Source: Occallatibacter riparius (lineage in GTDB: Bacteria > Acidobacteriota > Terriglobia > Terriglobales > Acidobacteriaceae). From it: a stretch of 64,000 nt of DNA. The DNA is taken from assembly GCF_025264625.1 (NCBI RefSeq), contig NZ_CP093313.1, forward strand, positions 1,302,001 through 1,366,000, written 5' to 3'. The number at the start of each line of letters is the position of its first letter. Position 1 is the first letter of the stretch. The notes below the pieces were generated by a model. That model was given only the letters and a program-made list of their open reading frames with translations, searched no databases and was not told the DNA's origin. This document shows positions 1 through 64,000 of this stretch, in pieces. Position numbers and translations under genes: made by a program.

Positions 1-594
1 GACGAGTTCCAGATCAAAGTGCATGAGCCCGTGCAGGATGAAGAGCACCATACCTGGTCGCTTTGCTTCACTGACACGCAGGGCGCGTCGCGCTGCATTG
101 ACTGGACGCTGGCGTCGAGCCCGGAGTTCCGGCAGATGATGTCGAAGTACAACCTGATCAAGGAGTACCTCGAACCGCCGTTCCTCATCGAGTTCGTTCA
201 GAAGGGTGCGGCAGAAGATCATCCGGACGAAGAGGAGCCGGATGCGGAGGGCGCGGCCGCCCCGGGCGCCGCAACGCAGGCAAAAGCTCCCAAGGCTTCG
301 CGCATACCGCGCGATCCAGTAGAGAAACAGACCGCTCGTGAGCTGTTCACCTACATCGTCGACCAAGGTAAGAAGGACTACCAGGTGCAGCGCTACAAGG
401 GTCTGGGCGAAATGACATCGTCGCAACTCTGGGAGACCACCATGGATCCCGAGCGGCGCACGTTGCTCTCCGTCAAGCTTGAGGACATCGCGGAAACCGA
501 AACGATCTTTACCACATTGATGGGTGAAGATGTTGAGGCGCGCCGCAAGTTCATTGAGGACAACGCCCTCGACGTAAAAAACCTGGACATCTAG
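1..594 (+). CDS. gyrB: DNA gyrase subunit B, C-terminal part (5' end outside window)
   Basis: The reading frame is open from base 1, so this is the last 197 residues of a longer protein. GyrB is the ATPase subunit of the type II topoisomerase that introduces negative supercoils. The visible end carries the family's C-terminal signature QRYKGLGEM followed by [13 protein letters not shown] and ends in the typical NLDI. Between about residues 65 and 110 there is an acidic, then Ala/Pro-rich linker that looks lineage-specific. ParE is the main alternative, but the NLDI ending and the [10 protein letters not shown] spacing fit GyrB. A large stem-loop starts 17 bases after the stop. Confidence 0.93.
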
Positions 595-610
595 CTGCTC
601 GGAAAGAAGA

Positions 611-680
611 AGACGCAGTAATGCAATGCCGGGCGCTGTGTTCCCGTAGAAGGAACATAGTTTCCGGCATTACTGCGTCT
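611..680. other. Composite stem-loop downstream of gyrB
   Basis: A perfect 14-bp inverted repeat (611-624 against 667-680) encloses an inner 9-bp stem (636-644 against 652-660, one G-U pair, 7-base loop). There is no T-tract after the outer stem, so it is not a textbook rho-independent terminator. It could end gyrB transcription, protect the mRNA 3' end, or be a small repeat element. It overlaps the first ATG of the following open frame, which argues for a downstream start there. Confidence 0.6.
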
Positions 681-725
681 CCGTTGACTTTGACCATCGA
701 CGCGGTCAATTCCGTGCATTATGGT

Positions 726-1973
726 GTGAACGTGACCGCTACCACCGTTCAAGCCCCTAATGCCGCTTCTGCAGAACGCACTTCGGTTCGCCTCGCCTCC
801 ATCGACATCTTTCGCGGCCTGACGATGGCGGTCATGATCTTTGTCAACGAGCTTTCCGGCGTGAAGGGATTGCCGTGGTGGACCTACCATATGAAGGCCG
901 AAGTCGACGCCATGACGTACGTCGACATGGTCTTTCCCTTCTTCCTGTTTATCGTTGGGCTGTCGATACCGCTCTCAATGGCAAGCCGGCTGAAAAGGAA
1001 CCCTTCCCTTCCTGCGCTGTGGATGCATGTCGGACTTCGAACCGCAGCTCTGATGACGATCGGGCTGGTGCTCGCAAACGCGGATGAAGGCGACGCGTCG
1101 CGCATGATTGTGCATCCCGCCCTTTGGGCAATCTTCGCTCTGATCGGCGCGGGCCTCTTCCTGAATGAATATGGACAGTCCCAGCGCTATGGAGCCCTCT
1201 ATCGCTGGTTGCGTATCGTTGGCCTCGCCCTCGTCGTCGCTATGTTCGCGATATTTCGCCACGCGCCTGGTCATGGACACGCAAGCGGGAGCTGGATCAA
1301 CTTTTCCTACCCGGAGATCCTCGGCCTCATTGGCTACACCTACTTCGCGGTTGCACTCCTATACATTCCTACTCGACGCTGGGTGTGGGCTCCGCTGGCT
1401 TGCTTCATCGGCCTGATCGCGTTCAACGCCCTTACGGCAGCAAGATGGGTCACGTTTCCAGAGCGAATCCACTACTGGTTCTGGCCCTTCACGAACGGAG
1501 CCATGGCCGCCATCACGTTCGGCGGTATCGTCACATCCGTCGTCTTCCTCGGCGCGCATCCCTGGCAATCGCTCCGCCAGAAGATAACACTTGGCCTATC
1601 TTTCGGCACTTTGTCATTGTTGGCCGGATGGGCACTTGCCCCGCTGGGTATTTCAAAGATCAGAGCCACGCCGACCTGGAGTCTCTACAGCGTCGGCGCG
1701 GCTGTTCTGGGCTTCACCGCGCTCTACTGGATATGCGATGTCAGGAAGAGCACGCGGTGGGCTTTCATTGTCCGGACCGCTGGTTCCAATACCTTGACGA
1801 CCTACCTTCTTCCTGATCTCTGGTACTTCGTTTTCGCGGCCGCGGGAATCCATTTCTTCGAAAGCCATTTCAATTACGGCTGGCAAGGAACCGTGGAATC
1901 CGTCCTTTTCACACTGTTCATTCTCGCCGTCAGCGGTTTGGTTACGCGCCTTGGAATTCGGCTGCGGCTCTAG
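726..1973 (+). CDS. Multi-pass membrane protein, heparan-alpha-glucosaminide N-acetyltransferase/DUF5009-like
   Basis: The protein has about ten hydrophobic membrane segments and opens with RLASIDIFRGLTMAVMIF, followed by VDMVFPFFLFIVGLSIPL. This opening is characteristic of the DUF5009/HGSNAT-like acyltransferase family, whose members are thought to move acetyl groups across a membrane onto sugars; the substrate here is unknown. The frame is open back to an ATG at 621, but that codon lies inside a stem-loop. GTG codons at 726 or 732 give a more natural N-terminus just before the conserved region, so the start is uncertain. No operon partner is evident, since gyrB ends 130 bases upstream and the next gene is 90 bases away. 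Confidence 0.75.
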   Translation: MNVTATTVQAPNAASAERTSVRLASIDIFRGLTMAVMIFVNELSGVKGLPWWTYHMKAEVDAMTYVDMVFPFFLFIVGLSIPLSMASRLKRNPSLPALWMHVGLRTAALMTIGLVLANADEGDASRMIVHPALWAIFALIGAGLFLNEYGQSQRYGALYRWLRIVGLALVVAMFAIFRHAPGHGHASGSWINFSYPEILGLIGYTYFAVALLYIPTRRWVWAPLACFIGLIAFNALTAARWVTFPERIHYWFWPFTNGAMAAITFGGIVTSVVFLGAHPWQSLRQKITLGLSFGTLSLLAGWALAPLGISKIRATPTWSLYSVGAAVLGFTALYWICDVRKSTRWAFIVRTAGSNTLTTYLLPDLWYFVFAAAGIHFFESHFNYGWQGTVESVLFTLFILAVSGLVTRLGIRLRL

Positions 1974-2063
1974 ATCTGGCACGTCCATTCAGTCTTGCTG
2001 GCTAGGCAGATGGCTCGACAAGTGGTTATTGGCTGAGGGCAGACTCTCCGCTAGACTCTCCTC

Positions 2064-2876
2064 ATGTTGAGCGCTTCGATGAAGAGGTTTTGGACAGTCC
2101 CGGGGCTCCTTCTATGTCTGGTCGGACTGCGGGCCATCTCAGATGCGCAAAGGGCTCCGACGTCTGCGCGCCAATCCCCCAGCAATCCGATTGTTGTGGA
2201 ACTGTTCACCTCCGAGGGCTGCTCAAGCTGCCCGCCCGCGGATGAATTCGTGCGAAAGCTGGATCAACAGCAACCGGTGCCGAATGCGCTGCTCATCGTG
2301 CTGAGTGAGCACGTAGACTACTGGGACCACGAAGGTTGGAAAGATCCATACTCTTCGTCTGCTCTTACTGATCGGCAGGCAGCCTATGAACGCGCCTTGG
2401 GGCTGAGCACGTCGTATACGCCGCAATTGATCGTCGATGGAGCGGATGAGATCCATCTCACCGAACCGCAACAAATGGAGGAGACACTGCAGAGAGAAGC
2501 TTCCAGACCCAAGATATCTGTCGAGCTCGAAAAAGTGAGCATCGATCCAAGCTCCGGTCTGCAAGCACAGGTCGCAGCCGATGCAGGCGGCAGAAATTCC
2601 AAAGGGGATGTCTATGTCGCCGTCGCTCTCAACCAGGTGGACTCTCATGTGCTGCATGGAGAAAATGGCGGACGGCATCTTGTGCACACAGCTGTTGTGG
2701 TGCAACTGGAAAAAGTCGGGAAGCTTGAGAAGGGACAGAAGTTCGAGAAGGAAGTTCAGCTGAAACTCAGGCCGGGAATTGACCCGCTCAACCTACGCGT
2801 GATCGCATTCGTCCAAGCGCCCGGACCTGGCAAACTGCTGGGCGCGGCACTCTGGAAGGGTGGCCGCCCAGAGTAA
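2064..2876 (+). CDS. Secreted DUF1223 (thioredoxin-like) protein
   Basis: After an N-terminal hydrophobic export signal (about residues 8-28) comes VVELFTSEGCSSCPPAD, the hallmark of DUF1223. This family is predicted to have a thioredoxin-like fold with a CxxC pair (C53, C56). Its biochemical role is not established; a periplasmic redox function is an inference. The 270-residue length fits the family. A second ATG at 2079 (MKRFW) would give a more compact signal peptide, and the choice of start is open. Flanking genes are not obviously related. Confidence 0.85.
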   Translation: MLSASMKRFWTVPGLLLCLVGLRAISDAQRAPTSARQSPSNPIVVELFTSEGCSSCPPADEFVRKLDQQQPVPNALLIVLSEHVDYWDHEGWKDPYSSSALTDRQAAYERALGLSTSYTPQLIVDGADEIHLTEPQQMEETLQREASRPKISVELEKVSIDPSSGLQAQVAADAGGRNSKGDVYVAVALNQVDSHVLHGENGGRHLVHTAVVVQLEKVGKLEKGQKFEKEVQLKLRPGIDPLNLRVIAFVQAPGPGKLLGAALWKGGRPE

Positions 2877-3021
2877 TTCGTTGCGAATACGAGAGCTTGC
2901 AGGTCAATCCACAGACGGTAACTCTGAGCGACTCTGGGGTATGTTGTGAAGCGGTTATAACAACGAGCCAAACGGATTCGGTTTAGATCACCAAAATGGG
3001 GCCTCCGAAGTCGTATGACTG

Positions 3022-4497
3022 ATGAGCCACATCGGATCCCCTCTCAGCCCTGTATTCACAATTGATCGGGACGAAGCAAAGCCGCTCCATCGCCAGGTGT
3101 ACGACGGATACAGACAGGCAATCCTGCGCGGAGATCTGGCTCCCGGTCAAAAGATTCCTTCCAGCAGAGAGTTGGCTGCGGACGTCGCGATTTCGCGCTT
3201 TCCGGTTCTGCACGCGTATGCACAGCTCGTGGCGGAAGGATACTTCGAGAGCCAGACCGGCTCAGGAACGTTTATTTCATCGACATTGCCAGAGCAGATA
3301 GCGGTTTCTAATCATCATGCGGAGAGTCCTGAGAGTGGGGCTTCGGGTAGCAGGCCCGTTGCAAGGCGCAACAGTGTGTATCCGGCGTTTCCGCGAAATT
3401 CACATCTTCGCGGATGGGGGGCCTTCGGGCTTCACCAGCCCGCATGCGATCAGTTTCCCTTCAAGATCTGGTCGGGGCTGGTCAATCGTCACAGCAATAA
3501 TCCCTGGCAGACATCATTACAGCGAGTGGACCCGATGGGTTCGCTGCGATTCCGCCAGGCCATTTGCCGATACCTGCGCACTGCGCGGTCGGTGAGGTGT
3601 GATCCCGAACAAATCATGATTGTGTCGGGCTCGCAGCAGGCGCTCGACATCACTGCGCGCGTGCTCTTCAATCCCGGAGACACGGTGCTGGTTGAAGAGC
3701 CCGGATACCATTTGCAGAGAACGGTGCTCGCGGGTGCAGGTTGTCAATTGAAGCTGGTTCCGGTTGATGAGCAGGGAATGGATATTGCGAAGGCTCCGAA
3801 ATACAGCGGCGTAAAAGCTGCGTTTGTTACGCCATCGCATCAGTTCCCGCTCGGCTCAACCATGAGCGCTACGCGCCGTTTGCACCTGCTGAATTGGGCG
3901 GAGCGTGAAGGAGCATGGGTCGTCGAGGACGACTACGATAGCGAATTTCGTTTTGATTCAAGCCCGATCGCTTCGCTCCAGGGGCTCGATGTCAATGCGC
4001 GAGTGATCTACATTGGCACATTCAGCAAAATCCTGTTTCCCTCGCTACGCATCGGCTACATCGTCATTCCTCGCGACCTGGTGGGGCTATTCGAAGCGAT
4101 ACGTTATGCCACGGATATCTTTCCGCCCTATCTGTACCAGGAGGTTCTCGCAGATTTTATGGAACTCGGCCACCTGGGCAGATACATAAGAAAGATGAGA
4201 CGCATCTACGGCGAGCGGCGGAGTGCGTTGCTCGAATCGCTTCAGGCGGAGTTCGGGGACTTCTTCAAAGTGCATGGATCGTCGGCAGGAATGCAAGTCG
4301 CAGTCACATTGCCCGAGGGTTTCAACGACATCGAAATCTCAGCGCGCGGCACGACCGAGAGACTGATGCTTTGGCCTCTCTCGCGCTATTACACCGGGAA
4401 GAATCCCCGCCAGGGATTCGTGCTGGGCTTCGGCAGCGTTCCAGCGGAGCACATCCGCAGCGCCGTCAAGCGATTGCGCTCGTTGATCCTCGGTTGA
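3022..4497 (+). CDS. MocR-type transcriptional regulator (GntR winged helix fused to class I aminotransferase)
   Basis: Residues ~15-85 form a GntR-type winged helix (LHRQVYDGYRQAILRGDL, PSSRELA, GTFISS). Residues ~120-490 form a fold-type I aminotransferase domain with the PLP-binding lysine at K336 in TFSKILFPSLRIG and the DDYDSEFRF motif upstream. MocR proteins are PLP-dependent regulators, often of pyridoxal phosphate synthesis (PdxR) or amino-acid pathways. No target such as pdxST or gabT is adjacent, so the regulon cannot be inferred. Length (491 residues) is normal for the family. Confidence 0.92.
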   Translation: MSHIGSPLSPVFTIDRDEAKPLHRQVYDGYRQAILRGDLAPGQKIPSSRELAADVAISRFPVLHAYAQLVAEGYFESQTGSGTFISSTLPEQIAVSNHHAESPESGASGSRPVARRNSVYPAFPRNSHLRGWGAFGLHQPACDQFPFKIWSGLVNRHSNNPWQTSLQRVDPMGSLRFRQAICRYLRTARSVRCDPEQIMIVSGSQQALDITARVLFNPGDTVLVEEPGYHLQRTVLAGAGCQLKLVPVDEQGMDIAKAPKYSGVKAAFVTPSHQFPLGSTMSATRRLHLLNWAEREGAWVVEDDYDSEFRFDSSPIASLQGLDVNARVIYIGTFSKILFPSLRIGYIVIPRDLVGLFEAIRYATDIFPPYLYQEVLADFMELGHLGRYIRKMRRIYGERRSALLESLQAEFGDFFKVHGSSAGMQVAVTLPEGFNDIEISARGTTERLMLWPLSRYYTGKNPRQGFVLGFGSVPAEHIRSAVKRLRSLILG

Positions 4498-4834
4498 GGG
4501 TGAAACATTATCTCTGGCGCGCGATGTGCGGACTTCGCGCAAGCGATCCCTTCTGTCCCTGAGAGCCTTCATCGATCTCTCGTCCTATCAACAATCCAGC
4601 GTTGAATCACAATTGCGACGACTCTGCTTATCCTTCGCGCGACGGTAGCCGATCCCAAATGTGAGCAGCTAACCCAGGATGATGTTGCTTCTTCATTTCG
4701 CAACGTGAAACGAAGCAGTGGTCATGACCGAACCAGCGCAAGCGGCTATGGCACGGCATCGGTATAGGCGGCACTCTGAGACTCACGACTACAGCGCATT
4801 GCCGTGGTCGTAATCCGATATTGGAGCGAAAAGA
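4498..4834. other. Intergenic stretch, no recognised gene
   Basis: This stretch of 337 bases between the MocR gene and the TonB-dependent receptor holds no convincing reading frame, RNA gene or repeat that I can recognise. It probably contains the receptor's promoter and leader. Confidence 0.4.
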
Positions 4835-7800
4835 ATGAGCGGTATCAGGAATTCACTTTTGGCCGTGATGCATGGGGTTGGATTTCGTGCTTCCTCACGA
4901 AATCGGGTCCTGCTGAGATTCATACTCCTCCTGCTGGGCCCGATGTTCGGGTTCTCACTGTGTGCAGCCGGGCAGCAAGCTACCGTGCTGGGCACTGTGA
5001 CAGATCCGAGCGGGAATGCGCTGGCTAATGTCAACATCACCGTTACCAATCTCGAGTCGGGAGCCGCCAAGGTTATTCAGACTAACGGCGACGGTCAGTA
5101 TGTCGCGCCGGAGCTGAATATAGGCCACTACCGTGTGAAAGCCGAGGCAGCGAGCTTCAAAACTGTCGAACGGCAGAATGTCGCATTGCAGGTGGGCGAT
5201 CGCGTTCGCATCGACTTTCAGATGCAAGTTGGAGAGGTTCAAGAAACGGTTACCGTGGAAGCCGATGCGGTACGCGTCCAGACCGACTCGGGCGAGCAGA
5301 GCAGCGTGATCACCGGGCAGCAGATCTCGCAGCTCTCCGTAAGCGGGCGCAGCATGTATCAACTTGCCGCGCTGGTGCCTGGCGCATCAAGTCAGATTGG
5401 CGCGGGCGGCATGAGCGCCGGCGAGGTCAACACGCCGGTAGGCGGAGACGCGAGCGTGGAATTCAACGGCCTTCGCCAGAACCACAACATCTACCTGCTC
5501 GACGGCGGTGAAGATGATGATCGCGGCGGCGCGGGCGGCATGAGTATCGCTCCATCGAGCGATGCCATTGCTGAGTTTCGAACGCTGACCTCGAACTATA
5601 GTGCGGACTATGGGCTCTCATCGGCCGGAACGATGTCGATGGTGCTGAAGTCCGGAACCAGAACGTTCCACGTCTCGGCATGGGAGTTCAACCGCAACGA
5701 CGCCTTCGATGCTCGCAACTATTTCAACCCGGCGCCGCAGAAGGTGGCGAAGCTGCGCCTCAACGTATTCGGCTTCAATGCCGGCGGTCCGGTCACCCTG
5801 GGCAAGTTCTACAACCCTGACCGCAAGCGCACCTTCTTCTTCTACAACCAGGAATGGCGGCGACTGATTCAAGGAGGACTGACGAATCAACCCGTGCCCG
5901 ATAAGGCAACCTATGGCGGCAACTTCGGCGCACAGACCATCAACGTTCCCCGTGCCTCTGCAATAGCACCCTGGGTGCTTGCGCGGAATTGCCCTGGCGG
6001 CGTTCTACCTGCAGGTGTTGTGCCGGGGCAGCCGTTCCCAAACAACACGATTCCAGCCTGCATGATCTCCCCGAATGCCACGTCACTGCTGAATACGGGT
6101 ATCTTCCCCGCCGCGAACACAGTTGGTGCAGACGGCAAGCCCACCTTCATCGGAGGCAATGACTCGCCAACGAATCTGACAGAAGAAGTAGTTCGGATCG
6201 ATCACAACTTCTCGAGCAAGTGGTCGATCTTTGGGCACTTCATCGCAGAACAGGTTTCGCAAGGGTTCGGCGTCAGCCAGTGGAGCGGAGCGAATGTGCC
6301 GACAGTCGGCGACACCTTCAGCAATCCCTCATATAGCGCAGTGGTGCGGGCGACAAACACCATCAACTCGAACCTGCTGAATGAGGTCGCATTCAACTAT
6401 AACGGCAATCGGATCAACATCACTCCCTATGCAGGATCGGGGCTGAAGAGCCTTTCGCTGCCCGAGGATTACGACTCGTCACACTCGCGGCTCTTCACAG
6501 GTCCCAACAACATGAATCGCATTCCCAACATCGACCTGAACGGCGCGCTTGGGTCTCACTTCGAGATTTCAAGCTGGCCATGGCACAATGTCGCGGACGA
6601 TTATCAGGTTCGTGACGATCTCTCTTGGTCGAAAGGCCCGCACCAGTTGAAGATGGGCGCAAGCTGGGCTCTCTACAAGAAGGTGCAGGATCTGTTCGGC
6701 CAGACACAGGGCAACTTCAACTTCGACGGCACCTTCACGGGAAGCGACTTTGCCGACTATCTTTTGGGCGCAGCGAAAACCTACAACGAGCTTGCCGTTC
6801 AGGATCACGGCCTCTGGAACAACGTTTCATGGGCCGCCTACTTCCAGGACGACTGGCGCATGAACAAGAATCTGACGCTCAATCTTGGCTTGCGCTGGGA
6901 TGGCATTCCCCACACTTACGAAGCAAACAACCGCATGGGGAACTTCTATCCCGAGCTCTATGACCACTCGAAGGCGGCCATCCTTTTGCCGGACGGAACG
7001 ATTAGTCCAAACAGCCCGGGCCTGGGCTCCAGCCCGAATCCGATTCTGGGGGGCGTTCCGCTCTATCTCAATGGCATTGGAATCCCGGAACATAATGGCG
7101 TGCCCAAGGGGCTCGTCAACAATCACTGGGCTACGTTCGGGCCTCGTCTAGGATTTGCATACGACGTGATGGGGAATAGCAAGACCGTAATTCGCGGCGG
7201 ATTCGGGATGATGTACGAGCGCATCCAAGGCAACGACATGTACAACGCCGGGCCCAACATTCCGTACAGCCTCAACGTGACGAATAACAGCGTCATGATG
7301 GAAGACCCCAACATCCTACTTTCCACGGGGAATGCGGCGGCAAAACCAATCAATCCCGCCGCTATCGCGGGCATGGCGATCGACCGGTACAAGCAGCCTG
7401 TCAGCTTCCAGTACAGCGTGGGAGTACAGCGCCAGTTGAACGCGCGGACTGTTCTTTCAGCCGCCTACGTCGGCAACCAGAACCGCTTCCAGAACGATTA
7501 CCACCAGATCAATCTCCCTGATCAGAGCTACCTTCCGCAGCTCATCAATGGAGCTCAGTACACCACTGCACCGGGTCTGCCGTACCCCGGATTCCAATCC
7601 ATCAACTTGTCAATGAATGAAGCCAACTCGCATTACAACTCGTTCCAGGTTGACTTGAACTCACAGTTCCACGGGCTGACCATGCGGGCCTACTACACGC
7701 TATCGAGCACCGTCGATCCTACGCTCGGCGGCGGTGGTGGCGCCGACCTGGCGAATGTGTCCAACCCCTATCTTGGATGGAAGTATGACAGCGGGCCGGG

Positions 7801-8338
7801 CGGATACGACCGGACACACAATGGCGCTGTGAACTTCATCTACGATTTGCCGTTTCTGCAGCGGAGTCCAAACCGGCTCCTGAAAACCATGCTCGGCAAC
7901 TGGGAGATCTCGGGAATCGTTACCATGACATCCGGTCTCCCGATCAACCCTCAACTCACGGGCGGTCAGAGCAGCAACGGACTGCCGAACGCAACCAACC
8001 GGCCTGACAAGGTAGCGAATGTCTCGTATCCCCACAAGGTCGGCGAGTGGTTTGATACGAAGGCATTCGCCCTGCCCGCACTAGGGCAGTGGGGCAACGC
8101 AGGTTTCAACTCTCTGCGCGGTCCAGGGCGAGACAACTGGAATCTCTCGGTTTTCAAGAGCTTCCCCTTCAGCGAAGACGGAAACAGGCGCCTCGAGTTC
8201 CGCGCGGAGAGCTTCAACGTCTGGAACCATACCGAGTTCGACGCGGTCAGCAACGCTCTGGGGGCCAGCAACTTTGGCCAGGTGACTTCGGCGTTCGATC
8301 CGCGGGTGTTCCAGTTCGGCGGAAAGATCTACTTCTAA
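4835..8338 (+). CDS. TonB-dependent receptor, Oar-like, with carboxypeptidase regulatory-like domain
   Basis: The 1167-residue protein has an N-terminal export signal (hydrophobic stretch around residues 25-45). A carboxypeptidase-regulatory-like Ig fold follows (about 50-130: ATVLGTVTDPSGNALANVNI). Then come a plug region and a large beta-barrel ending in the aromatic GGKIYF expected of outer-membrane proteins. Oar-like receptors are greatly expanded in Acidobacteriota and probably import oligosaccharides, peptides or metal complexes; the substrate cannot be read from the sequence. Gly-rich loops (GGAGGMS, TLGGGGGADL) occur in the barrel. It is monocistronic, closed by a strong terminator at 8361-8398. 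Confidence 0.93.
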   Translation: MSGIRNSLLAVMHGVGFRASSRNRVLLRFILLLLGPMFGFSLCAAGQQATVLGTVTDPSGNALANVNITVTNLESGAAKVIQTNGDGQYVAPELNIGHYRVKAEAASFKTVERQNVALQVGDRVRIDFQMQVGEVQETVTVEADAVRVQTDSGEQSSVITGQQISQLSVSGRSMYQLAALVPGASSQIGAGGMSAGEVNTPVGGDASVEFNGLRQNHNIYLLDGGEDDDRGGAGGMSIAPSSDAIAEFRTLTSNYSADYGLSSAGTMSMVLKSGTRTFHVSAWEFNRNDAFDARNYFNPAPQKVAKLRLNVFGFNAGGPVTLGKFYNPDRKRTFFFYNQEWRRLIQGGLTNQPVPDKATYGGNFGAQTINVPRASAIAPWVLARNCPGGVLPAGVVPGQPFPNNTIPACMISPNATSLLNTGIFPAANTVGADGKPTFIGGNDSPTNLTEEVVRIDHNFSSKWSIFGHFIAEQVSQGFGVSQWSGANVPTVGDTFSNPSYSAVVRATNTINSNLLNEVAFNYNGNRINITPYAGSGLKSLSLPEDYDSSHSRLFTGPNNMNRIPNIDLNGALGSHFEISSWPWHNVADDYQVRDDLSWSKGPHQLKMGASWALYKKVQDLFGQTQGNFNFDGTFTGSDFADYLLGAAKTYNELAVQDHGLWNNVSWAAYFQDDWRMNKNLTLNLGLRWDGIPHTYEANNRMGNFYPELYDHSKAAILLPDGTISPNSPGLGSSPNPILGGVPLYLNGIGIPEHNGVPKGLVNNHWATFGPRLGFAYDVMGNSKTVIRGGFGMMYERIQGNDMYNAGPNIPYSLNVTNNSVMMEDPNILLSTGNAAAKPINPAAIAGMAIDRYKQPVSFQYSVGVQRQLNARTVLSAAYVGNQNRFQNDYHQINLPDQSYLPQLINGAQYTTAPGLPYPGFQSINLSMNEANSHYNSFQVDLNSQFHGLTMRAYYTLSSTVDPTLGGGGGADLANVSNPYLGWKYDSGPGGYDRTHNGAVNFIYDLPFLQRSPNRLLKTMLGNWEISGIVTMTSGLPINPQLTGGQSSNGLPNATNRPDKVANVSYPHKVGEWFDTKAFALPALGQWGNAGFNSLRGPGRDNWNLSVFKSFPFSEDGNRRLEFRAESFNVWNHTEFDAVSNALGASNFGQVTSAFDPRVFQFGGKIYF

Positions 8339-8360
8339 AGTTCCCTGATCGACCTTCCTC

Positions 8361-8398
8361 ATCCCGTTCGCACTGAGAGGTGCGAACGGGATTTCTTT
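8361..8398 (+). terminator. Rho-independent terminator of the TonB-dependent receptor gene
   Basis: A perfect 13-bp stem (8361-8373 / 8380-8392) has a 6-base loop and is followed by TTCTTT. It lies 22 bases after the stop, between two convergent genes. Confidence 0.85.
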
Positions 8399-8432
8399 GT
8401 GCCTATTTCTGGAACACCGCGCTAAGAATTGT

Positions 8433-11279
8433 CTACTTGGGCGGCGGCGGCGTTTTCTTCTGAGTCTTGCCGCCCAACAGGTTTCCAAGTAGATCCTGTA
8501 CCTGCTGCTGTTGTTGATTGGGGGCGGGCTTCTTGGCCTGTTGCGTTTGCTGCTGAGGCTGAGCTCCGCCCATCAAAGTGCCCAGAATTCCGGAAGCTCC
8601 GGTGCCACCTTTACCGCCGAGGAGTCCTCCAACTGACGGAATGAGGTTGTCGAGTTTCATTTGCGCGATGGTCTGCAGGTCTGGAGTCACCACGGGCCGG
8701 CCCATGTTGCCGCCGATCATCACGGGCAGCACGAGTTCCCCGTTCTTGTTCGCGAGCGCCGTATTCATGTAACCACCTATGCCGGTGCCACCTACGGACT
8801 GACTGAAGGACTTGTTGAGCACTGTCGTAAGGCGGAGAGAGAGAGCCTGGTTCACCAGGTTAATGGTGCCGCTGCCAGCCATGCTGCCGACGTCGAGCGC
8901 GGCCTTGAGGTCGTGAGTTGTGGCGACGCCGTTTCGGATGTCGAATGTTCCCGACATGTTCGAAAACGCCGTGTACCCCTTCGCGGACTCACCAAACTTG
9001 GCAATTTTGCCTAGCTCATTGAGGAGATCGAGCTTAGTGAGTTTTCCGTTGCTCACGGTAAAGGCGAACGGCCCGTTGAGGGTTTGCGTCACGTCTCCTG
9101 AAGGGGGCAACGATAGAGTCTGGTTCAAGGTTGCATTCAGCGTTCCGGCGACGCTGTCTTTCGTGTTGGCCACAGAAGTCAACAATTGGTTGACGTCAGC
9201 TCCAGTGAGCTTTGCATTGACCGCAAAACTCGATATGTCCTGGCGCATATCGGCCGTGATGCTGCCGTTGATCTGGCCGCCGAACACCTGGGCGGTCAGG
9301 GGATTGAGTTGGATTACGCCGTGATCGAGGTTGATGTTTGAGCGGACGTTCGTGAGGTTGGTCCGGTCATATACCAGGTTGCCAATGGTGATGGTGCCTG
9401 TTCCGGTCGCAGTCTTGAAGAGGCCAGGCTGGCCGGCAGAAGCTGCGTGGACTACCGGGAGAATGTCCCACGACAGTTCTGCCTTTTTCGCGGGCTTATC
9501 CGGAACGATAATCTTCTGCAGTTCGCCGACAACCAACTTGTCAGCCGCGAGCGCGAGAGTGAGGCGGGGAGCCTCAAAGTTGGCGATGCTGACGCTGCCG
9601 GTTGCATTGGTCGAGCCGAGGGAGGCGCTCAGGTTCGCAAGGTTCACTGAATTCTGTGTGAACTGAAGTCTGGCGTTGTGTACGTTCAGTGGCTGTGTCA
9701 GCGATGGCATCCTGAGCGAGGCATTCTGCATGGAGCCGGTGCCGTTGAAAACGAGAGCGCTCGTGTTCTTGAGCGGACCTGAGGCATGCACGTCGAGAGT
9801 GATGGCTCCGCTGCCGCTCATGCCCTCCGTCGCGCCCACCCCGAATCCATTGGCGATGTTCAGCAACTCATCCACCTTGCCGTTGATGGTCTTCAACGTC
9901 GCATCGAGAGTGGGAGATGTCGTTGCGTATTGCGCGATGCTCATTTGCGCGGCCAGCGAGGTTGCGCCCGACGTGGCCGTGAATGGAGCGGAGCGGATGT
10001 CCTGAGGCGTCATGGTGAGATCGAGTGACGGCACTCTGACGGATGGAATCCCTTTCCCCTTGATTTCGAGGTCGCGGCCGTTCACTGCACCGGTCATGAT
10101 GAGGCGGTCCGTGGGGCCCTGCGCGTGAATGTTCGCCGTGAGTTTGCCGCCGATGGTGGTGCTGGTGCTAAAGGCGACGCCAAAGGCCGCCGCGAGGCGA
10201 GCGGCGTCTTCAATGGAAGCGTCTTTGGTGGATACGCTGAGGTCTGCGATGGCAGGAGTGGAGCGGCTATTCAGTGTTCCCTTCACTGAGAGCGGGGTTG
10301 AGCCCAGCTTAACGTCGCACTTGTTGATCTGGATGGCGTCGCCGTTGAGATCGTCGCCAAGATCAAAGTCCGCCGCGATGGGATAGCCCACTTCAGTGTT
10401 GCGAATGACCGCATCCTTGATTTTGAGCGAACCCCTGGAGGTCATCCTGCCTCCGGAGCTGGTCAGATCGGCGGAACCCGAGAGCGATGCGTCGGTGCCC
10501 CGGAGCGCTGCCGCGTTGAGAAACTTCTGCGCGCCCGAAAGCGACACTTCCTTCATCTCCAGCTTTCCGTCGAACGGGGTCATCAGAATTTGAGCCTGAT
10601 TGACGGGGCCACCTTTGCCGCTCAACTCCAGGAGTTCGGATCCCTTGCCAGGGAGGTGCGCCGCCAAGTCGATGGAGAAGGGCTGGTTGGGTGCGTAGTC
10701 CTTCAGAGTCAGATCGATATGGTCGTATACCGCGCGCGGCTGGCGCTTCTGCAGATCGGTAATGGCGATTTGCCCGTCTGCGATGCGGAGCTCGTTCAGG
10801 GCGAAGCTGCCGCTTCCGCCTGTCGCTGCTTTTGCCGGAGCGGACGGCGGGGCTGAGTTCCTGCCCTGTTGTTGTGGTGCGATTTGCGTCGCCTGTCCAA
10901 TGCTGCTGAAGTTCCATACGCCGGTGACGTCCTTGATCAGTTCGATGGTGGGACGTTTCAGGGTGAGCCTCTTGATTTCGATGTTCTTGCTGAGCAGCGG
11001 CAAAAGCTTCACGCTGACGTCCATCTGTCCCACTTGCGCAAACGGAAGTTTGCTGCGATACCGCGGATCCTCTCCTATATTGACGGCCTGCACCTGCACG
11101 CGCAGCGGGAAGACTCCGAGCGACATGCGGCCGAGCTGTACCGGTCGATAGAGCCTAGTCTGCAATTGAGTTTGGATCGTGCCGCGGTACTGGTTGACGT
11201 CGATAAAGAACGGCAAGGAGAACATCGCTATGAAGAAGAGGGCTACGACACTGCCGGTCGCGATCAGGAGCTTGCGCAT
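8433..11279 (-). CDS. AsmA family protein
   Basis: This 948-residue protein starts with a single membrane anchor (MRKLLIATG then a hydrophobic run) and continues with the AsmA N-terminal domain (LPFFIDVNQYRGTIQTQLQ, RPVQLGRMSLGVFPLRVQV). A long repetitive beta-rich body and a C-terminal AsmA-like region (SNMSGTFDIRNGVATTHDL) follow. AsmA-like proteins are periplasmic bridge proteins implicated in phospholipid transport to, or homeostasis of, the outer membrane. The frame is open 22 codons further upstream, but the ATG at 11279 has AGGAGA seven bases before it and begins the anchor. The last ~60 residues are a Gln/Lys/Pro-rich, low-complexity tail. Confidence 0.85.
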   Translation of the reverse strand: MRKLLIATGSVVALFFIAMFSLPFFIDVNQYRGTIQTQLQTRLYRPVQLGRMSLGVFPLRVQVQAVNIGEDPRYRSKLPFAQVGQMDVSVKLLPLLSKNIEIKRLTLKRPTIELIKDVTGVWNFSSIGQATQIAPQQQGRNSAPPSAPAKAATGGSGSFALNELRIADGQIAITDLQKRQPRAVYDHIDLTLKDYAPNQPFSIDLAAHLPGKGSELLELSGKGGPVNQAQILMTPFDGKLEMKEVSLSGAQKFLNAAALRGTDASLSGSADLTSSGGRMTSRGSLKIKDAVIRNTEVGYPIAADFDLGDDLNGDAIQINKCDVKLGSTPLSVKGTLNSRSTPAIADLSVSTKDASIEDAARLAAAFGVAFSTSTTIGGKLTANIHAQGPTDRLIMTGAVNGRDLEIKGKGIPSVRVPSLDLTMTPQDIRSAPFTATSGATSLAAQMSIAQYATTSPTLDATLKTINGKVDELLNIANGFGVGATEGMSGSGAITLDVHASGPLKNTSALVFNGTGSMQNASLRMPSLTQPLNVHNARLQFTQNSVNLANLSASLGSTNATGSVSIANFEAPRLTLALAADKLVVGELQKIIVPDKPAKKAELSWDILPVVHAASAGQPGLFKTATGTGTITIGNLVYDRTNLTNVRSNINLDHGVIQLNPLTAQVFGGQINGSITADMRQDISSFAVNAKLTGADVNQLLTSVANTKDSVAGTLNATLNQTLSLPPSGDVTQTLNGPFAFTVSNGKLTKLDLLNELGKIAKFGESAKGYTAFSNMSGTFDIRNGVATTHDLKAALDVGSMAGSGTINLVNQALSLRLTTVLNKSFSQSVGGTGIGGYMNTALANKNGELVLPVMIGGNMGRPVVTPDLQTIAQMKLDNLIPSVGGLLGGKGGTGASGILGTLMGGAQPQQQTQQAKKPAPNQQQQQVQDLLGNLLGGKTQKKTPPPPK

Positions 11280-11776
11280 AATGTCTCCTATCCAGGTTGT
11301 TGCTTCGGGGAGTTCGCTCATGGCGCCCAGGGTAATCATGCGCATGAGGCAGAGGTGCCTGAAAAGTTGCGGTTATCCCTTAATTGGCTCGGTGGCTTGG
11401 GCTCACTCCAGCGGCCGTTCCATCAGAGGGTAGCCGGTCCGCTCGATTGCATAGTTTTCTTTGCGGCAACTAAAAAACCGGATTGCAATAATTTCTGCAA
11501 CAACTAATGGTGCTTTGATTCAATCATCACCCAGCGAAGCAAAGATCGCCATTGGCTCATCAGAAATACTATTTATGGTTTATGTCCCGCGCGCCTCAGT
11601 TGAAACTGGCAGAAGTTCTAGAGGAAAGAACTCGCACCGCGCCGTCGGACTGATTGCCCACACCTCGATCTCTGCCACATCCACATCTTGCAACCGAAGT
11701 TTGGCGGCAGCCGCGCGAAATCGGCTTGACTCGCTCTTCTTACTATTTTACTCTAGGCATGTTTGGGCAATGCCTT
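11280..11776. other. Intergenic stretch with the PadR promoter, otherwise nothing recognised
   Basis: The ~500 bases between the divergent AsmA and padR genes include AT-rich patches (around 11455-11580). Apart from the promoter at 11726-11754 I see no gene, RNA or repeat. Confidence 0.4.
11726..11754 (+). promoter_or_regulatory. Candidate sigma-70 promoter of the padR-permease operon
   Basis: TTGACT (11726-11731) is separated by 17 bases from TACTCT (11749-11754). Transcription would begin near 11761, which supports the ATG at 11777 as the padR start. The overlapping TACTATTTTACTCTA stretch would be a plausible operator for PadR autoregulation. Confidence 0.55.
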
Positions 11777-12139
11777 ATGGGAAAAAGCACAGAGACACCT
11801 CGCGACCTCTTCCCGGGCGCACTGGAGATGATGATCCTCGAGTCACTTCGGCGCCAACCGGCGCACGGTTATGCGCTGGTCCAGCACATCCAACAGCGCT
11901 CCAAGAATCTACTTCAGGTGGAAGAGGGCTCCTTATATCCAGCCTTGCAGCGGCTGCTGAAGTCCAAGCTCGTCAAGGCCGAGTGGGCTGTTTCACCTTC
12001 GACCAACCGCCGGGTGCGCACGTACGAGATCACCAAAGCCGGCCTGCATCACCTCGAACGCGAAATATCCAGCTTTGACCGCATGCTGGAGGGCATTCAG
12101 ATGGTGCTCGGGCCTGCGCGGCGCACCGCGAATTCCTAG
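11777..12139 (+). CDS. PadR family transcriptional regulator
   Basis: This is a small winged-helix repressor of 120 residues. It begins MGKSTETPRDLFPGALEMMILESL, the typical PadR opening, with the recognition segment HGYALVQHIQQRSKN and the wing GSLYPALQRLLKSKLVKAEW. The frame is open to an upstream ATG at 11654, but the promoter at 11726-11754 places the start at 11777 (or 11759). It lies 11 bases upstream of a large permease gene. In Acidobacteriota PadR regulators are characteristically paired with such permeases, and probably control them in response to a small molecule or stress. Confidence 0.9.
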   Translation: MGKSTETPRDLFPGALEMMILESLRRQPAHGYALVQHIQQRSKNLLQVEEGSLYPALQRLLKSKLVKAEWAVSPSTNRRVRTYEITKAGLHHLEREISSFDRMLEGIQMVLGPARRTANS

Positions 12140-12150
12140 GGGGCGCATTT

Positions 12151-14847
12151 ATGAGCTGGCTGGAACGAATCTTCCGCCGTCGCAGCCTTTACGACGAACT
12201 CGACGAAGAAGTACGTGAACATATCGAAGAGAAAACCGAGCAGCTCATGCGCCTCGAGAATCTTTCCCGGGTTGAGGCACGGCACGCAGCGGTTCGTGCA
12301 TTCGGGAATCCCACCCTTGTCCAGACTCGGAGCCGCGAAGTGTGGCAGTGGCCCAAGCTCGAATCGTTTGTTGCTGACCTGAGACTCGCGTTGCGCCGTC
12401 TGCGCAAATCACCCGGATTCGGCATCACCGTTCTTCTCACGCTGGCAATCGGTATCGGGGCCAACACCGCGGTCTTTACCGTCGTCGACAGCATTCTGCT
12501 GAAGCCGCTGCCCTATCCGCAGCCGGAGCAACTGGTTGCCGTATGGCTGCACGCTCCGGGAGCAGCCGGCCTTACCAATTTCGCCGAAGGACTCCGTCTT
12601 TCTCCGTCAATGTACCTGACCTTCGCCGAACACAACCGCACATTTAAGTCCATCGGCGTATGGATCTCAGGCACAGCAAATGTCACGGGCATCGCGAAGC
12701 CTGAAGAGGTGAAAGCAACGTACATCAGCGACGGCGTGCTGCAGGCGTTCGATGTCCCGCCAGCGGCAGGGCGCTGGATCCTGACGGCGGACCAGGTCCC
12801 GCATACTCACGAAGTCGCGATGCTGAGCTACGGCTACTGGCAGCGGCGCTTTGGCGGTGATGCTTCCGTGATCGGACGAAGTATCCAGGTCGACTCCCAT
12901 ACGCGCGAGATCATCGGCGTGATGCCGCGCGGGTTTGAGGTGATGAACCAGGACTTCGACGTGCTGATTCCGTTCGCTTTCGATCCGCGGCACCAGATTC
13001 TAGCAGGCTTCGGCTACAACGGCATTGGCCGCATGAAACCCGGTGTGACGGTTGGCGAGGCGGACGCGGACATCGCTCGGATGCTCAACATCTGGATGGA
13101 TTCGTGGAGCAACGAAGACAGCGGCGGCGGTGGGCACTTCTACGAGACGTGGAAGATCTCAGGGGCCATCCGCCCGATGAAGCAGGAAGTGATCGGCAAC
13201 ATAGGCAGCGTGCTCTGGGTGGTGATGGGTACGATTGGCGTGGTGATGCTGATTGCCTGCACCAACGTGGCGAATCTGTTACTGGTACGAGCCGAGGGGC
13301 GGCAGCAGGAACTGGCCATTCGCACGGCGCTGGGCGCGGGGCGGACACGCATTGCCCGCGAAGTATTGACCGAGTGTGTGCTGCTCGCTCTGATCGGCGG
13401 CGTGGCCGGCATTGGGATCGCGATGGCCGGCTTGCGGTTACTGGCCGCCATTGGGCCCGCGAAGCTTCCGCGCGTGCATGAAATATCTTTTGATGCACGT
13501 TCGATTGCATTCACGCTGGGACTCTCGCTGTTTTCCGCACTTCTCTTCGGGACCATCGCAGCGATGAAGTCGATGAGGCCGAATACATCGCTGGCGCACG
13601 CCTCCGCCGGGAGGACCGCAAGCGTCAGCCGTGATCGTCAACGCGGGCGCAATGTGTTGGTCATCGCGCAAGTGGCCATGGCTATGGTTCTGCTGATCAG
13701 CGCTGTGCTGATGATCCGTACGCTGGCGGCGCTGCGCGATGTCGACCCTGGGTTTGCCGACGCGAATCACGTGCAAACTCTACGCATCGCGATTCCACAG
13801 CAACTCATTCCCGACGCGCAGATGACCTTGCGTCTCGAGAACAGTATTGCCGACAAGCTGGCCGCCATTCCCGGCGTAGACTCGGCCGGATTGGTTCGGG
13901 ACGTGCCTATGGATGAAATCGACCCAGCCTGGAACAACATCTTCATCGAGGGCAAGGACGATCGTGCCGGAAGCGCCCCCATGCGCCTGTTCAATTACGT
14001 CTCGCCAGGATACTTCCATACCCAGGGAACCCGCCTGGTCGCCGGTCGCGACTACGCGTGGGACGACATCTACGGGCTACGTTCGGTGGGGATTGTCTCA
14101 GAGAACCTGGCGCGAGAGTCCTGGGGCTCGGCCCAAGCCGCCATTGGCAAGCGTTTCAGGATCATGCCGACTCAGGCCTGGATCGAGGTCGTTGGCGTGG
14201 CCCAGGACGTGCATCAGAATGGCGTGGACGAAGAGTCTCCTGCAACCGTGTACTGGCCTGTCATGGTGAAGGTGCCGTGGGCAAACAACGCGATTGACAC
14301 TCAGCGGTTCGTGACTTTTGTCCTGCATAGTGATCGCGCCGGAACCGACAGTCTTCGCGGCGAGATTCAACAGGCGGTGTGGCAGGTAAATGGCAATCTC
14401 CCCGTCGCGTCGATGCAGACGCAAGGCGATCTCTACAGCCGTTCCATGGCGCGGACCTCATTCACACTCGTGATGCTGGCCATCGCCGGCGCTATGGCTC
14501 TTGCGCTCAGCCTCATCGGCATCTATGGCGTCATCTCCTACGCCGTATCACAACGCACGCGCGAGATTGGAATCCGCATGGCTCTGGGAGCGCGCAAGAG
14601 CGAACTTCGCTGGATGTTTGTGCGCTCCGCTTTGGCGCTCACGGGGATCGGCGTCGTCATCGGCCTGGGAGCCGCGGCCGGCGTCGCGCGGATGTTGAAG
14701 GCTCTCTTGTTCGGTGTGAGCCCTCTCGATCCGATCAGCTTCGCCGCCGTGCCGTTCCTTCTGGCTGCCGCATCGGCCTTGGCGAGTTTCGTGCCGGCCT
14801 CCCGTGTTGCGTCGGTGAATCCGGTGGATGCGCTGAAGGACGAATAG
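12151..14847 (+). CDS. ADOP-type ABC transporter permease (MacB/FtsX-like, duplicated)
   Basis: The 898-residue protein has an ADOP-type cytoplasmic N-terminus (~70 residues, ELDEEVREHIEEKTEQLM). A first membrane segment lies near residue 100, followed by a MacB-like periplasmic core domain. A FtsX module follows at about 350-480 (NVANLLLVRAEGRQQELAIRTALGA), then a second periplasmic domain and a second FtsX module at about 770-890 (REIGIRMALGARKSELRWMF). The two half-permeases in one chain and the absence of an adjacent ATPase gene define the 'acidobacterial duplicated orphan permease' type. Substrate is unknown. It is co-transcribed with padR. Confidence 0.92.
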   Translation: MSWLERIFRRRSLYDELDEEVREHIEEKTEQLMRLENLSRVEARHAAVRAFGNPTLVQTRSREVWQWPKLESFVADLRLALRRLRKSPGFGITVLLTLAIGIGANTAVFTVVDSILLKPLPYPQPEQLVAVWLHAPGAAGLTNFAEGLRLSPSMYLTFAEHNRTFKSIGVWISGTANVTGIAKPEEVKATYISDGVLQAFDVPPAAGRWILTADQVPHTHEVAMLSYGYWQRRFGGDASVIGRSIQVDSHTREIIGVMPRGFEVMNQDFDVLIPFAFDPRHQILAGFGYNGIGRMKPGVTVGEADADIARMLNIWMDSWSNEDSGGGGHFYETWKISGAIRPMKQEVIGNIGSVLWVVMGTIGVVMLIACTNVANLLLVRAEGRQQELAIRTALGAGRTRIAREVLTECVLLALIGGVAGIGIAMAGLRLLAAIGPAKLPRVHEISFDARSIAFTLGLSLFSALLFGTIAAMKSMRPNTSLAHASAGRTASVSRDRQRGRNVLVIAQVAMAMVLLISAVLMIRTLAALRDVDPGFADANHVQTLRIAIPQQLIPDAQMTLRLENSIADKLAAIPGVDSAGLVRDVPMDEIDPAWNNIFIEGKDDRAGSAPMRLFNYVSPGYFHTQGTRLVAGRDYAWDDIYGLRSVGIVSENLARESWGSAQAAIGKRFRIMPTQAWIEVVGVAQDVHQNGVDEESPATVYWPVMVKVPWANNAIDTQRFVTFVLHSDRAGTDSLRGEIQQAVWQVNGNLPVASMQTQGDLYSRSMARTSFTLVMLAIAGAMALALSLIGIYGVISYAVSQRTREIGIRMALGARKSELRWMFVRSALALTGIGVVIGLGAAAGVARMLKALLFGVSPLDPISFAAVPFLLAAASALASFVPASRVASVNPVDALKDE

Positions 14848-14942
14848 CGCGATCCTGGCTGTGCAGTCTCCTGCAGGTGACTGCGCTGCATAGACTTACA
14901 TCCCCCGCAGGAATTCTGCACCATCCTGAGGAAGCTATTCGA

Positions 14943-15018
14943 TTGAGCCGTCGGGAGCTTGAGTACCGTAGAATCAAACCGCGGCGATTGCACCGGATGT
15001 GATCGCCGACTGTAAAAT
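14943..15018 (+). promoter_or_regulatory. Possible promoter region of the glycine-zipper lipoprotein gene
   Basis: TTGCAC (14988-14993) and an extended TGTAAAAT (15011-15018) are spaced at 19 bases, slightly long. They lie about 75 bases before the start codon. This is a weak call from hexamer similarity only. Confidence 0.3.
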
Positions 15019-15093
15019 CCGATGAGTTCCGCCGCCGCGCGGCTCTCTAAAATTTAGGTCGGTCCTCAAACTCCCCTTTGAAGGAGCTGGCGT

Positions 15094-15888
15094 ATGAACG
15101 TCACCCGTATAAGCCTTCCCTTGCTCTTATCGACCGCGCTTTTCCTGGGCGGCTGCCACTCGAAAACCGATCAACAAGCCGACAACCAGCCCCCCGCCGA
15201 CCAGCAGGCGACGACGGCTGCTCCCGACGAACCTGGTAAGCCGCATAAACCGCATCAACGCGAACCTCGAGCAGGCGAGCCCGGCCAGGGCGGCAGCACA
15301 GCGCACCAGCCAGCGCCTCCGCCGCCACCGCAAGTGGTTGAGCTGCCTGCCGGCACCTCCATCCGCGTGCGTCTGGACCAGGATCTGAGCTCGCAAACCA
15401 GCCATGCCGGAGATCCTTTTTCAGCCACGGTGGCCGACGATGTGATGGCCAACGGGACGGTGGTGATCGCCAAGGATTCACGCGCCGACGGGACAGTGAC
15501 GGACGCGAAACCTCTTGGCAAGTTCAAGGGCGGAGCGCTTCTGGCCGTCAAGCTCGACCGGGTGCATTCCAACTGGGGCACTTACCCGGTTGAGACCGCT
15601 TCGATCTCCAAGGCTGAGGCAGGCAAAGGCAAGCGGACTGCCGGCTTCATCGGCGGCGGAGCAGGCTTGGGCGCTCTGATCGGCGGGCTGGCCGGCGGCG
15701 GCAAAGGAGCGGCGATTGGTGCCTTAGCCGGCGCGGGCGCCGGAACCGCGGGCGGAGCACTCACTGGCAACAAGCAGATTGTGCTACCGGCCGAGACGGT
15801 GCTGACCTTCCAGTTGCAGAATCCGGTCAGGATTACCGAGAGCAACTCCGGTATCACCGTCGGCGATCCGAAGCTGCAGGTACGGTAA
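15094..15888 (+). CDS. Lipoprotein with glycine-zipper domain
   Basis: A signal peptide ends in the lipobox LGGC (around residue 20), so the mature protein is lipid-anchored. A Pro/Gln-rich spacer follows. A beta-rich domain comes next (about 85-180: ELPAGTSIRVRLDQDLSSQTSHAG), then a glycine-zipper segment (about 190-235: FIGGGAGLGALIGGLAGGG) that could span or line a membrane. Function is unknown; such proteins are common envelope components. GAAGGAG lies in the right place before the ATG. A GC-rich hairpin follows the gene. Confidence 0.75.
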   Translation: MNVTRISLPLLLSTALFLGGCHSKTDQQADNQPPADQQATTAAPDEPGKPHKPHQREPRAGEPGQGGSTAHQPAPPPPPQVVELPAGTSIRVRLDQDLSSQTSHAGDPFSATVADDVMANGTVVIAKDSRADGTVTDAKPLGKFKGGALLAVKLDRVHSNWGTYPVETASISKAEAGKGKRTAGFIGGGAGLGALIGGLAGGGKGAAIGALAGAGAGTAGGALTGNKQIVLPAETVLTFQLQNPVRITESNSGITVGDPKLQVR

Positions 15889-15905
15889 CCACCCCTGAGA
15901 ACCCG

Positions 15906-15948
15906 CTGCCCGCCCGCTCCGCTGTGAACGGGCGGGCAGTGTTGCGTT
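15906..15948 (+). terminator. GC-rich hairpin terminator after the lipoprotein gene
   Basis: An 11-bp perfect stem (15906-15916 / 15929-15939) with a 12-base loop is followed by TGTTGCGTT, a weak T-tract. It separates the lipoprotein gene from lipA. Confidence 0.6.
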
Positions 15949-15987
15949 CGGCCCGGGCCTGCCGCTTCCCGATACAATCAAAGAGTG

Positions 15988-16893
15988 ATGGACCTGGTTC
16001 AGATTGCGCCGGCGCGCACAGCTCCCGCTCCAAAGCCCGAGTGGCTGAAGGCCCGTGCGCCAATGGGCGAGAATTACCACTCGCTGAAGCGGCTGGCACG
16101 CTCGCTTAACCTGCATACCGTGTGCGAGAGCGCGCACTGCCCCAATATAGGGGAGTGCTGGCATCACAAGACCGCCACCTTTATGATGCTCGGCAACCTG
16201 TGCACGCGACGGTGCGGATTCTGCGCCGTTCCCAAAGGCCGGCCCGAGCCCATCGACTTCGATGAGCCACGCCGCGTGGCGGAGGCCGTGGCAGCGCTAG
16301 GGCTCGAGTTCGCGGTGATCACCAGCGTGAATCGCGACGACGACCTGGTGGGCGGCGCACGGGTGTTTGCAATGGTGATCCACGAGATTCGCCAGCAGGC
16401 TCCTGGTTGCAAGGTGGAAGTGCTGATACCGGACTTTCAGGGAAACCGCGAGGCGATTCAGATTGTTGTCGATGCGCGTCCGGAGATCCTAAACCACAAT
16501 ATTGAGTCGGTGCCGCGGCTCTATCGTGTGGTGCGCTCGGGTGCCAGGTATGAGCGCACACTGGAGCTGCTGCGCTATGCGAAGGAACTAAACCCCGCGG
16601 GCGTGACGAAGTCCGGCATCATGGTCGGGCTGGGCGAGGAGACGCATGAGCTGCTCGAGGTCTTCCAGGATCTGGCCAACGTAGGCTGCGACATCCTTAC
16701 GATGGGGCAGTACCTGCGGCCATCGCGCGATCACCTGCCGATGACGCGGCTCTATACGCCTCGGGAGTTTGCCGAGTTGAAGGCCGAGGCGCTGAAGATG
16801 GGATTCCGGCACGTGGAGAGCGGGCCGCTGGTGCGGTCGAGCTATCACGCACATGAGCAAGCCGCGTCGACGGGATTGACGGTACTGGCATAA
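15988..16893 (+). CDS. lipA: Lipoyl synthase
   Basis: This radical SAM enzyme inserts two sulfur atoms into protein-bound octanoyl groups to make lipoyl cofactor. The auxiliary cluster motif CESAHCPNIGEC and the radical SAM motif CTRRCGFC are both intact. The C-terminal RSSYHA (usual form RSSYHADEQ) is present as RSSYHAHEQ. At 301 residues it has normal length. A GTG immediately precedes the chosen ATG, so the start could be three bases earlier. lipB is not adjacent. gcvT, whose pathway uses the lipoylated H protein, lies about 1.2 kb downstream on the other strand. Confidence 0.97.
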   Translation: MDLVQIAPARTAPAPKPEWLKARAPMGENYHSLKRLARSLNLHTVCESAHCPNIGECWHHKTATFMMLGNLCTRRCGFCAVPKGRPEPIDFDEPRRVAEAVAALGLEFAVITSVNRDDDLVGGARVFAMVIHEIRQQAPGCKVEVLIPDFQGNREAIQIVVDARPEILNHNIESVPRLYRVVRSGARYERTLELLRYAKELNPAGVTKSGIMVGLGEETHELLEVFQDLANVGCDILTMGQYLRPSRDHLPMTRLYTPREFAELKAEALKMGFRHVESGPLVRSSYHAHEQAASTGLTVLA

Positions 16894-16968
16894 TCGCCAC
16901 CGGGCGCTCCCGCTCCCGAGTTGTAAAATAGCCTCTGGCAAAACGCTCATTGAAGCGAGGAACTACCT

Positions 16969-17556
16969 ATGGCAGTCTCTGCAATGGCCGGGATTCCGGC
17001 ACTCAAGGATTTGTACGGCGATTTGAAACGGCGCATGGACCAGGCCGTGGCCACGTTTCAGTCGCAATTAGGGTCAACGCGCACGGGGCGCGCCAGCGCG
17101 CACATGCTGGATGCAATCAAGGTGGACTACTACGGCACACCGACGCCGGTGAGCCAGATGGCGCAGGTGTCGACTCCGGAAGCGCAACTGATTCTGATTC
17201 AGCCTTACGATCCGTCGATTGTGAAGGAGATCGAGAAGGCGATTCAGGCTTCGGATCTGGGATTCAATCCGCAGACCGATGGGAAGATTATCCGTATCCC
17301 TGTGCCGCCTATGACCGAGGAGCGGCGTCGCGACGTGGTGAAGCACCTGAACAAAGTGCTTGAAGAGCATCGCACGGCGGTGCGCAACGTGCGCCGCGAC
17401 GGAAACGACGCGCTGAAGAAGCTGGCCAAGGACAAGAAGATCAGCGAAGACGAAGAAAAGCGCGCCATGGAAGACGTGCAGAAGATGACCGATGAAGAGA
17501 TCCGCAAGATGGAAGAGATGTGCAAGCGGAAGGAAGCGGAAGTGATGCAGGTGTGA
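16969..17556 (+). CDS. frr: Ribosome recycling factor
   Basis: The protein, 195 residues against the usual ~185, separates ribosomal subunits after termination together with EF-G. Conserved segments are visible: TGRASAHMLDAIKVDYYG, STPEAQLILIQPYD, IRIPVPPMTEERRRDVVK and the helical arm ending EEIRKMEEMCKRKEAEVMQV. GCGAGGA precedes the ATG. The usual partner pyrH is absent; lipA lies 75 bases upstream. Confidence 0.97.
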   Translation: MAVSAMAGIPALKDLYGDLKRRMDQAVATFQSQLGSTRTGRASAHMLDAIKVDYYGTPTPVSQMAQVSTPEAQLILIQPYDPSIVKEIEKAIQASDLGFNPQTDGKIIRIPVPPMTEERRRDVVKHLNKVLEEHRTAVRNVRRDGNDALKKLAKDKKISEDEEKRAMEDVQKMTDEEIRKMEEMCKRKEAEVMQV

Positions 17557-17595
17557 GCCTGTGCCTGCTTCCTTGTCATTACTCAGAGCAATAGA

Positions 17596-17659
17596 GATGC
17601 AGGTTTTTCGACTGCGCGGGTCGCAAAGTGCGCGACCCGCTTCGTTCAGGATGGCGGCC
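17596..17659 (+). repeat. Dispersed repeat R1, copy A
   Basis: This copy has the pattern GCAGGT..TTCGACTGCG...TTCGTTCAGGATGGCGGCC. It contains a 9-bp hairpin (17616-17624 / 17632-17640) that may serve as the frr terminator. It is a direct copy of the sequence at 18060-18121 on the far side of the GIY-YIG pseudogene, with related copies elsewhere in the window. Confidence 0.7.
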
Positions 17660-17681
17660 TTATTGAGACGCTGAGATCAGT

Positions 17682-18007
17682 TCAATATGCCTGTTGGCGC
17701 ATCGCCATTTCCAGCACCTCTGGCACATACCACTTCTTACTCAGGTCGATCCAAGTAGGATTCATCCTCGTGATCAGCGCGATCTTCTTCGGGCGGGTCC
17801 AGCCTTTAAGTTGCTTTTCACGAGCGATGGCCATCTGGGGACTCGAAAAGCGTTCGAACCAAACAAGCCGATTGCAGTTGTACTCGGATGAGAACCCCTC
17901 GCGCAGCTTACATTTGTGCTCGAAGACGCGCTTCTCGAGATCGCGCGTCATGCCGATGTAAAGCGTGAGGCTGCGGCTTTATACGCATAGTAGTACAGCT
18001 CATGCAT
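17682..18007 (-). pseudogene. GIY-YIG endonuclease-like gene, frameshifted
   Basis: Small GIY-YIG proteins (UPF0213 type) are single-domain nuclease-like proteins of about 90 residues. Here the start (ATG at 18007) reads MHELYYYAY, matching the GIY strand, but that frame runs out of homology. The rest (RSLTLYIGMTRDLEKRVFEHK, then AIAREKQLKGW and NPTWIDL) lies in another frame, with an in-frame TAA just upstream of it. The two pieces join if one base is gained or two are lost near 17972-17980. The largest intact frame starts at 17951 and lacks the GIY part. The cause could be true decay or a sequencing error. R1 repeats flank it on both sides. Confidence 0.75.
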
Positions 18008-18059
18008 GGGGCGGATGCTACTCTGCGTTGCGAGCGATGCAATGTGACGCTGAGTACAA

Positions 18060-18121
18060 ATGCAGGTCCTTCGACTGCGTTGGGCGCAAAAGCGCGCCGA
18101 ACTCCGCTCAGGATAACGGCC
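18060..18121 (+). repeat. Dispersed repeat R1, copy B
   Basis: This copy has the pattern GCAGGTCCTTCGACTGCG...AACTCCGCTCAGGATAACGGCC, in the same orientation as copy A 460 bases away. It lies between the GIY-YIG remnant and the end of gcvT. Confidence 0.7.
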
Positions 18122-18142
18122 GTTATGGGGTACGGCTTCGAT

Positions 18143-19288
18143 CTACTTCTTCGCGCGCTTGTAGAACGGGATGGGCACCTGCTTGGCGCGGACCTGATTG
18201 GCGCGTACTTGGACCAGGACATCGCTGCCGCTGGCGGCGACTTCTGCCGGAACGAGCGCCATGGCGATGTTGGTCTTGAGGAATGGCGCGGGCGAGCCAG
18301 ATGTGACTACGCCAATCTCTTTGCCTTCAAGGTCGAGGACCGGATAGCCGTCACGACCGATGCCGCGGTCGACCATCTCGAGGCCGATTACCTTGCGCTT
18401 CGGGCCGCCCGAATCGCGCACGGCCAGCAGAGCGTCGCGGCCGATGAAATCGCCCTTGTCGATCTTGAGGAAGCGGTCGAGGCCGGGTTCGAGCGCGTTG
18501 ATCTCCTCGCCGATTTCATGGCCGTAGAGGCTCATGCCTGCTTCGAGGCGCAGCGTGTTGCGCGCGCCGAGGCCGCAGGGGCGGATGGCGAACTCCGAGC
18601 CCGCATCCATGAGCGCGTCCCACATCTTCACGGTGGTGGCTTCGTCGCTGGGAGTGTAGACCTCGAAGCCGTCTTCGCCGGAGTAGCCGGTGCGCGCAAT
18701 GAGCACATTCGGTATGCCTGCAACTGTGCCCCAAGTGAACCAATAGTTCTTGATGGCTGCTAGATCGACCTTGGTGAGCTTCTGCAGGGTTTCAACGGCG
18801 CGCGGTCCCTGGACGGCGATCTGCGAGTAGTGCGGCGAGTAGTCGCTGACGTGCGCGCCCGGACGCGAGCCCACCTGCTGGCGGATCCACGCGTAGTCCT
18901 TGTCTTTGGTGCCGGCATTGACGACGAGCAGCCAGTCGTTCTGGCCGAGGCGATGTACGAGGATGTCATCGACGAAGGTACCCTGCGGAGTGAGCAGCGC
19001 GGAGTAGTGCGCCTGGCCGTCCTTGAGCTTCGTGACATCGTTCATGGTGAGGTACTGCACGGTGTCCATGGCGTTGGGGCCGCGGAACTGGATCTCGCCC
19101 ATGTGGCTGACGTCGAAGAGGCCCACACCGGTGCGCACCGCCATGTGTTCGGCGATAAGGCCGCCGCCATTGCCGGGATACTCCACCGGCATGTCCCAGC
19201 CGCCGAAGTCCACCATCTTGGCTTTGAGAGCGCGGTGGGTGGCGTTGAGGGCGGTCTTCTTCAGCGTAGGCGCGACAGAGGTGCTCAT
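18143..19288 (-). CDS. gcvT: Aminomethyltransferase (glycine cleavage system T protein)
   Basis: GcvT transfers the methylene group from the aminomethyl-lipoyl H protein to tetrahydrofolate, releasing ammonia. The 381-residue protein shows MVDFGGWDMPVEY near the N-terminus, TGVGLFDVSHMGEI, the folate-binding region ending TGYSGEDGFE, and GLGARNTLRLEAGMSLYGHEI. AAGGGAA precedes the ATG. The genes for the H and P proteins usually follow in the same operon, but here gcvT is alone and the next thing downstream is a repeat and a pseudogene. Confidence 0.96.
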   Translation of the reverse strand: MSTSVAPTLKKTALNATHRALKAKMVDFGGWDMPVEYPGNGGGLIAEHMAVRTGVGLFDVSHMGEIQFRGPNAMDTVQYLTMNDVTKLKDGQAHYSALLTPQGTFVDDILVHRLGQNDWLLVVNAGTKDKDYAWIRQQVGSRPGAHVSDYSPHYSQIAVQGPRAVETLQKLTKVDLAAIKNYWFTWGTVAGIPNVLIARTGYSGEDGFEVYTPSDEATTVKMWDALMDAGSEFAIRPCGLGARNTLRLEAGMSLYGHEIGEEINALEPGLDRFLKIDKGDFIGRDALLAVRDSGGPKRKVIGLEMVDRGIGRDGYPVLDLEGKEIGVVTSGSPAPFLKTNIAMALVPAEVAASGSDVLVQVRANQVRAKQVPIPFYKRAKK

Positions 19289-19418
19289 AAGTTCCCTTTC
19301 GTGGCGCGCAGGAGCGGGGCCCGCGCGGTTCCTTCACAACGATAGGGACCCGGGACCGACGAGGTCAAACCCGCGGGGCGCGCTTACCATCTACTGAGAG
19401 GCGAGGAAGGCAGTTGCC

Positions 19419-19589
19419 ATGAATGCGGTTCGCGGGATTCTGCTTTTCGGGATGGGCGTGTTCGCGCTCTACAAGGGCTGGACGATCCACACCGGCGAGA
19501 AGGCGTGGTTTGCGTATGCACTGGGCCTGGCAGCGATTGCACTCGGCATCTGGCGGCTGTTGCGGCGTCCGGACAAGCCGTTGATTTAG
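19419..19589 (+). CDS. Small membrane protein (56 residues)
   Basis: The ATG is preceded by a good AGGAAGG site and opens a 56-residue frame starting MNAVRGILLFGMGVFALYKG. It has two hydrophobic segments (about 5-18 and 31-46) and a basic C-terminus, RLLRRPDKPLI. It is divergent from gcvT and 62 bases upstream of the DUF2339 gene. No family is recognised. The ribosome binding site and clean topology support a real gene. Confidence 0.6.
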   Translation: MNAVRGILLFGMGVFALYKGWTIHTGEKAWFAYALGLAAIALGIWRLLRRPDKPLI

Positions 19590-19651
19590 CCGGTCGCCGT
19601 GTGATCTATGCTTCAGCCGGGCCGCCGGCGTTGATGTAGAGTGTAGGACAC

Positions 19652-21547
19652 ATGAATTCCGAGGAATCCAGTGCACTTGAACAGCAGGTTCGCGATCTGA
19701 CTGCGCGCGTGTGGCAGATGGAGCTGGCGCTGCAGGCTCAGGGAATTCTGGAATCGCCTGCGGCCCCGGTACAGGCCGCCGCGCCGCCTGCTGAGCAGAC
19801 AGCTCCTGCGCCGCCCGTCGCGCCTGCGGCTGCACCTTTTGCCGCACCGACAAGCGTTGAGCCGGCCGCTCAGACCGCCCCCTGGGTGACTGCTTTGCCG
19901 AGTTGGACGCGCACCGAGTCGGCTCCAGCGAAAGATACGCAATCGCTCGAAACGCGGATCGGATCGCAGTGGTTCAACCGCGTGGGCATACTGGCCATGC
20001 TTATCGGCGTGGCATGGTTTCTGAAGCTTGCGTTCGATAATCACTGGATTGGGCCGCTGGGGCGGGTGCTAATCGGGCTTTTGGGCGGGGCTGCTCTCAT
20101 TGCGTGGTCGGAGCGCTTCCACAAGCGCGGCTTCAGCATCTTCTCTTATTCGCTGAAGGCGATTGGAAGCGGCACGCTCTATCTCTCGGTCTGGGCGGCG
20201 TTCTCGGTCTATGCGTTGATCTCCGGGCCGGTCGCGTTTGTGGCTATGATCGCGGTCACTGGATTCAACGGGTTCATGTCGTGGATACAGGATGCGGAGT
20301 TGCTGGCGCTGTACGCCATCGCCGGCGGACTGAGCACACCTCTGCTGGTTTCGACGGGCGAGAACCACGAGGTTGCGCTGTTCACGTATCTGCTGATTCT
20401 GGATGTGGCCGTGCTGGTGCTGGTGGCGCTGCGGCCGTGGTCAAGGCTGCTGTTCGCCACATACACGGGCACGTGCCTGCTGGTACTGGGCTGGTCGATT
20501 GAGTACTATTCGCAGGCGCAGGCGGGACGGACGGCGATTTTCTTTGCATGCTTCTTCCTGATCTTTGCGTTCGCGCCGCGGCTGGTGCGGCTGCGTGATG
20601 GCGCGGAGTCCGCATGGGATCAGCTTGCGGTGACAGCGCTGCCTCTTATCAATGCCGCGCTGGGCTTCATTGCTTTCTACTTCCTGCTTGACCCGTTTGC
20701 TACCCAATGGGCTGGGCCGTGGCTGGCGGTTGGTTTCGCGGCGTTCTATCTAGGTATGCTGCGGTTGCCCGCGATAGGCGTGATGCGAGCGGGAGGCCCG
20801 CTGCTTTCAGGGCTGCATCTTGCCGCCGCGGTGGTGTTCATCACGATCGCCATTCCGCTCAAGACGCAGGGGCGCTGGCTCACCATCGGCTGGCTGGTGG
20901 AGGGCGCGGTTCTGATGGCGCTGGCAAGCCGGTTGCGGTCGATGCTGCTGCGCGTGCTGGCTCTGATCTGTTTATGCCTGGGTGTGATGGCGCTGCTGGT
21001 AGTGAATCCTTCGGCGTCGCTTACGCCTGTCTTCAACCAGCGGTTTGGTACTTATATCGTGGGCATCGCAGCGTTCGCCGTGGTGGCGTGGGTGGCGTCG
21101 CATGCGCGCGATGAATCGCAGACCGATGCGGGACTGAGCTGGCAGGGGATCGCCGGCGCATCGGTGTTGATCATTAACGCGCTGATCCTGATCGCGGCCG
21201 GGTGGGAGATTCACAGCTTCTGGTGGTACCTGAGCTGGCGCGGAGACATGGAGAATTTCCATGATTACCGAATGTATGCGCAGTTTACGTATTCGGCGTT
21301 CTTCATGCTGTTTGGCGCGGCCCTGTTGAGCGTCGGTTTCTGGCGGCGTTCGCAGTTCCTGCGGTGGCAGGCGCTTTTTCTGCTGGCTGTATCGATAGGG
21401 AAGGTGTTCATCTTCGACATGGGTGAACTCAGGCAGGGCTTCAGAGTCCTGAGCTTTATCGGCCTCGGCGCTCTGCTGCTAGGAGTGAGTTTCGTCTATC
21501 AGCGCGACCTGCTGCACCTGCGCGAGAAGGGGAACGAGAGCCCGTGA
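19652..21547 (+). CDS. DUF2339 multi-pass membrane protein
   Basis: The 631-residue protein begins with a short coiled-coil-like stretch (EQQVRDLTARVWQMELAL) and a Pro/Ala-rich linker. GSQWFNRVGILAMLIGVAWFLKLAF follows, diagnostic of DUF2339, and then more than 15 membrane segments. Function is not known. Its stop codon overlaps the ATG of a DUF3999 gene (ATGA), a pairing seen in many bacteria, so the two products probably act together in the envelope. Confidence 0.88.
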   Translation: MNSEESSALEQQVRDLTARVWQMELALQAQGILESPAAPVQAAAPPAEQTAPAPPVAPAAAPFAAPTSVEPAAQTAPWVTALPSWTRTESAPAKDTQSLETRIGSQWFNRVGILAMLIGVAWFLKLAFDNHWIGPLGRVLIGLLGGAALIAWSERFHKRGFSIFSYSLKAIGSGTLYLSVWAAFSVYALISGPVAFVAMIAVTGFNGFMSWIQDAELLALYAIAGGLSTPLLVSTGENHEVALFTYLLILDVAVLVLVALRPWSRLLFATYTGTCLLVLGWSIEYYSQAQAGRTAIFFACFFLIFAFAPRLVRLRDGAESAWDQLAVTALPLINAALGFIAFYFLLDPFATQWAGPWLAVGFAAFYLGMLRLPAIGVMRAGGPLLSGLHLAAAVVFITIAIPLKTQGRWLTIGWLVEGAVLMALASRLRSMLLRVLALICLCLGVMALLVVNPSASLTPVFNQRFGTYIVGIAAFAVVAWVASHARDESQTDAGLSWQGIAGASVLIINALILIAAGWEIHSFWWYLSWRGDMENFHDYRMYAQFTYSAFFMLFGAALLSVGFWRRSQFLRWQALFLLAVSIGKVFIFDMGELRQGFRVLSFIGLGALLLGVSFVYQRDLLHLREKGNESP

Positions 21548-22803
21548 GAACCGCGGCCTGGTTGCTGCTGGCCGCGGCGGCGGTTCCGGCAGCCGATATT
21601 CACTACTTTCGCTATACGAGGCCGGTCGAGGCGACGAGCGCTAACGGGCAGGCATGCGTTGCGATTGATCCGGCGGTGTTTGCGCATGCGGCTCCCGGGC
21701 TTGCGGATCTGCGGCTCTACAACGGAGCCAGCGAGGTTCCGTATGCACTCCGGGTGGCGAGTTCGCCGACGGTTGCCGCTGTGGATGTGGCTGCGCTGAA
21801 TGCGGGCAGCAGCGGCGGCGCAACGGTGTTCGACGCGGCGATGCCGGAAGGAAGCTACTCCGACGTTTCACTTTCGATCAAAGCGCAGGACTTCATCGCG
21901 AGCGTGGCGGTTTCAGGCAGCCAGGCGCAAGGGCCGGGGAAGCTGGAGACAAAGCTCGGCACGTTCACCATCTTCGATCTGACGAAGCAGCGGCTGGGGC
22001 GCAGTACCGTGCTGCATCTGCCGCAATCGGATTTCCGGATTCTGCACTTCCGGATCGATGGGCCGGTCAAGCCGGGCGAGATTGGCGGAGTGACGGTGGG
22101 TCCGGCGCGGAGCGGGGATCCGAAGTATGCAGTGGTTGCGGAGTCTGCGAAGGTGACGCGGGACGGACACGCATCGGTGATCGAGTTCGATGTGCCGGAT
22201 AACACGCCGGTGGACCGGATCGTGTTTGTGCCGGGAGCGCATCCGGCTAACTTCAGCCGGGATTTTGCGATCAGTGTGAAGCCGAAGAAGCAGCCTGCGG
22301 CCGGAGAGGAAAGCGGGCGCGAGGTGCCGCTCTCGGGCGGGAATGTGGAACGGGTCCATCGTGCTGATGGCGGACACCGCATCGATGTGGAGAATCTGAC
22401 GGCGGTTGCTCCTGGATGGGCTCCGGAGGGCGGGGCTCACTGGAAGGTCAGGTTGGAGAACGGCGACGATGCGCCGGTGGACTGGCGGTCGGTTCGGCTG
22501 GAGATGCTGGAGCGGAGCCTGTGCTTCGATGCTGCGCCGGGCGCGGCTTACACCCTGTACTATGGCGATCCGGCTCTGTCTGCGCCGCAGTACGACTATG
22601 CGCGGCTGTTTGCTGCACAGCCGGGAGCGGCGACGGCCAAGCTCGGCGGAGAGAGCGCGAATCCCGGTTTCAAGGCGCGGCCGGACGCGCGTCCTTTCAC
22701 GGAGCGGCATCCGGCGCTGTTATGGATTGCGCTGGGCGCGGTGGTGCTGGTGCTGGGCGGCGTGGCGCTGAGGTCGGTGAAGCTGACGAACCCGGCGGAG
22801 TGA
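21544..22803 (+). CDS. DUF3999 exported membrane-anchored protein
   Basis: This 419-residue protein has a signal peptide (first ~17 residues), a large beta-rich periplasmic part starting HYFRYTRPVEATSANGQ and LADLRLYNGASEVPYALR, and one C-terminal membrane segment (about 393-410). This matches the DUF3999 layout. It overlaps the DUF2339 gene by four bases and ends two bases before the convergent gene at 22806. Confidence 0.82.
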   Translation: MRTAAWLLLAAAAVPAADIHYFRYTRPVEATSANGQACVAIDPAVFAHAAPGLADLRLYNGASEVPYALRVASSPTVAAVDVAALNAGSSGGATVFDAAMPEGSYSDVSLSIKAQDFIASVAVSGSQAQGPGKLETKLGTFTIFDLTKQRLGRSTVLHLPQSDFRILHFRIDGPVKPGEIGGVTVGPARSGDPKYAVVAESAKVTRDGHASVIEFDVPDNTPVDRIVFVPGAHPANFSRDFAISVKPKKQPAAGEESGREVPLSGGNVERVHRADGGHRIDVENLTAVAPGWAPEGGAHWKVRLENGDDAPVDWRSVRLEMLERSLCFDAAPGAAYTLYYGDPALSAPQYDYARLFAAQPGAATAKLGGESANPGFKARPDARPFTERHPALLWIALGAVVLVLGGVALRSVKLTNPAE

Positions 22804-22805
22804 GC

Positions 22806-23237
22806 CTAGCGGCGCTTGGCGCGCCAGAAGGAACTGACGGAGAGGTAGAGGAAGACCAGCGTGAGAGCGGCGAAGACCAGGAACTTGGAGTGGTCGGGGC
22901 CGTGGGCATAGTCGGCGTGGAGCTTCCAGGCCCAGTTGCCGAAGAGGATGACGAAGAGGAAGAAGAAGGCTCCGGTGACTTCGAGGAAGACGATGCCGCC
23001 GACGCGGCGGAAGGGCTTGATGAAGCCGCCCATGCCTCGGCCGACGCTGACGGCTGCAACTCCTGCTTTCTTCGCGGTTTGGCTGACGGAGGGGCTGGTT
23101 GTGGCGGGTCCGCCGGCACCAGCGACCGGGGCCGAAGGAGCCGAGGAGGACGTGGCGGCATTGAGGCTCTGGCCGGCCATGCGTCCCGCAACGCGGAGTC
23201 CAACGCCGAGATAGCGGCCAACGGTCTGCGGTTTCAT
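22806..23237 (-). CDS. Hypothetical membrane protein
   Basis: This is a 143-residue protein of no recognised family. The first ~75 residues are Ala/Ser/Pro-rich. Two membrane segments follow (about 81-102, VFLEVTGAFFFLFVILFG, and 118-135) and the protein ends in a basic SFWRAKRR. It is convergent with the DUF3999 gene, only two bases apart. Both the codon use and the two strong hydrophobic helices support a real protein. Confidence 0.6.
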   Translation of the reverse strand: MKPQTVGRYLGVGLRVAGRMAGQSLNAATSSSAPSAPVAGAGGPATTSPSVSQTAKKAGVAAVSVGRGMGGFIKPFRRVGGIVFLEVTGAFFFLFVILFGNWAWKLHADYAHGPDHSKFLVFAALTLVFLYLSVSSFWRAKRR

Positions 23238-23380
23238 CCCGTCTATGATGTTAGCAGCGAGGCAGGTAAGCCGCGATCAGGCGCTCGGGTTGCCGTTCTT
23301 CGCTGCCGGAAGTAAGGTAGATTGAACACTCAAAATTCGTTCGCGCAGGTGAGAGCGCGGCGGCCGCCCGGAGGTAGGTT

Positions 23381-23692
23381 TTGAATTCTCGTTTGCGCGA
23401 ACTGATTCAGCAGCTGGGCGAGGCCATTCACGAATCCGTCATTGAGAGCGAGCAGATTGCGGGCGTGGTGCAGGACATCCGGAAGCACGGATTCGACGTG
23501 CTGCTGATGCTGGAGGCCACGATCGGGCTGAACGAAGTCTCGTCGAAAGAGTCGGATGCGGAGGATGCCGAGGGCGAAGGCGAGGAGGCCGCGCCGTTCA
23601 GCCAGACCGACCGCGACTGGCTGCGCTCGCTGCGGATCTCGGTCGAAGGCGACTACGACGAAGAGGAATCGGCAGAGGGCGAAGGCGAGTAG
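23381..23692 (+). CDS. Small acidic hypothetical protein
   Basis: A TTG start is set by GGAGGT seven bases upstream. The 103-residue product has a helical N-terminal part (RLRELIQQLGEAIHESVIESEQIAGVVQDIRK) and a very acidic C-terminus. Function is unknown. The acidic tail and lack of a signal suggest a cytoplasmic protein. Confidence 0.6.
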   Translation: MNSRLRELIQQLGEAIHESVIESEQIAGVVQDIRKHGFDVLLMLEATIGLNEVSSKESDAEDAEGEGEEAAPFSQTDRDWLRSLRISVEGDYDEEESAEGEGE

Positions 23693-23895
23693 CGCGGCCG
23701 GGGCTCGGCGGTCCAGCCTGTTTACAAATGAGTTACTTTATGGATTTGGCGCTCACTCGCGTCTTCGCTTAAGCTTCGTAATTTATTCGCGATAGGGGCG
23801 AAAATCGCGAGTTTGTCTGTTTAGGATTGAGGCTTATTTTCAGTTAGTTAAAAGCACAATTGGACTCGACCAGTCCGCAAAACGAAATTTAGCTG
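23693..23895. other. AT-rich intergenic stretch with a small inverted repeat
   Basis: This stretch is clearly more AT-rich than its surroundings. It contains a 7-bp inverted repeat TCGCGAT/ATCGCGA (23787-23793 / 23804-23810). No gene is seen. It marks the left edge of the accessory stretch. Confidence 0.4.
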
Positions 23896-24345
23896 TTATT
23901 TTTCTGGTAAACCGTCTTGGGCTTTCCGAGCGGGTCGGCCTCGGGGAGATTGCTGGCGCGGAAGGGCGACCAGGGCGGCACGGGCGATCGACATCAGCTT
24001 GACGGCCTCCTCAGCCCGGATGGTTTTGATCAGCGCGGCATGCGCAGCGCAGGCGATGAAAGCCTGGATATTCCCCTCAGAAGTGAGAAACGGCATGGCC
24101 GTGCGATAGGCTTGGGCAGCGTGTTCTTCAGCCTTGAACGCGACTACTCCTTTGGCCAGGTCCGCGGCAAGAGTCTGTTGGTACGCGCGACGGCAGTTGT
24201 GAACAGCGTCTTTGAGGGACATGACGGGCGTGGCGCTGGAGGCTGCGGGCTGGGTCGACGTTTCCGTGGCTTCCACGGGCGCAGCCGCGGCGGAGGCGGA
24301 GGAGTAGAGCGGTACGGCCTTGGTTTCGGTGACTGGATCTGACAT
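23896..24345 (-). CDS. Hypothetical Ala-rich protein
   Basis: The first ~40 residues of this 149-residue protein are low-complexity Ala/Ser/Thr. An all-helical core follows (about 43-130), including AYRTAMPFLTSEGNIQAFIACAAHAALI. I recall similar 'AMP..G..NI..FIAC' segments in uncharacterised acidobacterial proteins, but this has not been checked here. AGGAG precedes the ATG. Thirty bases further upstream its leader contains a terminator-like hairpin. Function is unknown. Confidence 0.6.
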   Translation of the reverse strand: MSDPVTETKAVPLYSSASAAAAPVEATETSTQPAASSATPVMSLKDAVHNCRRAYQQTLAADLAKGVVAFKAEEHAAQAYRTAMPFLTSEGNIQAFIACAAHAALIKTIRAEEAVKLMSIARAALVALPRQQSPRGRPARKAQDGLPEK

Positions 24346-24373
24346 TTTGGTTCTCCTGTTGAGGGCAAAAGAA

Positions 24374-24410
24374 AACGCCCACCGGTAGCCGGCGGGCGTC
24401 GTTTTTCTTC
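24374..24410. terminator. Terminator-like hairpin in the leader of the Ala-rich gene
   Basis: An 11-bp stem with one mismatch (24375-24385 / 24389-24399) has an A-rich 5' flank and T-rich 3' flank on both strands. On the minus strand it would sit between the promoter and the start codon, as in an attenuator. On the plus strand there is no upstream gene for it to terminate. Confidence 0.55.
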
Positions 24411-24591
24411 TCTATATCTAGTGTGGCAGATTTGATCGGAAATCGGCAATTATTTTTCCACATTTTGTGGTGATTAGATTGTGTGGGTTAGGTGCATTTT
24501 CCACAGGTCGGGGGCTTGACAAGATTTCGCAAGGCTTCCGTGAAGCGGTCAAACTCTGGATTCTTTGGAGGCGTTTGCATGAGGGTATTGT

Positions 24592-25374
24592 ATGCCTGAG
24601 ATTTTCAAAGAAGCGAAGCTAAAGATCCAGCGGGCCGAAAAGCACATCAATGACCTCAATCGAATGATCGATGCTTTTGTCGCAGGAAGAAACCACGAAG
24701 TCTTCATTGAGCACGATTCTGATGGAGGAGATGATTTGCTCAAAGTTAAAGCCATTTCCTCGCTCCCTGACGACTTCGCAATGGTTCTCGGCGATGCCGT
24801 CCACAATCTGCACACTGCTCTGGATTTCGTCATCAACGAGATCGAGTTTCGGACGACTGGTGAGATGACCGACCACACCAAATTTCCCATTTACCCGACC
24901 TGGCAGACCCTTGTAGGTGCCGTTAATGGCGGATTTAAAAAGAAAGCCCCCAAAGAGGTCATCGACTGCATTGTGCAGGTGGTACAGCCTTACATCACTG
25001 GAAATGGCGAAACCCTTTACGGTTTGCACCGCATGGACATTGCGGACAAGCACCAACTCCTGCTAACTAAGGCGGAATTCAACTTCATCAACGGCATTTG
25101 CTACGAAGACGACGCTGGCATCGAAAACGCGCTGGACACATGGCTTGTCATTCCCGGCAAGGTCGCCTCGATGAGGCTTTCCGGGTGCAGAAATGCGAAG
25201 ATTACAAACCAAGGAAATGCGGCCTACAGGATAATGTTCGACCAACCTCGGCCGTTCACGTGTTCCCACCCGTTCGCGCACCAAGAAGTGATTTGGGTAC
25301 TCTACTGCCTCTGGGGGCTCGTTGGTCGCACCATCGGAGAGATTGAGAGAGCATACGCCCTCAGCCAAATCTAA
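24592..25374 (+). CDS. Hypothetical protein with GDxxHNLxxALD motif
   Basis: In this 260-residue soluble protein the N-terminus is helical (FKEAKLKIQRAEKHINDLNRMIDAF), and VLGDAVHNLHTALDFVINEI resembles a motif (GDxxHNLRxALDHL) that I associate with uncharacterised proteins in patchy genomic contexts. A second conserved-looking segment is LHRMDIADKHQLLL. No function is proposed. Its base composition is more AT-rich than the core genes, which suggests acquisition by transfer. Confidence 0.65.
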   Translation: MPEIFKEAKLKIQRAEKHINDLNRMIDAFVAGRNHEVFIEHDSDGGDDLLKVKAISSLPDDFAMVLGDAVHNLHTALDFVINEIEFRTTGEMTDHTKFPIYPTWQTLVGAVNGGFKKKAPKEVIDCIVQVVQPYITGNGETLYGLHRMDIADKHQLLLTKAEFNFINGICYEDDAGIENALDTWLVIPGKVASMRLSGCRNAKITNQGNAAYRIMFDQPRPFTCSHPFAHQEVIWVLYCLWGLVGRTIGEIERAYALSQI

Positions 25375-25588
25375 ATAGTGCCGCCCTGTCACGGCTCCAT
25401 CAATCTTCATGATCTCCCCCCATGGTGCGCCAAGTATGTTGTTGCCAGATTTCCACAGGCGCTTCGAGATGGTTGTTCCAGTCGAGCGGAAAATGGGGGG
25501 AACAGTCGTCAAAAGAGATGAGTTGGCGGCAATCATTCATTCATCGGGCGGGTGGTAAATTTAGGCTGAGAGCAGCTCAGTTTCCCCC

Positions 25589-26158
25589 ATGGCCAAACAC
25601 TTCCCCAGCATGGAGCCAACTCATCGCGAGTTTATCTCGCGACAGCGCATATTTTTCACCGCGTCAGCGGCGCGCACCGGACGGGTAAATGTCTCTCCTA
25701 AGGACTCCGCTGCGCTGCGCGTCCTCTCTCCGAATCAGGTGGTTTATCTCGACATGACGGGCAGCGGCAACGAGACTGCGGCGCATCTGCTGGCCGATGG
25801 ACGGCTGACGCTGATGTTCTGCGCCTTCGAGGGCGCACCGCTCATTCTGCGACTGTATGGCCGCGGACGGGTGCTGGCGCGTGGCAGCGCGGAGTATGGG
25901 GAATTGCTGGGCACGGAGTTTGGCAATGAGGAGCGACCTGGCACCCGGCAAATGTTCGTGCTGGACGTGGAGAGCGTGCAAACCTCGTGCGGTTACGGCG
26001 TGCCGTTGTTCGATTACGTCGAGGACCGGGATACGCTAACGCGCTGGGCTGCTGCCAAGGGCGATGTTGGGCTCCGCGAATACTGGCATGCGAAAAACAT
26101 GGCCAGCATCGATGGGTTCCCGACTGGGCTGGTGGACTCAGAATCGCCGGTGTCGTAA
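25589..26158 (+). CDS. Pyridoxamine 5'-phosphate oxidase-like FMN-binding protein
   Basis: The protein is 189 residues long. The N-terminal half has the split-barrel pattern of the PNPOx-like superfamily: QRIFFTASAA, GRVNVSPKD, VVYLDMTGSGNETAAHLLADGRLTLMFCAFEG, ILRLYGRGRVL. Members bind flavin and reduce or bind diverse substrates; a precise role cannot be assigned. The C-terminal SCGYGVPLFDYVEDRDTL segment is typical of a subgroup of small stand-alone members. Confidence 0.8.
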   Translation: MAKHFPSMEPTHREFISRQRIFFTASAARTGRVNVSPKDSAALRVLSPNQVVYLDMTGSGNETAAHLLADGRLTLMFCAFEGAPLILRLYGRGRVLARGSAEYGELLGTEFGNEERPGTRQMFVLDVESVQTSCGYGVPLFDYVEDRDTLTRWAAAKGDVGLREYWHAKNMASIDGFPTGLVDSESPVS

Positions 26159-26215
26159 GAGGGTGGTGCGCCCGGCGTACTTCCGGGAGGGCGACAAACC
26201 TCCCTTGACCGCCCT

Positions 26216-26557
26216 TCAGCGTATCCCGCCCCGTGTCCCCTTCAGCCTGAGCCAGTTGTCGTACGTCGATTCGATCTCGTCCAGTGGCGTGTCGAACCAT
26301 CGGTCCCATTCCTGGGCCGATAGTCGGAGTCCGTGGCTGATCTCGTTCAAGCAGTTGTTGATAGCAAGGAAACCGATGCTATTTTCCGCGTGGTCGTCAA
26401 TGTTCGGCCATCGTGCGATTTGATCCTGGAGTTCGTGCGGTTCCAAACCCAGGCGAGCATGCTTCTCCGACTCATGGATATGTGCAGCCGCAGCCTTCAT
26501 GCACCTGAGCACGATCTCCTTTTCTCTCGCCGACAATCTTTGGAATCCCATATTCAT
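26216..26557 (-). CDS. Hypothetical protein
   Basis: This is a 113-residue, soluble, helical, charged protein of no recognised family. It starts MNMGFQRLSAREKEIVLRCMKAAAAHI and ends LRLKGTRGGIR. Aromatic residues cluster in WDRWFDTPLDEIESTYDNW. It lies in the accessory stretch, convergent with the flavoprotein gene. Confidence 0.5.
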   Translation of the reverse strand: MNMGFQRLSAREKEIVLRCMKAAAAHIHESEKHARLGLEPHELQDQIARWPNIDDHAENSIGFLAINNCLNEISHGLRLSAQEWDRWFDTPLDEIESTYDNWLRLKGTRGGIR

Positions 26558-26881
26558 GCAGCTTCGAGTTTACGTTGCTGTCATTGCTATAAGACGGTGT
26601 TGCCGCCGATTCTGAAATAACGAAAAATAAGGGCGGATCCCTCCAGTTCCCCTTCGCTGCGTTCGGGGTGTGGTCGGGATGACACCTCCTGGGGGAGCGG
26701 GTTTCTTGTCAGACAATCAGATTCCCGGGAGATGGCAGAAACAAAAACAGAGGGCTCGGATGGAAGAGGTCGTGCTTTCCCACCCTTCGTGCGACCTGCT
26801 GCGCGAAGGATGGGGCTCCGGAGACGCCGTCGTATAGTTAATTCTGATTTCAATTCGTCAGCCTAGATTCCGGGGAGAGTG
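26558..26881. other. Intergenic stretch holding two repeat remnants
   Basis: Most of these ~320 bases consist of an R1-like segment (about 26631-26685, ending CGGGATGACACC) and an R3-like segment (about 26776-26818, CCCACCCTTCG...GCGAAGGATGGGG). No gene is seen. Confidence 0.5.
26776..26818. repeat. Dispersed repeat R3, copy
   Basis: An imperfect inverted repeat of the form CCCACCCTTCG...CGAAGGATGGGG. It is related to the better conserved copy at 49128-49172. Confidence 0.5.
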
Positions 26882-27229
26882 ATGCCTGTCTGGCTCATTT
26901 CGTGGATTGTTTTCTGCGCCGTTGGCGTGGCCTTTCCAGCCATTCTCTTACTACTTGCATGGCGTCGGGGTGCAGCGGTCAATGCACTCACACTCATCCC
27001 ACTCATCGCGACCATTGTTCTCGCCCTTTCCATGAACCACAATGTCCGATGTGTGCTAATCGGCGCGGATTACACTCGACGACTGTACGCCACGATTCTT
27101 GCTTTCGCCGCGCTGACATTGACAAACGCCGCTTTCGCCACGATCCGCAAGTCATGGGCTGTCGCCGTAGCGTCTGGGCTGCTATCACTGGCTTGGCTCT
27201 TTGTGGGCGTGGTAAATTCTGTCGTCTGA
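26882..27229 (+). CDS. Small four-helix membrane protein
   Basis: The 115-residue protein has about four membrane segments (WLISWIVFCAVGVAFPAILLLL, ALTLIPLIATIVLALSM, LYATILAFAALTL, VASGLLSLAWLFVGVV). No family is recognised. GGGGAGA precedes the start; a GTG directly before the ATG could also be used. It is the last gene of the accessory stretch. Confidence 0.6.
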   Translation: MPVWLISWIVFCAVGVAFPAILLLLAWRRGAAVNALTLIPLIATIVLALSMNHNVRCVLIGADYTRRLYATILAFAALTLTNAAFATIRKSWAVAVASGLLSLAWLFVGVVNSVV

Positions 27230-27267
27230 AAATGCGAGACGAGGGAGCGCCGAGTTGGAAGTTACGA

Positions 27268-27309
27268 AAGGCAACCGCAGATCCTTCACTTCGTTCAGGA
27301 TGACAGCGT
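27268..27309 (+). repeat. Dispersed repeat R1, copy C
   Basis: A short version, GCAACCGCAGATCCTTCAC then TTCGTTCAGGATGACAGCG, lies between the small membrane protein and the SDR gene. Confidence 0.65.
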
Positions 27310-27377
27310 AGGGTAAGGGCGAAGCGGTTGTGTGACTCCGCCTTTACTTCCCACTGTTAAGCCTTTAGCGTGAGGGC

Positions 27378-28190
27378 ATGGCGGGAGTTGCTCTTGTTTT
27401 GGAAGATAAGGTAGCGCTGATCACGGGTGGGTCGCGCGGGATTGGCGCGGAGACCGTAAGGCTGTTTGCCCAGGCGGGGGCGCGGGTGGCGTTCAGCTAT
27501 CGGCAGGCGCGGGAGCGGGCCGAGGCGCTGGCGGTGGAGTGCGGCGGCGAGGGCCGGTGCCGGGCGATTGAGCAGGACCTGGCGACGCCGGCGGATGGAC
27601 GGGCTCTGGTGGAGTCGGCTGTGGAGGCGTTTGGGCGGCTGGACATTCTGGTGGTGAATCACGGGATCTGGCCTCCGCACGATGCTCCGATTGCCACGAT
27701 GGCGGAGGCGCAGTGGCGGCAGACGCTGGGGGTGAATCTGGACTCGGTGTTTGGGCTGGTGCAGGCGGCGGTGGCGCAGATGGAGGCGCAGGCGCGGGTG
27801 GGTGGCGAGGGCCGGTCTGCCAAGGATGGGGCCGCCGGGCATATCGTGCTGATCAGCTCGACGGCGGGCCAGAGGGGCGAGGCGTTCCACGCGGACTATG
27901 CGGTGACCAAGGGCGCGCTGATCAGCCTGACGAAGAGCTTGTCGAGCGAGCTGGCGCCCAAGGGGATTCGGGTGAACTGCGTAGCGCCGGGCTGGGTGAT
28001 GACGGAGATGTCGCAGGGAACGCTGAAGGATCCGGAGCTGGGGCCGCGCGTGGCGGCGGGGATTCCGGTGGGCAGGCCGGGGGACCCGCAGGAGATTGCG
28101 GGGCCGGTGCTGTTCCTGTGCACGCCGTTGGCGGGGTTTATCTCCGGCGAGGTGCTGAATGTGAATGGGGGAGCAGTGCTGGTGGGGTGA
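27378..28190 (+). CDS. SDR family oxidoreductase, FabG-like
   Basis: This is a short-chain dehydrogenase/reductase of 270 residues. It has the NAD(P)-binding motif TGGSRGIG (about 17-24), NHG in place of NNAG, the catalytic serine in LISSTAG, and the YAVTK pair (Y174, K178). RVNCVAPGWVMTEM and GEVLNVNGG are typical of FabG-like enzymes. The NADP-type preference and substrate cannot be fixed from the sequence. An insertion of about 12 residues (QARVGGEGRSAKDG) sits before the serine strand. A purine-rich repeat follows the gene. Confidence 0.9.
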   Translation: MAGVALVLEDKVALITGGSRGIGAETVRLFAQAGARVAFSYRQARERAEALAVECGGEGRCRAIEQDLATPADGRALVESAVEAFGRLDILVVNHGIWPPHDAPIATMAEAQWRQTLGVNLDSVFGLVQAAVAQMEAQARVGGEGRSAKDGAAGHIVLISSTAGQRGEAFHADYAVTKGALISLTKSLSSELAPKGIRVNCVAPGWVMTEMSQGTLKDPELGPRVAAGIPVGRPGDPQEIAGPVLFLCTPLAGFISGEVLNVNGGAVLVG

Positions 28191-28325
28191 TGAGGCAGGG
28201 AACAGGGAACAGAAAAGCAGGGACAAGAACAAAGGCAGGGAGTAGGGAGTAGAAAAGCAGGGGTTAGGGGTTAGGGGTTAGAAAAGCAAGGACGAGGGAC
28301 ACGAGGGACAAAGGGACAAGTAGCC
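28191..28325 (+). repeat. Purine-rich intergenic repeat block R4, copy 1
   Basis: This is a G/A-rich run with iterated units such as CAGGGAACAG, GGAGTAG and three tandem copies of GGGGTTA (28260-28280), then GAGGGACA units. Related blocks occur at 39455-39640 and 40425-40605. Confidence 0.65.
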
Positions 28326-28427
28326 ATTTGAATTAGGCATTGGGGTTGGATTTGCGTCAAAGGGATTGAGGGCCTGGGGTTCTGGGGGCCGGATCTTATA
28401 TTTGCCTCGGAGTGAGGAGAAGACTGG

Positions 28428-29234
28428 ATGCGCCGTTTCGGGTTGGTCGCACTGGGAGCCGTGCTGCTGTTGATGCCTGTTGTGCCGCATGCGCAGGATG
28501 CGCAGACGAAGTCCGTGGAAGACAGCGCCACGAAGAATGCGCGGCAGGCGCGCACGGTGCTGGATGCGATGCTGCAGGCGATGGGCGGGCAGGCATGGCT
28601 GGATGTGAAGAATCGCTACCAGCATGGACATATTGCGGGGTTCTATCACGGCGTGCCGAATCCGGGGACGCTCGAGGTGTTCGAGTATCACGCGTGGCCC
28701 GACCGCGACCGCATTGACGCAACGAAGAAGCGCGACGTGGTGACGTTCTATGTGGGGCGCGAGGCGTGGGAGCTGACGTATCGAGGCAAGCGGCCGCTTC
28801 CGCAGGAGCAGCTGGATGATTATCTGCGGCGGCGCGACCACTCGATTGAGACAGCGATGAAGGTTTGGCTGCACGATCCGAAGACGATTCTGGTGTATGA
28901 GGGGCAGAGGCTGGCGGCGCGGCATTTGACGGACCAGGTGACGCTGATCTCGGCGAACAACGAGGCGCTGACGATCATGATTGACACGCAAACGCACCTG
29001 CCGGTGAAGCGGGATTTTCAGTGGCGCGATCCGGAGTACAAGGACAAGAACACGGACTCGGAAGAGTACGACGACTACCACACGTTCGATGGGATCCCTA
29101 CGCCGATGCGGATTACGCGCTATAAGAACGATGAGATCGTGCGGCAGTACTACATCGACAAGGTGGACTATAACCAGGACCTGGGCGCGGACTTCTGGAA
29201 TGTGAACGCGACGGCGGCGCGGATCAAGAAGTAG
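28428..29234 (+). CDS. Exported protein, possibly LolA/outer-membrane lipoprotein sorting-like
   Basis: A signal peptide covers the first ~22 residues (LVALGAVLLLMPVVPHAQ). The mature protein reads LDAMLQAMGGQAWLDVKN, then alternating beta strands, with TIMIDTQTHLPVKRDFQWRDPEY and TFDGIPTPMRITRYKNDEIV. This pattern resembles the LolA/LolB-like half-barrel fold found in many acidobacterial exported proteins. The assignment is tentative. It sits upstream of the lipid A genes, so an envelope role is reasonable. Confidence 0.6.
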   Translation: MRRFGLVALGAVLLLMPVVPHAQDAQTKSVEDSATKNARQARTVLDAMLQAMGGQAWLDVKNRYQHGHIAGFYHGVPNPGTLEVFEYHAWPDRDRIDATKKRDVVTFYVGREAWELTYRGKRPLPQEQLDDYLRRRDHSIETAMKVWLHDPKTILVYEGQRLAARHLTDQVTLISANNEALTIMIDTQTHLPVKRDFQWRDPEYKDKNTDSEEYDDYHTFDGIPTPMRITRYKNDEIVRQYYIDKVDYNQDLGADFWNVNATAARIKK

Positions 29235-29313
29235 GAGACGATGGCATCGCTGGTTGTTGAGTTGTTGCTGCGGTGTCACGATCTGCGAGGGGCAGGCGCG
29301 GAGCGGGGTTCGT

Positions 29314-29319
29314 TATAAT
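29314..29319 (+). promoter_or_regulatory. Candidate -10 element for the fabZ operon
   Basis: A perfect TATAAT lies 47 bases upstream of the fabZ ATG, in an otherwise GC-rich spacer. No good -35 hexamer is seen at 16-18 bases. Confidence 0.4.
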
Positions 29320-29366
29320 CCTGTTCGAGCGCGGTGCGGATTGCGCATTGCTCTTGGAGCCAGCGA

Positions 29367-29891
29367 ATGACCATCGACATCCAGGAGATCCTGGGCTTTC
29401 TTCCTCACCGCTACCCGTTTCTATTGATCGACCGCATCATTGAGTTTGAGCCGCGCAAGCGTTGCGTGGCGATCAAGAACGTGACGATCAACGAGCCTTT
29501 CTTTCAAGGACACTTCCCTGGGCACCCCATTATGCCGGGCGTGCTGGTGATTGAGGCGATGGCGCAGGCCGGCGGCATCATCATGATGCACGAGCTGCCG
29601 GATCGCAACGAGAAGCTGGTAGTGTTCACGGGCATTGAGCGCGCCAAGTTTCGCGCGCAGGTGACGCCGGGCGACCAGTTGCGCATGGAGATCAACGTGC
29701 TCGCGTTCAAAACGAGGGCGGGGCGCATTGAGGGTAGGGCTTATGTGGGCGACAAGCTGGCTTGCGAAGCGGTGCTGATGTGCGCGGTTGTGCAGCGGGT
29801 GCCCGAGGCGAAGGCGTCGGCGAAGTCTCCGATCGATGGCGATCCCAATCGAGTTGCAGCAGCGGCCGCAGCGGTGACGAGCACAGAGTGA
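29367..29891 (+). CDS. fabZ: 3-hydroxyacyl-[acyl-carrier-protein] dehydratase FabZ
   Basis: The 174-residue hotdog-fold enzyme dehydrates 3-hydroxyacyl-ACP in fatty acid synthesis. ILGFLPHRYPFLLIDR opens the protein, and HFPGHPIMPGVLVIEAMAQ contains the catalytic His (H49) and Glu (E63). The frame is open 11 codons upstream, but MTIDIQEIL is the family start. The C-terminal ~30 residues are an Ala-rich extension beyond the usual ~145-150. Its stop overlaps the GTG start of lpxA by four bases. Confidence 0.95.
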   Translation: MTIDIQEILGFLPHRYPFLLIDRIIEFEPRKRCVAIKNVTINEPFFQGHFPGHPIMPGVLVIEAMAQAGGIIMMHELPDRNEKLVVFTGIERAKFRAQVTPGDQLRMEINVLAFKTRAGRIEGRAYVGDKLACEAVLMCAVVQRVPEAKASAKSPIDGDPNRVAAAAAAVTSTE

Positions 29892-30658
29892 GCGTTCATC
29901 CCAGAGCGATAGTGGCGGCGGGGGCGGTGGTGCCTGCGTCGTGCACGGTAGGCCCGTATTGCACGATTGGCGCAGAAGTGGTGCTGGGCGAAGAGTGCAA
30001 CCTGGTGTCGCATGTGGTGGTGGACGGGCGCACGAAGCTGGGCGCGCGGAACACGATTTATCCATTCGCTTCGGTGGGTGTGGCTCCGCAGGATCTGAAG
30101 TATGCAGGCGAGCCGACGCTGACGGAGATCGGCGACGACAACACGATCCGCGAATGCGTGACGATCAGCCGCGGGACGAACAAGGGCGGCGGCATTACAC
30201 GTGTGGGCTCGAACAACCTGCTGATGGCGTATGTGCATATTGGCCACGACAGCCATGTGGGGAGCCACTGCATTCTGGCCAACGCTGCAACGCTGGCAGG
30301 GCATGTGACGATTGAGGACTACGCCAGCGTGGGCGCGTTCTCGCCGGTGCACCAGTTCTGCACGGTGGGGCAGTATGCGTTTATCGGCGGCGGGACGATT
30401 GTGACGCAGGATGTGCTGCCGTACTCGCTGACGTCGTCGCGGCGCGAGAACAAGGCGTTCGGCATAAACAAGATTGGGCTGACGCGGCGGGGGTTCACGC
30501 CGGAACGGCTGAATACGCTGCAGAAGGCTTTCCGGCTGCTGCTGGCTTCGCGCCTGAATACGACGCAGGCTGTGGAGAAGATTCGCGAGCTCGAGGGCGA
30601 GGATGCGAAGGTGGTGGCGGATTTCATCGAGCGCAGCCAGCGCGGAGTGATTAAGTAA
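29888..30658 (+). CDS. lpxA: UDP-N-acetylglucosamine acyltransferase
   Basis: The first enzyme of lipid A synthesis transfers 3-hydroxyacyl from ACP to UDP-GlcNAc. The 256-residue protein shows hexapeptide repeats from the start (IHP-like VHPRAIVAAGAVVPASCTVG), the catalytic His region LLMAYVHIGHDSHVG, and the family C-terminal helical part starting NKIGLTRRGFTPE. The GTG at 29888 is chosen because it overlaps the fabZ stop and begins with VHP, the family's first residues. This is evidence of an LPS-type outer membrane. Confidence 0.96.
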   Translation: MSVHPRAIVAAGAVVPASCTVGPYCTIGAEVVLGEECNLVSHVVVDGRTKLGARNTIYPFASVGVAPQDLKYAGEPTLTEIGDDNTIRECVTISRGTNKGGGITRVGSNNLLMAYVHIGHDSHVGSHCILANAATLAGHVTIEDYASVGAFSPVHQFCTVGQYAFIGGGTIVTQDVLPYSLTSSRRENKAFGINKIGLTRRGFTPERLNTLQKAFRLLLASRLNTTQAVEKIRELEGEDAKVVADFIERSQRGVIK

Positions 30659-30710
30659 GACGTCCGGTTGAGCATCGGGATATCCTTGAGGAAGAACGAG
30701 AGGCGATGAG

Positions 30711-30971
30711 ATGCCAACGATCAGCGTATTCTTTGGTATTTTCATCCGGATGTACTTCAATGACCACGCTCCGCCACATTTTCACGCGATCTACGGCGAT
30801 AATGAGGCGGTCATCGTAATTGAAGACCTGGCAGTCCGGGAAGGCTCTTTGCCTCGGCGGGCTCTTTCGCTGGTTCGCGAGTGGGCAGAATTACACAGGG
30901 GCGAGTTGCAAGCGGACTGGGAGCTTTGCAGAGCCAGGCAGACGCCTCTTCAGATCGCACCGTTGGAGTAG
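30711..30971 (+). CDS. DUF4160 protein
   Basis: The 86-residue protein starts MPTISVFFGIFIRMYFNDHAPPHFHAIYGD, the DUF4160 signature. DUF4160 proteins are usually encoded next to DUF2442 proteins, as here, and such pairs have been suggested to be toxin-antitoxin-like; that role is not proven. Three bases separate it from the next gene. It interrupts the lpxA-lpxI order. Confidence 0.85.
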   Translation: MPTISVFFGIFIRMYFNDHAPPHFHAIYGDNEAVIVIEDLAVREGSLPRRALSLVREWAELHRGELQADWELCRARQTPLQIAPLE

Positions 30972-30974
30972 ACG

Positions 30975-31229
30975 ATGTATTGGTCAGTGGTTTCAGTCGA
31001 GCCCAAGCCACCGTTGGCCATCGCTGTCCGCTTTCTGGATGGCACGGCGGGAACTGTGCGCTTTGAGCCGGGGCACCTCAGCGGAGTTTTCGAGGCGCTG
31101 AAGGATCCAGAGATCTTTCGTCAGGTCCATATTGAGTTCGGAGCAGTCTCATGGCCGGGCGACATTGATCTTGCCCCGGATGCCATGTATCGGGAGATCA
31201 AGCAATCCGGGGAATGGGTTCTGAGTTAA
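30975..31229 (+). CDS. DUF2442 protein
   Basis: The 84-residue protein shows VSVEPKPPLAIAVRFLDGTAGTVRF and the C-terminal pattern FGAVSWPGDIDLAPDAMY, typical of DUF2442. It is the downstream partner of the DUF4160 gene, translated from an ATG 3 bases after that gene's stop. The pair may be a mobile stress or toxin-antitoxin-like module; no function is demonstrated. Confidence 0.85.
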   Translation: MYWSVVSVEPKPPLAIAVRFLDGTAGTVRFEPGHLSGVFEALKDPEIFRQVHIEFGAVSWPGDIDLAPDAMYREIKQSGEWVLS

Positions 31230-31266
31230 TGCGTGATCGACTGACACTCATGAGCCGAGGCCTGCG

Positions 31267-32133
31267 GTGAAACTCGGCCTTATTGCGGGGAATGGGCGGT
31301 TTCCGTTTTTGATTCTGGAGGCGGCGCGCGCGCAGGGGCTGCAGGTTGCCGTTGCGGCCATTCGCGAAGAGACGGATCTGGAGATCAATGAGCGCGCGCA
31401 GGCTGATGCGGGCGTGACGGTGCACTGGCTCTCGCTGGGCGAACTGTCGAAGCTGATCGATACCTTCCACAAAGAGGGCGTGACGCAGGCCGTGATGGCG
31501 GGGCAGGTGAAGCATAAGCAGATCTTCTCGTCGATCCGGCCGGACTGGCGGCTGGCGAAGCTGCTCTTGAATCTGCGCACGCGCAATACGGACATGCTGC
31601 TGGGGGCGGTGGCCAAGGTGCTGGGCGATGAAGGGATCGAGCTGATCAGCTCGACTTCGTTTCTGGAGCCTCTGCTGGCGCAGGAGGGTGTGCTTACTGA
31701 GCGCGGACCCGATGAAGAGGAACGCAAGAACATCGAGTATGGGCTGGGTGTGGCGCGCGCGGTTGCGGGGTTCGACATCGGGCAGACTGTGGTGGTGGCG
31801 GCGCAGGCATGCGTGGCTGTCGAGGCAATGGAAGGGACAGACGCAGCGATTGAGCGTGCGGGCATGTTGATGCGGTCTCTGGAAGAAGACGAGCCGGGCG
31901 AGGCGTCTACACTTCATCGGCACCTGACGGTGGTGAAGGTGGCGAAGCCGAAGCAGGATATGCGCTTCGATGTGCCGGTGATTGGGATGCGGACGATTGA
32001 TGCGATGCTGAAGGCGGGAGCGACATGCCTTTCCGTCGAGGCGGGACGTACGCTGCTGTTTGATCGCGAGGCGCTGCTGCGACGCGCTTCGGAAGAGAAG
32101 ATCGCTATCGTTGCGGTTCCGCGGGGCGAGTAG
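31267..32133 (+). CDS. lpxI: UDP-2,3-diacylglucosamine pyrophosphatase LpxI
   Basis: LpxI (DUF1009) hydrolyses UDP-2,3-diacylglucosamine to lipid X in lipid A synthesis, replacing LpxH in many lineages. The 288-residue protein has LGLIAGNGRFPFLILEAAR at the N-terminus, MAGQVKHKQIF, and the C-terminal core CVAVEAMEGTDAAIERAG and FDVPVIGMRTID. The start is a GTG. It follows lpxA with the DUF4160/DUF2442 pair between them. Confidence 0.94.
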   Translation: MKLGLIAGNGRFPFLILEAARAQGLQVAVAAIREETDLEINERAQADAGVTVHWLSLGELSKLIDTFHKEGVTQAVMAGQVKHKQIFSSIRPDWRLAKLLLNLRTRNTDMLLGAVAKVLGDEGIELISSTSFLEPLLAQEGVLTERGPDEEERKNIEYGLGVARAVAGFDIGQTVVVAAQACVAVEAMEGTDAAIERAGMLMRSLEEDEPGEASTLHRHLTVVKVAKPKQDMRFDVPVIGMRTIDAMLKAGATCLSVEAGRTLLFDREALLRRASEEKIAIVAVPRGE

Positions 32134-32333
32134 AGCCGATCCCGCCCTAGCAGAGCTAGGACGGGGCACCCCCACCCGGGGTGATGCGTGGGCGCCAAAA
32201 TATTGGCTGCGAGGCACGCTGAAGCGATAGCATGTTCGCAGGCGGTACGGAGCCCTCGATTGTGATTGGAGCTCCGGCCCGGCTCTCCCCGGCCCTGATC
32301 GCACATCTCGCGCAACACACCCGGAGGTCTCCC

Positions 32334-32873
32334 ATGAAGAAATCCGTATTGCTTAGCTGTGCCGCGGCGCTCGTGCTCGCGGGCACATTTGTAACAGCGC
32401 ATGCAGCCGACCAGGCGATGCCCACAGTGGGGCAGGCTGCTCCCACGTTTACGCTTCCCTCGCAGGATGGATCCCAGATATCGCTGGACAGCTTCAAGGG
32501 GAAGTGGGTGGTGCTCTACTTCTATCCCAAGGACATGACGCCTGGGTGCACGGTAGAGGCGCATAACTTCCAGCGCGATCAGGCGAAGTATGACGCGCTG
32601 AACGCGGCGATTGTTGGAGTCAGCGTGGATACACCGGACAGCCACAAGCAGTTCTGCACGAAGGAGGGACTGACCTTCCGGCTGCTCGCCGATCCCGAAC
32701 ACAAAGTCGTAGACGAGTACGGATCGCTGGGGCACTTCGGCGAGATGACGATTGCGCAGCGGAACACGTTTCTGATCGATCCCAATGGAAAGATTGTGAA
32801 GGTGTGGACGAAGGTTGATCCGCGAGTGCATTCGGATGAGGTGCTGGCGGCGATTAACGAGTTGAAGAAGTAA
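32334..32873 (+). CDS. Exported peroxiredoxin (AhpC/TSA, BCP-like)
   Basis: The frame is open to 32232, but GGAGG before the ATG at 32334 and the signal peptide starting MKKSVLLSC fix the start. The mature 1-Cys/2-Cys peroxiredoxin has the peroxidatic cysteine in DMTPGCTVEAHNF. A second cysteine occurs in KQFCTKEGL rather than five residues after the first as in classic BCP. Exported members presumably detoxify peroxides in the periplasm. A strong terminator follows. Confidence 0.9.
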   Translation: MKKSVLLSCAAALVLAGTFVTAHAADQAMPTVGQAAPTFTLPSQDGSQISLDSFKGKWVVLYFYPKDMTPGCTVEAHNFQRDQAKYDALNAAIVGVSVDTPDSHKQFCTKEGLTFRLLADPEHKVVDEYGSLGHFGEMTIAQRNTFLIDPNGKIVKVWTKVDPRVHSDEVLAAINELKK

Positions 32874-32894
32874 GTTGAGCCTTTCTGCCCGGCT

Positions 32895-32925
32895 GCGGCC
32901 CGCGAATGCGGGCCGCTTGGCTTTT
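32895..32925 (+). terminator. Terminator of the peroxiredoxin gene
   Basis: A perfect 9-bp GC stem (32895-32903 / 32908-32916) has a GAAT tetraloop and is followed by TTGGCTTTT. Confidence 0.75.
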
Positions 32926-33028
32926 GGGGCTGATGACAAATGCCGCGTTCGGGGGATTAAAGCCCGATAATTCATGGGGGGGCATTAGTGCACGACTAAA
33001 TGCAGATGAGCCCCTGCTCAGTGCGCAA

Positions 33029-33105
33029 AACCATCCCTCAGGGGCTGAAGCCCCGTGCTTTTCATTGGCTTTTCGGCACGGCTGAAGCCGTGCCCCTTCA
33101 AAACA
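33029..33105. repeat. Dispersed repeat R2, copy 1
   Basis: The pattern is CAGGGGCTGAAGCCCC followed about 30 bases later by GGCACGGCTGAAGCCGTGCC. Both are perfect or near-perfect short palindromes. Related sequences occur at 46321-46448 and 49013-49114. Confidence 0.65.
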
Positions 33106-33180
33106 GTGGCTCTGCACAGTTTTGCGCGAGTTTGTAGAGTCGTGGCCTTTCACGTGGTTCTATGGCATAGGGGACTGATC

Positions 33181-33627
33181 ATGATGAGTACCGAAACTGC
33201 GATTCGGTTTCGCAAGGGGATGGATGAGGTGCGCGAAGCGCTGCTGGCGGTGAGGTCCGATCTGGCTGATGTTCCGTGGCGGCCGAATGGATGGACGCGC
33301 AAGCAGATCGTGGGGCATCTGCTGGACTCGGCTGCGAACAATCGGCAGAGGTTTGTACGCGCGGCGCTGGATGGGGCCTACAGCGGGCCGGGGTATGCGC
33401 AGGATGCGTGGGTTGAGCTGCAAGGGTACGCGGAGCAGAGCTGGGAGACGCTGCTCAGGTGGTGGCAGGCCGAGCACGAGATGCTGGCGGCGATTGTAGA
33501 TCGCATTCCGACGGAGCGGCTGGGGGCGCAGTGCGTGATTGGTGGAGACAAGCCGGTGACGCTCGCGTTCGTGATCGATGACTATGTGCGGCACCAGAAG
33601 CATCATCTCGGGCAGATCACGGCCTAG
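33181..33627 (+). CDS. DinB-like four-helix metal-binding protein
   Basis: The 148-residue protein has the DinB/YfiT layout: RKQIVGHLLDSAANNRQRF in helix 2, with a metal-ligand-type histidine, and DDYVRHQKHHLGQI near the C-terminus with further histidines. Members bind a divalent metal; some are thiol transferases, and the substrate here is unknown. AGGGGAC sits before the ATG at 33181, which is preferred to the upstream open ATG at 33055 lying in a repeat. Confidence 0.85.
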   Translation: MMSTETAIRFRKGMDEVREALLAVRSDLADVPWRPNGWTRKQIVGHLLDSAANNRQRFVRAALDGAYSGPGYAQDAWVELQGYAEQSWETLLRWWQAEHEMLAAIVDRIPTERLGAQCVIGGDKPVTLAFVIDDYVRHQKHHLGQITA

Positions 33628-33654
33628 CGCGTTGGGAGCGGCTGAGTACAGACG

Positions 33655-33688
33655 CAAAAAAGCCCGCCGGGAGGGCGGGCTCTTTTGC
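33655..33688. terminator. Bidirectional terminator between convergent genes
   Basis: The stem AGCCCGCC/GGCGGGCT (33661-33668 / 33674-33681) is flanked by AAAAAA on the left and CTTTT on the right. It can serve the DinB-like gene on the plus strand and the histone-like gene on the minus strand. Confidence 0.8.
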
Positions 33689-33712
33689 TTGCCTGGTTGT
33701 TGCCTGGTGTTG

Positions 33713-34324
33713 TTACTTCTTCTTAGCAGGCGCCTTCTTTGCGGCCTTCTTAGCTGTGGCCTTCTTGGCGGCTGCCTTCTTCGCCGGAGCCTTCTTTGCA
33801 GGAGCTTTCTTCGCTGCTGCCTTCTTGGCGGGCGCCTTCTTTGCTGCTTTCTTAACTGCCAAAGGTTTACCTCTTTGCATGGTTTTTTTGGCGCTCCTGG
33901 CTGCGGTCTTCTTTGCAGCCTTTCCGCCCTTCGCGCCAGACTTCTTTGCGGCGGACTTCTTTGCGGCCTTCTTGGCCACAGCTTTTTTCGCAGGCGCCTT
34001 GCTGGCCGTCGCCTTCTTGGCGGGGGCTTTCTTGGCAGCCTTCTTTGCGGGAGCTTTTTTCGCGGCCTTCTTTGCTGGAGCTTTCTTCGCAGCTTTTTTG
34101 GCGGCGGATTTCTTCGCGGTGGGTGCGGGTGTTGCGGCCGGCGTCATGGCCGGGGGCTCATCAGGCACTCCCTCATCATCGTCGGAAGAGGTGAGTACGC
34201 TGGAGGTTTCGACTTCTTCATCCTCGTCGTCCAAGCTCTCGTCCTCGTGGTCTCCGTCCACTTCGGCGGGCTCGGTGTTGTCGTCGTCTGCGCTCATCGC
34301 GTACATCTTATAAACATCATCCAT
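33713..34324 (-). CDS. Ala/Lys-rich histone H1-like protein with acidic N-terminus
   Basis: This 203-residue protein has two halves of opposite charge. Residues ~10-55 are rich in Asp/Glu. Residues ~70-203 are built of KKAAKKAPAKKA-like repeats, as in eukaryotic H1 tails and bacterial H1-like proteins (for example HctB-like or AlgR3-type repeats). It probably binds DNA or RNA and compacts or tunes the nucleoid. GGAGG lies eight bases before the ATG at 34324. The acidic N-terminus is unusual for this class and may regulate binding. Confidence 0.85.
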   Translation of the reverse strand: MDDVYKMYAMSADDDNTEPAEVDGDHEDESLDDEDEEVETSSVLTSSDDDEGVPDEPPAMTPAATPAPTAKKSAAKKAAKKAPAKKAAKKAPAKKAAKKAPAKKATASKAPAKKAVAKKAAKKSAAKKSGAKGGKAAKKTAARSAKKTMQRGKPLAVKKAAKKAPAKKAAAKKAPAKKAPAKKAAAKKATAKKAAKKAPAKKK

Positions 34325-34452
34325 CGCATTGCCTCCAGCGGCTCGGCGCTGTATTCATCGATGCGGTTCATTACACTCCGCATGCGGAAGCCATTGTAGC
34401 AATAGCTTGCAGCAATGGTCATCAAAAGACAAGTGTTGAGTGAGGCACCACG

Positions 34453-36246
34453 TCATTTTTGCTTCTTCGAGGAGCCCTTTGCATGTGCGCTGCTCTTCGA
34501 TGAGGACGATTTCTTGTGCGTAGTCTTGCCCGATGACTTCGCGTGGGGGTGCAGATCTTGCGCAGTGATGGTGGTGCGATGACGGCTGCGCGAGCTACGC
34601 GCCGCGACGGGCTCGGCTACATGCAGGCGCTGGCCTGGCGTCACCTTTGTGCCGGAAGCGATTTTGTTCCAGCGCCGGAGTTGATCGAGGGAGACGCCGA
34701 AGCGGTCAGCGATGGAGACGAGCGAATCGCCGCGGCGGGCCGTGTACATCACGGTATGAGCGGAGGGAGATGCGGCGGGAGCGGTGGGCACCACAACGGC
34801 TTCAACACCCGAGAGGCTTTCGCCTGCGGTCAGCTCGTTGGCATTGGCGAGGTCGGAGACGGACACGTGATAAGTGTGCGCGATGGACTCGAGGGTGTCA
34901 TCTGCGGTAACGCGGTGATAGCGCCACTGGTCGCGCTTGCGCTCAGGGATGACTGCGATGCGCTCCTGAAAGAGCCCTGAGGTGCCGGCGGGAAGATGCA
35001 GATCGAAGGGGCCGTCGGGCGGCGTGACCATGCGCAGCAGGCTGGGATTGAGCGCCATGATCTCATCGATGGGCGCGCCCACCAGGTCGGAGACGAGGCG
35101 GAGGTCGACCGAGTAGTTGATGGAGACGGTGTCGGTTAGCACGGGCGGGTCGAGGGTGATTTCGTCGAAGCCGTACTGGTGGGGATTGTTGGCGATGATG
35201 ATGGCGGCGAGGATTTCGGGGACGTAGTTCTGCGTTTCGCCGGGCAGGTTGTGGCGCTTGTAGAGTTCCCAGAAGTCGGCGTAGCCGGTCTTCTGCACGG
35301 CGCGCTGGATGTTTCCCGCGCCCCAGTCGTATGCGCCCATCGACAGATACCAGTCGCCGAGCTGGCTATAGAGGAACTTCATGTAGCGGGCGTAGGCGCG
35401 CGTGGACTTTTCGGGATCAAACCGCTCATCGACGTAGGCGTTGCGCTTGAGGCCGTAATCGCCGTAGGGCATGAACTGCCACATGCCACCGGCGCGGGAT
35501 TTCGGATTGATGGCGCGGGGCTGGAAGCCGGATTCGGCGACGGCAAGGTAGATGAGATCCTGCGGAACGCCTTCTTCCGCCATTACGCGCTGAATCATGG
35601 CCCGGTAGCGGCCGGCGCGCTGGAACGAGTGCAGCAGTGTGTTGTGACCGCGCTGCGAGTTGGCGAAGAAGTTGATGAAGGAAGCAACATACTCGTTCAC
35701 CATCAGCGGAAGGTCCGACTTGGTGGTGGCGAGCTGAGCCTTAGCCTTGGCTTCGATGTCGGGATTCGCCTCGAAGGTGACGTCGCTTGCGACTTCACCG
35801 GGAGTCTCTTCGACTTTAGGGACGAATCCATTGCCGACCTTGAGGGCTTCCATCTCGAGCGCGTTGACCTGGTCGACGATGCGATCGAACTGCTCTTTGA
35901 GAACTGGCTCGCTGTTGATGTCGAGGCCGCTGGAGAGCATGATGTCTACGGCTTTGTCGAACTGCGTCTTGGCCTGGGTAAGCTCTCCGCGGCGGTAGGC
36001 GGCATCGCCGGCGGCGTACGCCTTGTTCACCCGTTCGATGAGTTGCTGAAGCTGCTGCTGGTGGATTGCTTGCTTTGAGGGCGCGGCGGGCTGCTGGGGC
36101 TGCGGCGCTGCCTGTTCAACTGCGGGCGCGAGGGCCTGCGGAGCAACGGGTGTGTCTTTCTTCTGCGCGGGATCGCACCCCACCAGCAACAAGGCCAATG
36201 CAGCGCAGCCAAACCAGCGATAACGATTGAGATCCATGCTGAACAA
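34453..36246 (-). CDS. mltD: Membrane-bound lytic murein transglycosylase D-like lipoprotein with LysM repeats
   Basis: The 597-residue protein has a signal peptide ending LLLVGC (lipobox) and a Pro/Gln-rich linker. A helical repeat region follows (about 75-110), then an SLT transglycosylase domain (about 210-370) with the catalytic Glu in AVAESGFQPRAINPKSRAGGMWQF. At least two LysM domains follow (DDTLESIAHTYHVSVSDLANAN; GDSLVSIADRFGVSLDQLRRWN), and the tail is Ser/Lys-rich. It cleaves peptidoglycan between MurNAc and GlcNAc. MDLNRYR, three codons in, may be the true start. It is divergent from lepA. Confidence 0.93.
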   Translation of the reverse strand: MFSMDLNRYRWFGCAALALLLVGCDPAQKKDTPVAPQALAPAVEQAAPQPQQPAAPSKQAIHQQQLQQLIERVNKAYAAGDAAYRRGELTQAKTQFDKAVDIMLSSGLDINSEPVLKEQFDRIVDQVNALEMEALKVGNGFVPKVEETPGEVASDVTFEANPDIEAKAKAQLATTKSDLPLMVNEYVASFINFFANSQRGHNTLLHSFQRAGRYRAMIQRVMAEEGVPQDLIYLAVAESGFQPRAINPKSRAGGMWQFMPYGDYGLKRNAYVDERFDPEKSTRAYARYMKFLYSQLGDWYLSMGAYDWGAGNIQRAVQKTGYADFWELYKRHNLPGETQNYVPEILAAIIIANNPHQYGFDEITLDPPVLTDTVSINYSVDLRLVSDLVGAPIDEIMALNPSLLRMVTPPDGPFDLHLPAGTSGLFQERIAVIPERKRDQWRYHRVTADDTLESIAHTYHVSVSDLANANELTAGESLSGVEAVVVPTAPAASPSAHTVMYTARRGDSLVSIADRFGVSLDQLRRWNKIASGTKVTPGQRLHVAEPVAARSSRSRHRTTITAQDLHPHAKSSGKTTHKKSSSSKSSAHAKGSSKKQK

Positions 36247-36426
36247 CGCCGCGATTGTTCCAGCGGCCGCACTACTCCAGAGGTGGAAGTGAAACCCTTA
36301 GCCGATGATAAGCTATGGGGAGGGCTCTGCTGCGGCAGACGCGCAGATTCAGCTCTCAGTGCGCCTTCCGCGCTGCCCTTTTGAATTGACGAAGAAAGCG
36401 CCGGAATCATCACCCGCAAATCCTGA

Positions 36427-38235
<1,809 letters not shown>

Positions 38236-38238
<3 letters not shown>

Positions 38239-38258
38239 GGCCGTTCGGCCCCTTTTTG
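38236..38258 (+). terminator. lepA terminator
   Basis: GGGCCG/CGGCCC (38238-38243 / 38246-38251) is followed by CTTTTTG; the stem begins in the stop codon itself. Confidence 0.8.
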
Positions 38259-38592
38259 CGGAGTTTCATTAATTTTCTTTCACATGCGCCTGTGGAAACC
38301 GGTCGAGCTGAACCGGTTATTGTGCATTTGAGGCGCAGCCTGCATAGGCGCAGGTATAACCCGCGTTTGTATCTGAAATTTAAGGACTTACGATTTCTAC
38401 CAGAAGGGCTGCCTTTTTGGCAACAGTTTAAATTAACCTTTCTTTAATCGGTCACCCGCGGCTTTCCACAGAAATTTCCACAGAAACAGGCCCCTCGGAA
38501 AAGGTTGCCTGCGCCTGTCTGGAGCCTATTGAAATTGGAGCGTTTGAGGCCGGATCTGACTGGATCAGATCCGGCCTTTTTGAGCGAGGATT
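38259..38592. other. Intergenic stretch ending in a plus-strand terminator; possible small RNA
   Basis: The 300 bases between the convergent lepA and skp genes are AT-rich for this genome. They hold a 7-bp hairpin AACCGGT/ACCGGTT (around 38296-38318), TTTCCACAGAAATTTCCACAG direct repeats (about 38464-38486), and a strong hairpin at 38547-38577 followed by TTTT on the plus strand. No protein frame is convincing. Confidence 0.35.
38547..38581 (+). terminator. Strong hairpin with plus-strand T-tract
   Basis: A perfect 13-bp stem (38547-38559 / 38565-38577) with a 5-base loop is followed by TTTTTGAG on the plus strand. It lies just beyond the end of the minus-strand skp gene, which it may also terminate, although the minus strand has no T-tract there. 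Confidence 0.7.
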
Positions 38593-39282
38593 TTACTTCG
38601 GCGGGGCGGTGGGCTTGGGAGCTGCCGGACGGGGCGCCTGGCCCGCCGGAGCCGGAGCTGCCGGGGTGCCCTGCGGAGGCGCCGGTACACCGGACTTGAC
38701 GTTGTAGGCTTCGATCACAGGCTTGGTGATGTCGGTGGAGGGCAGGGCGTAGAGAACGGGCGTCTGCTGGCCGGCGACATCGAGCACCAGCGTATAGCCA
38801 TTCTGCTGGGCGTAGGTCGAGAGGACGTCGTAGACCTTGGAGGCGGTGCCGGCGTAGAGGTCCTGCATCTCCTGCTGGAAGTCGTTCTGGGCATCCTCGG
38901 CGGAACGATCGAGCTGCTTCTTCTTGTCGTCGATCTGCTTGGCGCGGTTGGCGCGCTCGGCATCGCTGAGGGTTGCGCCCTGGGACTGAAGCGCCTTCGT
39001 AGAGGCGTCGATGTCGTCGCTGAGCTTCTTGATTTCCTGGCGCTTCGGGTCCCACTTCTTCTGCAGGTCAGCAAAGCTGCGCTGGAACTCATTGGTCTGG
39101 CCAACAGCCACCTGGAAGGCGATGACGGCGATCTTGGTGGGGCCGGCGGGTGCGGTAGCAGCCGTAGCTGGAGCGGCAGCGGGCTTGGCGGGCGCCGCGG
39201 CTTGAGCAGTGGCGGTCTGAACGGCAGAAGTCAGGGCAAGGCCCGAGGCCATGAGGACAGGGATTAAGGTCGAACGCTTCAT
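38593..39282 (-). CDS. skp: OmpH/Skp family periplasmic chaperone, copy 1
   Basis: Skp carries unfolded outer-membrane proteins across the periplasm to BamA. This 229-residue copy has a signal peptide, an Ala/Pro-rich spacer, the domain start KIAVIAFQVAVGQTNEFQRSFADLQKKWD, a long coiled coil (about 65-135), the terminal TLVLDVAGQQTPVLYALPSTDIT, and a Pro/Ala-rich tail. It is the third gene of bamA-skp-skp. It differs from the neighbouring copy by its longer Pro-rich ends. Confidence 0.9.
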   Translation of the reverse strand: MKRSTLIPVLMASGLALTSAVQTATAQAAAPAKPAAAPATAATAPAGPTKIAVIAFQVAVGQTNEFQRSFADLQKKWDPKRQEIKKLSDDIDASTKALQSQGATLSDAERANRAKQIDDKKKQLDRSAEDAQNDFQQEMQDLYAGTASKVYDVLSTYAQQNGYTLVLDVAGQQTPVLYALPSTDITKPVIEAYNVKSGVPAPPQGTPAAPAPAGQAPRPAAPKPTAPPK

Positions 39283-39454
39283 TGGTACCTGGAAACTCCT
39301 TCGCGGTCCCTGTTTTTAGACTGGCTGCGCGAAAGGCGCGAGAGCAAGCCTCTGCCCGTCTCCGCAGATTTTCTTCTGTCTGGGGGCACTCCACGCCGGA
39401 CGGAGCGGAGCAGAAGAAGACACGAAAGGAGAGGACCAGGAACTAGTGAGGATT

Positions 39455-39640
39455 ATAGCGCAGGGGACAGGGAACAGGGACAGAGGGCAGGGGTTAGGGT
39501 TCAGGGGTTAGAAGGCTAGGGACGGAGTGCCGGAGTTACAAAGTTACAGAGTGACAATCGGGAACAGATAGGAAGAGGGCCGCTCGATGATGAGCGGCCC
39601 TTCTCCTATTCCCTACTGCCAATTCCCTGCTCCCTGGTTC
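39455..39640. repeat. Purine/pyrimidine repeat block R4, copy 2
   Basis: On the left of the hairpin are G/A-rich units (CAGGGAACAGGGACAGAGGG, GGGGTTAG). On the right is their pyrimidine-rich counterpart (CTATTCCCTACTGCC, CCCTGCTCCCTGG). The whole block is therefore a long imperfect inverted repeat around the GGGCCGCTC hairpin. Confidence 0.65.
39577..39600 (-). terminator. Terminator of skp copy 2
   Basis: A 9-bp perfect stem GGGCCGCTC/GAGCGGCCC with a 6-base loop. On the minus strand it is followed by CTCTTCCTAT. Confidence 0.65.
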
Positions 39641-40267
39641 TTACTTGCTGGGGGCCTTGGGTGTGGTGGGACGGACGCCTGCGGGGGCGGGGGCTTCCAC
39701 GGGGGGAGCCGGCACGCCGGACTTCGCGTTGTAAGCATCCACGATGGCCTTGGTGATGTCGCTAGAAGGCGCCGCGTAGAGCACCAGCGGCTGCTGCTGC
39801 TGGTTTTCGCTGGCATCGATCACGACGGTAAAGCCCTGCTCCTTGGCGTAGGAGTTCAGGACGTCATCGACCTTCTGGGCGACCTTACCGAAGGTATCCT
39901 GCATGGCCTGCTGGTAGTCGTTCTGGGCGTCCTCGGCGATGCGCTGAGCCTGCTTCTTCTTGTCGTCGATGGCCTTTGCCTTGTTGGCGCGATCGGCATC
40001 GCTGAGGGTGGCGCCCTGCGCCTGGAGCTGCTTGGTCAACGAGTCGACTTCGTCGCCCAGCGACTTGAGCTGGGTGCGCTGGGGTTGGAACTTCTTCTGC
40101 AGGTCGCCGAAGTCGCGCTGGAATTCGTTGGTCGCCGTCACGGCTTGCTGGAAGGCAATCACGGCAACCTTGGGCGCGCCGGCAGAGGCTGCGGCGGGGG
40201 TTTGGGCTGCGGCGCTCAGGGCAAAGCCCGAGGCGACGACGGCTGCAAGGACAGATACACGCTTCAT
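39641..40267 (-). CDS. skp: OmpH/Skp family periplasmic chaperone, copy 2
   Basis: This 208-residue tandem paralogue of the gene at 38593-39282 has the same order: signal peptide (MKRVSVLAAVVASGFALSAAAQ), KVAVIAFQQAVTATNEFQRDFGDLQKKF, a coiled coil with SLTKQLQAQGATLSDADRANKAKAIDDKKKQAQ, FTVVIDASENQQQQPLVLYAAPSSDIT and a Pro-rich end. The identical stretch QGATLSDA is shared with copy 1. It lies between bamA and the other copy. Confidence 0.9.
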   Translation of the reverse strand: MKRVSVLAAVVASGFALSAAAQTPAAASAGAPKVAVIAFQQAVTATNEFQRDFGDLQKKFQPQRTQLKSLGDEVDSLTKQLQAQGATLSDADRANKAKAIDDKKKQAQRIAEDAQNDYQQAMQDTFGKVAQKVDDVLNSYAKEQGFTVVIDASENQQQQPLVLYAAPSSDITKAIVDAYNAKSGVPAPPVEAPAPAGVRPTTPKAPSK

Positions 40268-40599
40268 GCGAATGGAAAACTCCTTCTCAGGTTCCCGCTA
40301 CTGGCACGCGCTCAAATGCGGAGCCGCTTTCTGCCTGAGGTTGAATCTCTCTATTCAGGCGTTGCACCGGAAGGGCACAGGCAGGAAAAGACTCGACTCA
40401 CAGTAGGCCGGAACTAATTCGGATTATAAGACAGGGAGTGGGGATGAGGGAACAGGGGGTGCCAGGGACAGTGGCGGAGTGGCAAAGGGACAGAGGGACA
40501 GAGGGACAGAGGGACAGAGGAAAGGGCCGCTCTTGCGAGCGGCCCTTGTTTCTATTCACTTCTGCCTGATCCCTACTGCCTGCTTTCTACTCCCTGCCT
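40268..40599. other. Spacer between bamA and skp copy 2: R4 repeat block and hairpin
   Basis: This spacer has the same organisation as the skp-skp spacer: purine-rich block, hairpin, pyrimidine-rich flank. No gene is seen. Confidence 0.6.
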
Positions 40600-40605
40600 T
40601 TAGAA
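40425..40605. repeat. Purine/pyrimidine repeat block R4, copy 3, with tandem octamers
   Basis: It includes four exact tandem copies of GGGACAGA (40487-40518) immediately before the hairpin, and a pyrimidine-rich flank (GCCTGATCCCTACTGCC, TACTCCCTGCC) after it. Confidence 0.7.
40522..40547 (-). terminator. bamA terminator
   Basis: An 11-bp perfect stem (40522-40532 / 40537-40547) has a TTGC loop. On the minus strand it is followed by TCCTCTG. It shares its GGGCCGCTC core with the skp copy 2 terminator. Confidence 0.7.
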
Positions 40606-43500
40606 GGTGGTGGAGACGGTCAGGCGGAAGGTCTTTCTGGGTTCGCGGAAGAGGTTCTGGGCGCCGTAGCCCTGCTGGGCCTGCTGCCAGGTGAAGTCGC
40701 CTGCGCCGCCCGGGGGGAACAGGTCACGGGTGATCAGCTGAGCCGAGCAGCTCTGGTTCTTGGAGCTGTTTGACAGATCGGCGTTGCAGTAGGGCCGCTC
40801 ATAGAGGCGCAGCGGGTTGTATGCGAAGTACAGCCGGAACGGTGCGTTGATGATCGGCATGAGCACCGAGATTTCACCGCCCACCGACATACGGGGAACG
40901 AAGTTGGTGCCGGCGACCGGGTGAACGTTCCTCTGGAATCCAACCAAGGAGCCGGGGATGCCGCCCTGGCAGGAGCCGTTGTTGTAGACGGGGCAGCCGT
41001 AGAGCGGAGCGGTCAGTGAAGCGAAGCCCTCAGGGCTTTGCTTGAGCTGGCCCTTGTTGAGCGCCGCGGTGATTCCGAAGTCATCGAAGAACGCGAACGT
41101 CACCGGCCCCGCGATGGGGATGCGGTACTCCATATTGGTGACGAAGTTGGTGTCGCCGCCGATGGAGGCGATGCCATACACCGGAATGGGAACCAGGATG
41201 CACTGGTTGAGCTGCGGATTGTTTGGATCGCGCGGCACGCAGGTGCCATCAGGATTGGTCAACTGCACCGTAGCGCGGTTGGGAACGTAACCGTAGGGCG
41301 TCGCTCCGCGGATATCGAATCCGCGCAGGTCGGCTTCACCGCCGGAGTAGAAGCGGTTGTTGGGCGGAGCCACGTCGCCGCCGAAGCCCTGGATGTAGCC
41401 GAGCTGGGCGCGGATGCCGAAGACATTGCGGCCGTCCGCCCTCGGCGTGAGGTAGTGCATCGAGGTGAAGCTCTTGTAGGCGACGAGCGGCGAGAAGTAA
41501 CGCAGGTTGCCGCCGATGCCCGAGAACTGGAAGACACCCGTGATTTCCCTGCCGGAGCGCGGACGCACCGGATTGTTCACGGTGTTGTACATGTAGCTGA
41601 ACGAGGCCGAGCTGTTGACGATATTAGTCAGCGCGTTGGATCCAACAATGCCGGACCGGAAGCTAATGGTCTGGAAGAAGGTTTGCGACGCGGTGCTGAA
41701 GGCCGTGATATCGGACTTGGTCAGCGAATAGGTAAGGCCGAGGCGCTGGAACGAGTGCTTCTTCAGCGGGTAGTTGATGCTGAAGTTCAGGCCCGTCGAG
41801 GACTGATTGTAGTTCTGCACCAGCGATTGCTGCGCGGAGCTCAGGTTCGCCGCCTGGCCGGTGGTGGCCTCGTAGTTCTTGGCGGCGTTGTAGTCCTGCT
41901 TCTGGGAGAAGATCTGGAAGCCGAGGTTCAGCGGGCGGTTGTGAACGTAGGGCTGCGAGAAGCCGAAGAGGAACTGGCGGCTCACGTTGCCGAGGTTGCC
42001 CTGCACGCTGAGCGTTTCGCCGAGTCCGAGGAAGTTATTGGTCTGGTAGTTGACACCGAGGAACGCGCCGGAGAGGCCGCTGACGCCGCCGTTCAGGCCG
42101 ATGGAGTTCTTGCCCTTTTCCTTGACCTTGAGGAGCAGGTCAACGGTGCCGGCATCGGGATCCTGGTGTGCTTCGGAATCCTGCTCGACCTTGAGCGGTT
42201 CGAAGTACTCGAGCTGATTGAGGCGGAGGAGGCTGTACTCCCATGCCTGGGAGTTGTAGACCTGTCCTTCTTCGAGGAGCAGTTCGCGACGGATGACGCG
42301 GTCGCGCGTGATGGTGTTGCCCTGGAACTCGATGCGCGATACGTAGAACTGCTTGCCCTCGTCGATATCGACGGTGAAGGAGACGGTCTTCTTCTGCTCG
42401 TCGTAGTGAGGCGTGGGGATGGCGCCAAAGTTGATGTAGCCGAGCTGGCCGTAGGCCTTCTTCAGGTTCTCAAGGCCCTTGCCCATGGCGGTGGCGCTGA
42501 AAACGTCGCCGTCTTTAAGCGGGAACTGCGCCCGCATGGCGCGCACGTTGTTGAACGCCTTGTAGCCGGAGAAGGTGATGCTTCCCAGCTTGTAACGCGC
42601 ACCCTCTTCGATGGGCATGAGGATGTCAATGCGCTTGCCCTTGTTGGGGCGGAAGGTGAGCCAGTTGAGGCCGCCCTGATCGCGAATCTGCGTCTGCGGC
42701 TCTTCAACGGCGGCATTGGCATAGCCCTTGTCGCGGTAGGCCTGGCGGACGCGCTCGGAGTCCTCTTCGAGCTTCGACGAGTCGAAGGTCTTGGGGAAGA
42801 GGTTTTCGAGGAACAGCGAGTAAGGAATGCCGATCGGCTTCAGGTTCTTCATGGAGCGGCGCAGCTGCAGCGAGCTGATGTGCTCATTGCCCGTGAAGCG
42901 GATGTTGCCAACCTTTACGGTAGGGCCTTCCTTGATGTTGAAGTTGATCTGCACCGAAGCCGGCGGGATGGTCTTCACGTCGGTCTTGATGGTGGCGAAC
43001 TGGTGGCCGTGCTCGGCGAGCATCTGGCGCAGCACCGCTTCAGCCCGCTTCACCTTGGTGGGGTCGTACTGGCTCTCCACCGAGATGGCGACCTTCTCCT
43101 TCTTGAAGCGGTCGAGTGCGTCGGAGACCGAGAAGGAGTTGAGGCCCTTGTAATTGACCTCGCGGATGGTGGGCTTCTCCGTCACGTAGACGTTCAGGAT
43201 GATGCCCTTCTCCGAGTCTTCGCGTTCGATGCGCAGGTTCTCGAAGTAGCCGGTGTTCCAGAGCGAGTTGAAGTCGCGCTCGACAGAGATGGGATCGTAC
43301 TGGTCGCCCACGTGGGTAAACAGGCGCGCCAAGACGGTTTCCTTGGGAATGCGCCGGTTACCGATCACACGAATCTGTTCGATGGTCTGAGAGCCCTGCG
43401 CCAGAACGGCAACAGAAGAAAAAATGAAGGCAAACAGCAGCAGCGCGCACGCCGCTTTGTTGGCGATCCGGAGGGCCCGGCCTGAAAGAATGTGCCGCAT
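40600..43500 (-). CDS. bamA: Outer membrane protein assembly factor BamA
   Basis: BamA inserts beta-barrel proteins into the outer membrane. The 966-residue protein has a signal peptide (ACALLLFAFIFSSVAVLAQ). POTRA domains run from about residue 38 (IEQIRVIGNRRIPKETVLARL) to about 420 and appear to number five. A 16-strand-type barrel follows and ends RKTFRLTVSTTF, with the expected terminal Phe. The frame is open 32 codons further upstream; the ATG at 43500 is chosen because it starts the signal peptide. The barrel is longer than in E. coli (966 against ~810), with extra-long loops. It is followed by two skp genes. Confidence 0.95.
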   Translation of the reverse strand: MRHILSGRALRIANKAACALLLFAFIFSSVAVLAQGSQTIEQIRVIGNRRIPKETVLARLFTHVGDQYDPISVERDFNSLWNTGYFENLRIEREDSEKGIILNVYVTEKPTIREVNYKGLNSFSVSDALDRFKKEKVAISVESQYDPTKVKRAEAVLRQMLAEHGHQFATIKTDVKTIPPASVQINFNIKEGPTVKVGNIRFTGNEHISSLQLRRSMKNLKPIGIPYSLFLENLFPKTFDSSKLEEDSERVRQAYRDKGYANAAVEEPQTQIRDQGGLNWLTFRPNKGKRIDILMPIEEGARYKLGSITFSGYKAFNNVRAMRAQFPLKDGDVFSATAMGKGLENLKKAYGQLGYINFGAIPTPHYDEQKKTVSFTVDIDEGKQFYVSRIEFQGNTITRDRVIRRELLLEEGQVYNSQAWEYSLLRLNQLEYFEPLKVEQDSEAHQDPDAGTVDLLLKVKEKGKNSIGLNGGVSGLSGAFLGVNYQTNNFLGLGETLSVQGNLGNVSRQFLFGFSQPYVHNRPLNLGFQIFSQKQDYNAAKNYEATTGQAANLSSAQQSLVQNYNQSSTGLNFSINYPLKKHSFQRLGLTYSLTKSDITAFSTASQTFFQTISFRSGIVGSNALTNIVNSSASFSYMYNTVNNPVRPRSGREITGVFQFSGIGGNLRYFSPLVAYKSFTSMHYLTPRADGRNVFGIRAQLGYIQGFGGDVAPPNNRFYSGGEADLRGFDIRGATPYGYVPNRATVQLTNPDGTCVPRDPNNPQLNQCILVPIPVYGIASIGGDTNFVTNMEYRIPIAGPVTFAFFDDFGITAALNKGQLKQSPEGFASLTAPLYGCPVYNNGSCQGGIPGSLVGFQRNVHPVAGTNFVPRMSVGGEISVLMPIINAPFRLYFAYNPLRLYERPYCNADLSNSSKNQSCSAQLITRDLFPPGGAGDFTWQQAQQGYGAQNLFREPRKTFRLTVSTTF

Positions 43501-43884
43501 CTTCACCGTGGGAAACCCCTTCGGCGAGCGCACATCATACTGGTGCGGTCGATGGTTCAAGTTCACGGGAAGAATATGCACACCCTCATTGCTCAAAAGA
43601 ATCTGGTTCTGCCCTCGCGGAAAGATTGATTATATTGGACCGCGGCCACCCGGCCCAAACCCGCGTCGCCCCAGCGTGGGCCGAGGAGACTGCGTCTCCA
43701 GGCCGCACGCAGATGCGTGACCCGCGCCACGGGCCTGGGAACAGGCAAAAATGAACCCTGACCCCAGTCTAAAGGACGCACCCGGCGCAGCGGGGACGGT
43801 CAACCAAACTCCGCTTATTTGTGTCGCACGGAGCTTAGACGCAGCACATCGAAACATGACATCCTCAAAGCTGTGAGGAATTCG
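43501..43884. other. Divergent spacer between bamA and the glutathione peroxidase gene
   Basis: Nearly 400 bases hold a TATAAT on the minus strand (43629-43634), a possible bamA -10 element without a clear -35, and a GC-rich stretch. No gene or repeat is recognised. Confidence 0.35.
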
Positions 43885-44385
43885 ATGACCGCCGAGAAAT
43901 CGCCCCTGTACGAGATCACCGCAGACCTGCTCGACGGCCATCCGCTGAAGCTCTCCTATTTTGCAGGGCGCGCGCTTTTGATCGTGAACACAGCGAGCCA
44001 GTGCGGTTTCACGCCGCAGTACGCGGCGCTCGAGCAGCTCTATCGCGATTTCAATCCGCGCGGATTTGAGGTGCTGGCGTTCCCTTCGAACCAGTTTGGT
44101 AACCAGGAGCCCGGCACAGCGGCTGACATCGCTACGTTCTGCGAACGCAATTACGGCGTGAGTTTCCCGGTGTTCGCCAAGATTGACGTGAATGGGGCGA
44201 ATGCGCATCCGGTGTTTCGATTTCTGACTGGGGCGCGCCGCGGGTTCTTCGGCACGAAGCGCATCAAGTGGAACTTTACGAAGTTCCTGGTGGACCGCAG
44301 CGGGAATGTTGTGGGCCGCTATGCGCCGTCGACGGAACCGGCAAAGCTGCGCGATATGATCGATCTGCTCCTCAAGCAGCAGTAA
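43885..44385 (+). CDS. Glutathione peroxidase family protein (Cys type)
   Basis: The 166-residue thiol peroxidase has the peroxidatic cysteine C40 in NTASQCGFTPQY, the conserved Gln in FPSNQFGNQEPG, and the Trp in IKWNFTKFLVD. The Cys (not selenocysteine) form usually works with thioredoxin rather than glutathione. TGAGGAA precedes the ATG at 43885; the frame is open to 43819 but that part lacks homology. Confidence 0.94.
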   Translation: MTAEKSPLYEITADLLDGHPLKLSYFAGRALLIVNTASQCGFTPQYAALEQLYRDFNPRGFEVLAFPSNQFGNQEPGTAADIATFCERNYGVSFPVFAKIDVNGANAHPVFRFLTGARRGFFGTKRIKWNFTKFLVDRSGNVVGRYAPSTEPAKLRDMIDLLLKQQ

Positions 44386-44431
44386 TTCTGTTCTTGAAAA
44401 AACAGGCTTGTAGAATGCACGCGAGGGATTA

Positions 44432-44881
44432 ATGCGCCGCAACTTTCCGCTGTTGCTTGTCCGCATCATTGTGGGAATCGTGTTCCTCACAGAGGGCATT
44501 CTGAAATTCATGCAGCCGGAGGAGCTTGGATACGGCCGGTTTGCTCATATTGGACTGCCGTTGCCGCACATGCTTGCGCCGGCGGTCGGGATCGTGGAGA
44601 TCATCTCCGGTGCGGCGGTAATGCTGAACCTCTATACAGGCGAGGCTGCAGTCCTGCTGCTCGGCGTGATAATCACGGCGCTGATCACGACCAAGATTCC
44701 CATTCTGCTGGGGCATTCTGTGGGGCGGTTCGGTGTGCCGAGGAGTGTGGCGCACACCGGGGTGCTGGCGTTTGTGCATGAGGCGCGCACGGATCTGGCG
44801 ATGCTTTTCTCGCTGGTTGCGATCCTGATGGACTCTGGCATGCACGTGGTGCGGCCGCGCGAGTGGTGGCAGCGCCGGTAG
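44432..44881 (+). CDS. DoxX family membrane protein
   Basis: The 149-residue protein has four membrane segments. It begins LLLVRIIVGIVFLTEGILKFMQP and continues VGIVEIISGAAVMLNLYT, the DoxX pattern. DoxX proteins are linked to quinone or thiol redox systems; a precise role is not assignable. Its stop codon TAG is formed at the left edge of the MITE-like element (TA|G), so the insertion may have created or preserved the stop. Confidence 0.85.
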   Translation: MRRNFPLLLVRIIVGIVFLTEGILKFMQPEELGYGRFAHIGLPLPHMLAPAVGIVEIISGAAVMLNLYTGEAAVLLLGVIITALITTKIPILLGHSVGRFGVPRSVAHTGVLAFVHEARTDLAMLFSLVAILMDSGMHVVRPREWWQRR

Positions 44882-45145
44882 GGTGTACCGACATATACGA
44901 GTGGGCAGCGTTGCCAGCGAAAATCCGGTCAGGCGAAGCGGAGGCCGATGGCTGTGGCGAGTCTACCGTCGAGACCGAGGATGAAGTATAGCCGGATTTT
45001 CGCAGCAACCCGAAGGGACGGGGCCATTTTTACTCATTTCGTTGTCGCTCGTCGCTAACAGACACTCGGTATGCGTCACTCCTCGCTTCTAGAACTGAGA
45101 AAAAATGGCTCCCGTCGCTGCACACTCGTATATGTCGATACACCC
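44881..45145. mobile_element. MITE-like element with 30-bp terminal inverted repeats
   Basis: The ends 44881-44910 and 45116-45145 are inverted repeats matching at 28 of 30 positions (outermost GGGTGTA / TACACCC). Each end is bounded outside by TA (44879-44880 and 45146-45147), as left by Tc1/mariner or IS630-type transposition. Inside are two more inverted repeats, 12 bp (44917-44928 / 44992-45003) and 9 bp (45023-45031 / 45101-45109), so the whole unit folds into a nested structure. It contains no transposase frame. It lies between the DoxX stop and the chrA start, six bases from the ATG. Confidence 0.8.
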
Positions 45146-45151
45146 TAGAGC

Positions 45152-46288
45152 ATGACCGAGATCGCCCCATCCCGATTGCCGGAGCTGTCTCGGTTCTTTC
45201 TTCGACTGGGACTCACGGGCTTTGGAGGCCCAGCGGCGCATATTGCGCTGATGGAGACTGAGGCCGTGGAGCGCCGCGGCTGGATCACGCGCGAGCGATT
45301 TCTGGACCTGCTGGGCGCGTGCAATCTGCTGCCCGGACCGAGCTCGACGCAGGTAGCGATGGCGCTGGGCTACACGCGCGCAGGATGGGCGGGGCTGGCG
45401 ATCGCGGGAGCGTGCTTCATTACGCCGGCTGCGACGTTCACGCTGGCGCTGGCGTGGGCTTACGTGCGCTATGGACACCTGGCGCAGGTGCAGGGGCTGC
45501 TGTATGGCGCCAAGCCGGTGATGGTGGCGATTGTGCTGCAGGCGATCTGGCGGCTTGCGCGCATGGCGCTGCGGACGCGGGCGCTGCTGCTGACTGGGGT
45601 TTTGTGCCTGGCGGCGAACCTGGGCGGTGTGACTCCGATTGCGGTGCTGCTGGCGGCAGGCGCGGTTTTCGCGGCGTGGGCTGCGCGCGGGCGCGTGAAG
45701 GTGACGAGGGGCGGGGTGTTTGCGTTTGCTCCGGTGGCAGGAGTTGCGGCGGGGCCGGGGTCGCCTGCAGTGCTTTCGATTGTGCTGGTGTTCCTGAAGC
45801 TGGGCGTGGTGGTGTTCGGCTCGGGGTATGTGCTGCTGGCATTTCTGCAGGCAGATTTAGTGGATCGCCTGCACTGGGTGACGAAGACGCAGCTTCTGGA
45901 TGCGATCACGGCGGGCCAGGTTACGCCGGGGCCGCTGTTTGCGACGGCGACGTTTCTCGGATACCTGCTGCACGGGTATACGGGGGCTGTGGCCGCAACG
46001 TTGGCCATCTTTCTGCCGTCGTTTTTCATGGCGGGGCTTGTGGGAGCGATGGCGGGGCGGCTGCGGAAGTCGCCGGCGCTGGCGGGGTTTCTGGATGGAG
46101 TGAATGCGGCGGCCGTGGCGCTGATGGCCGTAGTCACTTTGGCGCTGGGGCGCGCGGCGCTGGTGGATGTGTGGACATGGGGGATCGGGCTGGTGAGCGC
46201 TGCGCTGCTGTTGCGATTCAGGCTGAATGCGACGTGGCTGATTCTGAGCGGGGCAGTGCTGGGGATTGTGCTGCAGGTGATGCGCTAG
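45152..46288 (+). CDS. chrA: Chromate transporter, two-domain ChrA family
   Basis: The 378-residue membrane protein has two CHR domains. The first starts FLRLGLTGFGGPAAHIALME with LLGACNLLPGPSSTQVAMALG; the second starts FLKLGVVVFGSGYVLLAFLQ with AITAGQVTPGPLFATATFLGY. The repeated GFGGP/FGSG and PGP motifs are diagnostic. Members export chromate, though many in soil bacteria probably move other anions. The ATG lies just outside a MITE-like element, so promoter and ribosome binding site must come from the element or from the upstream DoxX transcript; no good binding site is visible. Confidence 0.93.
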   Translation: MTEIAPSRLPELSRFFLRLGLTGFGGPAAHIALMETEAVERRGWITRERFLDLLGACNLLPGPSSTQVAMALGYTRAGWAGLAIAGACFITPAATFTLALAWAYVRYGHLAQVQGLLYGAKPVMVAIVLQAIWRLARMALRTRALLLTGVLCLAANLGGVTPIAVLLAAGAVFAAWAARGRVKVTRGGVFAFAPVAGVAAGPGSPAVLSIVLVFLKLGVVVFGSGYVLLAFLQADLVDRLHWVTKTQLLDAITAGQVTPGPLFATATFLGYLLHGYTGAVAATLAIFLPSFFMAGLVGAMAGRLRKSPALAGFLDGVNAAAVALMAVVTLALGRAALVDVWTWGIGLVSAALLLRFRLNATWLILSGAVLGIVLQVMR

Positions 46289-46320
46289 GCACATCGGATG
46301 AAAGATGGATTTCAGAACGC

Positions 46321-46448
46321 ATCCCTTAGCGGCTAAAGCCCCAGTCAACCAAGGGAGCACCATGTGGGCTGCCTGAAGGCAGCCCCTGGTACAAAGCCTG
46401 TTCCGAACGGCTTTTCGGCAAGCTGTGAAGCCGTCCTCGTTCAAACTT
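46321..46448. repeat. Dispersed repeat R2, copy 2
   Basis: The pattern is GCGGCTAAAGCCCC, then GGGCTGCCTGAAGGCAGCCCC, then a degenerate GGCTTTTCGGCAAGCTGTGAAGCCG. These are the same palindrome types as at 33029-33105. Confidence 0.6.
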
Positions 46449-46474
46449 CGACTTATTTAGAGATTTCCTCAGTG

Positions 46475-47287
46475 CTAGCCGTCGAAGCGGTAGGCGGTGA
46501 TGGCTGCGCCCATTGGCTGGTCGTGAAAGATGCGCTTGCCGGGAGCTTCGCCGCCGGCGCCTGCTGCGACCATGAGCGGGATTAGGTGTTCGGCACGGGG
46601 GTGCGCGAACGAGGCGTTGGGAGCATTCTGCCAGTAGCGGAGCATCTCGTTGCGCTGCGGCGCGGAAGATTCGATTGCTTTGGTGAGCCAGGCGTCGAAC
46701 TGGGCGGCTGGTTCCGTTGTCTCGGGACGCATATAGGCGCGGAGATTGTGGAAGCTCATGCCGCTGGCGATGATTAGCACGCCTTCGTCGCGGAGGGTCG
46801 CGAGCACGCGGCCGGCTGCGAGGTGCAGTTCGGGATCGAGGCCGCGGTCGAGCGAGAGCGGGACTACGGGAATCTGCGCCTGGGGAAATGCGACCTTCAG
46901 CGGCACGAAGATGCCGTGATCGTAACCTCGGGTGCGGCTGAGGCCGGCGGGCAGTCCTGCCTCGCGCAGCATTTTGGTTACGCGGGCGGCGAGTTCGGGA
47001 TCGCCGGGAGCGGGCCAGGTCAACTGATACGTGTGCGGCGGAAAGCCGGAGTAGTCGAAGATGAGCTCGGGCTTTTCAACTGCGCCGGCGGTGAAGCCGG
47101 GCTCTTCCCAGTGGCCGCTGATGACCAGCATCGCTTTCGGTGGGGCGGGCAGCGTGGCCTGAATGCTCTCGAGAAAGCGTTGTGTGGGGTGCCAGGTGTC
47201 GGCTGGGCCCCAGGTCCAGTCCATGAAGAAGCAGGGGCCTCCGCCATGGGGGAGGAAGAGGGCGGGCTGGCGGACGTGCTCAGTCAT
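46475..47287 (-). CDS. Class III extradiol dioxygenase (DODA/YgiD-like)
   Basis: The 270-residue LigB-type enzyme shows LPHGGGPCFF near the N-terminus, VISGHWEEPGFT, GYDHGIFVPLKVAFP and a late SGMSFHNLRAY, which supply the His and Glu ligands of the metal. The closest known relatives are 4,5-DOPA extradiol dioxygenases and YgiD. Physiological substrate is uncertain. It is monocistronic and convergent with chrA. Confidence 0.9.
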   Translation of the reverse strand: MTEHVRQPALFLPHGGGPCFFMDWTWGPADTWHPTQRFLESIQATLPAPPKAMLVISGHWEEPGFTAGAVEKPELIFDYSGFPPHTYQLTWPAPGDPELAARVTKMLREAGLPAGLSRTRGYDHGIFVPLKVAFPQAQIPVVPLSLDRGLDPELHLAAGRVLATLRDEGVLIIASGMSFHNLRAYMRPETTEPAAQFDAWLTKAIESSAPQRNEMLRYWQNAPNASFAHPRAEHLIPLMVAAGAGGEAPGKRIFHDQPMGAAITAYRFDG

Positions 47288-47369
47288 GGCTGGGCTCCTT
47301 GCGGCCGGATATCTGAAAATTAGTCGTTGTCACGACTATCTCTTCGATGCCGGTTGGTGCCGGGCGGAT

Positions 47370-47804
47370 TCAGCGGGGTTCGATGGGGGCCGCCATCGCG
47401 AAGACGTAGACCAGCAGAGCCACGCCGAGGAGCCCGGGAATCAGGCCGACAAGGTACGGGCCGTGATCTCTACCGCCTATGGAGTAGAGCATGATGCTCA
47501 ACCCGATCCCGATGGCAACGTTGACCAGGCCGCCGATCTTCAGTCCTTCGCGCTGCTTGATGGCCTTGATCCGCTCTTCCTCGCGCAGCAGCTCGAGTGC
47601 GGCCTTGGCGCCGTCGCCTGAGGCCTCGGCCAGGCGCCGCATCATGTCTGCCTTGTAGAAGGCTTCGCGCTCTTTGCGGCGGCTGTCGATCCAGCTCACC
47701 AGCGGAATGAAGACCACGAATAATGCCACTGCGCCGATGGACAGAAACATCCAGAGACCGAAATCCATTGGGAGTCCTTCAAAAGCCATCGCCATGTGTT
47801 CCAT
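47370..47804 (-). CDS. Membrane protein, probable DUF6249 family, under a putative ECF promoter
   Basis: The 144-residue protein has an N-terminal membrane helix (about 14-35), a charged cytoplasmic helical stretch (SRRKEREAFYKADMMRRLAEA ... REEERIKAIKQREG) and two C-terminal helices. This matches the DUF6249 layout as I recall it. The ATG at 47804 is chosen because GGAGGAGG lies just upstream; a TTG five codons earlier is part of that site. It is divergent from an ECF sigma gene, and both are preceded by the same GCAACC-N17-GTC arrangement, so the sigma factor probably controls it. Confidence 0.65.
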   Translation of the reverse strand: MEHMAMAFEGLPMDFGLWMFLSIGAVALFVVFIPLVSWIDSRRKEREAFYKADMMRRLAEASGDGAKAALELLREEERIKAIKQREGLKIGGLVNVAIGIGLSIMLYSIGGRDHGPYLVGLIPGLLGVALLVYVFAMAAPIEPR

Positions 47805-47853
47805 CTCGCCCTCCTCCAAACGTTGGGGACTTTTCGTCCCTTGCGAACTGTAC

Positions 47854-47879
47854 GACCGGGGGGCTGCGGATGCGGTTGC
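47854..47879 (-). promoter_or_regulatory. Candidate ECF-sigma promoter for the divergent membrane-protein gene
   Basis: On the minus strand GCAACC (47874-47879) is followed after 17 bases by GTC (47854-47856). It is arranged identically to the promoter-like element on the opposite strand. The -35 parts form a 12-bp inverted repeat (47873-47884 / 47918-47929). Confidence 0.55.
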
Positions 47880-47922
47880 ATTTTTTGAAAGGGGCTTTTG
47901 CGGGCGGGCGTGGGAATAAAAT

Positions 47923-47948
47923 GCAACCGGAATCCCAGAGGGCTTGTC
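47923..47948 (+). promoter_or_regulatory. Candidate autoregulated promoter of the ECF sigma gene
   Basis: GCAACC (47923-47928), 17 bases, GTC (47946-47948). It starts about 22 bases before the sigma ATG, as expected of an ECF promoter with a short leader. Confidence 0.55.
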
Positions 47949-47969
47949 GCACCGGATGAAAGATCACCC

Positions 47970-48581
47970 ATGAGTGCGCCCACCGAGACCGCTTCTGCCG
48001 ATGTGCACGATGTGCAACGCGTGCTTGCCGGGGACGTTCGCGCGTTTGAGGGGATCGTGCGTCGGTGGCAGGGGCCGCTGGTGAATATGGCGTGGCGCTA
48101 CTGCCGTGACAGGGGCCGTGCGGAGGAGCTGGCGCAGGAGGCTTTTCTGCGGGCGTGGAAGGGGCTGGCGTCGTGGCGCGGCGAAAGCAGTTTTTCGACA
48201 TGGCTGTTTGCGCTGGCGGCGAACGTCTATCGCAATGACCTGAAGCGGGTGCCAACGGTGATGGTGCCGATGGAAGATGCGCCGGAGCCTGCCGGTCCGG
48301 CGGCGCAGCACGATGAGCTGGCTGAGCGCTCGCAGAATGAACTGGTGCGGCGGGCGGTGCTGGCGCTGCCCATGCGCTATCGCGAGCCGGTCATCCTTTA
48401 TTACTTTCACGAGATGGATGTGGGAGCAGCGGCGCGAACGCTGTTGCTGCCAGAGGGCACGGTGAAGGCGCGGCTGGCCCGGGCGCGAGCGATTCTGAAG
48501 AAGAGATTCCCCCGGCTCGAATCGGAGGCCGGCGTGGGAACAGTGGCGCATCCAGCAGCAAAAGAGGAGGTCCTGAGATGA
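47970..48581 (+). CDS. ECF-type RNA polymerase sigma factor
   Basis: The 203-residue sigma has region 2 (VRAFEGIVRRWQGPLVNMAWRYC, RAEELAQEAFLRAWKGL, FSTWLFALAANVYRNDL) and region 4 (ALPMRYREPVILYYFHEMDVGAAARTLLLPEGTVKARLARAR). The frame is open to 47898, but the ATG at 47970 fits the family length and the promoter position. Its stop overlaps the start of a small membrane protein that is a likely anti-sigma factor. It probably regulates itself and the divergent gene. Confidence 0.93.
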   Translation: MSAPTETASADVHDVQRVLAGDVRAFEGIVRRWQGPLVNMAWRYCRDRGRAEELAQEAFLRAWKGLASWRGESSFSTWLFALAANVYRNDLKRVPTVMVPMEDAPEPAGPAAQHDELAERSQNELVRRAVLALPMRYREPVILYYFHEMDVGAAARTLLLPEGTVKARLARARAILKKRFPRLESEAGVGTVAHPAAKEEVLR

Positions 48582-48961
48582 ATCGAGACGAGAGAGAACG
48601 AAACCGGCTCGACGCGATCCTGGCCGAGGAGGGTGAGATCGTTCCCAGCTCAGGCTTCCTGGCGCGGGTGATGGAAAAGGTTGAAGACGAAGTCACTGCG
48701 CCGCCGCCGATTCCCTTCCCGTGGAAGCGCTTCCTGCCGGGTTTCGTGCTGGCGGGCGGGGTTCTGGGCTGGGGCGCGGTGGAGACTGTGCGCTACGCAA
48801 GTCAGGCAGCCGCGGGTGGATTCGTGCTGCCGAAGATCCAGATGGCTGCGGCACTGAGCGAGCCGATGCAGCAGGCAGGATGGGTGGTGGGGGCGCTGGC
48901 TGTCTCTGGCGCGTCGTGGCTGCTGTCGCGGCGGATCGCGGGTCGGTCTGGGATCTTCTAG
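48578..48961 (+). CDS. Small membrane protein, putative anti-sigma factor
   Basis: The 127-residue protein is translationally coupled to the sigma gene (ATGA overlap). The soluble N-terminus (MNRDERERNRLDAILAEEGEIVPSSGFLARVMEKVEDE) resembles the cytoplasmic sigma-binding part of anti-sigma factors. Two membrane segments follow (about 52-70 and 100-117). No zinc-binding HxxxCxxC motif is present. The role is inferred from position and topology only. Confidence 0.6.
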   Translation: MNRDERERNRLDAILAEEGEIVPSSGFLARVMEKVEDEVTAPPPIPFPWKRFLPGFVLAGGVLGWGAVETVRYASQAAAGGFVLPKIQMAAALSEPMQQAGWVVGALAVSGASWLLSRRIAGRSGIF

Positions 48962-48982
48962 AGTGGACTCGGCTGGGTGGTC

Positions 48983-49114
48983 TCCCACCCTTCGCTTCAT
49001 GGAAGCAGAGGGGCGGGGGCTGAAGCCCCATGCTTATTGCGTCGCTAGTGGGCTGATTAAAATCAGCCCCTGATACGAAGCTTGCTGGTCAGCCCCTGAT
49101 ACGAAGCTTGCTGG
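48983..49114. repeat. Repeat cluster: R3 fragment, R2 copy 3 and a 26-bp tandem duplication
   Basis: CCCACCCTTCG (R3 fragment) is followed by GGGGCTGAAGCCCC (R2) and GGGCTGATTAAAATCAGCCC. Then come two exact tandem copies of a 26-base unit (49063-49088, 49089-49114). Confidence 0.7.
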
Positions 49115-49127
49115 GATGGGTTCGTGG

Positions 49128-49172
49128 TTTCCCACCCTTGGCGCAAAGACAAAGACGCGCCAAGGATGGGGC
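49128..49172. repeat. Dispersed repeat R3, best copy
   Basis: CCCACCCTTGGCGC and GCGCCAAGGATGGGG form an inverted repeat around a 12-base purine-rich loop. Confidence 0.65.
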
Positions 49173-49203
49173 ACCCGAGATTTGGGGCTGATTCATACCG
49201 GAA

Positions 49204-49914
49204 CTATTCGATGGCGTAGACGGCGTAGACGGTGGCGGATCGGGTTACCTTTCCGGGCTCGATCGATAGAGGCTGGTCATTCTGCGCCTTTGCCATCGCC
49301 ATGACGCGGGGGCGCACGGGCATAATTTCAGGCTCGCTGGTTCTGCTGACGTAGACCAGAGCTCCGAGGCGCACTCCCATGCCTTTGGCAAGCGCCTCCG
49401 CATCGGATTTGGCCCGGGTTGCGGCGTTCTCGAGAGCCTGTGCGTCGAGCGCCGCGGGATCCTTGACGGTCCATTCGATGTCGCCGCTCACCGATGCTCC
49501 GGCGGTCACGGCCGCATCCAGGATCTGGGCGACGTGCATGGGATCGGTTTTCACGGTCCATTGCTGCACCAGCTTGAACTTGTGCGATTTGGGCACCGTG
49601 TAGTCGCGGTCGAGTCGCTGGCTCTCGCTATGAATGTCGCTTTGCTGCACGCCAGCTTGCTTGACTGCGGCGATGATGGCATTGGAAAGCCGTGTGCCCT
49701 CCGCGTAGGCCGATTGGGCGTCCGACGGATCGGTCTCAAAGCCGATGTGCAGAATCGCTGTGTCCGGATCAGCCGTGACCTGCGCCTCCTTGCTCACGCT
49801 GAGGGTTCGGTTAGACGAATCGATCTTGAGTTCTATCTGTCCCGGAAACTGGGCGAACGAGGCGGTTCCGCAGATAAACGCGAGCGCCACAAACGACAGC
49901 GAATGAAAACGCAT
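49204..49914 (-). CDS. Exported SIMPL domain (DUF541) protein
   Basis: The 236-residue protein has a signal peptide (ends about residue 21) and the SIMPL pattern: RTLSVSKEAQVTADPDTAILHIGFE, then AIIAAVKQAGVQQSDIHSESQRL, and the C-terminal AATRAKSDAEALAKGMGVRLGALVYVSRTSE. The family is periplasmic and of uncertain function, with links to stress and outer-membrane integrity. It is monocistronic and next to trpD without evident relation. Confidence 0.88.
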   Translation of the reverse strand: MRFHSLSFVALAFICGTASFAQFPGQIELKIDSSNRTLSVSKEAQVTADPDTAILHIGFETDPSDAQSAYAEGTRLSNAIIAAVKQAGVQQSDIHSESQRLDRDYTVPKSHKFKLVQQWTVKTDPMHVAQILDAAVTAGASVSGDIEWTVKDPAALDAQALENAATRAKSDAEALAKGMGVRLGALVYVSRTSEPEIMPVRPRVMAMAKAQNDQPLSIEPGKVTRSATVYAVYAIE

Positions 49915-49971
49915 AATGCTCCTCTCCTGTGTGCCGGGGGTGCCGGACTATCAAAGAACGCCCAGACTGCG

Positions 49972-51030
49972 TCAGCTTGCAGAGTATTTTTCGCCGAACT
50001 GACGGAGCTTGGCGAGGGTGGCCGCAGCTTGGCCGGAGTCGATGGCCTCGTAGCCGAGGGCGACACCTTCTTTGAGATCGCCGGCCAAGCCTGCTGCTAC
50101 GAGCGCCGCAGCGGCGTTGAGAACGACGATATCGCGGCGCGCGCCGGGAATTCCGGTGAGGACGTCGTAGAGCAGCGAGGCGTTGGTCTGGATATCACCG
50201 CCGATGAAGTCTTCGAGCTTGGCGCGCGGAACGCCGGCCATCTCCGGAGTAGTTCGGGCGGCGCGCATTTGCGGAGGGCCGCCGTTGGGATCTTCTTCGA
50301 TGTGGGCAACCACCGACTCGCCGGTGGTGGTGAGCTCGTCGATGCCGTCGGTTCCGTGGACGACAAAAGCTCGCTTTGCGCCGAGGGCTACGAGTGTTCG
50401 GCCGACGAGGAGCACTCGGCTGGGCGCGAGGACGCCGATGACCTGAGCGCGGGCGTGAGCCGGGTTGGTGAGGGGGCCGACGAGGTTGAAGATGGTGCGG
50501 AAGCCGAGAGCACGGCGCAGGGGGTTGAGGGTCTTCATCACGGGGTGGTAGAGCGGCGCGAAGAGGAAGACGAATCCGGTTTGGCGAAGGCACTCTGCGG
50601 CGAGCTCAGGCGTGAGCTGGATAGGGACGCCGAGGGCTTCAAGGACATCAGCGGCTCCGCAGCGGGAGGTGACGGCGCGGTTGCCGTGCTTGGCGACCTT
50701 TGCACCGGCTGCGGCGGCCACGAGCGCGGCTCCGCAGGAGATGTTGAAGGTGAGCGGGCCGCCGCCACCGGTGCCGACGCAGTCGACGAGTTGGTCGCGT
50801 TCCTCATCGGTGAAGGGGATGGGTGTGGAGTGCTGGCGCATGACGTCGACGAAGCCGGCGAGTTCGGGGGCTTGTTCGCCGCGGGTAGCCATGACGGTCA
50901 GCAGGGCGGCGGTTTCTACTTCGGGCACTTCGCCAGAAAGGATCTCGGTCAGCACCTCGGCGGCCTGTTCGCGGGTCAGCGCCGCGCCGTCTTCGGCCAG
51001 CGGCTTCAATAAGTCTTTAACTCGGCTCAT
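49972..51030 (-). CDS. trpD: Anthranilate phosphoribosyltransferase
   Basis: TrpD joins anthranilate to PRPP in the second step of tryptophan synthesis. The 352-residue protein has DCVGTGGGGPLTFNISC (PRPP site; the usual form is GTGGDG), KHGNRAVTSRCGAADVLEALG, FLFAPLYHPVMK and RTIFNLVGPLTNPA. No other trp gene is adjacent, so the pathway is dispersed. The Asp-to-Gly change in GTGGDG is within the tolerated variation I know of but worth noting. Confidence 0.94.
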   Translation of the reverse strand: MSRVKDLLKPLAEDGAALTREQAAEVLTEILSGEVPEVETAALLTVMATRGEQAPELAGFVDVMRQHSTPIPFTDEERDQLVDCVGTGGGGPLTFNISCGAALVAAAAGAKVAKHGNRAVTSRCGAADVLEALGVPIQLTPELAAECLRQTGFVFLFAPLYHPVMKTLNPLRRALGFRTIFNLVGPLTNPAHARAQVIGVLAPSRVLLVGRTLVALGAKRAFVVHGTDGIDELTTTGESVVAHIEEDPNGGPPQMRAARTTPEMAGVPRAKLEDFIGGDIQTNASLLYDVLTGIPGARRDIVVLNAAAALVAAGLAGDLKEGVALGYEAIDSGQAAATLAKLRQFGEKYSAS

Positions 51031-51139
51031 CTGATTCGATGATAGCGGGTCGGCTTAATTGAAGCGGACCGCCAAGCTACCCGATGCGGCTCGTCGCATC
51101 TAACCCGACCGTTGAGCTTGACCCTCGAGGAGGATATCT

Positions 51140-51577
51140 ATGAACCTGCCGAACGCCGCGATTGAACAGATTGAGAAGCGCCTGCCTAAGGTGGTGGACG
51201 CGCGTACCCACGGAATTATTGATTATTGCCACGCCGCATTCTTCTTTGGAATGGCGTGGATGTGCCGCAAGAAGGAACCACGTGCCGCGATGGCCGCGCT
51301 GTTGACTGGCGGGTTCATCCTGGTGGAGTCGATGCTGACGGACTACCCGCTGGGCGTGAAGAAGGTGATTCCGTTTGAGACGCACGGGCGCATGGATGCG
51401 GCGTTTGCGGGCGCGTCGTTCATGGTTCCCAAGGTGTTTGGCTTTGAAGGTACGACGGCCGCGAATATTTTTGTCGGAAACGGATTTACGGAGAGTGCGG
51501 TTGTGGGCATGACTGACTGGAACAGCGAGCAGGCGCGCGCGGAAGAACACGACGGCGGGTTTGCGATCGCGTCGTAG
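51140..51577 (+). CDS. Conserved hypothetical membrane protein
   Basis: The 145-residue protein has a soluble N-terminus (NAAIEQIEKRLPKVVDARTHGIIDYCHAAFF), two to three hydrophobic segments (about 30-45, 53-70, 85-103) and a polar C-terminus. GAGGAGG precedes the ATG. I do not assign a family. A terminator hairpin follows immediately. Confidence 0.65.
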   Translation: MNLPNAAIEQIEKRLPKVVDARTHGIIDYCHAAFFFGMAWMCRKKEPRAAMAALLTGGFILVESMLTDYPLGVKKVIPFETHGRMDAAFAGASFMVPKVFGFEGTTAANIFVGNGFTESAVVGMTDWNSEQARAEEHDGGFAIAS

Positions 51578-51586
51578 AGCACGAGA

Positions 51587-51618
51587 AAGGCGCAGCGGTT
51601 CGGCTGCGCCTTCTTCAA
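51587..51618 (+). terminator. Terminator after the conserved hypothetical gene
   Basis: A 10-bp perfect stem (51587-51596 / 51603-51612) with a 6-base loop is followed by CTTC. It lies ten bases after the stop. Confidence 0.75.
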
Positions 51619-51625
51619 CTGCGAA

Positions 51626-51805
51626 TTAGCCGCCATGCCGCACGGACTGTGGGCGGTCGTCGCCGCGGACGACGTTCGTATCTTTGGCGGTGTCGGAATG
51701 GTGGCTGTCCACTTCGGGTTCGTCATCGATGTTCTCGCGCTCGGTGGTGGGAAGGCGGGCATCTTGTTGCGATGTGGCTTTGTGCTTGTGCAGGTCGTCG
51801 GACAT
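51626..51805 (-). CDS. Small hydrophilic protein (59 residues)
   Basis: An ATG with AGGAG just upstream opens a 59-residue frame beginning MSDDLHKHKATSQQDARLP. It is rich in Asp, Glu, His and Lys and has no hydrophobic segment, so it is probably disordered. It is enclosed between two terminators, which suggests its own transcript. No family is recognised. Confidence 0.55.
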   Translation of the reverse strand: MSDDLHKHKATSQQDARLPTTERENIDDEPEVDSHHSDTAKDTNVVRGDDRPQSVRHGG

Positions 51806-51867
51806 GTTGCTCTCCTGCGCGCTAAGATGCGCGGGAGCGAGAGACGCGTGGCCCGAAGGCCGAAATG

Positions 51868-51900
51868 GAAAGGCTCGCCTTGCGGCGAGCCTTTGTTCTT
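51868..51900. terminator. Terminator of sucCD, A/T flanked on both sides
   Basis: A 10-bp perfect stem (51870-51879 / 51884-51893) with a TTGC loop. T-rich flanks follow on the minus strand (TTTCCATTT) and on the plus strand (TTGTTCTT). It ends the sucCD operon and insulates the small gene downstream. Confidence 0.75.
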
Positions 51901-51922
51901 AACGCATGGTTGAGGGCTGTTT

Positions 51923-52797
51923 CTATGCCTTGCCAATCACGCGGGCCAGGGTCTCACCCATTTCCGCGGGGGAGACGACGACCTCAATGCCGGCTTCGCG
52001 CATGGCCTTCATCTTGCTGGCGGCCGTGCCTTCGCCGCCGGAGATGATGGCTCCGGCGTGGCCCATGCGGCGTCCGGGAGGCGCGGTCTGACCAGCGATG
52101 AATCCGACGACGGGCTTCTTGACGTTGGCTTTGACCCAGGCGGCTGCGGCTTCTTCAGCGGTGCCGCCGATCTCGCCGATCATGATGATCGCTTCGGTGC
52201 CGGGATCGTCGTTGAGCAGCTTGAGTGCATCGATGTGCGTGGTGCCGATGATGGGGTCGCCGCCGATGCCGATGGCGGTGGACTGGCCGATGCCGCGCTG
52301 GGTCAACTGATGGACGGCTTCGTAGGTGAGCGTGCCGGATTTCGAGACGATGCCGACGCTGCCTTCCTTGTGAATGCGGCCGGGCATGATGCCGATTTTG
52401 GCCTTGCCGGGCGAGATGACGCCGGGGCAGTTGGGTCCGATGAGGCGCGACGACGAGTTCTTGATCTTCGCCCAGACCTTCACCATGTCGAGCGTGGGAA
52501 TGCCCTCAGTGATGCAGACGATGAGGGGAATCCCCGCGTCTTCGGCTTCGAGGATAGCGTCGGCCGCGAACGGCGGCGGCACAAAGATCATGGTGGCGTT
52601 GGCGCCGGTTTCCTTCACTGCGTCAGCCACGGTGTTGAACACCGGCCAGCCTTCGTGTTTGGTTCCACCCTTGCCGGGCGTGACACCGCCGACGACGTTG
52701 GTGCCATATTCGGCGCAGCCTTTGGCGTGGAAGGTGCCCTCTTTGCCGGTGATGCCCTGAACGATGAGCCGCGTATTTTTATCTACGAGTACTGACA

Positions 52798-52798
<1 letters not shown>
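51923..52798 (-). CDS. sucD: Succinyl-CoA synthetase, alpha subunit
   Basis: SucD carries the phosphohistidine and CoA-binding site of the TCA-cycle enzyme that converts succinyl-CoA to succinate with NTP formation. The 291-residue protein has the CoA-binding [13 protein letters not shown] near the N-terminus and the active-site histidine in [36 protein letters not shown] is also conserved. It overlaps the sucC stop by a single base, so the two are translationally coupled. Confidence 0.97.
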
Positions 52799-53976
<1,178 letters not shown>

Positions 53977-54219
53977 TGGATTGGAACCGCCACGGCCGCT
54001 GAGATTTGGGGTTTCGGAGAGCCTGGCTGGAGGAAATCCGGCCAGTGCAGGAACGAGCCAGCGGTAGAGAAAGCATAAATTGTGGGGGTTGAGGCGGGCA
54101 AACCACAGGTGGGACGATGCTGTGGCGATGCGCAGGTTAAGGTGCGGCGATGTACGAGTGGGCGACTACTTATCGAGTGCTCCCACCCCGTGATGGCTGA
54201 CGGTTCGGCGGTAGACTGG

Positions 54220-55131
54220 ATGGCGATGAAAGCCGCAGTTGTCCTCCTCATAGCAATGACGGCTCTAACCTCCTTGCCTGCCGAGCGCGTCGCCTTCGGA
54301 CAGGGTCCGATTGTCGGCGTGCTTGAAGACGTGCCAGATGAGTATGGCGGCAATTCCTCTCCTGGTGTTCGAGTCGTGTTTAAGAAAGATGGAAACGATT
54401 GGAAGGCGTTTCCAACTTGCGGTGATGTTGACTGTTTAACGACCGTCTCCCAGCAATATCCGCAGCAGGTCACTTGGACCATTGCGTTTGATGGAAGGGG
54501 TTTGGGCCAGGTGACAGGACGCATTCCAACTGGATTCAGCTTTTACTCGCGTGTAGGCCTGCAGGACGTAGGGAACGGGGCATTGCCGAGAGTCGGCTCG
54601 AGGTCTGCAGCGTATGGAGGGGAGAGCGGCGCATCTGTATATCGTCCACTGGTTGCGAACTCGCAGCCGTATGTCAGCGATCCGGAGTCTTGGCAACCAT
54701 CGCAACTCACGCCTCAGCAGACCAGAACCGTGCGGCAAGCCTTTCGAAGCCGCTTTCCGAAGCTTTGCGCAATCAGCAAAGCAGACGAATCCAAACTACA
54801 GTCATTCCCCTATCTCGACGAAGACTTGAAGCTCGTAAAAGCCTACGAGGGAAAAGGCGGATGGATGATTGCCCGCCTGCATCTCGCTGGAGCGGTTGAC
54901 TGTGAGGATGCCGAGACTGGTTTTGAGATGAATGACACTTGGTTCACGATTGATCCGCAGAAATCGGTGAAATACCTCGATGAAGGTTTGTGGCTGGTCG
55001 ACGCTGGCGATTACGACAACGACGGTCAGTCAGAGATCCTGTTCGCGATCAATAGCCATAACCGGGGCGGCTATAAGCTGTTTTACGATCACTTCAAGAA
55101 GCACACCACATTCGAATACGCTTTCCACTGA
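54220..55131 (+). CDS. Secreted hypothetical protein
   Basis: The frame is open to 54082, but the ATG at 54220 (or 54226) begins a signal peptide (MKAAVVLLIAMTALTSLPA). The mature ~280-residue protein shows no family I recognise. Near the C-terminus WLVDAGDYDNDGQSEILFAINSHNRGGY has the look of a calcium-binding FG-GAP/VCBS-type strand. Three or four cysteines (FPTCGDVDC, LCAIS, AVDCED) could form disulfides in the periplasm. Confidence 0.65.
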   Translation: MAMKAAVVLLIAMTALTSLPAERVAFGQGPIVGVLEDVPDEYGGNSSPGVRVVFKKDGNDWKAFPTCGDVDCLTTVSQQYPQQVTWTIAFDGRGLGQVTGRIPTGFSFYSRVGLQDVGNGALPRVGSRSAAYGGESGASVYRPLVANSQPYVSDPESWQPSQLTPQQTRTVRQAFRSRFPKLCAISKADESKLQSFPYLDEDLKLVKAYEGKGGWMIARLHLAGAVDCEDAETGFEMNDTWFTIDPQKSVKYLDEGLWLVDAGDYDNDGQSEILFAINSHNRGGYKLFYDHFKKHTTFEYAFH

Positions 55132-55212
55132 ATACTGGATTCCTTGTTCTCGCTGGGTGAAAGGATACGGGTGCTTCATTGAACGGATTGGCGCCTACTC
55201 AGACATTCGAAA

Positions 55213-55261
55213 AGCAACCGCAGATCCTTCGACTCCGCTGCGCTCCGCTCAGGATGACAGC
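55213..55261 (+). repeat. Dispersed repeat R1, copy D (fullest copy)
   Basis: GCAACCGCAGATCCTTCGA, then CTCCGCTGCGCTCCGCTC, then AGGATGACAG. This is the most complete copy in the window and defines the consensus. Confidence 0.75.
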
Positions 55262-55400
55262 TGGTGGAAGGGTCGAGGTGAACGAGGGATCGGAGTCGAA
55301 GCAATCAGAAGAAACCGTCCGCCCCGCACTGACCACTCTGTCGCGTCTCCGCTATGATTCCATGTACTGTTCAGCAAAGTTCTGACCTGCAGGTGTCCGC

Positions 55401-56831
55401 ATGACAATCTCCGCCGGCGATGCCGTTGCGACGAAGTCCCAGCTCCGCAAGACGATGGGGTTCTGGGATGTGCTGCTGTTCAATATCGCTACGGTGCTGG
55501 GGCCGCGGTGGATTGCGGCGGCGGGGCACAACGGCACCTCGTCGATCAGTTTGTGGGTGCTGGCCGCGGTGTTCTTCTTTGTGCCGGGCGCGTTCGTCAT
55601 CAACGAGCTTTCGTCGCGCTTTCCGGAGGAGGGCGGGCTCTACGCGTGGTCGCGCGAGGCGTTCGGGCCGTTTCACGGATTCGTCGCCGGGTGGACCTAC
55701 TGGATCTACACCGTCTTCTACTTTCCGGGGCTGCTGCTGGCGTCGGCGTCGATGTCGGCTTACATCATCGGCGGCAACGGCGTGACGCTTGCGGGGAACC
55801 GCACGTATCTTCTCGTGGTGTCGCTGGCGCTGCTGCTGGTGGCGGTGGTGCTGAACATCATCGGGCTCAATATTGGGAAGTGGCTGCAGAACGCGGGCGG
55901 GGTGGGGACGTATGTTCCGCTGTGCATTCTTGTGGTTCTCGGCGCGGTCATCGCGCTCACACGCGGCTCGGCGACGCAGTTCACGGTGCACAACATGATG
56001 CCGGCGTGGAACTGGGACACGGTGAACTTCTGGTCGCAGATTGCGTTTGCGTTTACGGGGCTCGAGCTGGTCTCGGCCATGAGCGAGGAGGTGCGCGACC
56101 CGCGGCGCACGCTGCCGCGGGCCGTGTTTGGGGCGGGCGCACTGATTGCGCTGATGTATATCGCCGGGACGTTTGCGATTCTGGCCCTGGTGCCTGCGGG
56201 GAATATCGATCCGCAGAGCGGCGTGTTTCATGCGATTACGGTGGGATCGACGGCGCTGAAAATCGGGGTGCTGGGCGTGATTGCTGCCCTGCTGGTGACG
56301 GCGGGGAATGCGGGCGGCGTGGGCTCGACCGTGGCGGGCATTGCGCGCGTGCCGTTTGCCGTGGGCATCGATCGCTATCTGCCCGCGGCGTTTGGGAAGA
56401 TCCATCCGAAGTGGAAGACGCCTTGGATTTCGATCCTGGTGCAGGCGGGATTGTCGGGCGCGATCCTGCTGCTGAGCCAGGTGCATACGCGGTCGGCGAT
56501 TGTGGGCTACCAGATTGTGGTGGACGCGGCGATCATCCTCTACTTCATTCCGTTTCTCTATATGTTCGCGGCGGTGATCGTGCTGGCGGCCCGCAAGGAT
56601 CGCCGCGAGAATGAACATGCGGTGCTGGTGCCGGGGGGCAAGGCCGGTGTGTGGATCTGCGGAGCGCTGGGATTTGTCGTTGTGCTGGTGGGGATTGGGC
56701 TCTCGTTTGTGCCGCCGGGTGGGTCAGATGCGATGGATTTCGAGATCAAGCTGGTGGGCGGTACGGTGGGGGCGATTTTGATCGGGCTGGTGCTTTATTG
56801 GCGGGGAGTCCGGTCGAAGGCCGCGGTGTAG
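55401..56831 (+). CDS. APC family amino acid permease
   Basis: The 476-residue protein has about twelve membrane segments. The first helix region DVLLFNIATVLGPRWIAAAG holds the unwound substrate-binding glycine area. FPEEGGLYAWSREAFGPFHGFVAGWTYW is typical of the APC superfamily, and AFAFTGLELVSAMSEEVRDPRRTLPRA is the conserved helix-6 signature. The substrate is probably an amino acid or polyamine. No enzyme gene is adjacent to narrow it. Confidence 0.9.
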   Translation: MTISAGDAVATKSQLRKTMGFWDVLLFNIATVLGPRWIAAAGHNGTSSISLWVLAAVFFFVPGAFVINELSSRFPEEGGLYAWSREAFGPFHGFVAGWTYWIYTVFYFPGLLLASASMSAYIIGGNGVTLAGNRTYLLVVSLALLLVAVVLNIIGLNIGKWLQNAGGVGTYVPLCILVVLGAVIALTRGSATQFTVHNMMPAWNWDTVNFWSQIAFAFTGLELVSAMSEEVRDPRRTLPRAVFGAGALIALMYIAGTFAILALVPAGNIDPQSGVFHAITVGSTALKIGVLGVIAALLVTAGNAGGVGSTVAGIARVPFAVGIDRYLPAAFGKIHPKWKTPWISILVQAGLSGAILLLSQVHTRSAIVGYQIVVDAAIILYFIPFLYMFAAVIVLAARKDRRENEHAVLVPGGKAGVWICGALGFVVVLVGIGLSFVPPGGSDAMDFEIKLVGGTVGAILIGLVLYWRGVRSKAAV

Positions 56832-56861
56832 GGATAGCAGAGGAGCGGCGGAATCAGTGGT

Positions 56862-56912
56862 AAAAGCGGGTTCTTCGTCGCTGCGCTCCTCAGAATGACA
56901 AGTTGGTAGGGG
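56862..56912 (+). repeat. Dispersed repeat R1, copy E (degenerate)
   Basis: AAAGCGGGTTCTTCGTCGC, then TGCGCTCCTCAGAATGACAAG. It lies between the convergent APC permease and ctaG genes. Confidence 0.55.
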
Positions 56913-56914
56913 AG

Positions 56915-57817
56915 TCAGGCGACTGGAATGCGCCGCGACGCGCTGCTTCCTTGTTGCTGACGGAGAAGAGCAGCGGGCGTCAGCAGTTGCAGGGTGATCA
57001 CCACGGCGGGTGCGAGCATCACCAGCGAGTTCAGTACCCACATTTCAGAGCCTGCGGCCACTTGATCCTGTAACGGGGTGAGGAATGAGACGCGTTCGGC
57101 TGCGGCGTAGGGCGCATAGAGCACGCGGCCCGAGAACGCGAGCGTAGCAGAGAGCACGGTGTTGAGGATGTCGGCGCCGAGCAGGTAGGGGATGACGGTC
57201 CATCGGGGCCAGCGCGGCTGCGTGGGCCAGGGCGCGAGGACCACCCACCAGAATGCGACCGAGGTGAGTAAGAAGCACAGGTGCTCGAAATCGTGGATGC
57301 GTTCCGAGGTGAAGGTCAGTTCGAACATGGCCGGCACGTGCCAGCCGAGATAAGCGATGTTCATCGCAAGCCAAGCGAACACGGGATGCGTGATCAGGCG
57401 ACAGATGGCGTGGAACCAGCGCGCGCGGAATACGGGCCGTGATAAGAGGCGGATGAGCGGGCGAGGCAGCCCGCGGAGCAGCGGCACCGTTGGCGCGCCG
57501 AGCACTAGAAGTGGAGGCGCCACGCTCATGAGGATGAAGTGCTGCAGCATGTGCGCGGTGAGCAGGTAGTCGTCTAGGGCATCGATAGGCGAGGCTAGGG
57601 CGATCCAGAGCGCGGCCGCTCCGCCGACGAAGCACGTTGCGCGCCAGGCGGGGAGCTCAAGCGGGCGCGTGCGGTTTGCGACGAACCATCCGCGGAGATA
57701 AAGCGCTAGCATTACCGCGAGGCCGATGAACGGCACCACGGGAAGCGACCAGGCCGCGAGCCAGTTGTCGGGGAGCGGGTCGGAATCGAAGATGACGATC
57801 GCGAACATGCCGGTCAC
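56915..57817 (-). CDS. ctaG: Cytochrome c oxidase assembly factor CtaG (caa3 type)
   Basis: The 300-residue protein has seven or more membrane segments and the pattern of the CtaG_caa3 family: FVGGAAALWIALASPIDALDDYLLTAHMLQHFILMSVAPPLLVLGAP, later AWLAMNIAYLGWHVPAMFEL and FEHLCFLLTSVAFWWVVLAPWP. It assists assembly of the Cu site of caa3-type oxidases. Its start overlaps the cytochrome b gene by four bases, making it the last gene of the respiratory cluster. Confidence 0.9.
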   Translation of the reverse strand: MTGMFAIVIFDSDPLPDNWLAAWSLPVVPFIGLAVMLALYLRGWFVANRTRPLELPAWRATCFVGGAAALWIALASPIDALDDYLLTAHMLQHFILMSVAPPLLVLGAPTVPLLRGLPRPLIRLLSRPVFRARWFHAICRLITHPVFAWLAMNIAYLGWHVPAMFELTFTSERIHDFEHLCFLLTSVAFWWVVLAPWPTQPRWPRWTVIPYLLGADILNTVLSATLAFSGRVLYAPYAAAERVSFLTPLQDQVAAGSEMWVLNSLVMLAPAVVITLQLLTPAALLRQQQGSSASRRIPVA

Positions 57818-59352
57818 TTCGGGGGAATCTGCGTTCCGCCGCGCTGGACGTTTGAGTCGGGCGGCACGCCTCCCTGGCCGGCTACCTGGCGCGACATGTC
57901 CTGCGCCTGCGGACGATAACTCGGGCGCAGCGTGATGAGGTACTTGACGAGGGCGGTGGTCTCGGCGGGCGAGAGTGCGCTGCCGTAGGCGGGCATGTTG
58001 CCGCCGCCGAGGAGTACCTGGCGGTAAAGCTGATCCTCGGTCAGACGCGTTGCCACATCATCGAGAGCGGGGCCACGCATTCCACCGAGGCCGCCGACGG
58101 AGTGGCAGTTGCGGCACTGCTTGGCCTGGAAGACGACTGCGCCTTTGCGCTCGAGCGGGGTGCGGTCTTTCAGGAGATTGGCGGGAATGACGGCGCCACT
58201 CCACGCGGTCATCTGCGGGCTCCATGGTGTGTAGGTGCCGAGATGCGTGAGCACGCCGAAGCAGATGGCGAGGAACATCACCATGAATACGGCGACGGGA
58301 CGCCGCCACCAGCTCTTCTCGCCGACGCCTGCGATGAGCGGCAGCGCGACCAGCGCGGCGACGGCGACGACGGGTGCGATCAGGATGAAGGGCGTCTCCA
58401 TTTCGGGAGGGAGGAAGGAGAGCACCGAGTATATCCAGAGGAAGAAGAAGTCGGGCTTGGGGACGGTGTTGATGATGGTGGGGTCGGGTACGCCCTTGGG
58501 GCCGAAAGGACCGAAGATCGCCGCGCAGATGGCGACCGCAAGGATGATGGCGGCTGAGAAGAAAAGGTCCTTCCACACCGCGCCGGGAACGAAGGGGATG
58601 CCGTGCTTGTGCGATAGCTCGTTGTACTCCTCGATGTAGGTTTCGCGGCGCACGACGCGGCCGGGCATGGGCCACTCATTGATACCAAGCTTGAGCACCA
58701 TCCATACATGAAGGGCTGTGAGGCCGAGGAGGGTTCCAGGAATGATGAAGACGTGGAGCGCGAAGAAGCGCGTGAGCGTAGCTCCGTTGATGATGGGCCC
58801 GCCGAGCATGATGTGCACAAGCTGTCCACCGATGAGAGGCACGCGGCCCATGATGGAAGCGCCGATGCCGAGGCCCCAGTAGGCGTCCTGGTCCCAGCGC
58901 AGCACCTGGCCGGTGAACGCCATGCCGAGCGTCATGAGCAGCATGAAGACGCCGACGATCCACGTGAGCTCGCGCGGAAATTTGTAGGCGCCGAAGAGGA
59001 ACACCTGCGCCATGTGGATGAGCACCACGGCGACCATGAAGTTCGAGCCCCAGCCGTGCATGGCGCGCAGGAACCAGCCCAGCGGCAGTTGATGATTCAG
59101 AACCTGGAGGGACCCCCATGCGTGCGCGGCCGACGGTTGGTAGACAAGGCCCAGCAACACGCCCGTGACCACCTGCAGGATGAGCAGCGTGAGGCTGGCG
59201 GAGCCGAAGACGTACCACCAGCTTGCAGTGCTCTTCGGCACCGGATGCAGAACGGCATCCTTGACCGGCCCTTCGATTTGTACGCGCCGTTCTAGCCAAT
59301 CGTAGAGGCGTCGGTACCACGGGCCGTGATGGCCGGGGATGTATCCGGGCAT
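57814..59352 (-). CDS. Menaquinol:cytochrome c reductase, cytochrome b fused to a C-terminal cytochrome c
   Basis: The 512-residue chain holds a complete cytochrome b N-terminal part (heme histidines in RAMHGWGSNFMVAVVLIHMAQ and FALHVFIIPGTLLGLTALHVWMV). The subunit-IV-like part contains PDPTIINTVPKPDFFFLWIYSVL. A C-terminal cytochrome c domain follows with CRNCH (C413, C416, H417) and its methionine ligand probably in GGGNMPAYGS. This layout resembles actinobacterial and Bacillus-type bc complexes but with b, IV and c in one chain. The start is fixed by AAGGA before the ATG and overlaps the Rieske gene by 61 bases. Confidence 0.9.
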   Translation of the reverse strand: MPGYIPGHHGPWYRRLYDWLERRVQIEGPVKDAVLHPVPKSTASWWYVFGSASLTLLILQVVTGVLLGLVYQPSAAHAWGSLQVLNHQLPLGWFLRAMHGWGSNFMVAVVLIHMAQVFLFGAYKFPRELTWIVGVFMLLMTLGMAFTGQVLRWDQDAYWGLGIGASIMGRVPLIGGQLVHIMLGGPIINGATLTRFFALHVFIIPGTLLGLTALHVWMVLKLGINEWPMPGRVVRRETYIEEYNELSHKHGIPFVPGAVWKDLFFSAAIILAVAICAAIFGPFGPKGVPDPTIINTVPKPDFFFLWIYSVLSFLPPEMETPFILIAPVVAVAALVALPLIAGVGEKSWWRRPVAVFMVMFLAICFGVLTHLGTYTPWSPQMTAWSGAVIPANLLKDRTPLERKGAVVFQAKQCRNCHSVGGLGGMRGPALDDVATRLTEDQLYRQVLLGGGNMPAYGSALSPAETTALVKYLITLRPSYRPQAQDMSRQVAGQGGVPPDSNVQRGGTQIPPK

Positions 59353-59966
59353 GATTCAATCCTTGCGATGAGTGCGGGTTGTTTCGGTTCGGCTGCACCG
59401 GGGCAGGGCCCGGACTTGGCGCGATTTTGCAGGGTGGGCATCTGGCCGGCGTTGATCATGAGCTTGCCGTTTTCGACCTTGACTTCGTAGGTGAAGAGGC
59501 CGCGCTCGGGCGGACCGGAGGCACGGCTGCCGTCGGCGTAGTAGACGCCGCCATGGCAGGGGCACATGAAGAGTTGCGACTCGCTGAACCAGCGCACCGG
59601 GCATCCGAGATGCGCGCAGTTGATGGCAAACACGGTGAAGTTTCCCTGTTCTACACTGCGCACGTAGGCGGGAATTTTGGCGGTTTCGCCGTCCCACGGG
59701 TCCGTGACGGGATTGGTGAAGGTGACCAAGCGGGTTTCGCCGGGCGGGAAGTCGGACGCGTTGCCGATCGCGATCCACTGCAGGTATTCCTTGCGGCGGA
59801 GCACGGGGCCGAAGAGATATCCGACAACCGGAACTGCAACAAGCGCGCCCACGATTGCATTGAGCGCGACGCCGACGTTCATGAGGAATGTGCGGCGCGA
59901 GACGCGTTCTCCATGCAGCCGCTCTTCCTGTTCCTGTGGGCTCGGCGGTGGAAGTTTTTCATCCAT
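59292..59966 (-). CDS. Rieske iron-sulfur protein
   Basis: The 224-residue protein has a twin-arginine-type N-terminus (SRRTFLMNVGVALNAIVGALVAVPVVGY). The two 2Fe-2S ligand boxes are CAHLGCPV and CPCHGGVY, followed by GPPERGLFTYEVKVENGKLMI. It passes electrons from quinol to cytochrome c. The last ~20 residues are encoded in the overlap with the cytochrome b gene and include additional cysteines (GPCPGAAE, IESCPD). Confidence 0.93.
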   Translation of the reverse strand: MDEKLPPPSPQEQEERLHGERVSRRTFLMNVGVALNAIVGALVAVPVVGYLFGPVLRRKEYLQWIAIGNASDFPPGETRLVTFTNPVTDPWDGETAKIPAYVRSVEQGNFTVFAINCAHLGCPVRWFSESQLFMCPCHGGVYYADGSRASGPPERGLFTYEVKVENGKLMINAGQMPTLQNRAKSGPCPGAAEPKQPALIARIESCPDTSPAITARGTDASTIG

Positions 59967-60005
59967 TATGTTGCTCCCTTTGGGGAGTGTTGTTCCGATT
60001 CGTGA

Positions 60006-60776
60006 TCATGGCTTGCTCGCGCTGGGCTGCGTCTCAACGGGTTTCGCATTGGGCTGCATGTTGGGATAGGGCTGACCGGGACGTGCGGGGCGCTGGGCGA
60101 TCAGCCATGCGGTCACGTTGGTGATTTCGTCGTCGCTCAGCGGGTGGCCCTTGATATGGTTGCGCCAATCGGGCTGGGCGATGTTTGGGTCGGGGTCAGG
60201 GCGGCCGGCGATGATGATGGTGCGCACGGTTTGCTCGTTGATGAGCGCCAGCAGCGAGCCGTCGAGGATTGACCCGTCTCTGCCGGGCTTCTGCGCATTC
60301 TCGCCGTGGCAGCTTGCGCATGCGGCTGTGTAGACTTGCTGGCCTTTGCTCACGTCGCCTGCATGCGTGGCCTTGTACGGTGGCGGTGTGTCGCTGCCGA
60401 AGGGGTTGGGCTTGCTCCAGCGCGCGCGCATTTCTTTCATCAACGTGTCGATTTGCGCATCGCTGAGTTCGCCTCCGGAGGAGACGTTGAAGCCAGGCAT
60501 CAGCGTGCCCTTCTCGCCTTTGGCGATGATGTCGCGCATAGTAGTGTCGTCAATCAGCGCGAGGTATTCAGGATTGTTGAGTGCGATGGCGGCGCCGCCC
60601 TGGCCGTTGGCTCCGTGGCAACCGGCGCAGTTCTCGCCGTAGAGCTTGTCGAAGGACATGACGGCTTCGGGCCGCGGGACTTCAGGGCCGGGTTCAGGGC
60701 GGCCGGGCATGTTGCATCCGGCGATCGCAAACGCGAAGGGTGCAAGCAGGCACGCGTGGATGAGGGTCGGTCTCAT
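60006..60776 (-). CDS. Diheme cytochrome c lipoprotein
   Basis: The 256-residue protein has a signal peptide ending IAGC (lipobox). Two class I cytochrome c domains carry CAGCH (about residue 51) and CASCH (about residue 152), with candidate axial methionines in KGTLMPGF and in the second domain. It is membrane-anchored on the periplasmic side and is the probable electron carrier between the Rieske/cytochrome b complex and the oxidase. It overlaps the preceding gene by four bases. Confidence 0.92.
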   Translation of the reverse strand: MRPTLIHACLLAPFAFAIAGCNMPGRPEPGPEVPRPEAVMSFDKLYGENCAGCHGANGQGGAAIALNNPEYLALIDDTTMRDIIAKGEKGTLMPGFNVSSGGELSDAQIDTLMKEMRARWSKPNPFGSDTPPPYKATHAGDVSKGQQVYTAACASCHGENAQKPGRDGSILDGSLLALINEQTVRTIIIAGRPDPDPNIAQPDWRNHIKGHPLSDDEITNVTAWLIAQRPARPGQPYPNMQPNAKPVETQPSASKP

Positions 60777-61660
60777 TTGCGGTGCTCGTCTCCCTCATGT
60801 TCGTGGCCGCCCTCATGACCCGGGTGAATGCCGGGAGCTTCAATGCCGAGGCGGACCGGCAGCGGGACCTGACTCAGCCGTTTGAGCCGACCGGATCGGG
60901 AAACGACGTATCCGGCGACCAGGCCAAAGATGACCTGCGATGCGGCGAAGGACCACCAGTCGATGCGCTCGGCGAGGAACGGATTGACGATGCCGAGAAT
61001 GCTGTGCAGCAGGCCGGTCCACGCGACGGGCGCGATGATGCCACCGAGGAGGATGGGACGCTTCGGCCAGATGGGCAACATCGCGCCATAGAGGATTCCG
61101 ACCAGCAGTGTGGTTGCTCCCTGAATGATGTTGGCCGTGATGAACGCCTGGAGATTGAAGCGCTGCATCTCTTCGACGCTGGGGTTGGACCATACGCCGA
61201 CGCCCGCGCCGCCGAGGAGATTCACCACGTACCAGACGCTGTGATAGCGGATGATGCCGTAGATTTCGGCGGGGATGACCATCGCGATGCCGCCGAGGAT
61301 TCCGCCTTTGATGCCGCTGGAGATGGGGAATGTTTCGAGGGGCAACTGCGCGCGATGGGTTTCGTTGATTTCGATGCGCGCGACTTTTTCGTACTCGGGG
61401 ATGAAGGAGAAGAACTCATCAGCGACAGGGACGTCGTCGTGAGCTTCGTGAGGCAGCACTGCGCGGAACCACCCCACCGCGGAGATAACGAAGAGGAACA
61501 GCCCGAGCCAGATGAGCCACATGCTTGTGACGAGCGCGGCGCACATGAGCACCACGCCCAGCGACATGAGGAATGGCCAGGGCGTGGAAGCAGGCAGGCG
61601 GACGATGCCTGACGGCGGCTCGCCGTGACCCGTTGCGTGCGAGTGAGGATCTGCGCTCAT
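60773..61660 (-). CDS. Membrane protein of the oxidase cluster, subunit IV-like N-terminus
   Basis: The 295-residue protein starts at the ATG that overlaps the coxC stop (TAATG). The first ~85 residues (PWPFLMSLGVVLMCAALVTSMWLIWLGLFLFVISAVGWFRAVLPHE) resemble the small subunit IV of caa3 oxidases. The rest has four or five more membrane helices (GGILGGIAMVIPAEIYGIIRYHSVWYVVNLLGGAG, FITANIIQGATTLLVGILYG, ILLGGIIAPVAWTGLLHSILG, SQVIFGLVAGYVVSR) and a His/Glu-rich tail (HPGHEGGHEHEGDEH) that could bind metal. I do not recognise this second half in known oxidases. Confidence 0.7.
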   Translation of the reverse strand: MSADPHSHATGHGEPPSGIVRLPASTPWPFLMSLGVVLMCAALVTSMWLIWLGLFLFVISAVGWFRAVLPHEAHDDVPVADEFFSFIPEYEKVARIEINETHRAQLPLETFPISSGIKGGILGGIAMVIPAEIYGIIRYHSVWYVVNLLGGAGVGVWSNPSVEEMQRFNLQAFITANIIQGATTLLVGILYGAMLPIWPKRPILLGGIIAPVAWTGLLHSILGIVNPFLAERIDWWSFAASQVIFGLVAGYVVSRSGRLKRLSQVPLPVRLGIEAPGIHPGHEGGHEHEGDEHRK

Positions 61661-62256
61661 TAGCGGCCCACCACGTAAACGACGGTGAAGACGACGATCC
61701 AGACGGCGTCGACGAAGTGCCAGTAGAGAGCCAGTGTCTTTACGCGATAGGCATGATGCGGATGCACCGCTCCCATCAGCGAAAACACCAGCACGAACAG
61801 CATCATGACGAGGCCGACGACCACGTGCGACGCATGCAGGCCGACGAGCGAGTAGTACGTCGTGCCGAAGAGGTTGGTGGCGATGGTGAGGTGATGGTCG
61901 ACGATCAGGCTGTGCCACTCCACGCCTGTGCCGTAGAGGAAGATGATGCCTAGCAGGATCGTTATCGCCCACCAGAGGCGGAATGCGGCAATCTTGCCGT
62001 GCTCGATGGCGCGCTCTGCGAGCACGATGAAGAAGCTCGAAGAGATGAGGCAGATGCTGTAGAACCAGGGGACTTCGAGCGCGTCCTTCGGCGTGGGGCC
62101 GTGCACGTCGCGGCCGAGGTAATAGAGGTACGCGACCACGAAGATGGTGAAGATGGACGACTCCGCGGTGATGAGCGCGGCCATGGCGACAGTGCCGCGC
62201 GAAGGCAGCGTCCATTCGGCGTCATGTTGATCGTGCTGGAGCGGAACTGTGGCCAT
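61660..62256 (-). CDS. coxC: Cytochrome c oxidase subunit III
   Basis: The 198-residue protein has five membrane segments. It includes TAESSIFTIFVVAYLYYLGRD (proton-entry Glu region), SSSFFIVLAERAIEHGK, TTYYSLVGLHASHVVVGLVMM and TLALYWHFVDAVWIVVFTVVYVV, all typical of caa3/SoxM-type subunit III. It lies eight bases after coxA. Confidence 0.94.
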   Translation of the reverse strand: MATVPLQHDQHDAEWTLPSRGTVAMAALITAESSIFTIFVVAYLYYLGRDVHGPTPKDALEVPWFYSICLISSSFFIVLAERAIEHGKIAAFRLWWAITILLGIIFLYGTGVEWHSLIVDHHLTIATNLFGTTYYSLVGLHASHVVVGLVMMLFVLVFSLMGAVHPHHAYRVKTLALYWHFVDAVWIVVFTVVYVVGR

Positions 62257-62264
62257 CTCTCCTC

Positions 62265-63959
62265 TTACTCGAAAGCGGAATCAGGATCTTCAGGATGCTT
62301 GCGGTCCCATAGAGGACGCCGGCTTGCGACCTCCGGCTCGATTGCGAAGTTGTACACGGGCGGAGGCGATGCGGTGGCCCACTCCAGCGTCCACGCATCC
62401 CACGGATCCGGCCCCGCGTCGTCGCCGCGGAAGTAGGAGTGAACCATGTTGTAGACGAAGATCAGAATTGCGATGGCCTGGATGAATCCGCCGATGGAGA
62501 CGATGAAGTTGAGAGTGTTCCAGCCGCGGTCTGGCTCGTAGGTGTAGATCTGGCGGGGCATTCCAAGAAGGCCGGGGAAATGCATCACGTCGAAGGTCAC
62601 GTGGAAGCCGATGACCATGAGCCAGAAGTGCCAATTGCCGAGTGTTTCATCGAGCATGCGTCCGGTTATCTTCGGATACCAGTAGTAGATCGCTGCGAAG
62701 ATCATGAACACGATGGCGCCGACGAGCACATAGTGGAAATGCGCGACGACGAAGTAGCTATTGTGCAACTGCCAGTTCCACGCCGAGACCGACAGCATGA
62801 TGCCGGTAAGCCCGGCGATGACCCACTGGAAGAGGAAGGCGATGGAAAAGAGCATCGGCGTTTCGAAGCGAATCTTGCCGCCCCATATGGTTGCGAGCCA
62901 GTTGAAGGTCTTGATGCCGGTGGGGATCGAAACGAGCATGGTCGACAGCGTGAAGAACGCGTTACCGAACGACGTCATGCCGATGGTGAACATGTGGTGC
63001 GCCCACACACCGAGGCTGATGAAGCCGATGCCGACTGAAGCGGCCACCATAGCGGGATAGCCGAAGATGGCCTTGCGCGAGAAGACGGGAATGATCTCGT
63101 TGGCGAAGGCGAAAGCGGGAAGGACGAGCACGTAGACCTCGGGGTGGCCGAAGATCCAGAAGAAATGCGCCCACAAAATGGCCGAGCCCCCTGCTTGCGT
63201 GTCGAAGAAGTGGGCGCCCAGGTAACGGTCAAGCAGCAGCATGGCCTGGCACGCGGTGAGGGGACTCACGGCGACGAGCACCAGGAACGACATGGTGGCG
63301 TAGAGCCAAGGCAGCAGCGGAATCCGCGACAGAGTCATTCCCTTGCAGCGCATGCAGAAGACGGTGGCGATGATGTTGATTGCGGTGCCGATGCTGCCGA
63401 TCCCGTTGGCCAGGATGGCGATTGCCCAGTAGTCGGTGGTGTGGCCGGGCGAGAAGGCCTTCTCGGTCAATGGGGCATAGGCGAACCACGCGATGTCGGG
63501 CGCGGAGCCAGTGCCGGAGAGGCCCACGCCGCCGATGAAGCTGTAGTAGAGCAGCAGGCCGGCGAAGGAGCTTATCCAGAAGCTGAAGGCGTTCAGGCGC
63601 GGGAAGGCCATGTCGCGCGCGCCGATCATAAGCGGCACAAGGTAGTTGCCGAACCCGAAAAGAATCGGCATGCCCACCAGGAAGACCATGGTCGTCCCAT
63701 GCATGGTGAACATGCGGTTGAACGTATACGGGGACAGGAAATCGTTGTGCGGCTTGATGAGCTGGATTCGGATCAGCATCGCCTCAAAGCCCGCGACGAG
63801 CAGGAACACAAGGGCATAGGCGATGTACATGATGCCGAGCTTCTTGTGATCGACGGTGGTGATCCAGTCGTGGACAACCTCGAGCCAGGTGCCGCGCGCA
63901 GGGGAGCGTTCGACGGTCACTTCCACTCCCTGCCCTACGGGATAACTCTGGTCGGCCAT
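62265..63959 (-). CDS. coxA: Cytochrome c oxidase subunit I
   Basis: The 564-residue heme-copper oxidase core has the first heme ligand in MHGTTMVFLVGMP and the Cu ligand and cross-linked tyrosine in FWIFGHPEVYVLVLPAFA. Paired histidines occur in VGVWAHHMFTIG-like GVWAHHMF and in HNSYFVVAHFHYVLVGA. The EVY segment with the conserved Glu marks an A-type, proton-pumping enzyme. It follows the coxB tail after 10 bases. Confidence 0.97.
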   Translation of the reverse strand: MADQSYPVGQGVEVTVERSPARGTWLEVVHDWITTVDHKKLGIMYIAYALVFLLVAGFEAMLIRIQLIKPHNDFLSPYTFNRMFTMHGTTMVFLVGMPILFGFGNYLVPLMIGARDMAFPRLNAFSFWISSFAGLLLYYSFIGGVGLSGTGSAPDIAWFAYAPLTEKAFSPGHTTDYWAIAILANGIGSIGTAINIIATVFCMRCKGMTLSRIPLLPWLYATMSFLVLVAVSPLTACQAMLLLDRYLGAHFFDTQAGGSAILWAHFFWIFGHPEVYVLVLPAFAFANEIIPVFSRKAIFGYPAMVAASVGIGFISLGVWAHHMFTIGMTSFGNAFFTLSTMLVSIPTGIKTFNWLATIWGGKIRFETPMLFSIAFLFQWVIAGLTGIMLSVSAWNWQLHNSYFVVAHFHYVLVGAIVFMIFAAIYYWYPKITGRMLDETLGNWHFWLMVIGFHVTFDVMHFPGLLGMPRQIYTYEPDRGWNTLNFIVSIGGFIQAIAILIFVYNMVHSYFRGDDAGPDPWDAWTLEWATASPPPVYNFAIEPEVASRRPLWDRKHPEDPDSAFE

Positions 63960-63969
63960 CGTTCGCTCC

Positions 63970-64000
63970 CTACTTGAGTGTGAGCAGGTACGCGGTGATC
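63970..64000 (-). CDS. coxB: Cytochrome c oxidase subunit II, last codons only
   Basis: Only the C-terminal ITAYLLTLK and a TAG stop are inside the window. This is the usual ending of a cytochrome c domain, consistent with the fused subunit II of caa3 oxidases, and the position before coxA is where coxB belongs. The rest lies beyond the right edge. Confidence 0.6.
   Translation of the reverse strand, partial: ITAYLLTLK

Follow-up and report, generated by a model that had tools for sequence, protein, structure and literature searches.

A probable IS5-family MITE relic between doxX- and chrA-like genes, with a core shared among copies that carry different ends

Insertion sequences of the IS427 group measure 832–865 bp, have 2-bp repeats in all but one of the listed cases, and in some cases contain two overlapping frames, according to the description of the group (PMC3281130). 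TIMEs, which are non-autonomous inverted-repeat units derived from Tn3, are reported to form mosaic transposons (PMC4133298). How non-autonomous elements outlive their own transposase is, in our judgement, an open question. Among the top-ranked titles of the literature search, none dealt with elements of the present kind in Acidobacteria, and none with a single bacterial MITE core bearing exchanged ends.

The window, meaning the whole 64,000-nucleotide stretch that was analysed, holds a TA-bounded non-coding unit of 265 bp without both TAs, lying between a doxX-like and a chrA-like gene. We read it as an IS5-family MITE with an IS427-like driver, with a core that has been exchanged between ends and with a probable relic at this locus; for these parts taken jointly, we put the probability at about 85%. 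The features are as follows.

44432–44881, plus strand: doxX-like gene (name from the initial annotation), its TAG stop completed by the element end
44879–45147, no strand: MITE, 265 bp and two boundary TAs, recognised by inverted repeats and copies elsewhere
44879–44880, no strand: left boundary TA, part of the doxX stop TAG
44879–44910, plus strand: left terminal inverted repeat, end type 1 (TAGGGTGTACCGACATATAC...)
44908–45121, plus strand: conserved core, common to copies with other ends
44917–45003, plus strand: internal arm 1, stem 44917–44928 / 44992–45003
45020–45112, plus strand: internal arm 2, stem 45020–45040 / 45092–45112
45116–45147, minus strand: right terminal inverted repeat, end type 1 (TAGGGTGTATCGACATATAC...)
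45146–45147, no strand: right boundary TA
45152–46288, plus strand: chrA-like gene (name likewise from the initial annotation)

The terminal arms span 32 nt and agree at 94% of paired positions (30/32 counting the TAs, 28/30 when these are excluded), and the stems of internal arms 1 and 2 pair at 100% and 86%, respectively. The repeat search thereby confirmed the 30-bp terminal repeats, the 265-bp size, the outer TAs and the two nested inverted repeats that the initial annotation had described. The end motif, with at most three mismatches, occurs in the window at two sites, which are the two arms themselves (0.07 expected). No frame of at least 80 aa lies wholly inside the unit, in agreement with the earlier statement that it has no coding frame; three listed frames of that length reach into it, namely doxX with its last codon and the minus-strand frames 44685–45008 and 45089–45478, each of which crosses one unit edge. 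None of 200 shuffles folds as well as the whole unit on either strand (z −8.25 on the plus and −9.43 on the minus strand). An Rfam match to a miRNA was rejected as chance (E 0.21, 24.9 bits against a cut-off of 80), and no other Rfam match was found.

The stop codon of doxX consists of the left TA and the first G of the element, while the chrA start lies four bases (GAGC) past the right TA; these four and the TA make up the six bases given before as the distance to chrA, and the coordinates agree with a unit placed between the doxX stop and the chrA ATG, with the TAG half formed by TA. In all seven relatives with the same gene pair (G004, G008, G009, G027, G028, G069 and G076), the intergenic distance is only 115, 4, 6, 33, 10, 1 and 115 nt, respectively, and their locus therefore lacks the unit; these relatives are 61–70% identical in ChrA over matched parts and do not form a clean before-and-after pair with the window. 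An eighth relative, G061, was left out of the count, its gene-pair matches being fragmentary (32–46%). Since the relatives' genes lie close together, and the gap here shrinks to three bases once the unit is taken out on paper, an originally tight doxX–chrA pair was most likely divided by the insertion, with the stop codon kept. The copy would have entered doxX at its TAG stop, within GTAG; the G that follows TA in the element end then re-created the stop, and the insertion was tolerated as a result.

The initial annotation also held that the element must supply or shape the chrA leader, of which the positional part stands, as the unit occupies the place of that leader. An insertion co-opted as a regulatory leader of chrA would fit the way in which the unit fills the gap, the predicted fold of this spacer at −127.7 kcal/mol and the intact chrA frame of 378 aa. 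However, no sigma-70-like promoter was found in 44380–45400 and no terminator-like site within the unit, the seven relatives have the gene pair without the unit, and a simple polar effect suffices, so that we consider a regulatory leader decidedly unlikely. Under our preferred reading, a probable fixed relic now sets a folded spacer of ~270 nt before chrA, which probably weakens the coupling of chrA to doxX.

Copies of the unit were found in 18 of the 60 genomes searched, source genome included, and all 18 belong to the window's genus, which contributes 36 genomes to the set. These copies are ~64–84% identical to the unit over nearly the whole core. The source genome, a single contig, contains one other copy, which matches query bases 31–243 at 82% and has quite different ends. 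From 87 stretches examined we obtained 74 elements with both ends; the other 13 had no complete end pair, some of them lying at contig ends. No two of the 74 share flanks, which places them at unrelated sites. The search of own and related genomes proposed in the initial annotation thus returned a dispersed family. By end-type labels coined in the present analysis, 19 elements are type 1 (TAGGGTGTATCGACATATAC and variants) and 43 are type 2 (TAGGGCCTGTTMACACTA), with minor types 2b (5), 2d (5), 2c (1) and 3 (1).

A class-wide search, in which two candidates were scored per genome, found the core in at least 15 of 399 genomes (a lower bound) and 11 of 135 genera, or 9 genera when short weak matches (G192, G361 and G374) are set aside. 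One full-length match (G257) comes from a different family; the genome concerned is 6% contaminated. Of 16 stretches outside the genus, 12 carry ends that agree in at least 20 of 24 bases and look like types 2, 2b and 3 by eye, and one partial copy has type-1-like ends (L285, 18/24). Additionally, genome contigs were scanned with the exact type-1 end, since no gapped degenerate core pattern recovered more than 25 of the 74 elements; ungapped ones caught up to 55 rows but had too few fixed bases. The scan, whose set possibly does not include the source organism, returned 24 stretches, every one of them belonging to one of four metagenome-assembled Acidobacteriaceae bacteria. Genome G073 holds near-identical type-1 copies, with both ends present 203–353 bp apart in 12 of 19 fetched stretches. 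This near-identity suggests recent activity, and such young-looking copies make the exchange of ends testable.

Several other repeats were observed along the way. Miniature elements of 167–216 bp with type-1-like ends but, by eye, differing interiors occur in other genomes of the genus (L170, L172, L176, L178–L182, L185, L188, L189 and L193). The type-2 copy L041 (G004:C17 near 20100) is nested in another dispersed repeat with TATAGCGGTTCTCCAATT-like ends (16/18) and many matches in G010. A palindromic unit of 36–39 bases (CCGGGGTCCCC ... GGGGTGG), seen in L141, L146, L147 and L151 of G073 among others and in L300–L306 of the window's own genome, sits at four places in the MITE core. Its inner stem is variable but complementary, and several copies lie between 4-bp direct repeats (AGAC, AAAT, ATAC, GCCT). 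The window's genome has seven exact-pattern copies against none for the reversed control, three of the seven with exact 4-bp repeats, and none falls within the window. We take this unit for a very small mobile repeat.

YTAR is a target preference of IS5 elements. Among the 59 elements with TA at both edges, 55 lie at YTAR (29 at CTAG), compared with 148 of the 1284 TAs in the window (37 CTAG); the count passes over the other 15 of the 74 elements, in which one edge or both have no TA. The window copy, at GTAG, is one of the four exceptions. No direct repeat of four or more bases stands beside the TAs in any of the 74 elements, and one has three. TA duplication at YTAR is thus seen across the family, as expected for an IS5-family (IS427-like) origin. 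Targeting of stop codons was considered and rejected: of 120 flanks, 45 keep the frame that ends at the TAG open over 60 codons, as do 45 of 151 YTAG sites in the window, with 25 and 28 flanks against 35 and 38 sites for the other two phases. As there is no convincing excess at stop frames, insertion into a stop codon seems to be a by-product of the target and not a rule.

Empty sites were sought for nine G004 copies in eight genomes. Two of them (L060 and L063) have aligned flanks joined by one TA in both G010 and G076, and the empty site of L060 also appears in G017 and G034, at 75%. For L041 and L052 spanning alignments exist but the junction is not TA; a spanning match was also listed for a fifth copy (L062 in G076, 81%). 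Single-TA empty sites, which the initial annotation had proposed to look for, therefore exist in the family. As contrary outcomes it had named a sequence occurring only here, or one carried at this locus by all relatives with no empty site and no boundary at TA, whereas copies lie elsewhere, relatives are empty at the locus and the family boundary is TA. Being short and non-coding, with inverted ends, dispersed copies, a TA boundary and family empty sites, the unit deserves the description MITE-like that it first received.

The transposase behind the family was sought by pairing type-1 ends. Three full-length elements of 834–835 bp with type-1-like ends were found in G015, G034 and G061, whose own two ends agree at 17–18 of 20 positions. 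Their six ends differ from the right end of the window unit at 1 (G015), 2, 3, 3, 3 and 4 of 20 bases. The G015 element, reached by such pairing as an 833-bp unit, carries two transposase frames, which match NCBIfam NF033580 (IS5 family) with 134 and 164 bits against a cut-off of 110, and also Pfam DUF4096 and DDE_Tnp_1. Its 109-aa N-terminal piece has matches in 31 of 58 genomes of the genus, the best being G034 and G061, at 89% and 93% identity. The inverted repeat encodes the final transposase residues in G015 and G034; G061 has a broken second frame. The size of ~835 bp, the two frames and the 2-bp repeat are consistent with the description of the IS427 group (PMC3281130). Type-2-like ends (TAGGGCGTGTTAACACTA) flank elements of 820 and 812 bp in G077 and G028, and type-3-like ends (TAGGGCGTGTCATCAAATT) flank elements of 836–837 bp in G071 and G032; the G077, G028 and G071 proteins all score above the NF033580 cut-off.

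The initial annotation had instead proposed an IS630/Tc1-mariner-type transposase. The TA boundary suits such a driver, and IS630 elements are said to favour CTAG, but the three full-length elements with these ends share one transposase type, typed in G015 as IS5, so that mobilisation by IS630/Tc1-mariner is largely refuted and highly improbable. The search for an IS with the same terminal sequence, suggested at the same time, did lead to near-identical ends on ~835-bp elements, albeit with an IS5 transposase.

In the 24 exact-scan stretches, exact ends are spaced at most ~355 bp apart and 11 stretches have one exact end only; no autonomous element with the exact window ends was found there. 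A 697-bp end pair in G013 has no transposase by eye, and L204 and L205 have no convincing end pair; these were rejected as partners. The window's genome gave no match to NF033580, to which 8 of 14 control genomes have matches, and none to the 109-aa G015 piece. As no NF033580 transposase is present in this genome, the window copy looks stranded and is probably no longer able to move. Separately, several contigs of G079 contain ~10 short fragments of the same IS5 transposase type, starting from residue 3 and ~74–78% identical; several lie at contig ends, so they may be shortened copies or assembly breaks.

The exchange of ends is the interesting feature of this family. Copies retain a core of ~213 bp with its paired arms but differ in the outer ~30 bp on both sides. 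Specifically, the alignment between the type-1 and type-2 copies of the source genome starts only ~30 bases in from the left edge and stops ~26 bases short of the right one, which places the change at either end in roughly symmetrical positions. Ends of three types surround this core, within one genus and outside it, and each type matches a different IS5-family element. At the level of sequence comparison, these alignments demonstrate an exchange of ends around one core. In a tree of 72 cores, with two short rows left out, the type-1 label needs four changes, three of them forced by starred branches, and a single change is seen in 0% of 200 bootstrap trees. A single origin of type-1 ends is thus disfavoured by the tree, yet an AU test of a single type-1 clade does not reject it (p 0.116). 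Because of these two results, several exchanges are favoured, not proved.

The core might alternatively be a functional structured RNA or DNA element under selection, with mobility secondary. Counted on 33 non-redundant copies kept from 69 well-filled rows, the four predicted consensus helices pair in 91–96% of cells against an average of 76–86% in shuffles, and 19 of 21 outer pairs have two-sided changes; conservation is about equal in loops and stems (0.84 in each), and the core occurs in the 9 genera mentioned above. Nevertheless, both observations may arise without selection: the alignment used for the counts also supplied the predicted structure and so favours pairing, and arm-to-arm conversion in a palindrome also produces two-sided changes. 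Rfam offers nothing beyond the chance-level match, and 42 of the 60 genomes have no copy, leaving a primarily functional core unlikely. A more tentative extension of our own reading, which we would not yet adopt, is that the MITE lineage persists across a bacterial family as one passenger with several drivers, its three-armed core being selected and both its ends repeatedly swapped, by hairpin-templated conversion, for those of the IS5-family transposase at hand.

Together, the data point to an IS5-family MITE. A two-frame IS427-like transposase encoded in ~835 bp, identified by comparison, would recognise the ~20-bp ends and presumably catalysed insertion at YTAR with duplication of TA. The paired-arm core has passed between end types matching three different IS5-family elements, perhaps through arm-to-arm conversion in a hairpin, and such exchanged ends would let it follow whichever transposase is present.

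By description, the unit resembles ERIC and Correia elements, which are likewise short, folded, non-coding mini-insertions in other hosts. The same likeness, again by description and to other hosts, holds for RUP and NEMIS (PMC3733652). TIMEs belong to the Tn3 family and are described as forming mosaics, whereas the window family varies the ends around one core (PMC4133298). With the IS427 group as described, the partners share size (812–837 bp), a split-frame transposase where read and TA edges; they differ in lying in other genomes, and their group assignment follows from architecture and not from ISfinder (PMC3281130). The closest counterparts are bacterial MITEs moved in trans by ISs, described as short and non-coding with inverted ends, strongly folded transcripts and mobilisation by related ISs, features shared here, with the fold predicted and the mobilisation presumed; in contrast to that description, one core in the present family is joined to several unrelated ends that match different IS5-family elements (PMC10969869).
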